Assembly (NCBI RefSeq): GCF_016862995.1
Contig: NZ_BOOA01000068.1
Coordinates: forward strand, 1-43,136
Length of the DNA: 43,136 bases
Source of the DNA: Acrocarpospora phusangensis
Lineage (GTDB): Bacteria > Actinomycetota > Actinomycetes > Streptosporangiales > Streptosporangiaceae
Reading direction: 5' to 3'
Part shown: positions 1 through 43,136 of the stretch, one piece after another
How positions within the stretch are numbered: position 1 is the first letter of the stretch
How the letters are laid out: every line of letters starts with the position of its first letter
Notes under the pieces: generated by a model
What the model was told of the DNA's origin: nothing
The model's database searches: none
Seen by the model: the letters and a program-made list of their open reading frames with translations, nothing else
Made by a program: the position numbers and the translations under genes

Positions 1-55
1 CCTCCGGATGTTCCGGTGGCCCGGAGACTGTCTCCTGCCTCCGGACGTCTGCTGG

Positions 56-1351
56 TCAGGTGGCTGTTTTGTCGGAGACGCCTGCGGAGTCGAAGGTGGC
101 CACGTCGTGCATGACGCGGGCGGCGGCTACGACGAGGGGTTGGGCGAGCAGGCCTCCGGTGCCTTCGCCGAGTCGGAGTTCGAGGTCCACGAGGGGGCGC
201 AGGCCGAGGAATTCGAGTGCGGCCGTGTGTCCTGGTTCGGCGGAGCGGTGGCCGGCGATGCAGTAGCCGATGGCTGGGGGCGCGAGGGCTGCGGCTACCA
301 GGGCTGCCGCTCCTGCGATCACGCCGTCGAGGATGACCGGGACGCGGTGTGCGGCGGCTCCGAGCAGGAAGCCGGCGATGGCGGCGTGTTCGAATCCTCC
401 GACGGCGGCCAGTATGCGCAGGGCCTCGTCTTGGCGGTTGCCGAGTCCGTCGTTTTTCTGCGAGGGCGTCGAGCGCCGGATCGTCTCTTCGCGGTCGGCG
501 GGTTGGGTCTGGCGGTCGGCGGGGTTGGTCTGAGTGGGTGCTGTCAGCGGGACGGAGGAACCACTGTCGGCGGGCGACGTGCGTGGGGCTTCGCGGTCGG
601 CGGGATCGGCCCCGGTCAGCGTGGTCGGGAGCGCGGAAGGGCTGACGGAGGGTGGGGTGAGGAGGGAGTGGATTGTTAGGGAATGGCGGATTATGGCGAT
701 TTTGTGGGTGAGGGTGGCGTCGTCGATTCCGGTTCCTCGGCCGGTGATCTCGGCGGGGTCGCGGCCGGTGAAGGCGCAGATCAGGGCGGCTGAGGCGGTG
801 GTGTTGGCGATGCCCATGTCGCCGGTGACGAGGCAGCGGGCGCCGGAGGCGATGAGCGTGGTGGCGGTTTCGATGCCGGAGTCGAGGGCGGTGAGGGCCT
901 GGGATTCCGTCATGGCGGGGCCCTGGGAGAGGTCGGCGGTGCCGTAGCCGGTTTTGTGGATGAGGAGGTTGGGGGCGGGGGGTAGGTCGGAGGCGACTCC
1001 GACGTCGATGACGGTGACGGTTATGCCGGCCTGGGCGGCGAAGGTGTTCGCTACTGCGCCGCCGGCGAGGAAGTTGGCCACCATCTGGGTGGTGACTTCT
1101 TGGGGCCAGGGGCTGACGCCCTGGGCGTGTACGCCGTGGTCGGCGGCGAAGATGGCGAGGAAGGCGGGGGACGGGAGCGGGGGTGGTGAGACGGCCGCGA
1201 TTCCGGCGAGTTGTACGGCGACGTCTTCGAGGGCGCCGAGGGAGCCGCGTGGTTTCGTGAGACGGTCCTGGTGCGCCCTCGCTTCGGCCATCGCCGGCGC
1301 GTCCAGCGGGGTGATCGCGGCGATGGTCTCGTTCAGTCGGGTACGCGGCAC
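56..1351 (-). CDS. cobT: Nicotinate-nucleotide--dimethylbenzimidazole phosphoribosyltransferase (CobT)
   Basis: This enzyme makes alpha-ribazole phosphate from nicotinate mononucleotide and dimethylbenzimidazole, for the lower loop of cobalamin, in the cytoplasm. Family signatures are visible: the N-terminal KPRGSLGALE segment, AADHGVHAQGVSPWPQEVT near residue 70, and the C-terminal RLGEGTGG containing the expected catalytic Glu. The start is GTG at 1351, preceded by GAGGAG with 6 nt spacing. At 431 residues it is about 70 longer than the usual ~350; the excess is a Pro/Ala/Asp-rich insertion with repeated PADR motifs at about residues 230-305, between the segment after TGRGTGIDD and AAVGGFEHAAIAGFLLGAA. 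The core on both sides looks intact, so I expect an active enzyme with a surface insertion. It lies 10 nt after cobC, in an apparent operon. Function is well supported; the role of the insertion is unknown. Confidence 0.93.
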   Translation of the reverse strand: MPRTRLNETIAAITPLDAPAMAEARAHQDRLTKPRGSLGALEDVAVQLAGIAAVSPPPLPSPAFLAIFAADHGVHAQGVSPWPQEVTTQMVANFLAGGAVANTFAAQAGITVTVIDVGVASDLPPAPNLLIHKTGYGTADLSQGPAMTESQALTALDSGIETATTLIASGARCLVTGDMGIANTTASAALICAFTGRDPAEITGRGTGIDDATLTHKIAIIRHSLTIHSLLTPPSVSPSALPTTLTGADPADREAPRTSPADSGSSVPLTAPTQTNPADRQTQPADREETIRRSTPSQKNDGLGNRQDEALRILAAVGGFEHAAIAGFLLGAAAHRVPVILDGVIAGAAALVAAALAPPAIGYCIAGHRSAEPGHTAALEFLGLRPLVDLELRLGEGTGGLLAQPLVVAAARVMHDVATFDSAGVSDKTAT

Positions 1352-1361
1352 GGGGAGCTCC

Positions 1362-2387
1362 TCAACGTGTCGGGGACGTGTTCATTGTGGCTTCTACGGC
1401 TTTGAGGAAGGCGTCTGAGGTTTCTCGGTCGCGTACGGCGATGCGGATCCAGTCGTTGCCCAAGCCGGGGAATGTGTCGCCGCGGCGAACGGCGAAACCC
1501 TTCTCGCGGAGAGGGAGACGGATGTCGGGGAGTCGTACGCAGACGAAGGACGCTCGGGGGTTGGGGACTACGTGGGCGCCTAGTGCTTGTAAGCCCCTGA
1601 TCAGGTGGGTGCGGTCGAGGGTCAGTTGGTGGGCCCAGGTTTCGGTTTCTGTGAGGGCTTGGGGGGTCATGCAGGCTTGGGCGGCGGCTAGGGCGGGGGT
1701 GGAGACTGCCCAGAGGGGTTGGGCTTCTGCGAGGCGGGTGATCGTGGGGGCGTCGGCGAGTATGTAGCCGATTCGGAGGCCGGCCAGGCCCCAGGTTTTG
1801 GTGAGGCTGCGGATCACGATCAGGCCTGGTAGGGGGGTGGATGCGAGGGACTCGGGCTCGCCGGGGACGCAGTCGGCGAATGCTTCGTCGATGACCAGGG
1901 TGCGGCCTGGGCGGGCTAGGGCTTGGAGGGTTGTCGCTGGGTGTAGGACGGATGTTGGGTTTGTTGGGTTTCCGATCACTACTAGGTCGGCGGATTCGGG
2001 GATCAGGGTGGGGTCGAGGGTGAAATCGCCTGACAGGATGATTCGCTGTACCTGGTGTCCCGCGGCCAGTAGGGCTGCTTCTGGTTCGGTGAACTGGGGG
2101 TGGACGACTACGGCTTGGCGGGGTTTGAGGACTCGGGCCAGAAGGACGAATGCTTCTGCTGCGCCGGCGGTCAGCAGGACCTCGTCGGGGTTGCGGTCAT
2201 GTCTCTTGGCGACCGCTGTTCTGGCTTGGTGTCCTGAGGGGTACGCGGCAAGATCGTCCACGGCGTTTCGGATCACCTCGGCGAGCCACATGGGTGGCAT
2301 GCCCTGGCGGACGTTCACCGCGAGATCCACCAGTCCTGGTGCGACTTCCTGGTCTCCGTGATGCCGTAAATCAACCCACTCTGACAT
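1362..2387 (-). CDS. cobC: PLP-dependent CobC-like aminotransferase/decarboxylase (Rv2231c type)
   Basis: This is a fold-type I PLP enzyme of the histidinol-phosphate aminotransferase/threonine-phosphate decarboxylase group. In the cobalamin pathway such proteins are thought to supply the aminopropanol linker. Visible features are GNPTNPTSV (PLP/substrate region), the VIDEAFADC segment and the lysine motif RSLTKTWGLAGLRIGY, whose Lys would bind PLP, followed by the C-terminal substrate-contacting Arg in WIRIAVRD. I place the start at ATG 2387 (MSEWVDLRHHGD) because the open frame upstream to 2687 has no family similarity. No Shine-Dalgarno sequence precedes it, but TACTGT lies 7 nt upstream, so the mRNA may be leaderless. 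The N-terminal segment lacks the longer CobD-type leader. It sits directly upstream of cobT. A generic aminotransferase is possible, but the cob context favours CobC. Confidence 0.85.
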   Translation of the reverse strand: MSEWVDLRHHGDQEVAPGLVDLAVNVRQGMPPMWLAEVIRNAVDDLAAYPSGHQARTAVAKRHDRNPDEVLLTAGAAEAFVLLARVLKPRQAVVVHPQFTEPEAALLAAGHQVQRIILSGDFTLDPTLIPESADLVVIGNPTNPTSVLHPATTLQALARPGRTLVIDEAFADCVPGEPESLASTPLPGLIVIRSLTKTWGLAGLRIGYILADAPTITRLAEAQPLWAVSTPALAAAQACMTPQALTETETWAHQLTLDRTHLIRGLQALGAHVVPNPRASFVCVRLPDIRLPLREKGFAVRRGDTFPGLGNDWIRIAVRDRETSDAFLKAVEATMNTSPTR

Positions 2388-2394
2388 GATCGCG

Positions 2395-2400
2395 ACAGTA
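2395..2400 (-). promoter_or_regulatory. Possible -10 element of the cobC-cobT operon (leaderless)
   Basis: On the minus strand TACTGT lies 7 nt before the cobC ATG, the distance expected for a leaderless transcript starting at or next to the A of ATG. No convincing -35 hexamer and no ribosome binding site are seen. I found no recognisable cobalamin riboswitch between 2388 and 3036. Confidence 0.3.
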
Positions 2401-2781
2401 CGCGACGTATGTCTCATCCCAGCCGGGAGGGGTCGTTTGCTTGATTCCGGTGGATGTCCCACCCACCCACCCTTTTCACGCTGACGCGCAGCCGGATGTG
2501 TGATCATGCCCGGCCCAGCCGGACATGTGGCCATGCGCCAACACATCGCCATCGCCTCAGACGTGAGCCAAGCGTCCGGCCGCTCACGTGAGGCCACATT
2601 TACGCTTGCACGCAACCGGAATATGCGGCCATGTCCGCCAGCCGGGTGACCAGCGTCTTCAGCCGGCCGTCTTGTTGTCGGATACACCGCCCCCGGGTTT
2701 TCGGTCCCAGGCGGACGTATCCAATGGGACTACGCCTCCGGCCGTGCCAACTCAGTTGGGCGACAACGAGGCCCAGCTCAA

Positions 2782-2859
2782 TCCGCCAAGCGGCTTCGTC
2801 ACATGTCGCACGCACGCCGGTCCGCCAAGCGGCTTCATCACCTGCGCACGCCGATCCGG
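2782..2859. repeat. 39 bp direct tandem duplication
   Basis: TCCGCCAAGCGGCTTC begins at 2782 and again at 2821, giving a 39 bp period (13 codons). A third, degraded start (ATCCGGCAAACGGC) lies near 2854. Copies differ at a few positions. In the rightward frame the units read like PPSGF(V/I)TC. It may be a remnant of coding sequence or a simple slippage product. Confidence 0.6.
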
Positions 2860-3036
2860 CAAACGGCCAGAAACGCCGACAACAATGACGAACAAAGAGG
2901 CAAAAGAGACAGAACCGCAGAGCTCAGCTTCCCAAGCCCCGATTCGGAGTCCCGTTGCCGTGGTTCACGGATCCGTCCGTGCAGGCCAGAGCTGGGAAGG
3001 CTCGCACAAGTGCACCTATGGGGCTAGTCTCCCGGC

Positions 3037-3402
3037 ATGAAGCGATCTCCACTGATCACTCACATCTCTTGGGGCCGCATGGTTGTCGAGGGGGTGGGTG
3101 AAGGAAAGGACTTCAAGCTGTACCCGGGCGGTGGTCGAGCCTGGGACTGGAACGAGACGGGTACGCGTCACGATCCAGGCATCCAGCCCGCCGACGTTAC
3201 CGAACTACTCGACCACGGCGCCGAGGTGGTCGTCCTCTCACGAGGGATGGACTTGGTCCTTCAGACGTGCCCGGAAACCCTGGACTTGCTGAAGCAGAAG
3301 GGCATCGAGGTCTTCGCGGAGGAGACGAAGGCCGCGGTTGAGCGTTACAACGCGTTAGCTGAGACGACCCCCGTGGGGGGCCTGTTCCACTCGACATGCT
3401 GA
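3037..3402 (+). CDS. Mth938-like (DUF498 family) protein
   Basis: A 121-residue protein of the Mth938/NDUFAF3-like fold, a small single-domain family of unsettled biochemical function in bacteria. Characteristic stretches are ITHISWGRMVVEG near the N-terminus, DFKLYPGGGRAWDWNETGTRH, the central EVVVLSRGMDLVLQTCPETL, and LLKQKGIEVFAEETKAAVERYNALAE near the end. Length is normal for the family. The start is ATG 3037; no Shine-Dalgarno sequence precedes it, but TAGTCT at 3025-3030 would suit a leaderless transcript. It stands alone between cobC and the cbiX-like gene, in the opposite direction to both, so the context gives no clear job. Confidence 0.85.
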   Translation: MKRSPLITHISWGRMVVEGVGEGKDFKLYPGGGRAWDWNETGTRHDPGIQPADVTELLDHGAEVVVLSRGMDLVLQTCPETLDLLKQKGIEVFAEETKAAVERYNALAETTPVGGLFHSTC

Positions 3403-3884
3403 CCCGCGCAAGCTACGTGCACTGATCACGACAGCACGAGTCATGTGGACGTGCCCGCTGCGTGCCCGTCAGGGTGGTGAATCGAGGATAGTCACGGTGA
3501 CTCCGGAGCAAAGTTTCACCCGCTCTGAGCTGCTGCGGAGCATGTCAGCCAGTCGCGCGCCGAAATCTTCCAAAGCCGAAATCTTCCAAACTGGTTATGC
3601 ACCGCTGCACCCGTTCGGCCCGACGATCGCCCTGCTGTGGTCGGGCACCGTCCATCGCTGGGGGCGATCGACGGTCCAGGGTTCGTGCCTCACCCTGGTT
3701 CACCGAGAAGCGTGGTCGCGGTAATGCTTCGAGGTCAGCGGCTGCGGCCGGGCCATTAGCCGGGGAGGAGACGGGGCAATCACGGTGACTCAAGGGCTGT
3801 GATTAAGGCCTCTACGCTGGAGAGAGGCACGTTGAGGGATGGCGAGCGGTGCAGTTCCCAAGCTGCGCCCAAGCACCCCCGTCA
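3403..3884. other. Gene-free stretch with small duplications
   Basis: No open frame here has a recognisable family. It holds a perfect 16 bp tandem duplication (3559-3590) and two copies of TCACGGTGACTC, near 3491 and 3779, that flank about 290 bases. The two short copies could be ends of a decayed small element, but no terminal inverted repeats or transposase remnant were seen. Confidence 0.5.
3559..3590. repeat. Perfect 16 bp tandem duplication
   Basis: GCCGAAATCTTCCAAA occurs at 3559-3574 and again immediately at 3575-3590 with no mismatch. It is not inside a credible gene, and looks like a recent slippage or duplication event. Confidence 0.85.
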
Positions 3885-4805
3885 TCACACCCGCGTCGGC
3901 TCCTCCGAAACAGATGACGCCCGACGCGACCGCGGAAGTCTCTGCACCGCCAGCGCCTGCTGCACCCGCTGCCGCGCGTTCCACTCCGCCGCCTCCGACA
4001 GAGCCTCCTCATACCGATCGATCACCACGTCAGCGAGGCCTTCACAATCCCCGATGACCTCGGCGCACCGAATATCGATCCCCTCATGATTCGCCCCATA
4101 AGCCAGCGCCTGTGCCCAAATCCGCTCCAGCACTCCCCCCGCGAACAGCAGATACGGCAGCACGATGACCCTCTTCGCCCCCAGCCTCCGGCACCGCTCC
4201 AACCCCCCAGGAACCCCCGGCCGGGTCCGCGACACATAAGCCGTCTCCACCGTCAGGTACTCAGCCGCATGCGTCTCCCAGAACAGCCGGGAAACCCGAT
4301 GCACCTCAGCGTTCACCGACACAGACGTCGACCCGTGCCCGACCAGCACGATCGCGGTCTCAGCCGGAGTGATCCGCTCAGGCTCCTCATCCGTGAGCCG
4401 AAACGGCTCAGTGCGTACCAAATGGGGCATATCAGCCTGAGCATCAGCGAGACGCTCGGCGAGAAGCTCGAGGATGCGCGGGTCAGGCCCGAGGGGACGA
4501 GCCAGGTTGTACCCGAGCGTGGGGTGGCGCTCCTGCTCCAAAGCGAGAGTGCCGGGAATGTCGCCCAAGGCGATCCGGTCGTAAGTCAAGCTCAGGGGCA
4601 GCGCGATCAGGTGGTGGTGGCCGCGGGCCACGAGGGAGGTGATGGAGTCGCTCAGGGGTGGGCGGGCCCGGGTGATGAACCCTCCGGTCACGTCGGCGGC
4701 TGTGCCGTCCAGGCGGCACCGGAGCCGGTGTACGAAGCGGCCGAATTCGGCAACGCCTGTCTCATCGTGGGTGCCGTGCCCGATGAGTACCAGCGGCGGT
4801 TTCAT
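3885..4805 (-). CDS. CbiX-like sirohydrochlorin chelatase (two-domain)
   Basis: A 306-residue protein made of two class-II chelatase-type halves. The first begins PPLVLIGHGTHDETGVAEF and contains ALPLSLTYDRIALGDIPGTL; the second has IVLVGHGSTSVSVNAEV at about residue 150 and RVIVLPYLLFAGGVLERI, followed by IGDCEGLADVVIDRYEEAL. Family members insert Co2+ or Fe2+ into sirohydrochlorin. In many relatives the first-half motif reads GHAKGDIP with a metal-site His; here that position is Ile (IALGDIP), so the metal site may differ or be shared with HGS in the second half. The start is ATG 4805, with GGGAG about 9 nt upstream; the longer frame to 4862 has no such site. Neighbouring cobC and cobT support a cobalamin role. 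Confidence 0.82.
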   Translation of the reverse strand: MKPPLVLIGHGTHDETGVAEFGRFVHRLRCRLDGTAADVTGGFITRARPPLSDSITSLVARGHHHLIALPLSLTYDRIALGDIPGTLALEQERHPTLGYNLARPLGPDPRILELLAERLADAQADMPHLVRTEPFRLTDEEPERITPAETAIVLVGHGSTSVSVNAEVHRVSRLFWETHAAEYLTVETAYVSRTRPGVPGGLERCRRLGAKRVIVLPYLLFAGGVLERIWAQALAYGANHEGIDIRCAEVIGDCEGLADVVIDRYEEALSEAAEWNARQRVQQALAVQRLPRSRRASSVSEEPTRV

Positions 4806-4883
4806 GTCACCGATCTCCCTGCCTTGTCCGGATCGTGACAATAGCGGACGGTACTGGGCCATGGGGGATCCTTGACCTGTGTT

Positions 4884-5984
4884 TTAAGGTCGGAGTTCGT
4901 CCTGGAGCAGGCTGAAGAGGACGGCGTCGGTGCGTCCGCCCGGGATTGGGAGGCCTTGCCGGAGGATGCCTTCTTCGGTGAATCCGGCTCTGCGGGCGAC
5001 GGCGCGGCTGCCGGTGTTGCCGGTGGCGATCAGTAACTGGACGCGGGTGTAGCCCTGGGCGAGCAGCCAGCTGGCGACGGTTCGGGTGGCTTCGACGGCG
5101 TAGCCCTGGCGGCGGGCCCACGGGGAGACCCAGTAGCCGATCTCGACGTCGCCGCGTTCGGGGTCGGCGCGGTGGACGCCGATGGCGCCGGCCAGGCGTC
5201 CGCCGTCGCGGGGTTCGAGGGCGAAGGTGAGGCCGTTGACGCGGTCGGAGTGGGAGAGCCTGGTGCACCAGTCGATGGCGCGTTCGAGGGTGTAGCCGGG
5301 CGCCCACGGCATCCAGCGGTTCATCTCGGCGTCGTCCTTGACGGCGGCGAGCAGGTCGAAGGCGTCGCGTTTGGCGAAGGGGCGGAGGATGAGGCGGGTG
5401 CTGTCGAGGCGTCCGCCGAAGCTGGGGCCGGTCTCGCCGCGGAGCAGGCCGAAGACGACGACGTCGTGCGGGCCGTCGTCTTCGAAGCCGGCGCCGCGGA
5501 GCACGCCTTCCCGGGTGAATCCGGCTTTCTCGGCGACACGGATGGACGCGGAGTTCTCGATCGTGGCCCGGAGTTCGATCCGGCGCAGGCGTGCGGGCCC
5601 GAGCGCCCAGTCGGCCAGTCCGCGTACGGCCTCCGGCGCGTAGCCGCGTCCCCGATGCCCGGGATGGATGCCGTACCCCACTTCGGTGATGCCTGTGCCC
5701 CAGTGGGTCTTGAACAGGCTGATCGCGCCGATGATGGCACCCGCGGCCTCGATGGCCAGGTGCAAACCCTGTCCGGATTTGCGCAGTTCGTGTACGCCGT
5801 GGGCGAGCCACTGCGCGATCCCCGCCACATACCCGGGAGCGCCGGGCGGGAGCGCGGTCGAATGGGTGCCCTCCTGGACGATCGCCCGTACTCGCGCGGC
5901 GTCGCCGGGCCCGAAATGCCGCAAGATCAGGCGTTCGGTTTGGATCGTGAGATGTTCATCGAACACGCCCATACGGTACGGCAT
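4884..5984 (-). CDS. Tandem GNAT-family N-acetyltransferase
   Basis: A 366-residue protein with two GNAT domains in a row. The first (about 10-180) starts IQTERLILRHFGPGDAARV and carries the acetyl-CoA loop HPGHRGRGYAPEAVRGL; the second (about 190-366) starts GRLDSTRLILRPFAKRDAF and carries SPWARRQGYAVEATRTV. Both resemble the RimJ/RimL subgroup that acetylates protein N-termini or small amines. Both acetyl-CoA motifs look usable, so this is not obviously an active/inactive pair. The substrate cannot be told. Its start at 5984 is 4 nt from the end of lutC, so it is probably the last gene of the lut transcript. ATG 5972 (MGVFDEHL) is an alternative start; neither has a strong ribosome binding site. 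Confidence 0.88.
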   Translation of the reverse strand: MPYRMGVFDEHLTIQTERLILRHFGPGDAARVRAIVQEGTHSTALPPGAPGYVAGIAQWLAHGVHELRKSGQGLHLAIEAAGAIIGAISLFKTHWGTGITEVGYGIHPGHRGRGYAPEAVRGLADWALGPARLRRIELRATIENSASIRVAEKAGFTREGVLRGAGFEDDGPHDVVVFGLLRGETGPSFGGRLDSTRLILRPFAKRDAFDLLAAVKDDAEMNRWMPWAPGYTLERAIDWCTRLSHSDRVNGLTFALEPRDGGRLAGAIGVHRADPERGDVEIGYWVSPWARRQGYAVEATRTVASWLLAQGYTRVQLLIATGNTGSRAVARRAGFTEEGILRQGLPIPGGRTDAVLFSLLQDELRP

Positions 5985-5988
5985 GGCG

Positions 5989-6570
5989 TCAGATCGAGAT
6001 GATCACCTCAAGAGTTCTGGGACCGTGCACGCCTTCGACGCGGTTGAGCTCGATGTCGCTGGTCGCGGACGGGCCGCTGATCCAGGTAAGCGGCCGGGCC
6101 GGGTCGAGTCTGGCGATCGCGTCGGGCACGCCGGGCACGATCTGGTCCTCCCGTACGACGCAGAGGTGGTAGTCGGGGACGAGGGTGAGGGCCCGGCGGC
6201 CCATGCCGCCGCCCGCGTCGAGCACGATCGTCCCGGTTTCGGCGATCGCGACGGCGCAGGTGGTCACCACGGCGTCCACGGTCGTCAGGTCCTCGACGGC
6301 CGACTCGGCCAGCCAGCCGGCGGGGAATCCGCCGGGGACGACGACCTTCTCGGCCGTCCGTCTGGTCAGGGCGTCGCGGATGGCGTCCGGTACGGCCGCC
6401 GCCTCGACGACGTGCACCACCGCGCGGTAGTCGCGGACCTTCTCGGCGAAATGCTCGACGATGCCTTCTCTGTCCGCCCCCGTGCCCTGATAGCCACGGG
6501 GGATCTCCACGTCGGGCGCGTTCGCGACGGCGGAACGGATCCGGGCGAGGATCACGTCGCGGGAGCTCAT
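5989..6570 (-). CDS. lutC: Lactate utilisation protein C (LUD domain)
   Basis: A 193-residue LUD-domain protein, the third subunit of the iron-sulfur L-lactate oxidase LutABC. It begins MSSRDVILARIRSAV and continues with the conserved middle (VDAVVTTCAVAIAETGTIVL and DAGGGMGRRALTLVPDYHLCVV) and the closing TWISGPSATSDIELNRVEGVHGPRTLEVII, typical of LutC/YkgG. The start at ATG 6570 overlaps the lutB stop as ATGA, so the two are translationally coupled; the longer open frame upstream runs inside lutB and is discarded. Length is usual for LutC. Probably cytoplasmic and complexed with LutA and LutB. Confidence 0.93.
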   Translation of the reverse strand: MSSRDVILARIRSAVANAPDVEIPRGYQGTGADREGIVEHFAEKVRDYRAVVHVVEAAAVPDAIRDALTRRTAEKVVVPGGFPAGWLAESAVEDLTTVDAVVTTCAVAIAETGTIVLDAGGGMGRRALTLVPDYHLCVVREDQIVPGVPDAIARLDPARPLTWISGPSATSDIELNRVEGVHGPRTLEVIISI

Positions 6571-7961
6571 CGGGTGCCGCCTTCTGTCCGGTTCCACCAG
6601 GCGCGGAAGGAATCTTTGGGGATGTCGGGGAGGTCGCGGGTGTCGGTCCAGCCGGAGAGCGGGCCGGGCAGCCGTTTGGGGACGAGCCTGCGCATGCGTC
6701 CCCCGAAGCGCTGGGCGCGGGCGAGCCGTGCCGACCGGTTGAAGACCCAGCCGGCGGCGGCCATGCCCGCCCGTTCCGTACGGGGATGCCGGGCTTTGGC
6801 CCGCAGGTCGACGAGGACGGACGGGATGTCGATGGCGACCGGGCACACCTCGTAGCAGGCGCCGCAGAGGGACGACGCGAACGGGAGCGACCGGTCCAGT
6901 TCGGTGTCCATGCCCCGCAGCTGCGGCGTGAGGATCGCCCCGATCGGCCCGGGATACACGGATCCGTACGCGTGCCCGCCGGCTCGTTCGTACACCGGGC
7001 AGACGTTCAGGCAGGCCGAGCAGCGGATGCAGCGCAGCGCCTGCCGTCCGATCTCGTCCGCGAGCACGTCGGTTCGTCCGTTGTCGAGCAGGACGAGATG
7101 GAAATCCTGCCCTTCGACCGACCCTGTCCACATCGAGGTGTACGGATTCATCCGCTCACCCGTGGAACTGCGCGGCAGCAGTTGCAGGAAGACTTCGAGG
7201 TCTCGCCAGGTGGGCAGCAGTTTCTCGATGCCCACCACGCTGATCAGGGTCTCCGGGAGCGTGAGGCACATGCGCCCGTTGCCCTCGGATTCCAGCACGA
7301 CCAGCGTGCCCGACTCGGCAATCATGAAATTCGCGCCGGAAATGGCGACTTTGGCGCGCAGGAATCGTTCCCTGAGATGCAACCGGGCCGCTTCGGCGAG
7401 CGCTCGGGGCTCGTCGGTGAGGTCGGGCGGCGCGTCGGGCATGTGCGCCAGGAAAATCTCCCTGATCTCCGCTCGATTGCGGTGAATGGCGGGGACCAGG
7501 ATATGTGACGGCCAATCATCGCCAAGCTGGACGATCAGCTCGGCGAGGTCGGTCTCGTACGCCTTTATGCCTTCCGCCTCAAGCGCCTCGTTGAGCCCGA
7601 TCTCCTGCGTGGCCATCGACTTGACCTTGACGACTTCACGCTCGCCGGTGGCTTTGACCAGGCCGGCGACGATCCGGTTGGCCTCCGCGGCGTCCTTGGC
7701 CCAGTGGACCGTCCCCCCGGCCGCCGACACCGCCGCTTCGAGTTGGAGGAGGTATTCGTCCAGGTGACGAAGGGTATGATCCTTGATCGCCTTACCGGCC
7801 TGCCGCAGTTCCGCCCAATCCGGCAGCTCCCCCACCACCGCGGCACGCTTGCCCCGGATGGTGTGCGTGGCCTTCCGGAGATTGAACCGCAACTGCGAAT
7901 CCTGTACGGCTTTCGCGGCGTTCTTGGGAAACGACGGCATCCCCACGAATGTCTGGCTCAT
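6567..7961 (-). CDS. lutB: Lactate utilisation protein B (iron-sulfur LUD protein)
   Basis: The 464-residue iron-sulfur subunit of the LutABC lactate oxidation system. An N-terminal LUD domain (about 60-290) includes VKVKSMATQEIGLNEALE and ISGANFMIAESGTLVVLESEGN; the C-terminal part (about 300-400) has two 4Fe-4S ligand sets, CIRCSACLNVCPVYERAGG and CGACYEVCPVAIDIP. Both Cys clusters are complete. It overlaps lutA upstream and lutC downstream by ATGA, so the three genes are coupled. Start ATG 7961. Length and motif order match LutB/YkgF proteins that pass electrons from lactate during conversion to pyruvate. Confidence 0.95.
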   Translation of the reverse strand: MSQTFVGMPSFPKNAAKAVQDSQLRFNLRKATHTIRGKRAAVVGELPDWAELRQAGKAIKDHTLRHLDEYLLQLEAAVSAAGGTVHWAKDAAEANRIVAGLVKATGEREVVKVKSMATQEIGLNEALEAEGIKAYETDLAELIVQLGDDWPSHILVPAIHRNRAEIREIFLAHMPDAPPDLTDEPRALAEAARLHLRERFLRAKVAISGANFMIAESGTLVVLESEGNGRMCLTLPETLISVVGIEKLLPTWRDLEVFLQLLPRSSTGERMNPYTSMWTGSVEGQDFHLVLLDNGRTDVLADEIGRQALRCIRCSACLNVCPVYERAGGHAYGSVYPGPIGAILTPQLRGMDTELDRSLPFASSLCGACYEVCPVAIDIPSVLVDLRAKARHPRTERAGMAAAGWVFNRSARLARAQRFGGRMRRLVPKRLPGPLSGWTDTRDLPDIPKDSFRAWWNRTEGGTR

Positions 7962-8710
7962 CGCGCGCCGCCTTCCGTGGCCGCGAGGATCTCGGCCAGA
8001 TGCATGACCCGGACTCCCGACTTCTGCCGGCTGAGCGTTCCCCCGATATGCATCAGGCAGGAATTGTCCGCCGCACAGAGCACTTCAGCCCCCGTCTTCA
8101 TGACATTTCCGACCTTGTCGGCGCACATGGCCGCGGAGATATCCCGATTCTTGACCGCGAAAGTCCCCCCGAAACCACAGCACTCCTCCGCCCCCGGCAG
8201 TGGCACCAATTCCAGCCCGCGTACCTGCTCCAGCAGCCGGCGCGGCCGGTCCCCCAGGTGGAGCCCTCGCAGCGAATGGCAGGTCGGGTGATAAGTCACC
8301 CGGTGCGGGAAATACGCCCCCACATCCGTGACCTCCAGCACGTCCACCAGGAACTCGGAAAGGTCGTAGACCTTCGGCACGACCTCGCCGACCGCCTCCC
8401 GCAGCCCCGGCTGCTTCGCCGCCGCACCCGCGGTGACCGCCAGCCGCGGATACTGCTCGCGGATCATCGCGGTGCACGATCCCGACGGCGTCACCACCGC
8501 GTCGTACTCGGCGAAGATCTCGGTGAAGTGGCTGGCGAGCCGTACGCCCTCGGCGGGGTAGCCCGTGTTGACGTGCATCTGCCCGCAGCACGTCTGGGCC
8601 TGCGGGAACTCCACATCCACCCCGAGCCGGCGCAGCAGCGTGACGACCGCCCGGCCGGTCCCCGGGAAGAGGGTGTCGTTGACACAGGTGATGAACAGCG
8701 CGACCCGCAC
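7958..8710 (-). CDS. lutA: Lactate utilisation protein A (Fe-S oxidoreductase)
   Basis: A 250-residue CCG-domain protein, the first gene of lutABC. It has the repeated cysteine-rich domains of heterodisulfide reductase subunit B-like proteins: FITCVNDTLFPGTG and EFPQAQTCCGQMHVNTGY in the first half, VTYHPTCHSLRGL and EECCGFGGTFAVKN in the second. I chose GTG 8710 (VRVALFITC) because GGGAG (8716-8720) lies 5 nt upstream; the longer frame to 8758 would translate through the paired operators. It ends in an ATGA overlap with lutB. Regulation is probably by the divergent GntR-type gene through sites 8728-8753. Confidence 0.93.
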   Translation of the reverse strand: MRVALFITCVNDTLFPGTGRAVVTLLRRLGVDVEFPQAQTCCGQMHVNTGYPAEGVRLASHFTEIFAEYDAVVTPSGSCTAMIREQYPRLAVTAGAAAKQPGLREAVGEVVPKVYDLSEFLVDVLEVTDVGAYFPHRVTYHPTCHSLRGLHLGDRPRRLLEQVRGLELVPLPGAEECCGFGGTFAVKNRDISAAMCADKVGNVMKTGAEVLCAADNSCLMHIGGTLSRQKSGVRVMHLAEILAATEGGAR

Positions 8711-8727
8711 AGGTACTCCCGCAGGTA

Positions 8728-8753
8728 TGGTCAGACCAAATATGGTCAGACCA
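8728..8753. promoter_or_regulatory. Two identical FCD/GntR-type palindromic operators
   Basis: TGGTCAGACCA occurs twice, at 8728-8738 and 8743-8753, with centres 15 bp apart. Each copy is a perfect palindrome around a central A and fits the TNGTNNNACNA pattern known for LldR-like FCD regulators. They lie in the 70 bp between divergent lutA and its GntR-family neighbour, so one protein could control both directions. Confidence 0.82.
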
Positions 8754-8780
8754 TACACCTATCCCCCTGAGAGGCCCAGG

Positions 8781-9506
8781 GTGCCGAAACCCACCGGATC
8801 CCGAACCTTCGAACAGGTCCTCGCCGAGATCGAGCGGCGGATCACCGCGTCCGGTCTCACCGTGGGCGACCGCCTGCCGGGAGAGCGCCAACTGGCCGAG
8901 GAACTCCAGGTCAGCCGCTCCTCGGTGCGCGAGGCGTTCCGCGTCCTGGAGACGCTCGGGCTGGTGGAGGTCCAGGTCGGGCGGGGGCCCAACGCGGGCG
9001 CGATCCTCAGCTACGACCCCGGCGCCACGCTCACCGACCTGCTCCGGCTCAACCTCAGGCTGTCCAGCCTGACCATGCGCGAGGTCGTCGACACCCGGCT
9101 CATGATCGAGCAGTGGTCCGCGGCGCAGGCCGCCCGGATGCCGGCCGGGCACGACCCGGAGTCCAGCAGGGCCATGGCCGCCGCGCTCGCCGCCATGGAC
9201 GGCGCCGCCACCCCGGAGGAGTTCGTCCGCCACGACATGGCCTTCCACATCGCGCTCACCGACCGGGCCGGCAACACGCTCAACTCCGCGATCATGCGCG
9301 CCCTCAGCATCACCCTCCGCCAGTACGCGACCGAGGCCGTGCACCGCCTCGGCCACACCGCCGACCTGCAGACCGACCACCGCCTCATCCACAGCGCGAT
9401 CACCGCCGGCTCCGCCGCGGACGCCGCCACCGCGGTCGCGGAGCACCTCGCCCGCGCGTACCCGCCGATCGCGGACGGCCGGGAGGTCCTTCCTTCTTCC
9501 GCGTGA
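8781..9506 (+). CDS. FadR/LldR-type GntR transcriptional regulator
   Basis: A 241-residue GntR regulator with an FCD effector domain. The winged helix is at about residues 10-75 (FEQVLAEIERRITASGLTVGDRLPGERQLAEEL, then VSRSSVREAFRVLETLGLVEV). The helical FCD domain follows (about 95-230), with RHDMAFHIALTDRAGN carrying the Asp/His pattern of the metal/ligand pocket. Start GTG 8781 is preceded by GAGG; the open frame further upstream runs through the operators and is discarded. Divergent to lutABC, it is the likely lactate-responsive repressor (LldR/LutR-like) of that operon and of itself. The effector is inferred from context. Confidence 0.88.
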   Translation: MPKPTGSRTFEQVLAEIERRITASGLTVGDRLPGERQLAEELQVSRSSVREAFRVLETLGLVEVQVGRGPNAGAILSYDPGATLTDLLRLNLRLSSLTMREVVDTRLMIEQWSAAQAARMPAGHDPESSRAMAAALAAMDGAATPEEFVRHDMAFHIALTDRAGNTLNSAIMRALSITLRQYATEAVHRLGHTADLQTDHRLIHSAITAGSAADAATAVAEHLARAYPPIADGREVLPSSA

Positions 9507-9509
9507 ATA

Positions 9510-9523
9510 TAGAACGTGTTCTA
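9510..9523. promoter_or_regulatory. KstR-type palindrome at a leaderless gene start
   Basis: TAGAACGTGTTCTA has perfect arms (TAGAAC/GTTCTA) and matches the published KstR pattern TnnAACnnGTTnnA at every fixed base. It ends 8 nt before the ATG of the luciferase-like gene, which has no ribosome binding site, so it probably overlaps the promoter. Which TetR-family protein binds here is unknown; no kstR-like gene is in the window. Confidence 0.6.
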
Positions 9524-9531
9524 CTACGGTC

Positions 9532-10551
9532 ATGGCGAACGATCTGAGGCTGGGACTCAACCTGGGCTACTGGCAGCGGGACGCGACCGACGCGACCGAA
9601 CTGGTCCAGACGGCGGAGCGGCTGGGGTACGACTCGGTGTGGACCGCGGAGGCGTACGGCAGCGACGCCTTCACCCCCCTGGCCTGGTACGGCGCCCGTA
9701 CCAGCAGGATCAAGCTCGGGACCAGCGTGGTCCAGCTGTCGGCCCGCACCCCCGCGGCCACCGCGATGACCGCCATGACCCTGGACCACCTCACCGGCGG
9801 ACGCCTCCTGCTCGGCGTCGGCGCGTCCGGCCCCCAGGTCGTCGAAGGCTGGTACGGCGTGCCCTTCCCCCGCCCGCTGGCCCGCACCCGCGAGTACGTC
9901 GAGATCATGCGCAAGATCTGGCGCCGGGCCGAACCGGTGACCAGCGAGGGTCCGCACTACCCGCTCCCCTACCCGGGCGGGACGAACCTCGGCAAACCCC
10001 TCAAGCTCATCACCCATCCGCTCCGCCCGGACATCCCCGTCTACCTCGGCGCGGAAGGCCCCAAGAACGTCGCCCTGGCCGCGGAGATCGCCCAGGGCTG
10101 GCTCCCCCTCTTCGTCTTCCCCGAGAAGATCGAATCGATGTACGGCCCGTCCCTGGCGAACGCCGGCCCCGGCTTCGACATCGCCGCCATGGTCCTCGTC
10201 GTGGTCACCGACGACCTGCGCGCCGCCCTCGACGGCGTGAAGCTGATGCTCACCCTCTACATCGGCGGCATGGGCGCCAAGTCCCGCAACTTCCACGCCG
10301 ACATCATCGGACGCATGGGCTACGCCGAGGCCGCGGAGCGCGTCCAGTCCCTCTACCTGGCCGGCCGCCGCGACGAGGCCTTCCACGCCATCCCGGACGA
10401 ACTGGCCGACGGCATCTCCCTGGTCGGCCCGCTGCCCAGGATCCGGGAGCGCCTGGAGCTGTGGCGCAAGAGCCCGGTCACCAACCTCCTCGTCATGGGC
10501 CCCCGGGACGAACCCACCCTGACCCACATCCGCGATCTCGTCCTCGGCTGA
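9532..10551 (+). CDS. LLM-class F420-dependent oxidoreductase
   Basis: A 339-residue luciferase-like monooxygenase family protein, of the group that mostly uses coenzyme F420 in actinobacteria. It has a TIM-barrel pattern throughout: LGLNLGYWQ at the start, AERLGYDSVWTAEAYGSDAFTPLAWYGA, IKLGTSVVQLSARTPAATAMTAMTLDHLTGGRLLLGVGASGPQ, and the later PVYLGAEGPKNVALAAEIAQGWLP. Length is usual. The substrate cannot be read from sequence. ATG 9532 has no ribosome binding site; a KstR-type palindrome lies 8 nt upstream, hinting at sterol or fatty-acid-linked control. The gene begins 25 nt after the GntR regulator, but the palindrome suggests its own promoter. Confidence 0.92.
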   Translation: MANDLRLGLNLGYWQRDATDATELVQTAERLGYDSVWTAEAYGSDAFTPLAWYGARTSRIKLGTSVVQLSARTPAATAMTAMTLDHLTGGRLLLGVGASGPQVVEGWYGVPFPRPLARTREYVEIMRKIWRRAEPVTSEGPHYPLPYPGGTNLGKPLKLITHPLRPDIPVYLGAEGPKNVALAAEIAQGWLPLFVFPEKIESMYGPSLANAGPGFDIAAMVLVVVTDDLRAALDGVKLMLTLYIGGMGAKSRNFHADIIGRMGYAEAAERVQSLYLAGRRDEAFHAIPDELADGISLVGPLPRIRERLELWRKSPVTNLLVMGPRDEPTLTHIRDLVLG

Positions 10552-10574
10552 CGAGGGCAACGCCGGACAGACCG

Positions 10575-10580
10575 TATATT
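10575..10580 (+). promoter_or_regulatory. -10 element of the response regulator gene (leaderless)
   Basis: TATATT lies 6 nt before the GTG start at 10587. No Shine-Dalgarno sequence precedes the GTG, so transcription probably starts at or beside the start codon. No clear -35 hexamer is seen. Confidence 0.45.
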
Positions 10581-10586
10581 CCTGGC

Positions 10587-11225
10587 GTGAAGGTGCTCAT
10601 CGCCGACGATCAGGAGCTCGTCCGCGCCGGTTTCACCATGATCCTCGACGCCCAGCCGGACATCGAGGTGGTCGCCGCGGTGGCCGACGGCGCGGCCGCG
10701 GTGCAGGAAGCCCGGCGGCTGCGCCCGGACGTCTGCCTCCTGGACATCCGCATGCCCAAGCTGGACGGCCTGGAGGTCACCCGCCTGCTGGCCGGCCCCG
10801 GCGTGCCCGACCCGCTGCGCGTGGTCATCGTGACCACCTTCGACCTGGACGAATACGTCTACGGCGCGCTCCGCGCGGGCGCCTGCGGCTTCCTGCTGAA
10901 GGACAGCGGCCCGGCCCTGCTGGTGGAGGCCGTCCGCGCCGCCGCGGCCGGCGACGCGCTGGTCTCCCCGTCCGTGACCGTACGGCTGCTGGCCCACCTG
11001 TCCCGGCCGGTCGCCCCCAGGACGCCCGGCGACGCGCTGACCGAGCGCGAGCTGGACGTGGTGCGCCTGGTGGCCCGGGGACGCACCAACCAGGAGGTGG
11101 CGGCGGAGCTGTTCGTGTCGCTCTCCACGGTGAAGACGCATCTCAGCAGCATCCAGGTCAAGCTGGGCGCCCGGAACCGGGTGGAGATCGCGGCGTGGGC
11201 CTGGGAATCCGGCGTCATGACCTGA
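10587..11225 (+). CDS. NarL/FixJ-type response regulator
   Basis: A 212-residue two-domain response regulator. The receiver (1-120) has acidic residues in IADDQE, the phospho-acceptor Asp in CLLDIRMPKLDGLE (near residue 54), the Thr of VIVTTFD and the Lys of FLLKDS. The C-terminal LuxR-type helix-turn-helix (about 148-208) reads LTERELDVVRLVARGRTNQEVAAELFVSLSTVKTHL with KLGARNRVEIAAWAWE. Start GTG 10587 (VKVLIADD) is chosen because the longer in-frame sequence upstream overlaps the oxidoreductase and has no similarity. No histidine kinase gene is next to it, so it is an orphan here. Target genes are unknown. Confidence 0.94.
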   Translation: MKVLIADDQELVRAGFTMILDAQPDIEVVAAVADGAAAVQEARRLRPDVCLLDIRMPKLDGLEVTRLLAGPGVPDPLRVVIVTTFDLDEYVYGALRAGACGFLLKDSGPALLVEAVRAAAAGDALVSPSVTVRLLAHLSRPVAPRTPGDALTERELDVVRLVARGRTNQEVAAELFVSLSTVKTHLSSIQVKLGARNRVEIAAWAWESGVMT

Positions 11226-11403
11226 CAGCCCGAAGGGCGAGTGGCCGAGCGGCCTGGTTAGCGGAGCCGCCCCCTGGATATCTATGAGGAAGGTTGCCTG
11301 GTCAAGCGGCTTTCCGTAGTCGGGCTCCGCGTGGAAGACAGGTGGGGCACGGGCTCGGTGACCGGTCATCGGGGGCGGACCCGCCGGGCCGGGGGGAGAA
11401 TTC

Positions 11404-12045
11404 ATGCGCTCGCTGCGAAGAGCCGCGACCGGGGTCTACGCCGCCCTCACCGCCCAGGTCGCCGCCCTCGGGGCCCTGGTCCTGTTCGAGGAGGTCCGCG
11501 GCCGGCGGCTGGCCCGGGAGATCGCCTCCTTCGACGGCGATCCGTACGCGCCGGGCGCCCGTGAGGTGGTGGGCGCGGTGACCGTGTTCGCCGTCCTCAT
11601 GATGATCGTCGTGGTCACCACCCTGGTGGCCGCCGCCACCTACCTGGTCTGGCTCCGCCGGGCCCGCGCGTCCTCGTCGGCGACCTCCGTGCTGGCCGCC
11701 TGGCTGCTCCCCGGCGTGAACCTGATCGCCCCTCCGCTGCTGGCCGACTGGGCCTGGCAGGACGCCGAGCGCCGGGGCCGTACGCGCTGGCTGGCCCTGC
11801 TCACCACCTGGTGGATCAGCTGGCTGGTCGTGCTCTGGATCCTCCTGGTCCGCCTGCCCGGGGCCGAGGGACTGACCGGGCTCGGCCTCACCGAACTGGC
11901 GGCGATCGCCTTCGCCGCGCTGCTCTGCGCCGTCACCGTCCGCGAGATCACGATCAGCCACGGCAGAGGCCCGTCGTCCCCGGCCGTGACGCACTTCGGG
12001 ACGCCGCTGCGGCAGCGGGGACGCGTCCGGGAGCAGAATCCCTGA
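11404..12045 (+). CDS. DUF4328 domain membrane protein
   Basis: A 213-residue integral membrane protein with about four predicted membrane segments: residues 9-27 (VYAALTAQVAALGALVLF), 58-82 (VTVFAVLMMIVVVTTLVAAATYLVW), 136-155 (LLTTWWISWLVVLWILLV) and 163-180. Between them are the DUF4328 hallmarks LVWLRRARA and WLLPGVNLIAPPLLADWAWQDAE. The role of this family is not known. A run GGGGGGAG lies about 5 nt before ATG 11404. It ends only 6 bp from the end of the convergent dnaE2 gene. No regulator or partner is evident. Confidence 0.82.
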   Translation: MRSLRRAATGVYAALTAQVAALGALVLFEEVRGRRLAREIASFDGDPYAPGAREVVGAVTVFAVLMMIVVVTTLVAAATYLVWLRRARASSSATSVLAAWLLPGVNLIAPPLLADWAWQDAERRGRTRWLALLTTWWISWLVVLWILLVRLPGAEGLTGLGLTELAAIAFAALLCAVTVREITISHGRGPSSPAVTHFGTPLRQRGRVREQNP

Positions 12046-12051
12046 ACGCCG

Positions 12052-15000
12052 TCAGGGCGTGGGCCCCGAGCTGCCCATGCTCGCGTGCCACAGCACCCGC
12101 GGCGGCTCCTTGACCCCCGCCGCCGGGCCGATGTCCGCGTACGGCGAGATGCGGTACCCGTTCTCGTACGTGATCTGACGCCCGCCGACCCCGCCGGCCG
12201 AATCCGGACGTTCCGCCAGGACGTCGCGGACCGCCTGGATGCCCTGAGAGCGCCACAACCGGTCCAGGTCGCTCAGGTTCCAGCAGTGCACGGCCCGCAT
12301 CGAGATCGCCCGCGCGCCGGTGCGCCGGACCACTCCCCGAGCGACCAGCAGCCACGACCCGAAGACCGTGGCCGCCGTGTGGCCCTGCACGGACTCGAAG
12401 AAGGTCAGGTCGACCGGCCCGGTGGAGTCGTCCAGGGTGGTGAAGATGACCCGCTGCCCGGACCGCACGGCGGGCGTCTGGGTGGCCACCTTCACCCCGG
12501 CGACCAGGATCTCCGCGCCGTTGCGCTGGCGCAGCAGATCCTTGGCCCGGACCACGCCGATCGCGTCGAGCAGCTCGTCGTGGAAACCGATCACGTGCCG
12601 GCTCACGTCCATGCCGAGCACGGCCAGCTCCGCCTCCACCGCCTCCGCCTCGGTCATCTCCGGCAGCTCCCCGGGCGTGACCTGCTCGGTGAAGCCCATC
12701 GGCAGCTGCACGGCCTGCGCGCTCACCCCCGACCTGGACGCCCGCTCCAGCGCCCCGACCTGCGCGATCAGGTCCCGCCTGGTCAGCCGGCCGGGCCGCC
12801 AGCGGGGTTCGCCCGGCCGCAGGCCGTGCACCGCGTCGAACCCGCCCACCTCGACGATGCGCTCGGCCACCGGCCGGGACGGCCGCGCCCGCGCCCAGAA
12901 GTCGGCCATCGACGTGTACGGCCGGCCCGCCACCATCCGATCCACCTCGGCCTCGCTGACCCCCTTGATCGCGGAGAACGGCACGCGCAGCCCGTACCCC
13001 CGGCCGAACTCCTCGACGCGGGCGGCGCTGGCCCGCGCGTCGTCCGGGCGCGAGGGGCCGAGGTCCTCCCGGCGCACGTTGAGGGTGAGCTTCTCGACCC
13101 GCCATTCCCGGTCGGAGTGGTTGACGTCCAGCGGCAGGATCTCGACGCCGCACTGGCGGGCCTCGTCGAGGATCACCCGGTTCGGGTACATGCCGGGCTC
13201 GTGCGTCAGCACGCCCGCGAAGAACGCGGCCGTGTGGTGGCGTTTGAGCCAGGCCGACTGGTAGGTGGGCACCGCGAACGCCGCCGCGTGCGCCTTGCAG
13301 AAGCCGAACGCGCCGAACGCGTCCAGGATCTGCCACACCTGCTCCACCGTCTCGGCGTCGAACTCGGGCCGCACCCGCAGCTCCCACCAGGACCGCACCC
13401 GGCGCCTGCCGTCGGGGCTGGCCAGGGTCCTGCGGATCTTCTCCGCCTCGGAGAGGCCGCACCCGGTCATCGCGTCCACGATCCGCAGCACCTGCTCGTG
13501 GAAGACGACCACCCCGTGCGTCTCCAGCAGCGCCTCCCGCAGGGCGGGATGCGGGTAGGAGGGGGCGCGGAAGCCGTGCCGGGACTCCAGGAACGGCGTG
13601 ACCATGTCCGAGTTGACCGGTCCCGGGCGGAACAGCGAGATGTCCACGATCAGGTCGTGCATGGTCCGCGGCTCCAGCTTGGCGACAAGTTCCCGCTGCC
13701 CCGGCGACTCGATCTGGAAGCACCCGAGCGTACGGCTGGCGCGGATCATGTCGTAGGTGGCCTCGTCGTCCCGGGGAACCTCCTCCAGCGCGATCTCCTC
13801 CCCGTCCACCCGGCGCACCTCGCTCACCGCGTACGCCAGGGCGGACTGCATGCGCACGCCGAGCACGTCCAGCTTGAGCAGGCCCGCCTCCTCCACGTCG
13901 TCCTTGTCGAACTGGGACATCGGAAAGTCCTGGAAGCTGCGCTCGACCGGGGTGCGGTCGCCGAGGCCGGAGTTGCCGATCAGCACGCCGCACGGGTGCA
14001 GCGCGATGTGCCTGGGCAGCCCGTCCAGCCGTTCGGCCAGCCGGAACACCGTCTCCAGCGCGCGGTCGCCCAGGCCGCTGCCGCGCAGTTCCGGCAGGTC
14101 GTCCAGGGCGGCCCGGATCTGCCTGGCCCGGACGTGCGGGAACGCCTTGGCGATGGCGTCGATCTCGTGCGGCGGCAGGCCCATCGCGGCGCCCACGTCC
14201 CGGATGGCGCTGCGCGCCCGGTAGGTCTCCATCATGGAGACGCAGGCGACCCGGGCCGAGCCGTACCGCTCCAGGATGAGGCGGTAGCAGTCCAGGCGGC
14301 GGGCGGACTCCACGTCCACGTCGATGTCGGGCAGGCCGACGCGGCCCTCGGAGAGGAACCGCTCCATCAGCAGGCCGTGCTCCAGCGGGTTCACCTCGCC
14401 GATCCTGATCAGGTAGTTGACCAGGCTGCCCGCGCCCGAACCGCGGATGGCGCAGCGGATGCCGTTCCCGCGGATCATGTCGGTGATCCCCGCAACCGCC
14501 ACGAAATATCCGGACAGGTTCTTCCCCTCGATGATCCGCAGTTCGTCCTCCAGGCGCTCCCTGGCCTCCCGCGACCGGTGCAGGCCGCGCTCCAGCAGCC
14601 CGTCCCGGCAGCGGTGGCGCAGGAACGGCACCGGATCCATGCCCACCTCCGGCAGGTGCAGGATCGGATGCCGCTCGTTCAGCAGCGGGACGACCTCGAC
14701 CGGGTTGAGCGCGCAGGACTCGGCCACACGCCGCGTCTCGGCGAGCAGCCGCAGCATCCGGCCCTGGTCGCCGCCGCAGATCCGGGCCGCCACCCGGGCC
14801 ATCTCCGCGCCGTCCTTGAGGTACGCGTGCGACGACGGCTCCACGTGCCGCCCGTGCAGGGGCACCAGCTTGCGGGCCGCGTCCAGGACGTTGCCGATCT
14901 GGTAGTCGGCGGGGTCGAGGTGGCGGACCGCGTTGCCCAGCACGGCGGGCACGCCCAGGTTGTCGGCCAGGGCGAGCAGTCGGGTGGCGGTGGTGGCGTC

Positions 15001-15519
15001 GCGGTACCCGTACCGGTCGACGAGTTCGACGGCCAGGTGCGGGACGAGGGAGCGCCAGGCGCTGAGCAGGGTCCTGGCCTCGCCGTCGCGGCGGGCGGCC
15101 ATCGCCTTGCCCACGTCGGAGTCGGGGCCGAGCAGCACGGTCAGCCGTTCGGCCCCGGCCAGCAGCTCCGGCGTGACCGACGGCGCGCCGCGCTCCCCCG
15201 CGTGGGCGGCGGTGATCAGGCGGCACAGGTCGCCCCAGCCGTCCGAGCGGGCCAGCACCACGATCCTGGAGGTCCTGGTCTCCTCCTCCGCCGGCGCCAG
15301 GGCCAGGTCCACGCCGACGAGGGGGGTGATGCCGGCCGTGTGGCAGGCGCGGACGTGCTTGATCGCGCCGTACAGACCGTCTCTGTCGGTGAGGGCCAGC
15401 ATGTCCATGCCGTGTTCGGCGGCGCGTTTGACCAGGGCGTCGGGGAACGCCGAGCCGTACCGCAGCGAATAGGCGGAGGCGACGTGGAGGTGGCAGAAGC
15501 TGGACTGGAACGGTCCCAT
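12052..15519 (-). CDS. dnaE2: Error-prone DNA polymerase DnaE2
   Basis: A 1155-residue C-family polymerase alpha subunit of the DnaE2/ImuC type used in damage-induced translesion synthesis. Order: PHP domain (1-200; SFCHLHVASAYSLRYG, MLALTDRDGLYGA), polymerase palm with catalytic acids in GLPDIDVDVES (about 395) and LLKLDVLGVR (about 550), fingers (LFRPGPVNSDMVTPF), helix-hairpin-helix region, and an OB fold (about 1000-1050, ILVAGVKVATQTPAVRSGQ, FTTLDDSTGPVDLTFF). Length matches DnaE2, which is shorter than replicative DnaE1. ATG 15519 overlaps the upstream DUF6504 stop (TGATG), giving translational coupling. The pair lies behind LexA-type boxes. The usual partner imuB is not adjacent; it may be elsewhere in the genome. 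Confidence 0.95.
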   Translation of the reverse strand: MGPFQSSFCHLHVASAYSLRYGSAFPDALVKRAAEHGMDMLALTDRDGLYGAIKHVRACHTAGITPLVGVDLALAPAEEETRTSRIVVLARSDGWGDLCRLITAAHAGERGAPSVTPELLAGAERLTVLLGPDSDVGKAMAARRDGEARTLLSAWRSLVPHLAVELVDRYGYRDATTATRLLALADNLGVPAVLGNAVRHLDPADYQIGNVLDAARKLVPLHGRHVEPSSHAYLKDGAEMARVAARICGGDQGRMLRLLAETRRVAESCALNPVEVVPLLNERHPILHLPEVGMDPVPFLRHRCRDGLLERGLHRSREARERLEDELRIIEGKNLSGYFVAVAGITDMIRGNGIRCAIRGSGAGSLVNYLIRIGEVNPLEHGLLMERFLSEGRVGLPDIDVDVESARRLDCYRLILERYGSARVACVSMMETYRARSAIRDVGAAMGLPPHEIDAIAKAFPHVRARQIRAALDDLPELRGSGLGDRALETVFRLAERLDGLPRHIALHPCGVLIGNSGLGDRTPVERSFQDFPMSQFDKDDVEEAGLLKLDVLGVRMQSALAYAVSEVRRVDGEEIALEEVPRDDEATYDMIRASRTLGCFQIESPGQRELVAKLEPRTMHDLIVDISLFRPGPVNSDMVTPFLESRHGFRAPSYPHPALREALLETHGVVVFHEQVLRIVDAMTGCGLSEAEKIRRTLASPDGRRRVRSWWELRVRPEFDAETVEQVWQILDAFGAFGFCKAHAAAFAVPTYQSAWLKRHHTAAFFAGVLTHEPGMYPNRVILDEARQCGVEILPLDVNHSDREWRVEKLTLNVRREDLGPSRPDDARASAARVEEFGRGYGLRVPFSAIKGVSEAEVDRMVAGRPYTSMADFWARARPSRPVAERIVEVGGFDAVHGLRPGEPRWRPGRLTRRDLIAQVGALERASRSGVSAQAVQLPMGFTEQVTPGELPEMTEAEAVEAELAVLGMDVSRHVIGFHDELLDAIGVVRAKDLLRQRNGAEILVAGVKVATQTPAVRSGQRVIFTTLDDSTGPVDLTFFESVQGHTAATVFGSWLLVARGVVRRTGARAISMRAVHCWNLSDLDRLWRSQGIQAVRDVLAERPDSAGGVGGRQITYENGYRISPYADIGPAAGVKEPPRVLWHASMGSSGPTP

Positions 15520-15785
15520 CAATCCCACGCCCGGATCAGGAGCCAGGCCTCGCTGGCGGTGTCGAACCGCAGCTCGTAGGTGCCGATCTCGCGCCCGGTC
15601 GCGGCTTCGACGCGCCAGAACCGGCGCTCGCCCGGATCGGTCTCGGAGGTCTTCCACCATTCGCGGGCGACCACCCAGTGGTCGAGGATCTGGCGGACGG
15701 AATAAAGCCGGTCACGCCAGACGAATCGAGCGGGCTGCCCGTCCCTGACCCACACCTCGATCGGATCGCCATAGAGTCGGCTCAC
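15519..15785 (-). CDS. DUF6504 family protein, coupled to dnaE2
   Basis: A small protein (88 residues from GTG 15785) starting VSRLYGDPIEVWVRDGQP, with FVWRDRLYSVRQILDHWV and the Trp-rich ending FRFD-like YELRFDTASEAWLLIRAWD. This fits the actinobacterial DUF6504 family, which often sits in damage-inducible polymerase operons between the ImuB and DnaE2 genes. GTG 15785 has GGGAG 7 nt upstream; ATG 15791 and TTG 15809 are in frame but the first is too close to that site. The biochemical role is unknown; the overlap with dnaE2 suggests an accessory part of the mutasome. Family assignment is from memory of the motif pattern. Confidence 0.8.
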   Translation of the reverse strand: MSRLYGDPIEVWVRDGQPARFVWRDRLYSVRQILDHWVVAREWWKTSETDPGERRFWRVEAATGREIGTYELRFDTASEAWLLIRAWD

Positions 15786-15841
15786 GGTCATTCTCCCTGT
15801 GGCTGGCAACTGCCACCCGGGGGAAGACGGGCGGTGCTATA

Positions 15842-15857
15842 TCGAACATATGTTCTC
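15842..15857. promoter_or_regulatory. LexA-type (SOS) box 1
   Basis: TCGAACATATGTTCTC contains the perfect palindrome GAACATATGTTC, matching the actinobacterial/Bacillus SOS pattern GAAC-N4-GTTC. On the leftward strand TATAGC (15836-15841), a possible -10 for the DUF6504-dnaE2 unit, lies directly beside it, so bound LexA would block that promoter. Confidence 0.8.
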
Positions 15858-15863
15858 CAGAGA

Positions 15864-15879
15864 TCGAACGCAAGTTCGA
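15864..15879. promoter_or_regulatory. LexA-type (SOS) box 2
   Basis: TCGAACGCAAGTTCGA has perfect 6 bp arms and matches the mycobacterial-style LexA consensus TCGAAC-N4-GTTCGA. It is centred 22 bp from box 1, about two helical turns, and ends 13 nt before the ATG of the quinone oxidoreductase gene. Confidence 0.85.
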
Positions 15880-15892
15880 GCGGGGGGTTGTC

Positions 15893-16852
15893 ATGCGTGC
15901 CATCGTGGTTTCCGCTTACGGCGGATCGTCTGTGCTCGAATACACCGAGGCGCCCGATCCGGTGCCGGGGCCGGGTCAGATCCTGATCGACGTGGCGGCC
16001 TCCGGGGTCAACTTCCTGGACGTCTACCACCGGCAGGGCCGCTACCCGCTGCCGCTCCCGCTGGTGCCCGGCTCCGAGGGCGCGGGCACGGTGGCCCAGA
16101 TCGGCCCCGGCGTCACCGAGGTGGTCGTGGGTGACCGGGTGGGCTGGGTGAACGTGCCCGGGTCGTACGCGGAGAAGGCCGTCATCCCGGCCGCCAAGGC
16201 GATCCCGCTGCCCCCGGGCGTCAGCCCCGAGCAGGCCGCCACCGTGCTGCTGCAAGGCCTGACCGCCCACTACCTGACAACCTCGACCTATCAGGTACGG
16301 CCCGGCGACACCGTCCTCGTGCACGCCGCCGCGGGCGGGATGGGCCTGCTCCTCACCCAGATGGCCAGACTCCACGGCGCCCGGGTGATCGGCACGGTCT
16401 CCACGCCCGAGAAGGAGCGCATGGCCAGGGAGGCCGGCGCGGACGAGGTGTTCGGGTACGACGACTTCGCGGCCAAGGTCCGCGGGCTCGTGCCGGAGGG
16501 CCTGCCGGTGGTCTACGACGGCGTCGGCGCGGCCACCTTCGACGGCTCGCTGGCCTGCGTACGCCCCCGCGGCCTGCTCGCCGTGTACGGCGCCGCCAGC
16601 GGCCCGGTCCCCCCGTTCGACCTGCAACGGCTCAACCAGGCCGGGTCGGTCTTCCTGACCAGGCCGTCGATGGCGCCGTACATCGCCACCCGGGAGGAGC
16701 TCCTGGGCCGGGCCACCGACGTGCTCGGCTGGGTCGCCGCCGGGCAGCTCAGCGTGCACGTGCACGCCCGGATGCCGCTGGCGGAGGCCGCCCGCGCCCA
16801 CGACGACCTGGAAGGGCGCAGGACCGTGGGCAAGCTGCTCCTGATCACCTAG
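15893..16852 (+). CDS. Quinone oxidoreductase (zinc-free MDR family)
   Basis: A 319-residue medium-chain dehydrogenase/reductase of the QOR type. It starts MRAIVVSAYGGSSVLEYTEAPDPVPGPGQ, has the substrate-side GVNFLDVYHRQGRYPLPLPLVPGSEGAGTV, lacks the structural-zinc Cys cluster, and has the NADPH Rossmann motif VLVHAAAGGMGLLLTQMA (about residue 140-155). It ends RTVGKLLLIT as in QOR. The reaction is probably NADPH-dependent one-electron quinone reduction. ATG 15893 has a G-rich site (GGGGGG) 5 nt upstream. It is divergent from DUF6504-dnaE2 and its start is 13 nt from a LexA-type box, so it may be damage-inducible. Its stop shares CTAG with the convergent PucR gene. Confidence 0.92.
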   Translation: MRAIVVSAYGGSSVLEYTEAPDPVPGPGQILIDVAASGVNFLDVYHRQGRYPLPLPLVPGSEGAGTVAQIGPGVTEVVVGDRVGWVNVPGSYAEKAVIPAAKAIPLPPGVSPEQAATVLLQGLTAHYLTTSTYQVRPGDTVLVHAAAGGMGLLLTQMARLHGARVIGTVSTPEKERMAREAGADEVFGYDDFAAKVRGLVPEGLPVVYDGVGAATFDGSLACVRPRGLLAVYGAASGPVPPFDLQRLNQAGSVFLTRPSMAPYIATREELLGRATDVLGWVAAGQLSVHVHARMPLAEAARAHDDLEGRRTVGKLLLIT

Positions 16853-17862
16853 AAGAGCTGGGCCGGCCAGTCCAGGAGCCGCGCGCCGAGCACGGCCGTC
16901 TCCAGGGTGAACCGCTGGGTCGGGTCCTCCGGGGAGAACCCGGTCAGCCGGCGCACCCGCTCCAGGCGGTAGGTCACCGCCCGCGTGCTGATGCCCAGCC
17001 GTCGGGCGGCGGCCGACTGGTTGCCCTGGGCCGCGAAGACCTGCTCCAGCGTGTCCAGCAGCGGCTCGGGGCCGCCGCGGGCGTCCAGCAGCGGGCTGAG
17101 CACGCTGGCGACCAGGTCCTCGATGGCCGCCCTGTCGCGCAGCAGCACCGGGAAGACCAGCAGGTCGGCGGCCTTCAGCACGGGCGCGCGTAAGCCCAGC
17201 CGGTCGCCCAGGTCGATCGCGTTGCTGGCCTCCCGGTAAGAGGTGACCACCCCGCCGGGGCCCCGGTGGGCGCGGCCGACGCCGATCCGCCAGCCGGGGT
17301 CGAGCCGGGAGCGCACATGGTGGGTGAACTCGCCGGCCGCGGCCACCAGGGTGCCGGGCACCACGCAGACGAGCAGGCCGTCCCGGACCGCGACCAGGAT
17401 GTTGTGGGAGCCGAACCGGGCGATCAGCTCCCGCTCGATCGTCCCGGCCACCGCGTCGGGCGAGCCGGCCACCGGCCGTGCCACGGCCACCACGTACGAC
17501 TCGGCCAGCCGCAGCCCGAAATGCTCCGCCCGCTCGGCCAGGCGTTCGGCCCGGCCCTGGAGCAGGTCGTCGACGAACTCTCTGCGGGCGGTCTCCTCCG
17601 AGCGCAGGGCCAGGCGCTGGGCGGCCTCGTACCCCTCGATGAGCGCGGAGACGACGCGGCGCAGCGCGGGCAGCACGGCGGGGGCGGCCAGGTCCTCGGC
17701 CTCGCGCAGCGCGGCGTCCACCAGCGTCCGCAGCGGCACGCCCTGCTCGGCGGCTTCCGCCCCCGCCGCGCGGCACTCGTCCAGCCTCGCCCGGTCCGGT
17801 AACCGGCCGGGCGTCTCGCCGAGCAACCCGGCCATCGGATACCCCGTGTCAGACCCCGACAT
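16849..17862 (-). CDS. PucR/CdaR-type helix-turn-helix regulator
   Basis: A 337-residue regulator. The middle (about 115-255) is a GGDEF-like CdaR domain (YVVAVARPVAGSPDAVAG, DGLLVCVVPG, WRIGVGRAHRGPGGVVTSYREASNAI), and the C-terminus (about 270-330) is the PucR HTH: LLDTLEQVFAAQGNQSAAARRLGISTRAVTYRLERVRRLTG. The N-terminal 100 residues are helical, as in relatives. ATG 17862 overlaps the end of the ABC permease by 14 bp; ATG 17835 (MAGLLGET), with GGGG upstream, is a credible alternative. It may be co-transcribed with the upstream ABC exporter genes, but the target is unknown. It ends on the same CTAG as the convergent quinone oxidoreductase gene. Confidence 0.88.
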   Translation of the reverse strand: MSGSDTGYPMAGLLGETPGRLPDRARLDECRAAGAEAAEQGVPLRTLVDAALREAEDLAAPAVLPALRRVVSALIEGYEAAQRLALRSEETARREFVDDLLQGRAERLAERAEHFGLRLAESYVVAVARPVAGSPDAVAGTIERELIARFGSHNILVAVRDGLLVCVVPGTLVAAAGEFTHHVRSRLDPGWRIGVGRAHRGPGGVVTSYREASNAIDLGDRLGLRAPVLKAADLLVFPVLLRDRAAIEDLVASVLSPLLDARGGPEPLLDTLEQVFAAQGNQSAAARRLGISTRAVTYRLERVRRLTGFSPEDPTQRFTLETAVLGARLLDWPAQLF

Positions 17863-18649
17863 CGCGCCGGTCGAAAGCGAGCGCCGCCGTCAGCAGCAGC
17901 ACCGCCGTCGCCCCCACCAGAACAAGGTAGTCCCCGACGGGAACGCCCTGGTAAATCGGCTTGCCGTCGAGATAGTAGTAGAACGGCGAAACCCACTTCA
18001 GCCACGATATGGCGGACACGCTCTGGCCGACCGTGACGACCGCGTAGCCCGTGACCACCCAGGTCGCGGTCACGGCCGAGGCGAGCCCTCTCCGCCCGGT
18101 GGCCGCGCCGATGGCCAGCGTCAGCGTGCCGAAGAAGAGAGCGAGCAGGAACACGCCGGTGTGCGCGGCCAGGATGCGCGCGGCCGACACCCCCATGCCG
18201 ACACTCGTGGCGATCGCCAGGGCGACCCCGTAGGTCGCCGCCGCCGCGGCCAGCAGGCCGATCACGGCCGCCGTGAACCGCTGGAGCAGCACCCGGACGC
18301 GGTCGATCGGGAGGGTGACGGTCAGTTCCAGCAGGCCGGACTCCTCCGGCTGGGCGATCGCCCGGTTGCCGAGACCCCAGGCGCAGGCGATGAACAGCAT
18401 CGGGACGAACAGCTGGTAAACCACCGACTGCAGGTAGCCGGCGCCGCTGGTGATGTCGGCGAGGCCGCCCATGAGGTCCCGGAGAGCGCCGGGGAACTTG
18501 GCGAGGGCGGCCGGGCCGTACACCTCGGGGCTCTTCTTGATGTTCCCGTAAATCCCCATATAGAGGGACAAGAAGGCGCTGATGCCGACAGTCCAGCCGA
18601 TCAGCGTCCTGCGGTACTCACGCAGACTCTGCGTCATCAGCGCGGGCAT
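17849..18649 (-). CDS. ABC-2 type transporter permease
   Basis: A 266-residue membrane protein with about six hydrophobic segments (for example TLIGWTVGISAFLSLYMGIYG, LQSVVYQLFVPMLFIACAWGLG, FTAAVIGLLAAAAATYGVALAIA, VFLLALFFGTLTLAIGAATG, VTATWVVTGYAVVTVG, YLVLVGATAVLLLTAALAF). The segment QPEESGLLELTVTLPIDRVRVLL is typical of the ABC-2 exporter class. ATG 18649 is chosen because GAGGAG lies 4-5 nt upstream; an earlier in-frame ATG at 18664 lacks a site. It overlaps the ATPase gene by 32 bp, so the two form one exporter. The substrate is unknown; relatives export drugs, lipids or peptides. Confidence 0.88.
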   Translation of the reverse strand: MPALMTQSLREYRRTLIGWTVGISAFLSLYMGIYGNIKKSPEVYGPAALAKFPGALRDLMGGLADITSGAGYLQSVVYQLFVPMLFIACAWGLGNRAIAQPEESGLLELTVTLPIDRVRVLLQRFTAAVIGLLAAAAATYGVALAIATSVGMGVSAARILAAHTGVFLLALFFGTLTLAIGAATGRRGLASAVTATWVVTGYAVVTVGQSVSAISWLKWVSPFYYYLDGKPIYQGVPVGDYLVLVGATAVLLLTAALAFDRRDVGV

Positions 18650-19547
18650 GCCGCTCCTCTTCACCGCTGTAGTAGGTCAGGAAGATCTCTTCCAGGTCGG
18701 GTTCCGCGCTGACCAGGTGCACCACCGTGAACCGGGCGGCGGCCTTGATGAGCGCGTCGGGGCGGCCGTCGATCGTGCAGGTCACGCTCGCGCCGGCCAC
18801 CCGCAGGTCGCGTACGCCGGGCAGCCCCTCGAACGCCTCCGCCGGCACCGGCGCGTCGAAGTGCAGCTCCACCCGGCGGACGGCCTTCTCGCGGAGCGCG
18901 GCCACCTCCTCGACCGCCACCAGCCGCCCCGACCTGACGATGCCCACCCGGTCCGAGACGTGCTCCACCTCGGCCAGCACGTGCGAGGACATCAGGACGG
19001 TACGGCCGTCGGCGCGCACCTCCCGCACCATCGCCAGGAACTCCTGCTGCACGAGCGGGTCCAGGCCGCTGGTCGGCTCGTCCAGGATCAGGAACTCGGG
19101 ACGGTGCATGAACGCCTGGATCAGCCCGACCTTCTGCTTGTTGCCCTTGGAGAGCTTGCCCATCGGCACCGAGAGGTCCGCCTCCAGGCGTTCGGCCAGC
19201 TCGTCGATCCTGGCCTGGGCGACACCGCCGCGGGCGTCACCCAGGAAGCGCAGGTACTGTCCCGCGCGCTCGCGGCCCGCCAGCGCCAGCTCCCCCGGCA
19301 GGTAGCCGACCCTGGCCCGCACGGCCGCGTCCCCGGGGTCCGAACCGAGCACCGTCACCCGTCCCCGGGTGGGCCTGATGACGTCGAGGAGCAGTCGAAT
19401 CGTCGTAGTCTTACCCGATCCGTTCGGGCCGAGGTAGCCGAACACCTCACCCGGCTGGATCGTGAGGTCCAGGTCTTCCAGACCTCGCCGCCGGCCGTAG
19501 AACTTGGTCAGTCCTTCGGCTTCCACCACCGCTGTCATGCCGTTCAT
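18618..19547 (-). CDS. ABC transporter ATP-binding protein
   Basis: A 309-residue ATPase of the DrrA/CcmA-type exporter class. Walker A is YLGPNGSGKTTTIRLLL (about residue 38), the signature is KLSKGNKQKVGLIQAF, Walker B is FLILDEPTSGLDPL, and the switch His is in VLMSSHVLAEVEH. The last 80 residues form the C-terminal extension common in this class (RRVELHFDAPVPAEAFEGLPG to EPDLEEIFLTYYSG). The signature LSKGNKQK is that of the beta-exporter type rather than LSGGQ. It is followed by its overlapping permease gene. ATG 19538 (MTAVVEAEG) is an alternative start. Substrate unknown. Confidence 0.93.
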   Translation of the reverse strand: MNGMTAVVEAEGLTKFYGRRRGLEDLDLTIQPGEVFGYLGPNGSGKTTTIRLLLDVIRPTRGRVTVLGSDPGDAAVRARVGYLPGELALAGRERAGQYLRFLGDARGGVAQARIDELAERLEADLSVPMGKLSKGNKQKVGLIQAFMHRPEFLILDEPTSGLDPLVQQEFLAMVREVRADGRTVLMSSHVLAEVEHVSDRVGIVRSGRLVAVEEVAALREKAVRRVELHFDAPVPAEAFEGLPGVRDLRVAGASVTCTIDGRPDALIKAAARFTVVHLVSAEPDLEEIFLTYYSGEEERHARADDAESA

Positions 19548-19652
19548 CGTGGGCCGCCGGGGCTTCTCCCGGTAGGTCCCGAGTCCGACAGTTGGGTTCC
19601 GTTTGCTTTCGCACTTCCGGCAACATGCCTATGTTTGGAGATGGAGGATCAG

Positions 19653-20483
19653 TTGGATACCACTGCGTTCGTGCTGGGTGGGGGCGGGGTGCTCGGGGCT
19701 CACGAGGTGGGCATGCTGCGCGCCCTGGCGGAAGCCGGGATCACGCCGGACCTGGTGGTCGGCACCTCGGTCGGCGCGCTCAACGGCGTGCTGCTGGCCG
19801 CCTCCCCGTCCGACGCCGTCGACCGGCTCACCGAGCTGTGGGGATCCGACATCGTCCGTACGGCTTTCGCCGGCTCGTGGGTGACCCGGCTGTCCACGCT
19901 CGCCAAGACCGGCACCCACCTGCATTCGATCGAGGCGCTGCGAGGGCTGCTCGGGGCCGCCATCCCGGAGACGTTCGAGGAGCTGCGGGTTCCGTTCCAG
20001 TGCGTGGCCGCCTCCATCGAGGGCGCCTGCGCGCGCTGGTTCTCGGCCGGGCCGCTCGCCGACGCGGTGCTCGCGTCCTGCGCGGTGCCGGGGCTGCTGC
20101 CGCCCGTACGGATCGGCGACGAGCACTACCTGGACGGCGGGCTCGTGCACAGCATCCCCGTCGGCCGGGCCGTGCAACTCGGGGCGCGGCGTATCTTCGT
20201 GCTCCACGTGGGGCGTATCGAGCGGCCGCTGACTCCGCCCAGCAAGCCGTGGGAGGTCGGCCTGGTCGCCTTCGAGATCGCCCGCCGCCACCGTTTCAGC
20301 GAGGAGATGGCCTCGTTGCCCGCCGACGTCGAAGTACATGTCATGCCGGCGGGCTTCAACGGCAAACCCGGCCTGTCCGATCTCCGGTACCGGGACTCGT
20401 CCAAGATCGGCGACAACATCGCGCGGGCGTACTACGCGTCCTCCGCGTACCTGGCCGCCTCGACCACCCCCACGTCACCATGA
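19653..20483 (+). CDS. Patatin-like phospholipase family protein
   Basis: A 276-residue serine hydrolase of the patatin/RssA type. It starts LDTTAFVLGGGGVLGAHEVGMLRAL with the oxyanion loop, has the nucleophile elbow GTSVG (about residue 38-42) and the catalytic Asp in DGGLVHSIPVG (about residue 163), so the Ser-Asp dyad is complete. I chose TTG 19653 because GGAGG lies exactly 5 nt before it; the in-frame ATG at 19641 has its only purine-rich site directly adjacent. Family members release fatty acids from phospholipids or neutral lipids. It overlaps the next ORF by ATGA; an acyltransferase gene follows, suggesting lipid remodelling. Confidence 0.9.
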   Translation: MDTTAFVLGGGGVLGAHEVGMLRALAEAGITPDLVVGTSVGALNGVLLAASPSDAVDRLTELWGSDIVRTAFAGSWVTRLSTLAKTGTHLHSIEALRGLLGAAIPETFEELRVPFQCVAASIEGACARWFSAGPLADAVLASCAVPGLLPPVRIGDEHYLDGGLVHSIPVGRAVQLGARRIFVLHVGRIERPLTPPSKPWEVGLVAFEIARRHRFSEEMASLPADVEVHVMPAGFNGKPGLSDLRYRDSSKIGDNIARAYYASSAYLAASTTPTSP

Positions 20484-20860
20484 ACCCGCCGACCGCCACC
20501 CCAGCTCCAAGGACGCCGCTCTTGCCCACATCTTTCCCGGCCACGCCGCCCGCGACGGATCATCGTCCGGCCTCTCCGCCGGCGCGGGACCATCGCCTGA
20601 CCGCGCCGCTCGCCCAGGATCGCCCTCCAGCCTCACCCCCCGCGCGGGACCATCGCCTGACCGCGCCGCTCGCGCAGGATCACCTCCTGGCCTCACCGCT
20701 CGCGCGGGAGGGCCAGCCGGTTTCGCCGCTTGTGCGGAACCGTTTCCCGGTGTCGTCGTTCGCCGGGTTCCCCCACGCTCGCCCCTCGGCCGTACCGCCC
20801 CCGGTGTGGCCGGAAGTTAGGAGCCGGTCATGGTGCCGCCTCGGATTATCCGGCGCCTGA
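20480..20860 (+). CDS. Putative repeat protein with seven 10-residue units
   Basis: A 126-residue open frame whose ATG overlaps the lipase stop as ATGA. After a Pro/Thr-rich start it carries seven 10-residue units (residues 27-96) of the form DHRxxxxPxA(R/Q), for example DHRPASPPAR and DHRLTAPLAQ, decaying toward the end. It has no signal peptide, no membrane segment and no known family, and overlaps the acyltransferase start by 31 bp. The ATGA coupling argues for translation; the simple repeat and lack of a ribosome binding site argue against. It could be non-coding repeat DNA. Confidence 0.3.
   Translation: MNPPTATPAPRTPLLPTSFPATPPATDHRPASPPARDHRLTAPLAQDRPPASPPARDHRLTAPLAQDHLLASPLAREGQPVSPLVRNRFPVSSFAGFPHARPSAVPPPVWPEVRSRSWCRLGLSGA
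20558..20767. repeat. 30 bp tandem repeat, seven units
   Basis: Units start every 30 bp at 20558, 20588, 20618, 20648, 20678, 20708 and 20738. Alternate units are most alike, giving a strong 60 bp super-period: GCGCGGGACCATCGCCTGAC appears near 20583 and again 60 bp later. The last two units are degraded. Confidence 0.85.
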
Positions 20861-21867
20861 TCTTCGCGCCGCTGGTGATCGCGCTGACGCTGGCCGTCGT
20901 CGTGACCCTGCCGATCTGGCTGCTGGTGGCCTTCCTGGCCTCGCTCCGGCTGCCGCCCCCGCAACGGCGGGGCATGCGCCTGATGGCCTTCGCCGTCATC
21001 TGGCTGGCCCTGGAGTCGGCCGCCCTGATCGCCTGCCTCGGGCTCTGGATCGCGAGCGGCTTCGGCGGGCGCCTCCACGTCGAAGCCAGCCAGGAACGCC
21101 ACTACACCCTGATCCGCTGGTTCCTGTCCCGGGTCTACGGCGCCGCCGTCCGCATCTTCCGGCTCTCGGTCGACATCGACGAACCCGAACTGACTCCCGA
21201 GGAGGCCTCCCGCCGCCTCACCCGCCCGGTGATCGTCCTGTCCCGCCACGCCGGCCCCGGCGACTCCTTCCTCCTCGTCTACCATCTCCTGGCCCGGTAC
21301 GGCAGACGCCCCCGCATCGTCATGAAGGCCGCCCTGCAACTCGACCCGTCCCTGGACGTCGTCATCAACCGGCTCCCCAACGCCTTCGTCCCCCGTAAGG
21401 TCGCCGAAAGCGGCATCATCACCGAGATCCAGCGCCTGGCCTCCGGCATGAAGGACGTCGACGCCCTGGTCATCTTCCCCGAGGGCGGCAACTTCACCCC
21501 GACGCGCCGCCGCCGCGCCATCACGCGCCTGCGCGACAAGGGCCTGCGCGAGGAGGCCGCCCGCGCCGAATCCCTCGACCACCTGCTCCCGCCCCGCCCC
21601 AACGGCGCGATCGCCGCCATCGAGTCCTGCCCCACGGCCGACGTCATCTTCGTCGCCCACACCGGCCTCGACGACCTCATCACCATCGGCGACGTCTGGC
21701 GCAAACTCCCCTCCCGCGCCCAGATCCGCGCCAAATGGTGGCGCTACCCCGCCGACCAGGTCCCCCGCACCCGCGAATCCCAGATCACCTGGCTCTTCGA
21801 CCAATGGACCCAGATCGACAACTGGATCACCGAAAACCGCCCCACCCGCCTGACCCCGGCGGAGTGA
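20830..21867 (+). CDS. PlsC-like acyltransferase membrane protein
   Basis: A 345-residue member of the lysophospholipid/1-acylglycerol-3-phosphate acyltransferase superfamily. Two membrane segments lead (residues 13-38 and 52-74), then the acyltransferase domain (about 120-290). Motif I is SRHAGPGDSFLL, i.e. the catalytic H-x4-D; motif III is VIFPEGGNFTPTRRRRAI; KAALQLDPSLD and INRLPNAFVPR are typical of the group. ATG 20830 has AGGAG 7 nt upstream. The substrate is not readable; transfer of an acyl chain to a lysophospholipid or glycolipid is likely. It follows the lipase and the repeat ORF on the same strand. Confidence 0.87.
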   Translation: MVPPRIIRRLIFAPLVIALTLAVVVTLPIWLLVAFLASLRLPPPQRRGMRLMAFAVIWLALESAALIACLGLWIASGFGGRLHVEASQERHYTLIRWFLSRVYGAAVRIFRLSVDIDEPELTPEEASRRLTRPVIVLSRHAGPGDSFLLVYHLLARYGRRPRIVMKAALQLDPSLDVVINRLPNAFVPRKVAESGIITEIQRLASGMKDVDALVIFPEGGNFTPTRRRRAITRLRDKGLREEAARAESLDHLLPPRPNGAIAAIESCPTADVIFVAHTGLDDLITIGDVWRKLPSRAQIRAKWWRYPADQVPRTRESQITWLFDQWTQIDNWITENRPTRLTPAE

Positions 21868-21882
21868 CCGGGCCGGTACGGC

Positions 21883-21946
21883 CAGCTGCTAATTCGGGCG
21901 CGGTTAGCAGCCAATTAGCTGTTAGCCTCGGCGAAATTAGCAGCTG
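21883..21946. promoter_or_regulatory. Cluster of TTAGC/GCTAA sites flanked by a 12 bp inverted repeat
   Basis: CAGCTGCTAATT (21883-21894) and AATTAGCAGCTG (21935-21946) are perfect inverted copies. Between them lie TTAGC at 21904, 21915 and 21922. Five copies of one pentamer in 64 bp upstream of the DUF5666 gene suggest binding sites for a multimeric regulator. Confidence 0.55.
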
Positions 21947-22030
21947 ATCATGCAGCTCTTTGCGATGTTTACGCACGTCTTACCCCGCTTCTATTTCAAT
22001 CGGCTTTGGCTGGATGGAAGGGGTGGACAC

Positions 22031-22777
22031 GTGAGTGGTCCTGAGTTCGGGGCGCCGGAGGAATTAGGCAGGGAGCCGGTCCGGTGGTCCAGGAATCGCG
22101 TAGTGGTGGCCGGGATGGCGGCGGCGTTCGTGGTCGTCACCGGGGTGGGGGTGGCGGCGGCTGCCGCGTCGCCCTCGCCGACGGAGAGTGGGACGCCGAC
22201 GCCGGGTGAGAGTGGGACGCCGTCGGCCGTACCGAGCCCTGAGGGGTCGGAGAAGCCGGACCGGGGGCTGAAGCGGGTCTTCCCGCTGCGAGGGATGTTC
22301 GGGGCGCTGCACGGGGAGTTCGTGGTGCCCAAGGAGGGCGGCGGGTACGAGACCGTCGCCACGCAGACCGGGAAGGTGACGGCGGTCGACCAGGGGTCGA
22401 TCACGGTACGCAGCGAGGACGGGTTCTCACGGGCGTACACGGTCACCGACGAGACCCGGGTCAACGGGGGACGCGAGGGGATCGCGTCGGTGCAGGTCGA
22501 CGACGAGGTCACCGTCATGGCGACCGTGGAGGCCGAGAAGGCCACGGCGACCATGGTGATCGATCTGACCCGGCCGGCGGGGAAGGGCTGGTTCCGGCAT
22601 CCCGGCGGAGCGTTCAAGGGCGAACTCCGGGGCGACTTCGAGTGGGGCCCGGGACGCATGCCCGGAGAGGGCGGCTTCCACCGCCGCATCCCCATCAACC
22701 CCGACGACCTCAAACGCCTCCCACAGGACTCCGGCTCCCCCACGCCGGAATCCGCCACTCCGACGCCGACGATCTGA
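22031..22777 (+). CDS. Membrane-anchored DUF5666-like protein
   Basis: A 248-residue protein with a single N-terminal membrane segment (about residues 24-45, VVVAGMAAAFVVVTGVGVAAAAA), a Ser/Pro/Thr-rich stalk (SPSPTESGTPTPGESGTPS), then a small beta-rich domain (about 105-180; GKVTAVDQGSITVRSEDG, YTVTDETRVNGGREG, VQVDDEVTVMATVEAEKATATMV) that fits DUF5666. The C-terminus is again Pro/Ser/Thr-rich. It is probably exposed outside the membrane. GTG 22031 has GAAGGGG about 7 nt upstream; the frame to 21950 would run through the repeat cluster and is less likely. Its function is unknown. It ends 9 bp from the convergent SHOCT gene. Confidence 0.75.
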   Translation: MSGPEFGAPEELGREPVRWSRNRVVVAGMAAAFVVVTGVGVAAAAASPSPTESGTPTPGESGTPSAVPSPEGSEKPDRGLKRVFPLRGMFGALHGEFVVPKEGGGYETVATQTGKVTAVDQGSITVRSEDGFSRAYTVTDETRVNGGREGIASVQVDDEVTVMATVEAEKATATMVIDLTRPAGKGWFRHPGGAFKGELRGDFEWGPGRMPGEGGFHRRIPINPDDLKRLPQDSGSPTPESATPTPTI

Positions 22778-22786
22778 CCGGTCTGG

Positions 22787-23002
22787 TCAGCTGTTGGCGA
22801 GGGTGGAGAGGCGGCGGAGGTATTCGGCTTCGTCGATCTCGCCGGCGGCGTACCTGCGGCGGAGGATCTCTCTCGGGTCCTCGGTGTGGGCGGGGAAGGC
22901 GTGGCGCGGATGGCGGGAGAGGACGACGACCATGACCACGCCGATGACGACGGCGAGCAGGAACAGGAGGGCGGCGGTCAGGAGCAGGGCGGTTGATGTC
23001 AT
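22787..23002 (-). CDS. Small membrane protein with SHOCT domain
   Basis: A 71-residue protein: one membrane helix at about residues 5-29 ([24 protein letters not shown]) and a C-terminal SHOCT motif ([27 protein letters not shown]). SHOCT motifs are short helical pairs, often regulatory or oligomerising. ATG 23002 overlaps the cobQ stop as ATGA and has AGGAGG 7 nt upstream, inside cobQ, so it is efficiently coupled. Why a SHOCT peptide is coupled to cobyric acid synthase is not clear; it could serve membrane tethering, but this is conjecture. Confidence 0.85.
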
Positions 23003-24492
23003 CGTGCGCCTCCTGGATGGATCAGGGGAAGGTGCGCGGGCGGGCCGTTCTCGATGAGGGCGCGGAGTGCGCCGGTATCCACATGCTGTTCGATGAGGTC
23101 GCCCAGCGCGTCGAGCCGGGCGGTACGGAGAGCGGCGAAGGAGACGCCGGGGTCGGGCGTGAAGGGCCTTTCGGCCGTCGCGGCGACCTCGGCGAGGAAC
23201 GCCTGCCGGAAGGCGTCGTTCTCCAGGGCGCCGTGCCAGGTGGTGCCCCACACCGACCCGGTACGGCAGCCGTCCAGGAAGGGCTGCGACGCGGCGGTGG
23301 CGTCCACGGTCACGACACCATGGTGGATCTCGTAGGCGGCTACACGGTGACCGTACGCCGTGCCGACGGGTCTGGCCAGCGTTTTTTCCGCCGCGAAGCG
23401 CACGGTGGCCGGGAGGAGCCCCAGGCCGTCGATCTCGCCCCGCCGGGATTCCACCGAATCGTGGATGGTCCGGGCGAGCATCTGGTAGCCGCCGCAGATG
23501 CCGAGCACCGGCCGTCCCGCGGCGGCTCTGGCCTGGACGGCCTGGGCGATACCCGTGGCCCGTACCCACTCGAGGTCGGACACCGTGGCGCGGGAGCCGG
23601 GCAGGATGACCAGGTCGGCGTCCTCCAGTTCGGCCGCCGACCGGACGAACCGCACGACCACGCCCGGTTCGCTCGCCAGGGCGTCGATGTCGGTGAAGTT
23701 GGAGATCCGGGGCAGGCGGACGACGGCGACGCGCAGGGAGTGCGGCCGGTAGGGCTGGGCGGGGCGGTTGTCGAGGGCCAGGGAGTCCTCGACGTCGAGC
23801 CAGAGGCCGTCCAGCCAGGGCAGCACGCCGTACGTCGGGCGGCCGGTCAGGCCGTCGAGCATGTCGAGGCCGGGGGCGAGGAGCTCGGGCGCGCCCCGGA
23901 ACTTGTTGATCAGGAAGCCGGCGATGAGCGACTGGTCGGCGGCGTCGAGCAGGGCGACCGTGCCGTACAGGGAGGCGAACACGCCGCCGCGGTCGATGTC
24001 GCCGACGACCACGACCGGCAGCCGGGCGGCCTGGGCCAGGCCCATGTTGGCGATGTCGCCCGCGCGCAGGTTGATCTCCGCCGGGCTGCCCGCGCCTTCG
24101 CAGACGACCACGTCGTACTCGGCCCTGAGCCGGTTCAGCGACTCCACGGCGACGTCGCGCAGCCGGGCCTTGTACGCGCCGTACTCCATCGCGTCCACGT
24201 CCGCGATCGGGCGGCCCAGCACGACGACCTGGCTGCGGCGGTCGCTGCCCGGTTTGAGCAGGACCGGGTTCATGTCGGCGGTCGGCTCGATGCCGCAGGC
24301 AGCCGCCTGGGTCGCCTGCGCGCGGCCGATCTCCGCGCCGTCGGCGGTGACGAAGGAGTTGAGCGACATGTTCTGCGCCTTGAACGGCGCCACCCGCACA
24401 CCCTGCCGCGCCAGCCACCGGCAGATGCCCGCGGTCACCACGCTCTTCCCGGCGTCGGAGGTCGTCCCGGCGACCAGCAGCGCCCCCTTCAC
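22999..24492 (-). CDS. cobQ: Cobyric acid synthase (CobQ/CbiP)
   Basis: A 497-residue glutamine amidotransferase that amidates side chains b, d, e and g of adenosylcobyrinic acid a,c-diamide. The N-terminal ATP-binding dethiobiotin-synthetase-like domain starts [27 protein letters not shown], with [10 protein letters not shown] and [12 protein letters not shown]. The C-terminal class-I amidotransferase domain (about 255-450) has the nucleophile Cys in [10 protein letters not shown] (about 332) and the His in [13 protein letters not shown] (about 420). Length is usual. It overlaps cobD upstream and the SHOCT gene downstream by ATGA, so all three are coupled. Confidence 0.96.
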
Positions 24493-25442
24493 CGCGCGCT
24501 CCTTCGCGTCAGTGCCACCCTGGCCAGTACGGCCAGCCCGGCGGCGGCCCAGGACACCGCCCTGGCGAGCCGTACCGACCGCCGGATGTCGGAGATCGCG
24601 GGACCGGGCCCCTCGCCGAGTTCGGGACGGTGCTCCAGACGGCCGCCGTAGTCGTTGACGCCCCCGAGCCGGACGCCGAGCGCACCGGCGAACGCGGCCT
24701 CGCAGCGGCCGGAGTTGGGGCTGGGGTGCCGGTGACCGTACCTGGCGGTCATGGCGATCGTCCGGCGCGGGGACCCGCCGACGACGGGGGCCAGCGCGGC
24801 CGTGAGCAGCGCGGTCAGGCGGGCGGGCAGATAGTTGGCGATGTCGTCCAGCCGGGCCGACGCCCAGCCGAAACGCTCGTAGCGCGGCGACCGGTGCCCG
24901 ACCATGGCGTCCAGCGTGTTGATCGCCCGGTACGCGACGAGCCCCGGAACCCCCGCGACCGCCCCCCAGAAGAGCGGCGCCACGACCGCGTCGGAGGTGT
25001 TCTCGGCCACGGACTCGACGGTCGCCCGCGCGAGTTCCGGCGCGAGCAGCCGGGAAGGGTCACGCCCGCAGAGATGGGGTAATCGTTTCCTCGCGGCGGT
25101 GATGTCGTCTCGTTCGAGCGCGCCGGCCATGTGCGTCCCTTCCCTGGCCAGCGTGGTTCCGCCGAGGACCGCCCAGGTGGCGGCAGCCGTCACCGCCGCG
25201 CCAGCCATCGGCCGGTCCCGCCCCAGCCGGGCCGCGAGCACGCCGATCCCGGCCGTGACCCCGACGCAGACTCCGGTGAACAGCGCCCCGCGCAGCCGGG
25301 AGTCGCGATAGACGCGCTTCTCCAGGGCCGCCGCCCGGCTTCCGAACACCGCGACCGGATGCCCCTTGCGGGGATCGCCGGCCATGGCGTCCACGCCGAC
25401 CCCGACTGCCATGCCCACCGCGACCGCCCCAGACCTGATCAC
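24489..25442 (-). CDS. cobD: Adenosylcobinamide-phosphate synthase (CobD/CbiB)
   Basis: A 317-residue integral membrane protein that joins aminopropanol (or its phosphate) to cobyric acid. Typical segments are [32 protein letters not shown], the central [44 protein letters not shown], and [30 protein letters not shown]. Several hydrophobic helices lie between them. I start at GTG 25442 because GGGGGAG lies 9 nt upstream; ATG 25460 has no site. It ends in an ATGA overlap with cobQ. The product of the cobC-like gene would feed this step. Confidence 0.94.
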
Positions 25443-25490
25443 CCGGGCATTCTCCCCCATCCCGGCGCAATCAGCCCAACGGGGTAGAGA

Positions 25491-26300
25491 TCAGATCAAG
25501 TGGTCGTTCAGGGCGTCCTCGTGGGCGTCCAGCCACGCGCTGGCCCTCCGGATGCGCTGGCCCGCGCCGCCCGCCCAGAGCTGGGCCCAGGTCCCGCCGT
25601 GGGACTCGGCCTTCCCGCGCATCGCCTGGTACGAACGGTCGAAACGCAGCCGCGCGGTGGGGAGGAGACCACGGCGGTCGCGGGGCGTCAAGCCGTACGC
25701 GTCGGAGAACAGGCGCAGGCGCCTGCCGATGTCCAGGCCGCGCTGGCGAGGGTCCCGATCCAGCGGATCGGCGATGGGCGCCCAGTGGCGCAGCGTCGTG
25801 ACCACGTCGAACAGCCGGGTCGTCGGACGCGCCAGATCAAAATCGATCAGCGCGTACGGGCGGCCGTCCCGGAAGATGACGTTCTCCGGGGTGACGTCGC
25901 AGTGGCCGATCAGTTCGGGCGCTTCGTCCGAGGCGGAACCGTATTCCCAGAGGGCACCCGCGGGCGGGACGAACGTGGCGGCCGCGTCGTGGTAGCGGCG
26001 CAGCAGGCGGGCCAGGCCGACCAGGGTCTCGTCGGTGACGGCGTAGCCGGGGAGCGGGCGCACGGCCGCCGTGCCGTCGATGTAGGTGAGGATCTCGCGG
26101 CCCGCGGCGTCGACGCCCAGCACGCGCGGAGCGCCGTCGAACCCGGCGGATTCCAGGTGGCGGAGAAGGGCGTGGACCGATGGCGTGGACGGTTTGCGCG
26201 GACGGCGTACCGTCCTGCCCACCCGGACGACCCCCTCGGTGACCTCGCCGCCGTGCAGGGGTATTTCAGACTCGGCCCGTCGCTTCGTCGAGACGACCAT
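25491..26300 (-). CDS. APH-family (aminoglycoside phosphotransferase fold) kinase-like protein
   Basis: A 269-residue protein of the phosphotransferase enzyme family. Visible motifs are the N-terminal GGEVTEGVVRVGRTVRRP strand, the catalytic loop IGHCDVTPENVIFRDGRP (usually HGD; here HCD, with Asp and Asn kept) near residue 133, and the metal-binding DFDLA of YALIDFDLARPTTRLFDVV. Members phosphorylate small hydroxylated molecules, sugars or antibiotics. Nothing points to a specific substrate, so resistance should not be assumed. It starts at ATG 26300 with TACGCT and GAGG just upstream. The following gene (cobD) is 48 bp away on the same strand, so co-transcription is possible. Confidence 0.85.
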   Translation of the reverse strand: MVVSTKRRAESEIPLHGGEVTEGVVRVGRTVRRPRKPSTPSVHALLRHLESAGFDGAPRVLGVDAAGREILTYIDGTAAVRPLPGYAVTDETLVGLARLLRRYHDAAATFVPPAGALWEYGSASDEAPELIGHCDVTPENVIFRDGRPYALIDFDLARPTTRLFDVVTTLRHWAPIADPLDRDPRQRGLDIGRRLRLFSDAYGLTPRDRRGLLPTARLRFDRSYQAMRGKAESHGGTWAQLWAGGAGQRIRRASAWLDAHEDALNDHLI

Positions 26301-26748
26301 GCGACCTCAGCGTAGTGCCCTGCCCCTCCGCCTGAACGTGATTCGGGAAACCTCGGCGGACGGCGACGCCGAAACCCGGCACCGCCACCTCACCTCACAC
26401 CGGACATCGCCGCCACCCTTCGCTCCGGGCTTCGCTCCGGGTGGGTGTGTTCGCGTTCCGGGGCGTGGTGCAAGCGGGCGCGTGGGTGGACGCCTTCCTG
26501 GGGACAGGATTCGCGGCGTCCGCGGGGGCGGTCAGCGTGGCGATGTCATAGACCGGGTTGGTGATGATCCTGATCATGGCCATACCGCTTTCACCCCTTC
26601 CGCCCCGCAGAGGGCTGCCGTGTTGATCATTACGTGACCTTTCCGGCCACGCGCGTACGATGTCTCGTGATGCGTCGACGGTCGCCGCGGTGGCCTGTTG
26701 ACTCCTCGCCCCCGGCGTCGTGCTGCAACACCCGCCGGGGGCCTCGAA
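26301..26748. other. Gene-poor stretch between APH-like and padR genes
   Basis: About 450 bases. The only frame with any appeal is 26395-26583 on the minus strand (62 residues, MAMIRIITNPVYDIATLTAP..., Thr-, Pro- and Arg-rich towards its end), which has a GAAGGGG run about 10 nt before its ATG but no known family. I do not call it a gene. No tRNA, repeat array or clear terminator was seen. Confidence 0.5.
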
Positions 26749-27342
26749 CTACTGCTTCTGGAACTCCCGCCAGAGCTCCATCCCCTCGATCGTCTCCTCC
26801 CGGATCTCCCGCACCAGCGCCGAGACGTACTCCAGTTCGGTACGGCGAAGCGCGATCCGGTACTCCCCCTCGATCCAGAGCAACCGGGGCAGCTTGCGCT
26901 TGAACGCGTGCTCTCGCAACCCGTCGGCCGCCGCCAGTTCCTCCTCCAGCCGGGACACCCGCTCCTCAAGAAGCCGGACCGCCTCCTCGGGACGCAGGCA
27001 CGGCAGCAACGACAACGCCGCCTCGAACTGCGTGAACTCCTTCCCGGGCACCGCGACCAGCTCACTCAGCCAGTCGAGCAACTCGACCGCACCGGACTCG
27101 GCGATCGCGTACACGGTCCGCTCCGGCCGGGTCCCATCCCGCTGAACCTCCTTGGCCACGATCAGCCCCCGCCGCTCCAGCGACTGCACGACCGAGTAGA
27201 GCGACCCGTAGTTCAGCTTGATGCTGTCCTCTTTGCGCCGTTCACGAAGGGTGGTCGCCATCTCGTACGGATGCATCGGCCGCTCGTACAACAGGGCGAG
27301 CACCGCCAGCGCGAGCGGATTGCTGCGTTGCCGTGACGACAT
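26749..27342 (-). CDS. PadR-family transcriptional regulator
   Basis: A 197-residue PadR-type repressor. The winged helix (about 8-90) reads NPLALAVLALLYERPMHPYEMATTLRERRKEDSIKLNYGSLYSVVQSLERRGLIVAKEVQRDG, followed by the wing PERTVYAIAESG. The C-terminal half (about 110-195) is a long coiled-coil dimerisation region (EEAVRLLEERVSRLEEELAAADGLREHAFKRK). ATG 27342 is certain: AAGGAGG lies 7 nt upstream. A TTGACA/AATACT promoter with a palindrome over the -10 lies just upstream and fits autorepression. PadR proteins commonly control efflux genes; no exporter is adjacent here. Confidence 0.93.
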   Translation of the reverse strand: MSSRQRSNPLALAVLALLYERPMHPYEMATTLRERRKEDSIKLNYGSLYSVVQSLERRGLIVAKEVQRDGTRPERTVYAIAESGAVELLDWLSELVAVPGKEFTQFEAALSLLPCLRPEEAVRLLEERVSRLEEELAAADGLREHAFKRKLPRLLWIEGEYRIALRRTELEYVSALVREIREETIEGMELWREFQKQ

Positions 27343-27354
27343 GGACGACCTCCT

Positions 27355-27396
27355 TACTCGATTCCGAGTATTTTCGAGATACATCGCGAGTGTCAA
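27355..27396 (-). promoter_or_regulatory. padR promoter with overlapping palindromic operator
   Basis: On the minus strand TTGACA (27391-27396) and AATACT (27367-27372) are separated by 18 bp, close to the sigma-70-type consensus. TACTCG-ATTC-CGAGTA (27355-27370), a palindrome with perfect 6 bp arms, overlaps the -10 and the likely transcription start, and a half-site TCGAGATAC follows. This is a good candidate site for autorepression by PadR. Confidence 0.65.
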
Positions 27397-27535
27397 GAGG
27401 CGGGCGCGGAATCCACCGATTCGTCAGGATGTGTACGTCATCGAGGAGATGTCGGTGTACACCCCCGGAAGACGGCATGATGTCAGTTGTCAGACAGATC
27501 GCCGGCAAGCCGACGGGCATCCCCCTGGAGCCACC

Positions 27536-28240
27536 ATGTCGCAGTACCCGCAGGGCCCGCAGCAGTATGGGCCGCCCGGCTACTACTACCCCCCGCAAGG
27601 TCCCCCGCCCCGCAAGAGCAGCACTCCGCTGATCCTGCTGAGCATCGGCATCTTCATCGTGGTGGTGGCCGTAAGCGTCGGCGTCCTGGTGGCCATCAAC
27701 CGCTCCACGGTGGCGACACCGGAGACATCCGCGACACCACGCGACAAGTCAGCTTCGGAAACCCGCGGCACCGACGAGAAGACCGCCGCACCCGAAGAGA
27801 CCGAAACCCCCGCCGGCGGCACCCGGCGCCTCGGCCGGACCATCGAACTCCACGGCATCGTCGCCGAAACCGTCGTCCAGGTGACCGCCCGCCGCATCAT
27901 CGTCGGCGCCCGCCCCGCGAACCAGTACATCGTGCCGAAGGCCGGCTCCCAGTACATCGCGGTCGAACTCGTCCTCAAGAACGTCGGCCAGAAACTCTAC
28001 AACGACGCCCCCACCACAAGCGGCAAGCTCATTGATGTGGATGGTCAGCAGTACAACGCAGCCTTCGCCGAGGTGCTCGACGGTGTGGCACTCACCGGGC
28101 TAGTCACCGTCTCCGTCGGCGACACCCGCAAGGGCGTACTGGTCTACGAGGTTCCCAAGGGCACGAAACTGGCCAAGTTCCAGTTCGTCCTGGACAGCGG
28201 TTACGGCAAGGACCAGGGCGAATGGATGATCGACACCTGA
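27536..28240 (+). CDS. DUF4352 domain membrane-anchored protein
   Basis: A 234-residue protein with a Tyr/Pro/Gln-rich cytoplasmic start (YPQGPQQYGPPGYYYPPQGP), one membrane helix at about residues 32-54 (LILLSIGIFIVVVAVSVGVLVAI), a Thr/Glu-rich linker and a C-terminal extracellular beta domain (about 105-232) of the DUF4352/Telomeric-repeat-binding-like immunoglobulin type: QYIAVELVLKNVGQ, LIDVDGQQYNAAF, GDTRKGVLVYEVPKG, KFQFVLDSG. The role is unknown. ATG 27536 has GGAG 6 nt upstream. The architecture (proline-rich start, helix, DUF4352) is common in actinomycetes. It lies at the left edge of the accessory toxin region. Confidence 0.85.
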   Translation: MSQYPQGPQQYGPPGYYYPPQGPPPRKSSTPLILLSIGIFIVVVAVSVGVLVAINRSTVATPETSATPRDKSASETRGTDEKTAAPEETETPAGGTRRLGRTIELHGIVAETVVQVTARRIIVGARPANQYIVPKAGSQYIAVELVLKNVGQKLYNDAPTTSGKLIDVDGQQYNAAFAEVLDGVALTGLVTVSVGDTRKGVLVYEVPKGTKLAKFQFVLDSGYGKDQGEWMIDT

Positions 28241-28595
28241 GCCGTAGGAACGTTTGACCTCCGGTCGCCCACCTGCATCAGGTCGAACTGATCGCCTCCC
28301 TCCGGGACCTATTCACTCGCCATCGTGCGCCTGGGCCGGTGTGGAAACCCCGACAGTGCCTGCCTCCGCAGCATCCGCAGGACCCCGGTCGCGGCCAGCC
28401 GCGGACGCGCCCGCATCGCCATCACCGCTGACGTCTACGCCGACGTTCGGCTCCGCCTCCAGCGCGACGCCATCGAACCCATGCCAGAGGCTCTCGGTAA
28501 CGGCACTGAACGTAGTCGCCAGAAAACGATCACAAGAGCTGTGGCCGCCAAGAACCGCTGGCTCCCATGCGAGGCGGTACAAGAGAATGCCGAAT
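28241..28595. other. Intergenic stretch holding an integrase remnant
   Basis: About 355 bases between the convergent DUF4352 and SUKH-3 genes. The only recognisable content is the C-terminal end of a tyrosine integrase (28415-28501, separate entry). Other open frames look like shadows. Base composition becomes more AT-rich from about 28570 rightwards into the SUKH-3 gene. Confidence 0.6.
28415..28501 (+). pseudogene. Remnant: C-terminal end of a tyrosine integrase
   Basis: The translation IAITADVYADVRLRLQRDAI continuing to EPMPEALGN closely resembles the last 30 residues of actinobacterial phage/ICE tyrosine integrases (the segment HxxI-ITADVYAHV, where the catalytic Tyr lies). The preceding codons (ASRGRAR) look like a decayed LGHARI-type motif, and no further integrase motifs (R, HxxR) are found upstream before the DUF4352 gene. 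It is therefore a fragment, left by excision or deletion. It is on the plus strand, opposite to the intact integrase at 37624-38589. Confidence 0.65.
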
Positions 28596-29099
28596 TTAGC
28601 TATCGAGAGGCGCTGGCCATGGATCGAGACCAGGATCAGAATGCAGGCAGATCAGCGGCCGATGTGCCCGGACTGCAAGCTCCAGCCCTTCCTCAAAGGA
28701 CTTACCGAGCTCCCATATCCATCCCATTCCAGTTGCTACTATCCTGCCCTCCGATTCAAGAAATACACTGGAATAGCTGAGCCATTCCCCAATGGGAAAG
28801 TAGCTACCACCGAGAATGCCCTCGACCTCTTCAGCAAGCCCACGATGACCCGATCCCGCTGCTATCGGATCAAAACTTAAAGGCTCATCATTGCTAAAAT
28901 TTGGCCCACTAGAATTAATCGGCTCAACCACCATCCCCCCCAAGGAAGACAGTACCTCTTCAGCAAGAGGACTGAGACGATAACCCTCTTCACACAGTTG
29001 CGCAATCCAAATATCGATCGCAACTTGCCGCCCTGGCAACCACCCTGATGCGCTAATTGCAGCCAGCACATCAGGGTGCATTGAATCGAATTTTATCAT
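28596..29099 (-). CDS. SUKH-3 family immunity protein
   Basis: A 167-residue protein of the SUKH superfamily (SUKH-3), which act as antidotes to secreted polymorphic toxins. Visible pattern: GWLPGRQVAIDIWIAQLCEEGYRLSPLAEEVLSSLGGM near the N-terminus, FDPIAAGSGHRGLAEEVEGIL, the hallmark SYFPIGEWLSYSSVFLESEGRIVATGMGWIWELG, and a C-terminal EEGLELAV helix. The start is ATG 29099, with GAAAGG 6 nt upstream; the gene begins 15 nt after the toxin gene stop, same strand. Residue 74 is encoded by TTA (28878-28880), which suggests bldA-type translational dependence. Composition is more AT-rich than its surroundings, as expected of a horizontally exchanged immunity gene. It probably binds the deaminase domain of the upstream toxin. 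Confidence 0.87.
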   Translation of the reverse strand: MIKFDSMHPDVLAAISASGWLPGRQVAIDIWIAQLCEEGYRLSPLAEEVLSSLGGMVVEPINSSGPNFSNDEPLSFDPIAAGSGHRGLAEEVEGILGGSYFPIGEWLSYSSVFLESEGRIVATGMGWIWELGKSFEEGLELAVRAHRPLICLHSDPGLDPWPAPLDS

Positions 29100-29114
29100 C
29101 GACGCCTTTCGTCA

Positions 29115-32100
29115 CTAGTCGATGCCGAGGTTTTTCAACAGCCGGTGGCAGCGACCGCATGGCTTACCCGGCAGTCCATGGTCTCCCGCATTCGGCGACA
29201 TTGCATTCCGTGATTGGAGCGTGCGCATGGTCCCGCCCCTGATCGCTCCGGGGCCTTCAGATTCTTGCGCCTGGATCAGGCAGTGTACCTCAGCACAGCC
29301 GCCATGATGACCTGCATCCTCGATTGCATCCGATAGCGGCCCATCGGACTGTTGCCCGTGGCGATTATGACCGTAGTATTTTCGCCCCGAAGGGGACGTG
29401 TATTCGGAAACGAACTTTACCCCTGGTTTATTTCGAGCGCCGTCAGCATAATCCAGTAGTGGATCGCAGCCGGGATTGGTGTTATGAACCAGAATTGCCT
29501 GGTTCCCAGCCAGCACATGGTAAGTGTGTGAGCCTTCCACAGTGAGGTTGTGAACCCGTTGCCTCGTCGTCCGCTTGCTGATTGCGGAAACCTGTACTTT
29601 GACACCCGCGGACGTCTCAAGCCAGGCGCCGGGCACTAGTTGGCCTGCGGGAAGCCACGTACGAAGGTCTGGGATCCAGAACGGGTGACCGTCGGTGGCC
29701 GTGATCACTCTGGTGGCGCCACCGCGGGCTCCGTCAATGTCCACGGTGATGTCAACCAGGTGCTTCACTCCGTCACCGATGATCAGCGTGGTCACGGTCT
29801 TGGCCGCAGTCTCGTTCGTGACCGGATCAGAGGCGAGGACCAGATCTCCGACTTCGACGTCCTTGATGGGCTTCCGGGTGCCATCGGCCATGAGGATGGA
29901 GGTGCCGGGGACAAAACTGTTCGACGGTTGACAGCTATTCATGCCGGGGGAATCAACTGGTAGTTCCGGAGCGAGGTCGTTCAGGTACTCATCAATGATC
30001 CGGTCCGTGTTGTCTTCGATGAAGTCCTCGATTTGATCGCGGACGCAATTGTTGATACTCCGGCAACCTGCCGACGTAGAGCCACTAGCGACAGTTCCGG
30101 TACTGGTGCTGCGAGGCTCGATGGTGACTTCGACGACTGGACCCTTGTAGTTCTGCCGAGGGTTGTTCTCCTTAGCCGCCTTGGCCGCCGCTTTCGCGGC
30201 CTTGGCGTCCTTTGTAGCCTTATCTGCCGCCTTTTTGGCCTTGTCGGCCGCTTCCTTGGCTTTTTTAGCTTTTATTTTTGCTGCCTTGGCCGCCTTAGCC
30301 TGGGCTGCTTTGGCTTTCGCCGCCTTAGCGGCCTTAGCGGCCTGGGCCGCGCGCTTCTGCGCTTCCTGGGCCTTCTTTCGAGCTTTCGCAGCTTCTTGTC
30401 GTGCTTTTTTGGCAGCCTTTTCTGCTTCTTTTTGCGCCTTCTTAGCTTGCTTCGCGGTCGCGGCCTTTTGCGCGTCCTTCCGTGCCTTCAGAGCCTTCTT
30501 CGCGGCAGCCAATGCCTTTTTCGCAGCCTGAGTGGCCTTGTAGACGGCATTGTGGACCTTGTACGCGAGGGTGCCCTTGGCGTGGCCCCCGGTCTTCGCG
30601 AGCCGATCGGCGGCGGCCTTCTGGGACGCCTTGTATTGCTCGTAGGTCTGATAGGGCATCCTCCCCGGCCCATACGGGTTCCAGCCGAAGCGACCCGCTC
30701 CGCGGGAGGAATACCCAAGCTGCCCCCCGGCTCCGGGTAGATCGTATCCGCCACCTGTGGGGTCGGGCGGGGGATAGATCGGATAGTTTCCACCGGGGTC
30801 GGTGTGATCCAGGGGCGAACCGTTCGCGTATCCGTACCGGTTCAGCTGAATCGATGGTGACGCAGCCAGAGTGACGGTGTCGCGGGAGTTGAAGGATCCC
30901 GTGCCCGGGACGTACCACCGGGCGTGCATGTTGACCTTGCCCGTGTCCGGGTCGGTCCACTCGCTCTGGTAGCCGAGGGACCGCTGGGGTCCTGTCTGAG
31001 CCGAGACCTCTCCGAAGGGACTGAAGGCGGAGGAGCCGAGCAAGGCGGTTCCGTCGAAAGTGCCGATCACATCCGTGTGCCAGTCGGTCAGCACGCCCAG
31101 CCCGGGGCCGCCATTTTCCTGAAGACCCAGGACGTTTCCAGCAGGGTCGCGGCCGTATTTCGCGATGACCGTTCCCGATCCGTTCTGGACGCTGGCGACG
31201 TCGTTCTCCAGACCGGAGTAGAAGAACTTGGTCTCCGCGCCTCCCTTGACTCGGGACACCAGGCGGCCGAGCGCGTCGTAGTCGTAGGTGGCATCACCAT
31301 CGCTGACCATCCGGTCAAACGCGTCGAACACGTGCTGGCGAGTCGATCCCGCCCTTGTCTCGGTCTCCATCGTGCCGCGAGGGCTGAATGTGTAGGTGGC
31401 GTCATCGTCCGAGATCAGCCGGTTTCGTTCGTCGTAGGTGAAGGTCTTGGCGCCGGCCTGGATACGATTGCCGGAGGCGTCCCACACGTACGTGGTGGTG
31501 TTACCGCCAGGGTCCTGCCAGGACGTCAACCGTCCTGATCGGTCGTAGCCGTAGACGTTCGCACCGGAACCCACGAGACCCTCAGTGGTCTTAGCCGTGA
31601 GGTTGTCGTCGGCGTCCCAGCCGTAGGTAATCTTCGCGAGCTGGCTGCCTCCGCTGTTCTTCAGTGTGTGCGTGAGCAGCCGGTCCAAGTCGTCGTACGT
31701 GAAGGTCTGGCTGCCTACCGGATTGACGGAGTTGAGCGAGGTCAGGTTGTCGTTCTTGTCATAGCCGTAGGTGAAGGTCCGGCCGGACACCGGTTCCGCG
31801 GCCGTCGCCAAGCGGTTGTTGTTATCCCAAGTGAAGTTCGCCGTGCCCGAGGTGTCCACGCGTTGCAGCGGGTTACCGAGGCCGTCGTAGCTGAAGGAGG
31901 CCAGAGGGCTGCCAGATTTGGTCGCGGTGAGCAGCATGTCTCGGTCGTTGTACGTGAGCGCGTAGTCGCCGATAGAAGTTAGTCGCCCCGCCGGGTCGTA
32001 TCCGTAGCTGCGGTCAGCGGTGACGGCCTCCGCCCCGGTGCCGCTCTCCTTGGTCAGACGCTCCAGGTGGTCGTACGTGCTGTCGATCCGAACCCCGCCC

Positions 32101-35100
32101 GGCTGAAGGTTGGCGATTTCGTTTCCGGCCGCGTCGTAGACATTGGTCCAGGTACGGTCGGCGGCGGCAGGATAGGCCGTGGTGGCGGGTTCGATCTGGG
32201 ACTCAGCCAGACCGAGGCTGTTGTACGTGGTCAACATGCTATTGCCGCGCCCGTCGGTGCTGCGGGTTTGATTTCCCGCAGCGTCGTAGCCGAACGTCGT
32301 GGTGATCGAAGTGCTCGCGTCAACCGGTTCGATCAGCTTGGTGAGCATGCCGGACGCGTCGTACTCCCGCTGGACGAGGTGGCCTTCCGGGCTGGTGACG
32401 CTGACGGCATTGTCCGCGAGATCGTAGCCGATGGCGCTTGTCCGTAGCGTCGCCCCGCTGTCATCGAGGTCCTTCGATTCGATTCGGCGTCCGGCCAGGT
32501 CGTACATCAAGACGGTGGAGTTGCCGAGCGGGCTGGTGACCTTGACGGTCCGCCCGGCCAGGTCGTGGTCGAAGGTGACCGTGTTGGTCATCGGGTCGGT
32601 CTCCGCAGTTGTTTCGCCCGCCGCGTTGACCACGTAGCTGGTGATCCGGTTCCCTGGCTCGACTTGTTTGACGAGATTGTCGGCGTCGTCGTACTCGAAG
32701 GTGGTGAGGAAGGACGCGGTGCTGGGTTTACGCTCGATCACCGTTGAAGTGATCTGGCGACCGAGATCGTCATAGGTCGCCTGGACCCGGGCACCGGTCG
32801 GATCCACCCCGGCCAGTTGCTCGCCAGCCAAGTCGTATTCAGCTATCCATTTGCCACCGGTCTGCCCGGATGGGGCTGGGTCGGTGACTCTGACCAGGTT
32901 GTCGAGTTGGTCGTACTCAGCTGTAGTCACGTTGCCCAGAGGGCTGGTGTGCTGATTGACACGTCCGGCGGCGTCGTATCCGAACCGTTCCTGGGGAGTC
33001 AGGGTGCTGCCACTGGGCTGAACGTAGCTGGGATGGGTGATGCTGATGGTGCGCCCGGCCTTGTCGTAGCCGGTGACGACGGTCCGATCCTCAGCGTCTG
33101 TGCTGTGTGTCAGCTCACCGGCAGCGTTGTATCCATATTTATTGGTCGGACGGCCCGGGCCAGTGGTGCCATTTCTCTCAATCTGGACTTGCGGCAATTT
33201 CGTTTCAATCAAGCGGCCGACTAGGTCGTAACGATAGTTGGTGGTGTAGTCCGCAGAGTCGACACCAGGGGCATTGCCGCGCGGGTCGGTCACGGCGGTG
33301 ACCAGACCGCGATCGTCCACGAGGTGGGTGGTGACCAGATCGTCCGCGCCGTTCTCGACTGTCTCTCGGACCAGGACGTCGTCGTCGTTGTAGGCGTACT
33401 CGACCGTCTCGGTACGGGTGTCGCCCGTCCTGGAGAGCGACTGGCGGAGGACATTGCCGTTGGCGTCATACACAAAGGTGGATTTGCGTGCCAGGCCGGT
33501 CGGATCGAGGGTTTCGGAGGTGAGCCGGTTCGCCGCGTCGCGGACAAAGTCCATCCGGGTCTTGCCGCCACCGGTGACCGCGGAGATCAGATTGCCGGCC
33601 GCGTCATAGGTTCGCGACTCCAGGACGACGTCCCTGGCCGTGTTCGAGCCATTGAGCTTCACGTCGTCGCCGATGACCTGGGATAACTTGTCATCCGTGA
33701 AGTAGGTGTAGCTGGTCTTGCGCCCCATCACGTCGACCTTGCCAGCCAGGCGTCCACCGGGATCGTAGGAGTAGGAGAGGAGGACCTTGTCGGTGGCTGG
33801 GGTCGGGGCGACCGGACTGCCCGTCCAGGCTTTGATGGTGGCCGTTGCCCGTTCCCCACGCGCCGTATACGTCTGTTCGTATCGTGTCCCCGACTCGTCG
33901 ATCAGACTGGTCTGTGCCCCAGTCTGGTCCCAGCCGTAGGTGACCGTTCCACCCTCGGGTCCAAGGACCGTCTGCACCCGGCCGAAGTTGTCGTAGGTGT
34001 AGGTGACCTTCCGATCCGGATCGCCGCCGCTGAGGTCGGAGGCGGTTTCGGTCAGGGTATTGCCGTCCACGTCATAGGTGTAGGTGAAGCGGCTGGTGTG
34101 CGTCACACCGGTGACTTCGTTCTCGACCGCTGGAGTGGTGTGCGTCAGCACCCGGGACAGTCCGTCGTAAGTGACCGAACTAGTGATTCCGCTCGGTTGG
34201 GCATCAGAGATCTCGGTCTGTGAGGTGGCGCGGCCGATTGCGTCCCGCCCGTACTCAGTAATCAGGCCGGTTGCGGAGGTGGTACGGACGAGGTCACCCG
34301 TCGCCGAGTACTCATGGCTAATCGTCTTGTTGCGGGGATCGACGAAGGTCTCGATCAAGCCAGCCGGGACGGTTCCGCCGCCATCCGCGACTTCAGTGCC
34401 ATCGGTGTAAGTCGTGATCCAGAAGCGGCCAGACGGGAAATCCGGTGTGCCGGGAGACGTGTGCTTGGACTCCTCGCCAAAGGCGGTGTACTCCCAGGTA
34501 GTTGCGTACGTGTTGTCCGTCGCTGAGGTGGATCGGGCGTCCCGGAACGAGATGGGCTGGTCGTTTCGGGGATCGAACTTGTTGGCAGCATTGAGGAAGT
34601 AGGAGCTGTAGGAGGTCTGGCAGTTCCCGGCGGTACGGCAGGTCTTCTCGGTCAGGACGTTGCCGCGCGCATCGTGCGTCAGCTCGGTGGTGTTGCCATT
34701 GCGGTCGATCGTCTTGGCCAGGTAACCGCCGGTGTCGTAGGTGTGGGAGGTGATCTTGTTCAGCTGGTCGGTCTCGCTGACCAGGCGGTAGCCGCGGCGA
34801 GCGTCGTGGACGTATTTGAGCGTTCCGCTTCTGGGGTCGGTCACCGTCACCGTGGACAAGCCGGTCACCTTGTCATAGATGGGCACACCGAGCGTCCAAG
34901 TGCCGCCCTCGTCATCGGTGTGAGTCTTGACGCGATCAGTGGCCGCGTCATAGATGTTCTCCGCCCAAACCCGGCCCGACGGCAGAGTGACCTTGGTCAG
35001 TTTGTTGGGGAGCGCCGCGCCGCCCGCGAAGTGCCGCTGGACCTCGGCGGCCGTGAGCGGGCGCTCATAAACTGCGACCTCGTCCAGAGTGCCCTTGAAT

Positions 35101-37133
35101 GGGAAGGTGGCTGTGGTGGAGGTGGGTGCGGACGGCCAAAAGCTCGCCCAGGCGCCCATCACACCATTGCCCACCGACGCGAAGGATGGCCACTGATCGA
35201 ACTGGGCACCAGGCTGGGTGCCCACAGGCTGGCCATCCAGGTAGAGGGTCTCGCTGGTGCCGTTCACGGTCAGCACCGCATGGTGCCACTGCCCGTTGTT
35301 GACGGCGGCGGCAGAGGTGATGGGCAGGATCGGCGAGGGTCCACCCGTTTCCGGCCTCTCCAGGTACTGGGCGCGTAGTTTGCCGTCGTTGCCGACGTAG
35401 ATCACTGGCTGGCGAGGCACGTTCGAGGTGGCTGTGCTGGCCGCCGAAAGCAGCACACCATTCTGTGTGGTCTTGAACCAGACTTCGAACGAAAGGAACG
35501 TGGACAACCGAGCCAAGGTATTGGCGGGCAGCCGCACATGACCTGCGGTCATCGAGACGGCCGTGTCGAGGGTGCCGGCCAGCGCGCCGGCTTGAGCCAG
35601 GGTGGCGCTGGTATAGGTTGCCGGATTCCCCGCCCAACCGAGGTCGCCGGCCACGGTGCCGGAGGTCTCGTTCAATCGCCAGTAACTAACGGGGTCGGAG
35701 TCCAGCACGCGAGTCCGGTACTGCGAACCGGTGCCGTAGGCGTAGTTGACGCACTCGCTGGTAGGCGGGCAGACCCTGGTGAGATTGTCTCCCGTGTAGG
35801 TGTACGCCCAGGTGAGCGGTGCTCCGTTAACCGCGTCGGTGGAGATCGTCGCCACGCGGTTGCCGTTCCAGGTCAGCGTTAGCTTCCGTCCTCCGACGCC
35901 GGTCACGGTCGAAAGCTTGCCGTCGCCTCCATAGGTGAGGGTCTGGGTACGCCCGCGATTGTCGGTGATCCTCAGCAGGCGTCCCGACGAGTCGAAGTGA
36001 TAAGAGGTGGCGTCCTTGTCCATCAGCCGCCAGCCGCCGCCGCTCACCGTGGCGAGCGTGGCGTACATTCCCGCCGGGGGCTCGTAGCTGCCGTCACCCT
36101 TCGCGCCGAACCTCAACTGCCGCCCGTCGGGGTAGGTCACCAGTAGCGTCGCACCGGAGTCCTCCACCGCGATCTTCATGTCCCAGCGTGCCGTCCAGCC
36201 CGACCCGAAAATGCCGTCGGTACGCGGGTCGAGGCTGTTGTACCACCGCGCCACCGACATGGTGGGACCCGCAGTCGCCACCGTCGCATCGGTGAACTGA
36301 GCCGTGTAGTTGCCGGCGAGTTGGTGGAACTCCTGACCGTTCACGCCAGGGGTGGCGAGTTGCGAGGTGATCTTCGTATCCCGCACGGCCGTGGTGAACG
36401 TGCGGACCGGGCTCACGAACGACTCGGTGGTAACCCGGTTGATCATGAACACCTGCCAGTAGTACTGCTTGTCCCACTGGAGACGCCCGGACGGAACTTT
36501 CCAAGAATTCGCGCTCTGCTGGCCCGACTCCCAGCAGTTGGTCGCCGAGGTGGGCGGCCCGTCACACACCAGGAACCAGTAGTCGACACCGCCGGATGGA
36601 TTCGTCGCGAAAGCGATCATCAACGGCGTAAGCGTACCGACGGCAGCAAAATCGGCAGGTGCCCCGTCGACGAACGTAGGCGGGGCCAGCAACGACGCCT
36701 CAGCCGCCGCGGTGACCTGAGGAGCGGCCAGGTGCGGGAACTTCGCTTCCCACCAGTGGCGGGGCGGCTTAAGGGTCTTCTTGACGCGATCACGGATTCG
36801 GCTTACGGGGACCGGATCGATCCCTTTCATGCTGCCAGGAGAACGGTTCTCAAGGGGCAACGCGCCTTCAGGGCGCTTCTCTGTACGGACGACAACCGGT
36901 CCGGCCGGTCCAACCTGTGACGAGGTCACGGCGACATCCACCAAGTGCGGAAAACCCTCCGCCGTACCGGACGATTGGACTGGCAACACTAATCGGATAG
37001 GTGACGGCGCTGGATCCGCGGCCGCAGGATGGCTGACCACCTGGATAAGGCCGGGGAAAACGGCAACCAGGACCACCAGTACCGTTCGGGTCAACAGCCT
37101 GCGTACAGGCAGGACAGCAGGGTACCCGGGCAT
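29115..37133 (-). CDS. RHS-repeat polymorphic toxin with LamG, HINT and YwqJ-like deaminase domains
   Basis: A 2672-residue secreted protein. Order: signal peptide (1-39, cut after HPAAA); fibronectin-like region (about 170-265); DUF6531-like start of the RHS shell (about 285-325, ARWYNSLDPRTDGIFGSGW); LamG domain (about 476-700, VSYWRLNETSG); YD/RHS repeats (about 720-2040); the RHS core end (LGYQSEWTDPDTGKVNMHARWY, about 2050); a Lys/Ala-rich segment (about 2198-2324); a pretoxin HINT domain (about 2396-2548, NSFVPGTSILMADG to VLAGNQAILVHNT); and a C-terminal YwqJ-like deaminase domain (about 2551-2672) with HHGGCAEVHCL and PCGRCHRLL, i.e. the Zn-binding H/C-A-E and PCxxC set. The target is probably a nucleic acid or nucleotide base (established for deaminase toxins, inferred here). 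GGAG is 6 nt before ATG 37133. The immunity gene follows by 15 nt. Confidence 0.95.
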   Translation of the reverse strand: MPGYPAVLPVRRLLTRTVLVVLVAVFPGLIQVVSHPAAADPAPSPIRLVLPVQSSGTAEGFPHLVDVAVTSSQVGPAGPVVVRTEKRPEGALPLENRSPGSMKGIDPVPVSRIRDRVKKTLKPPRHWWEAKFPHLAAPQVTAAAEASLLAPPTFVDGAPADFAAVGTLTPLMIAFATNPSGGVDYWFLVCDGPPTSATNCWESGQQSANSWKVPSGRLQWDKQYYWQVFMINRVTTESFVSPVRTFTTAVRDTKITSQLATPGVNGQEFHQLAGNYTAQFTDATVATAGPTMSVARWYNSLDPRTDGIFGSGWTARWDMKIAVEDSGATLLVTYPDGRQLRFGAKGDGSYEPPAGMYATLATVSGGGWRLMDKDATSYHFDSSGRLLRITDNRGRTQTLTYGGDGKLSTVTGVGGRKLTLTWNGNRVATISTDAVNGAPLTWAYTYTGDNLTRVCPPTSECVNYAYGTGSQYRTRVLDSDPVSYWRLNETSGTVAGDLGWAGNPATYTSATLAQAGALAGTLDTAVSMTAGHVRLPANTLARLSTFLSFEVWFKTTQNGVLLSAASTATSNVPRQPVIYVGNDGKLRAQYLERPETGGPSPILPITSAAAVNNGQWHHAVLTVNGTSETLYLDGQPVGTQPGAQFDQWPSFASVGNGVMGAWASFWPSAPTSTTATFPFKGTLDEVAVYERPLTAAEVQRHFAGGAALPNKLTKVTLPSGRVWAENIYDAATDRVKTHTDDEGGTWTLGVPIYDKVTGLSTVTVTDPRSGTLKYVHDARRGYRLVSETDQLNKITSHTYDTGGYLAKTIDRNGNTTELTHDARGNVLTEKTCRTAGNCQTSYSSYFLNAANKFDPRNDQPISFRDARSTSATDNTYATTWEYTAFGEESKHTSPGTPDFPSGRFWITTYTDGTEVADGGGTVPAGLIETFVDPRNKTISHEYSATGDLVRTTSATGLITEYGRDAIGRATSQTEISDAQPSGITSSVTYDGLSRVLTHTTPAVENEVTGVTHTSRFTYTYDVDGNTLTETASDLSGGDPDRKVTYTYDNFGRVQTVLGPEGGTVTYGWDQTGAQTSLIDESGTRYEQTYTARGERATATIKAWTGSPVAPTPATDKVLLSYSYDPGGRLAGKVDVMGRKTSYTYFTDDKLSQVIGDDVKLNGSNTARDVVLESRTYDAAGNLISAVTGGGKTRMDFVRDAANRLTSETLDPTGLARKSTFVYDANGNVLRQSLSRTGDTRTETVEYAYNDDDVLVRETVENGADDLVTTHLVDDRGLVTAVTDPRGNAPGVDSADYTTNYRYDLVGRLIETKLPQVQIERNGTTGPGRPTNKYGYNAAGELTHSTDAEDRTVVTGYDKAGRTISITHPSYVQPSGSTLTPQERFGYDAAGRVNQHTSPLGNVTTAEYDQLDNLVRVTDPAPSGQTGGKWIAEYDLAGEQLAGVDPTGARVQATYDDLGRQITSTVIERKPSTASFLTTFEYDDADNLVKQVEPGNRITSYVVNAAGETTAETDPMTNTVTFDHDLAGRTVKVTSPLGNSTVLMYDLAGRRIESKDLDDSGATLRTSAIGYDLADNAVSVTSPEGHLVQREYDASGMLTKLIEPVDASTSITTTFGYDAAGNQTRSTDGRGNSMLTTYNSLGLAESQIEPATTAYPAAADRTWTNVYDAAGNEIANLQPGGVRIDSTYDHLERLTKESGTGAEAVTADRSYGYDPAGRLTSIGDYALTYNDRDMLLTATKSGSPLASFSYDGLGNPLQRVDTSGTANFTWDNNNRLATAAEPVSGRTFTYGYDKNDNLTSLNSVNPVGSQTFTYDDLDRLLTHTLKNSGGSQLAKITYGWDADDNLTAKTTEGLVGSGANVYGYDRSGRLTSWQDPGGNTTTYVWDASGNRIQAGAKTFTYDERNRLISDDDATYTFSPRGTMETETRAGSTRQHVFDAFDRMVSDGDATYDYDALGRLVSRVKGGAETKFFYSGLENDVASVQNGSGTVIAKYGRDPAGNVLGLQENGGPGLGVLTDWHTDVIGTFDGTALLGSSAFSPFGEVSAQTGPQRSLGYQSEWTDPDTGKVNMHARWYVPGTGSFNSRDTVTLAASPSIQLNRYGYANGSPLDHTDPGGNYPIYPPPDPTGGGYDLPGAGGQLGYSSRGAGRFGWNPYGPGRMPYQTYEQYKASQKAAADRLAKTGGHAKGTLAYKVHNAVYKATQAAKKALAAAKKALKARKDAQKAATAKQAKKAQKEAEKAAKKARQEAAKARKKAQEAQKRAAQAAKAAKAAKAKAAQAKAAKAAKIKAKKAKEAADKAKKAADKATKDAKAAKAAAKAAKENNPRQNYKGPVVEVTIEPRSTSTGTVASGSTSAGCRSINNCVRDQIEDFIEDNTDRIIDEYLNDLAPELPVDSPGMNSCQPSNSFVPGTSILMADGTRKPIKDVEVGDLVLASDPVTNETAAKTVTTLIIGDGVKHLVDITVDIDGARGGATRVITATDGHPFWIPDLRTWLPAGQLVPGAWLETSAGVKVQVSAISKRTTRQRVHNLTVEGSHTYHVLAGNQAILVHNTNPGCDPLLDYADGARNKPGVKFVSEYTSPSGRKYYGHNRHGQQSDGPLSDAIEDAGHHGGCAEVHCLIQAQESEGPGAIRGGTMRTLQSRNAMSPNAGDHGLPGKPCGRCHRLLKNLGID

Positions 37134-37623
37134 GCGTCACTCCAAATTGAACACATAGAAAGTGAACAGTTACCGTGGCTTGGCCGACCCAGCGTGCGGC
37201 TTGTTCCAAACCATGAAATGGCCCCATCGGTTCCGTGCCATGGGACGTCGGTCAGAAGTGATACGGGATGATCATCCCACTGATGTGCATATCAAGCCGG
37301 GCTGGAATATGCCCTTGCTGCGCGTGATGTATAGGCTACGCTGACAGTTCCATGTACCGATTTGCCACCCGATTAACCGCCTTGCGGTGCTATACCAGCA
37401 GTTAAGTTGATCTCTGACCGTCTGTCAACGATCTACAAGGACTTCCATGCAAGTCCGCCAGGCGGACGTCGATGGTCTAACGCGTCGTGCCGCCATCGCA
37501 GCGGATCGTGTTCCGTCCCGGACCTACCACGGCATTTGCCCGCGAACGTGTGACCCGCAAGCAATGGTGGGCCTTGGGCCACTTCGGCGGGTGCGGCGGG
37601 CCGTGGTAGACGTTCAGGAGTAC
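37134..37623. other. Leader region of the RHS toxin gene, no gene seen
   Basis: About 490 bases between the RHS toxin start and the integrase stop, both on the minus strand. Open frames here have no known family. TATACA and TAGCCT near 37327-37336 (minus strand) could be promoter elements, but no matching -35 is seen. The long leader could hold toxin-gene control sites; none is recognised. Confidence 0.5.
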
Positions 37624-38589
37624 TCAGATTCGATCGCCTGGGGACAGCCGCGCCTGCTCCGCCGGCGGTCCGGTTTCCGCGATATCGGCGTAGTGGCGCG
37701 CCATCACCGGCGTCTTCCAGCCCCCGACCCGCATCAACTCGAGCGGATCTCCGCCTTCTCGCAGATAGCCGCTCGCCATCGTGTGCCGGAACCGATGCGG
37801 GAACACGCCCGGAATGCCCGCCTCCTCACCGCGCCGATGCAGCATCTGCTGGATGCCGGTCGCGGTCAGCCGCCGATCTCCCCCGTGCGCGGTCACACCC
37901 CGCTCCGGCAGCCACAGCCACGGCGACGACGCGTGCTTCAGTCGCGTACGCGCCCGCAGATACCGGTCGACCGCCGCCGCCGACTTTCGCCCCAGCGGCG
38001 CCAGATAGACCTCCCCGTCCCCCAGGACGATCCGCAGCACATGCCGCCCCAGCCACACGTCGTTCGCCTCCGGATCGGACGCGCTGTACCGCAGCCCCGC
38101 CAGCGCCGACACCCGCATGCCGTTGTCCATCAGAATCCGCATGATCGCGGTATCCCGCCGGTCGATCCACGAATCCCCCGCGCACACCGCCAGCAGCCTG
38201 GCCAACTCCTGCTCGGTCAGCGGCCGTACCGGCTTCCTGTCCACTTTCGGCGCCTCGACCGCGGCTACCGGCGAATCCCCCGCCCGTTCCCCCTCCGCGA
38301 CCAGCCACCCGAAGAACACCCGCAGGTTCCTGAAGTGCTTGTGCGCGTTCCCCGCCGACGACACCTCCGCCGTTCGGGCGAGAAACCCCCGGATCTCCTC
38401 GGCCCTGACCCCGTCCACCTCCGCCCGCATCCCCCCGTCGATCAGGAACGCCGAAAGCCCCCGTACGCTGTCCAGGTAGCTGCGGATCGTTCCCGGCGAC
38501 TTGTGCCCTGCCCGCAACGACAGCTCCCACGAGGGAAGCAGATCGAGCAGCGTCGGGGACACGGTCACCTGTCTTCGGGGGCGGACCAT
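37624..38589 (-). CDS. Tyrosine recombinase/integrase
   Basis: A 321-residue site-specific recombinase with an N-terminal SAM-like core-binding domain (about 10-100, LPSWELSLRAGHKSPGTIRSYLDSVRGLSAFL) and the catalytic domain (about 125-305). The catalytic set is visible: R in NGMRVSALAGLRY, HRFRHTMASGYL (HxxR), and the Tyr in GGWKTPVMARHYADI. I start at ATG 38589, where GGAGGAG is 4 nt upstream; an earlier in-frame ATG at 38622 lacks a site. XerC-like short architecture. No excisionase gene is next to it. It lies between the toxin gene and tRNA-Arg (95 bp from its start), a typical island setting. Confidence 0.93.
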   Translation of the reverse strand: MVRPRRQVTVSPTLLDLLPSWELSLRAGHKSPGTIRSYLDSVRGLSAFLIDGGMRAEVDGVRAEEIRGFLARTAEVSSAGNAHKHFRNLRVFFGWLVAEGERAGDSPVAAVEAPKVDRKPVRPLTEQELARLLAVCAGDSWIDRRDTAIMRILMDNGMRVSALAGLRYSASDPEANDVWLGRHVLRIVLGDGEVYLAPLGRKSAAAVDRYLRARTRLKHASSPWLWLPERGVTAHGGDRRLTATGIQQMLHRRGEEAGIPGVFPHRFRHTMASGYLREGGDPLELMRVGGWKTPVMARHYADIAETGPPAEQARLSPGDRI

Positions 38590-38683
38590 CGCTCCTCCAA
38601 AAATCCGACGCTGTTCCGGCACAGCCCAGCTATGCTAGCTTCGCACAAGACCGCCAAATAAGCTGGTCAACGCAGCAGCGGAA

Positions 38684-38757
38684 GCGCCCATAGCTCAGCC
38701 GGATAGAGCATCGGACTTCTAATCCGACGGTCGGGGGTTCGAATCCCTCTGGGCGCG
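38684..38757 (+). tRNA. tRNA-Arg (TCT)
   Basis: A full cloverleaf: acceptor GCGCCCA/TGGGCGC, D-loop AGCTCAGCCGGATAGAGC, anticodon stem TCGGA/TCCGA around CTTCTAA (anticodon TCT), and T-arm GGGGGTTCGAATCCC. No CCA is encoded. It reads rightward, so the 3' end faces the AfsR-like gene. A second copy of its 3' end, which an integration event would leave, was not found in the window. Confidence 0.96.
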
Positions 38758-39111
38758 CACGCACTACCACGCCGGTCTCCCTTCTCACCTGGGGTTACGC
38801 TCGCTCTCTCCCGGCTGGGAGGGTGCCATTGGGGGCACCCGAGCGCCAGCGGTGGCGGAATATACGCGGAATGATCCGCCGCGAGGCGGGTGTGAGGGCC
38901 AACGCTGACCCTTTCCGCCTTGGACAGACGCTTGTCGGCCACAGCGAGGCAGCCGACTGACTGCCGCTACGGCTACCGCCCCAACACCGCCGACCGTGGC
39001 GCGCGGCGGCTGAACGCGACCGGGATTCCCGCGCGACTGCCGGCGCGGCGGGGATCAGCAGGGGAGCTGGGCATATACAACTTCTATACCGAATGGCCGA
39101 TAATCGGCTGC
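38758..39111. other. Intergenic stretch between tRNA-Arg and the AfsR-like gene
   Basis: About 354 bases without a supported gene. It holds two adjacent hairpins (38808-38840) and, just before the regulator, GATAAT at 39099-39104, a possible leaderless -10 spaced 7 nt from its GTG start. A minus-strand open frame at 38667-38942 is the antisense of the tRNA and is not a gene. Confidence 0.6.
38808..38840 (+). terminator. Two short hairpins downstream of tRNA-Arg
   Basis: CTCCC-GGCT-GGGAG (38808-38821) is followed by GGGTGCC-ATTGGG-GGCACCC (38821-38840). Neither has a T-run, which is common for actinobacterial terminators. They may end or process the tRNA transcript. Confidence 0.35.
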
Positions 39112-42078
39112 GTGGAGTTTCGGCTGCTCGGACCCATCGAAGTGATCGCCGAAAGCGGGCCGGTCCCGCTGGGCGGGACCAAACCCCGGACGTTGCTCGC
39201 GGCGCTGCTGCTGGAGAACGGCCACGTCGTGCCGACCGCCCGGCTCATCGACGTGATCTGGCCCGACGACCCGCCCGACACCGCCAAGGCGGCCATCCAG
39301 ACCTACGTCAAAACCCTCAGACAGGCCCTCGCCCGGCACGGCGCCGCCGACGTCATCCTCACCCGCGCCCCCGGCTACCTGGCCCAGGTCCCGGAGGACG
39401 CCCTCGACGCGGCCCGCTGCCACGACCTGGTCACCCGCGCCCGCGCGGCGGCCACCCCGCAGGAGGCCGCCGACCTGCTCGACGCCGCCCTCGCGCTGTG
39501 GCGGGGGCCGGCCCTGGCGGGACTGGAGGCCACCCGGCTCGCGGGGGAGGCCATCCGGTTGGAGGAGCTGCGGCTGACCGCCACCGAGGAGCGGATGGCC
39601 GCCGGGCTCGCCCTCGGCCACCACGGCCGCCTGGCCTCCGAGCTGGCCGCCCTCGTCGGCCGCCACCCCGCCAACGAACGCCTGCGCGGCCAGTACATGA
39701 CCGCCCTCTACCGCCTCGGCCGCCAGTCGGACGCCCTGGCCACCTTCCGCGAGGGCCGCCAGGTGCTCGTGGACGAACTCGGCCTCGACCCCGGACCCGA
39801 GCTCGCCGCGCTCTACCACGCGATCCTGCGCGGCGACCCGCTGCTCCAAGGCCCGCCGTCCGACCACGGGCCCAGAATGACCGCGCCCGCGCAGCTCCCG
39901 CCGCCGCCCGCCGACTTCACCGGGCGGCTCGCCGAGACCACCGCGCTCACCGGGGCGCTGGTGACCGGCACCGTGCAGGTGGTCGCCGGGCGCGGCGGCA
40001 GCGGCAAGTCGGCGCTGGCCGCCCACGTCGCCCACCGGATCGCGGCGGCGTTCCCCGACGGCCAGCTCCACGCCGAGCTGCGCGGGATGAGCGAGACGCC
40101 CGCCGACCCCGGCGAGGTGCTCGGGCTGTTCCTCAAGGCTCTGGGCGCCGACCCGGTCCCCGCGGACCCGACCGAACGGGCCGAGCTCTACCGGCGGCTG
40201 CTCACCGGGCGCCGGGTGCTGGTGCTGCTCGACGACGCCGCCGACGAACGGCAGGTCCGGCCGCTGCTGCCGGGCGGCGACTGCGGAGTGCTGATCACCT
40301 CGCGGAACCGGCTCGGCGGGCTCAGCGGCGTGAGCCGTACCGACCTGGACGTCCTGGACGCCGACGAGGCGCTGGAGCTGCTCGAACGCATCGTCGGGGC
40401 CGAGCGCGTCACGGCCGAGGAGCCGGTGGCGCGCGAGATCGCCGAACTGTGCGGGCGGCTCCCGCTGGCGCTGCGCATCGCCGGGGCCCGGCTGGCCACC
40501 CGGCAGCGCTGGCCGCTGCGGCTGCTCGCGGGCCGCCTCGCCGACGAACGCCGTCGCCTTGACGAGCTGGCCATCGCCGACCTGGAGGTCCGCGCCGGGT
40601 TCGAGCTGAGCTACCGCGCCCTGGACCCGGGCGCGCGGCGCGCCCTGCGCCGCCTCGGTCACCTGGGCGCGACCGAGTTCGCGGCCTGGATCGTCGCGTG
40701 GCTGACCGGCGAGCCCGCCGCCGAGGCCGAGGACACCGTCGAACGGCTCGTCGACGCCCAGCTCGTCGACTTCGCCCGGGTCGACGACCTTGGCACCCCG
40801 CGCTACCGCGTGCACGACCTGGTCCGTATCTACGGCCGCGAACGCGCCGAGGCCGAGGAGCCCGCGGAGGACCTCGCGGCGGCCGTCGGCCGGGTGCTCG
40901 GCGGCTGGCTGGCGCTCGCCGACCAGGTGACCGCCGACGCCCCGTCCGACGAGATCGGCCCGGCTCCCGTGACGACGGGCGCGGAGATCTCGCCCGGCCT
41001 GGCCGCGCAGGTGCTCGCCGCACCCCACGACTGGTTCGACTTCGAGCAGCCCGCCCTCGTCGTCGGCCTCGAACGTGCGGCGGCGCTCGGCCTGCACGAA
41101 CTCGTCTGCCGATTCGCCTCCGCGCGCCTGGGCCCGTCGTTCCTGGGCGTCAACCGCTTCGCTTCCCGCGAGCGCATCACCCAGGCCGCCTTGGCCGCCG
41201 CCCGGCGCGCGGGCGACCCCCACGGCGTGGCGACCATGCTGGCCGAGCTCGGCCGCCTCCGGTATGACCAGGACCGCTTCGCCGAGGGCCGGCAGGTGCT
41301 CGACGAGGCGCTCAGCGCCTTCCGCGACCTCGGCGACACCCGCGGGCAGGCGGTCGCGCTGGCCGCGCTCGGCGTGATCTGCCGTGAGACCGGCCGCCTC
41401 GCCGAGGCGCTGCACTTCCTCGACGGCGCGACCGCCCTGCTGGGCGACGACCCCGCCGTCCACTATCCGCAACGAGTGGCCGCCTCGGTCCGGCTGGAGC
41501 GCGGCGACTTCCCCGAGGCGTGGGCCGGGCTGGAGAGCTGCCTGCGCGGCTACCGCGCCGCCGGCAGCCGCCGGGGCGAGGGCCTGACCTTACGCACGAT
41601 GAGCCTCTACCACCGCGCCACGGGCGCATATGACCAGGCCATCGAGGCGGCCGAGGCCGCGCGTGACATCTTCACGCGGCTCGGCGACCCGCTCATGGAG
41701 GCGTACTCGATCCGGGCCCGCGCCAAGGCCGAGATCCGGCTCGGCCGGATCGACGTCGCGCTGCCCGCCCTGGAGGAAGGGCTGTCGCTCTGCCAGGCCA
41801 TGGGCGACCGGTGGGGGCTCGGCGTCACCCTGCGCACCCTCGGCGAACTGCACCTCGCGAGCGGCCAGCTCGACGACGCCGACGCCTGCCTGACCGCCTC
41901 GCTCCAGCTCTGGGACGAGCTCGACGTGCTGCTGTGGCGGGCCCGCACCGAACGCGACCTCGCCCGGCTCCACGAGGCCAGGGGCGACCACGAGGCCGCC
42001 GAACTCGCCCTCGACCGGGCGCTGAAGATCTTCCGCGACCAGGGAGCCCGCGAGTACGGCGAGCTGAAGAGGGGCTGA
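39112..42078 (+). CDS. AfsR/SARP-family transcriptional regulator
   Basis: A 988-residue large SARP regulator. Order: OmpR-like DNA-binding domain (1-95; FRLLGPIEVIAESGPVPLGGTKPRTLLAALLL), bacterial transcriptional activator domain (95-240; DALDAARCHDLVTRARAA, GLDPGPELAALYHAILRGDP), NB-ARC ATPase (about 285-560; P-loop AGRGGSGKSALAAH near 291, Walker B-like VLVLLDDAADERQV), and a C-terminal TPR region (about 690-985) of repeated helical pairs. The start is GTG 39112 (VEFRLLG) with GATAAT 7 nt upstream, so the mRNA is probably leaderless; the longer frame upstream is discarded. Such regulators activate secondary metabolism or development. Downstream TTTCA repeats suggest that it controls the next gene. 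Confidence 0.95.
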   Translation: MEFRLLGPIEVIAESGPVPLGGTKPRTLLAALLLENGHVVPTARLIDVIWPDDPPDTAKAAIQTYVKTLRQALARHGAADVILTRAPGYLAQVPEDALDAARCHDLVTRARAAATPQEAADLLDAALALWRGPALAGLEATRLAGEAIRLEELRLTATEERMAAGLALGHHGRLASELAALVGRHPANERLRGQYMTALYRLGRQSDALATFREGRQVLVDELGLDPGPELAALYHAILRGDPLLQGPPSDHGPRMTAPAQLPPPPADFTGRLAETTALTGALVTGTVQVVAGRGGSGKSALAAHVAHRIAAAFPDGQLHAELRGMSETPADPGEVLGLFLKALGADPVPADPTERAELYRRLLTGRRVLVLLDDAADERQVRPLLPGGDCGVLITSRNRLGGLSGVSRTDLDVLDADEALELLERIVGAERVTAEEPVAREIAELCGRLPLALRIAGARLATRQRWPLRLLAGRLADERRRLDELAIADLEVRAGFELSYRALDPGARRALRRLGHLGATEFAAWIVAWLTGEPAAEAEDTVERLVDAQLVDFARVDDLGTPRYRVHDLVRIYGRERAEAEEPAEDLAAAVGRVLGGWLALADQVTADAPSDEIGPAPVTTGAEISPGLAAQVLAAPHDWFDFEQPALVVGLERAAALGLHELVCRFASARLGPSFLGVNRFASRERITQAALAAARRAGDPHGVATMLAELGRLRYDQDRFAEGRQVLDEALSAFRDLGDTRGQAVALAALGVICRETGRLAEALHFLDGATALLGDDPAVHYPQRVAASVRLERGDFPEAWAGLESCLRGYRAAGSRRGEGLTLRTMSLYHRATGAYDQAIEAAEAARDIFTRLGDPLMEAYSIRARAKAEIRLGRIDVALPALEEGLSLCQAMGDRWGLGVTLRTLGELHLASGQLDDADACLTASLQLWDELDVLLWRARTERDLARLHEARGDHEAAELALDRALKIFRDQGAREYGELKRG

Positions 42079-42145
42079 AAGAAGCGCTGAAACGGGCCCT
42101 CCGCGGAGTTTCACCGATCTTTCAGAGCGCCCGCAGAACCTTTCA
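42075..42145. promoter_or_regulatory. SARP-type direct repeats upstream of the secreted NlpC/P60-like gene
   Basis: TTTCA occurs at 42109, 42120 and 42141, spaced 11 and 21 bp, close to one and two helical turns; CTGAAA, the inverse, lies at 42075 and 42087. SARP-class proteins are known to bind heptamer direct repeats with 11 bp or 22 bp spacing. TGAAAC/GTTTCA (42088-42093, 42108-42113) also form an inverted pair. Confidence 0.5.
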
Positions 42146-42180
42146 GGTGTCAGCAGAAAACACCTGGAAGGACAGCAGAA

Positions 42181-43136
42181 ATGCTCTCTCGCCTTATCTC
42201 CGGTTCCCTCGGCGTCCTCTTCGCGACCACGGTGGGCCTCGTCGGCCTGACGACCGTGGCCACGCCCGCCTCGGCCGACTCCGCACCCGGCGGCGAGATC
42301 ACCCGGTCGGAGGTGCTCTCCCGGGCCCAGAACTGGGTCACCCGCCAGGTCAAGTACAACCTGACCCGCGCCTCCGGCACCCTCTACACCGACGTCGAGG
42401 GCGACAACCGGTACGGCCCCGACTGCTCCGGCCTGGTCTCCATGGCCTGGCACATCACAGCCAACTCCGGCAAGGGCGGCAACAGCACCGACGACTTCGA
42501 GGTCTGGAGCCAGACCGAGTTCCTGCCGAGCCTGCACGACCTCAAGCCCGGCGACGCCATCCTCAAGAACGGCCACATCGAGCTGTTCGCCCGCTGGAAG
42601 AACCCCGCCAACCACACGCAGGGCGCCTGGACCTACTCGCTCAACGGCACCGGCAACCCCGACTCCAACGGCTGGCAGGAGGATTGGGCCAAGGGCCCCA
42701 TCGCCAACTGGCGCGGCCAGGTGGGCGACGAGAGCTGGTCGAGCATGCAGAACTACCGGCCCATCAGGTACAAGAAGATCGTCGACGATCCGGTCGAGGC
42801 CCCCCGCCCGCTGGTCGACTCCCAGGGCACCCGGCTCACCGACTTCGACGGGGACGGCAAACCCGACATCCTCGGGCTGGGCGCGAGCGGCGACGACCTG
42901 TGGCTGATCCCGAACACCAGCTCCTCGGGCAGCCCGTCACGCGGCCAGAGCATCCCGCTCTCCGCCGGCTGGCGGACCATCACGAAGTACTGGCTGGCCG
43001 ACTACGACGGCGACGGCAGGACCGACATCCTCGGCACGCAGAACCCCGACAAGCTCTTCGTCTGGCGCAACATCAGCACTCCCGGCAACCCCTCGATCGC
43101 GCCCCTGGTCAGCCTGGGCACCGCGTGGAACACCCT
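42181..43136 (+). CDS. Secreted NlpC/P60-like protein with FG-GAP/VCBS repeats (3' end cut)
   Basis: The open frame from ATG 42181 runs off the window. It has a signal peptide (about 1-33, LFATTVGLVGLTTVATPASA), then a domain (about 40-200) resembling NlpC/P60 cell-wall hydrolases: the Cys in GPDCSGLVSMAWHI and the His in LKNGHIELFARW sit in the usual order. From about residue 215, Asp-rich FG-GAP/VCBS units follow (TDFDGDGKPDILGLGASG, ADYDGDGRTDILGTQNPD), which bind calcium in relatives. AAGGA lies about 8 nt upstream of ATG. It is probably a secreted peptidoglycan-active or adhesive enzyme under the upstream AfsR-like regulator; the stop is outside the window. Confidence 0.85.
   Translation, partial: MLSRLISGSLGVLFATTVGLVGLTTVATPASADSAPGGEITRSEVLSRAQNWVTRQVKYNLTRASGTLYTDVEGDNRYGPDCSGLVSMAWHITANSGKGGNSTDDFEVWSQTEFLPSLHDLKPGDAILKNGHIELFARWKNPANHTQGAWTYSLNGTGNPDSNGWQEDWAKGPIANWRGQVGDESWSSMQNYRPIRYKKIVDDPVEAPRPLVDSQGTRLTDFDGDGKPDILGLGASGDDLWLIPNTSSSGSPSRGQSIPLSAGWRTITKYWLADYDGDGRTDILGTQNPDKLFVWRNISTPGNPSIAPLVSLGTAWNT

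What the first reader, a model, noticed from the sequence alone, without database searches (positions are those of the whole stretch)
28596..37133. RHS toxin with YwqJ-like deaminase tip paired with a SUKH-3 immunity gene
The last 120 residues of a 2672-residue RHS protein carry HHGGCAE and PCGRC, the zinc-deaminase signature, placed after a HINT domain ending VHNT. A SUKH-3 gene follows by 15 nt. The combination signal peptide + LamG + RHS + Lys/Ala segment + HINT + deaminase is an elaborate contact-dependent or secreted weapon. The pairing of toxin and antidote is known for the families; the exact target (DNA, RNA or nucleotide) is unknown.
Basis: partly seen in the sequence, partly recalled or inferred. 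Interest (0 to 1): 0.7.

Follow-up and report, generated by a model that had tools for sequence, protein, structure and literature searches.

The report
RHS toxin with deaminase-like tip
A bacterium carries a very large, probably secreted weapon protein whose last 120 residues look like a zinc enzyme that removes amino groups from bases, and the next gene looks like the matching antidote; this is a known kind of bacterial toxin system whose exact chemical target is still unknown.

Summary
On the minus strand a 2672-residue ORF (29115-37133) has a signal-like start, RHS repeats, a LamG domain, a Lys/Ala-rich segment, PT-HINT and a 120-residue tip with CAE...PCGRC. A SUKH-3 gene (28596-29099) starts 15 nt later; it is the only SUKH-3 match in the 9.1-Mb draft genome.

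The tip alone is below the Pfam cut-offs of PF00383 and PF14431 (YwqJ). A profile of 13 relatives matches YwqJ-type domains (hhalign 93%). A weak AlphaFold model's best 44 Foldseek rows are all cytidine or blasticidin S deaminases, none under E 0.001. Three Cys and the Glu are invariant in those 13; more distant tips with C-x-L were left out.

Tip and antidote move together: against the two nearest relatives tips are 71-84% identical, antidotes 65-75%, HINT domains 41-56%. GC3 falls from 0.81 (RHS) to 0.57 (tip) and 0.46 (antidote).

Best reading: an ordinary polymorphic toxin with a divergent YwqJ-like deaminase tip and a SUKH-3 immunity protein, a pairing listed in 2012. The substrate is open; resemblance to cytidine deaminases and published B. 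subtilis YwqJ data keep a small-molecule target possible.

The parts
29115..37133 (-). RHS polymorphic toxin, 2672 aa: N-terminal signal-like segment, DUF6531, RHS repeats with inserted LamG, Rhs core, Lys/Ala segment, PT-HINT, deaminase-like tip
   Evidence: signal peptide by eye
35037..35549 (-). Laminin_G_3 domain (residues 529-699) inserted near the start of the RHS region
   Evidence: PF13385 E 2.2e-17
30789..31025 (-). RHS-associated core (residues 2037-2115)
   Evidence: TIGR03696 E 1.6e-15
30144..30563 (-). Lys/Ala-rich, probably helical segment (about residues 2191-2330)
   Evidence: sequence, bounds by eye; GC3 0.64
29481..29894 (-). PT-HINT autoprocessing domain (residues 2414-2551) ending VHN
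29118..29477 (-). Deaminase-like tip, 120 aa (residues 2553-2672), HHGGCAE and PCGRC motifs
28596..29099 (-). SUKH-3 immunity protein, 167 aa
29100..29114 (-). 15-nt junction between toxin stop and antidote start, with GAAAGG

Best explanation
A polymorphic toxin and its immunity gene. The RHS shell is exported, probably through the Sec pathway (inferred). The HINT domain then cleaves at its terminal Asn and frees the tip (inferred from the domain family). In a neighbouring cell the tip, a compact Zn-dependent deaminase with three Cys ligands and a catalytic Glu, deaminates a base, most likely cytosine in a nucleic acid or a free nucleotide (family by homology, substrate inferred). The SUKH-3 protein binds the tip in the producer and its kin and blocks it (inferred from family and co-movement). 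Tip plus SUKH-3 is an exchangeable cassette swapped between RHS-HINT backbones (shown by comparison of three loci).
For: Domain hits: RHS, LamG, PT-HINT, SUKH-3. Deaminase: PF00383 at 0.0043 and PF14431 at 0.023 for the tip, sub-threshold; of the 10 A1 tips, 7 match PF00383 (best 3.7e-4) and 5 match PF14431 (best 5.4e-6) at E up to 1. The 13-tip profile A5 against the YwqJ-type profile A6: 93.4%, P 2.5e-7. A5 against the own genome's cytidine deaminase: 73% (P 3e-5), or 66% with a longer stretch; against two other own-genome deaminases, L078 and L081: 0.3% each. AF2 tip model: helix-b1-b2-helix-a1-b3-a2, pLDDT 60, pTM 0.57; the best 44 of 50 Foldseek rows shown are cytidine or blasticidin S deaminases, many being chains of the same entries. 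Cassette: tip 71-84%, immunity 65-75%, HINT 41-56% among window, L013, L014; GC3 0.81 RHS, 0.71 HINT, 0.57 tip, 0.46 SUKH-3. SUKH-3 next to the tip at 17 of 28 loci scanned, with one copy in the own genome. Two further own-genome RHS-HINT proteins end in other tips, by eye.
Against: No deaminase model passes its curated cut-off for this tip. No Foldseek match is under E 0.001; in the deaminase rows TM is below 0.4 and rmsd about 7-11 A. Two of the five AF2 models are far worse (pLDDT 44 and 43). phmmer of tip and antidote against the PDB finds nothing up to E 10. The tip ends 10 residues after its last Cys, so the last strands of a full deaminase core (recalled) are missing or minimal. Eleven of 28 loci scanned have no SUKH-3, one of them (L025) inside the tree group that holds the window tip (97/94). 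In the window GC3 already drops before HINT (0.64 and 0.63 in residues 2191-2400), so the cassette edge is not sharp there; in L013 the antidote (0.59) is no lower than the tip (0.57). The SUKH model failed (pLDDT 37), so binding was not examined.
Confidence: 0.85

Rival explanations
1. The tip acts on free nucleosides or nucleotides (cytidine-deaminase-like) and kills by upsetting a pool, not by editing DNA or RNA.
For: Of three own-genome deaminases compared, the tip profile matches the cytidine deaminase best. Profile and fold neighbours in the PDB are cytidine and blasticidin S deaminases. CAE with PCGRC is close to the own-genome CDA motifs. PMC8321402 (passages) reports that induced B. 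subtilis YwqJ had no effect on chromosome or rRNA and may act on small molecules.
Against: The CDA match covers only 22-23 columns around PCGRC, and the YwqJ-type profile A6 matches the same CDA at only 4.5%. The B. subtilis data concern a distant protein, and an assay for lost nucleic acid would miss base editing. Three other deaminase-toxin families tested in PMC7901873 mutate DNA (passages). The model is weak.
Confidence: 0.3
2. The tip edits DNA or RNA bases like DddA or SsdA and is mutagenic at sub-lethal doses.
For: Representatives of three deaminase-toxin families (BaDTF1-3) caused C-to-T changes in DNA (PMC7901873 passages).
Against: No Pfam deaminase-toxin family other than YwqJ is listed for the tip at E up to 1, and no DddA or SsdA structure is among the 50 Foldseek rows shown of 506.
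Confidence: 0.5
3. The zinc site is kept for structure or binding and the tip is not a deaminase.
For: Short C-terminus; related SUKH-3-paired tips have C-x-L in place of C-x-E (L028, L030, L067, L069).
Against: C61, E63, C107 and C110 (A1 numbering) are invariant in the 13 tips of A5. This is weakened by selection: A5 was built after L028 and L030 had been seen, and they were left out; in the wider set of 21 aligned, 18 have the Glu and 3 have Leu.
Confidence: 0.1

Closest known systems
YwqJ-like deaminase toxins (PF14431) paired with SUKH proteins, as listed in Zhang et al. 2012 (PMC3482391)
   Same: C-[AP]-E and HG-x4-PCxxC motifs, short end after the last Cys, SUKH-3 neighbour; the paper's tables list SUKH with YwqJ deaminases, and HINT and RHS with deaminase toxins (passages)
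   Different: Scores below the PF14431 cut-off; HH before GGCAE; only about 67 columns align at profile level
Cytidine deaminase / blasticidin S deaminase
   Same: CAE and PCGRC; best rows of the fold and profile searches
   Different: Tip of a 2672-aa protein; shortened C-terminus; substrate untested; matches weak
DddA (BaDTF1) and SsdA (BaDTF2) interbacterial deaminase toxins
   Same: Deaminase toxin with a cognate immunity protein (PMC7901873 passages)
   Different: HxE zinc motif in those families (recalled); DddA delivered by T6SS (abstract start); SsdA's inhibitor is all-helical; no family hit
Own-genome RHS-HINT paralogues (L051, L052)
   Same: RHS shell plus PT-HINT with Ser at block A
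   Different: Other tips, by eye; a stretch over HINT (37%) and parts of the RHS region align to L051; the blastp script overwrote the L052 protein with another frame, so L052 was not compared

Membership tests
Polymorphic RHS-HINT toxin | RHS repeats with core, then HINT, then variable tip | tested here: met
   two other own-genome RHS-HINT proteins with other tips by eye (31, 39)
Polymorphic RHS-HINT toxin | Tip and immunity gene exchange as a cassette independent of the backbone | tested here: met
   identities in three loci; GC3, edge not sharp in the window
Polymorphic RHS-HINT toxin | Export and HINT cleavage | not testable with these tools
   signal peptide by eye only
Deaminase superfamily | [HCD]xE and CxxC motifs, conserved | tested here: met
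   invariant in A1 and A5; three A5 rows have one residue more between the two Cys; C-x-L relatives not in A5
Deaminase superfamily | b-b-a-b-a core | tested here: inconclusive
   model order fits, pLDDT 60, no Foldseek match under 0.001
YwqJ-like deaminase PF14431 | Score above the curated cut-off | tested here: not met
   15.3 bits against 25.9 for the tip; own-genome search 0 matches at 0.001
YwqJ-like deaminase PF14431 | Profile-level relationship to YwqJ-type domains | tested here: met
   hhalign 93%, P 2.5e-7
SUKH-3 PF14433 | Score above the curated cut-off over the full domain | tested here: met
   48.1 bits against 23, profile 2-141 of 146
SUKH-3 PF14433 | Binds and neutralises the toxin | not testable with these tools
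   no complex model; single model failed
DddA-like (SCP1.201) deaminase | Match to a Pfam model of that family (its presence in Pfam is recalled) | tested here: not met
   only PF00383 and PF14431 listed for the tip at E up to 1

The most novel reading that the evidence does not exclude
The tip belongs to a branch of YwqJ-like toxins, seen here in actinobacteria, that act as exported cytidine-deaminase-like enzymes on free nucleosides or nucleotides. It would be a pool-poisoning interbacterial deaminase, unlike the DNA-mutating toxins DddA, SsdA and BaDTF3, with SUKH-3 as its inhibitor.
Probability: 0.25. Interest if true: 0.55.

Novelty: new member of a known kind. Interest (0 to 1): 0.3.

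Why it matters
I did not find an established substrate for YwqJ-like toxins in the papers listed (passages of three papers seen). This branch offers a 120-residue, motif-complete tip with a single-gene antidote, small enough for direct biochemistry, and a possible source of new base-modifying enzymes. As a system, however, it is ordinary.

Tried and rejected
Selenocysteine: 3 of the 34 related loci (G039, G337, G1052) carry an in-frame TGA inside the first zinc-motif region. I tested whether this could be recoded. tRNA-Sec is present in G039 and G337, but 217 of 341 genomes of the family have it (strict filters), and G1052 has none at E 1e-9. RNA hairpins can be folded after the motif in TGA and intact copies alike, so they do not discriminate. 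Rfam finds nothing at the gathering score at L061 and L062. The G039 copy is an orphan: the same frame upstream has only part of a HINT domain and no RHS shell. The G337 copy is also frame-disrupted. G1052 runs on past its normal end, by eye. I take them as decayed orphan cassettes, though a TGA in the same motif three times is odd.

Spread on mobile elements: a scan of viral contigs confirmed no relative (one pattern, 8 stretches); plasmids gave 1 record, Streptomyces coeruleorubidus. The phage collection was not searched.

Structure of the antidote: unusable. PDB sequence search with tip or antidote: nothing. VIA-align: library absent.

Rows dropped: L073 (by eye a compositional read, not a tip), L077 (locus not resolved by my script), L010 and L012 (not recovered). 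In one search the tip boundaries of L008 and L011 were parsed wrongly, and their identities are not used.
Full report
What is there. On the minus strand of the window, 29115-37133 encodes one uninterrupted 2672-residue protein and 28596-29099 a 167-residue protein that starts 15 nt after it. The junction carries a GAAAGG stretch before the ATG, so the two are probably made from one mRNA. Pfam finds RHS repeats (22 stretches), Laminin_G_3 at 529-699, DUF6531 at 273-342 and PT-HINT at 2414-2551; NCBIfam adds the RHS core at 2037-2115. A Lys/Ala-rich segment of about 140 residues lies between core and HINT. The N-terminus looks like a signal peptide by eye. The neighbour is SUKH-3 at 48.1 bits against a cut-off of 23. 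It is the only SUKH-3 match in the 9.1-Mb, 219-contig genome, so its place next to the toxin is unlikely to be chance.

The tip. Alone, the last 120 residues reach PF00383 at 17.4 bits (cut-off 25) and PF14431 YwqJ at 15.3 bits (cut-off 25.9), both sub-threshold. Relatives came from the order (12 of 297 genomes), the family (16 of 341), the class (18 of 394; overlapping sets, each count including the own genome) and the genome collection (L013 at 74% and L014 at 69%). In 10 aligned tips H57, C61, E63, H100, C107 and C110 are invariant. In 13, the three Cys and the Glu remain invariant, but by then I had seen L028 and L030 with C-x-L and left them out; of 21 tips aligned, 18 have the Glu and 3 have Leu. 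Against single deaminases of the own genome it matches the cytidine deaminase at 73% (66% with a longer stretch), but L078 (TadA-like by eye) and L081 only at 0.3% each; L079 was not compared. The CDA match covers only 22-23 columns around PCGRC, and the YwqJ-type profile matches that CDA at only 4.5%.

Structure. AlphaFold on three sequences gave pLDDT 60 and pTM 0.57 for the best model, with the order of elements expected of a deaminase core up to helix 2; two of the five models were near pLDDT 44. Foldseek found no match under 0.001 and TM stays below 0.4, yet the 44 best rows (many of them chains of the same entries) are all blasticidin S or cytidine deaminases. A profile search of the PDB gave 11 rows under E 10, ten of them cytidine deaminases, best E 0.054. 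The tip ends 10 residues after the last Cys. Its relatives and the YwqJ-type domains mostly end within about 10-20 residues too, so this looks like a family trait, not damage.

Toxin and antidote travel together. Window, L013 and L014 share tips at 71-84% and SUKH-3 proteins at 65-75%, while their HINT domains are only 41-56% alike. GC3 falls from 0.81 (RHS) through 0.71 (HINT) and 0.57 (tip) to 0.46 (SUKH-3); in L014 the last three are 0.95, 0.65 and 0.51, in L013 0.74, 0.57 and 0.59. In the window the segment before HINT is also low (0.63-0.64), so the edge is not sharp there. I count 34 distinct loci; 28 had the next gene (or, in L068, the same frame) scanned with Pfam, and SUKH-3 is there in 17 of the 28. 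L068 has tip and SUKH-3 in one frame. Six of the 17 (L068, L071, L072, L074, L075, L076) are by eye classical YwqJ-type tips. The 11 without SUKH-3 have other neighbours, such as a family of about 90 aa beside CGE-type tips, or an LRV/HEAT-repeat protein (L026); one of them, L025, falls in the tree group of the window tip. The six not scanned are L020, L023, L027, L066, L073 and L077. The own genome holds two more RHS-HINT proteins whose tips look different by eye. This is the behaviour that defines polymorphic toxins.

How it works. Shown: architecture, motif conservation in the branch, cassette movement. Inferred: export, HINT release of the tip, deamination in a target cell, and inhibition by SUKH-3. 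The substrate is open. Three deaminase-toxin families tested mutate DNA (PMC7901873, passages), but B. subtilis YwqJ had no effect on chromosome or rRNA and that paper suggests small molecules (PMC8321402, passages). The nearest solved enzymes found here, cytidine and blasticidin S deaminases, act on free nucleosides (recalled). That makes a pool-directed toxin a fair rival at about 0.3.

Known or new. Zhang et al. 2012 (PMC3482391, passages) already list SUKH proteins with YwqJ deaminases, and HINT and RHS with deaminase toxins. The window locus is therefore a new member of a known kind, in a branch that Pfam's YwqJ model does not reach at its cut-off for this tip. Literature searches.

Noticed in passing
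L024/L061 (G039), L027/L062 (G337), L066 (G1052): Three related tips carry an in-frame TGA inside the first zinc-motif region. Two of the genomes have tRNA-Sec (base rate 217 of 341 in the family) and the third has none at E 1e-9; the copies look like orphan or decayed cassettes, so decay is likelier than recoding.
   Followed up: partly
L028, L030, L067, L069: A group of YwqJ-like tips followed by SUKH-3 genes has C-x-L where C-x-E is expected, so it may lack deaminase activity or do other chemistry (three of the four in the tree).
   Followed up: partly
L068:1501-2322: YwqJ-type deaminase and SUKH-3 immunity domain in one open frame.
   Followed up: no
window 29481-29894 and L051, L052, L005, L006, L013: The HINT domains have Ser at the block A nucleophile position where Cys is usual (recalled): in all 4 of 11 proteins where my pattern found block A and in both own-genome paralogues.
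   Followed up: no
window 29478-29480: The residue after the HINT Asn is Thr here, Cys in 7 of 8 relatives parsed rightly, and Asp in L006.
   Followed up: no
L006, L008, L007, L009, L027: CGE-type tips are followed by a family of about 90 aa rich in charged residues; L006 and L008 neighbours have no Pfam family above cut-off, the others were judged by eye: a possible unnamed immunity family.
   Followed up: no
window 37134-37450: A+T-rich stretch (G+C 0.53 against 0.69 for the window) just upstream of the toxin gene.
   Followed up: no
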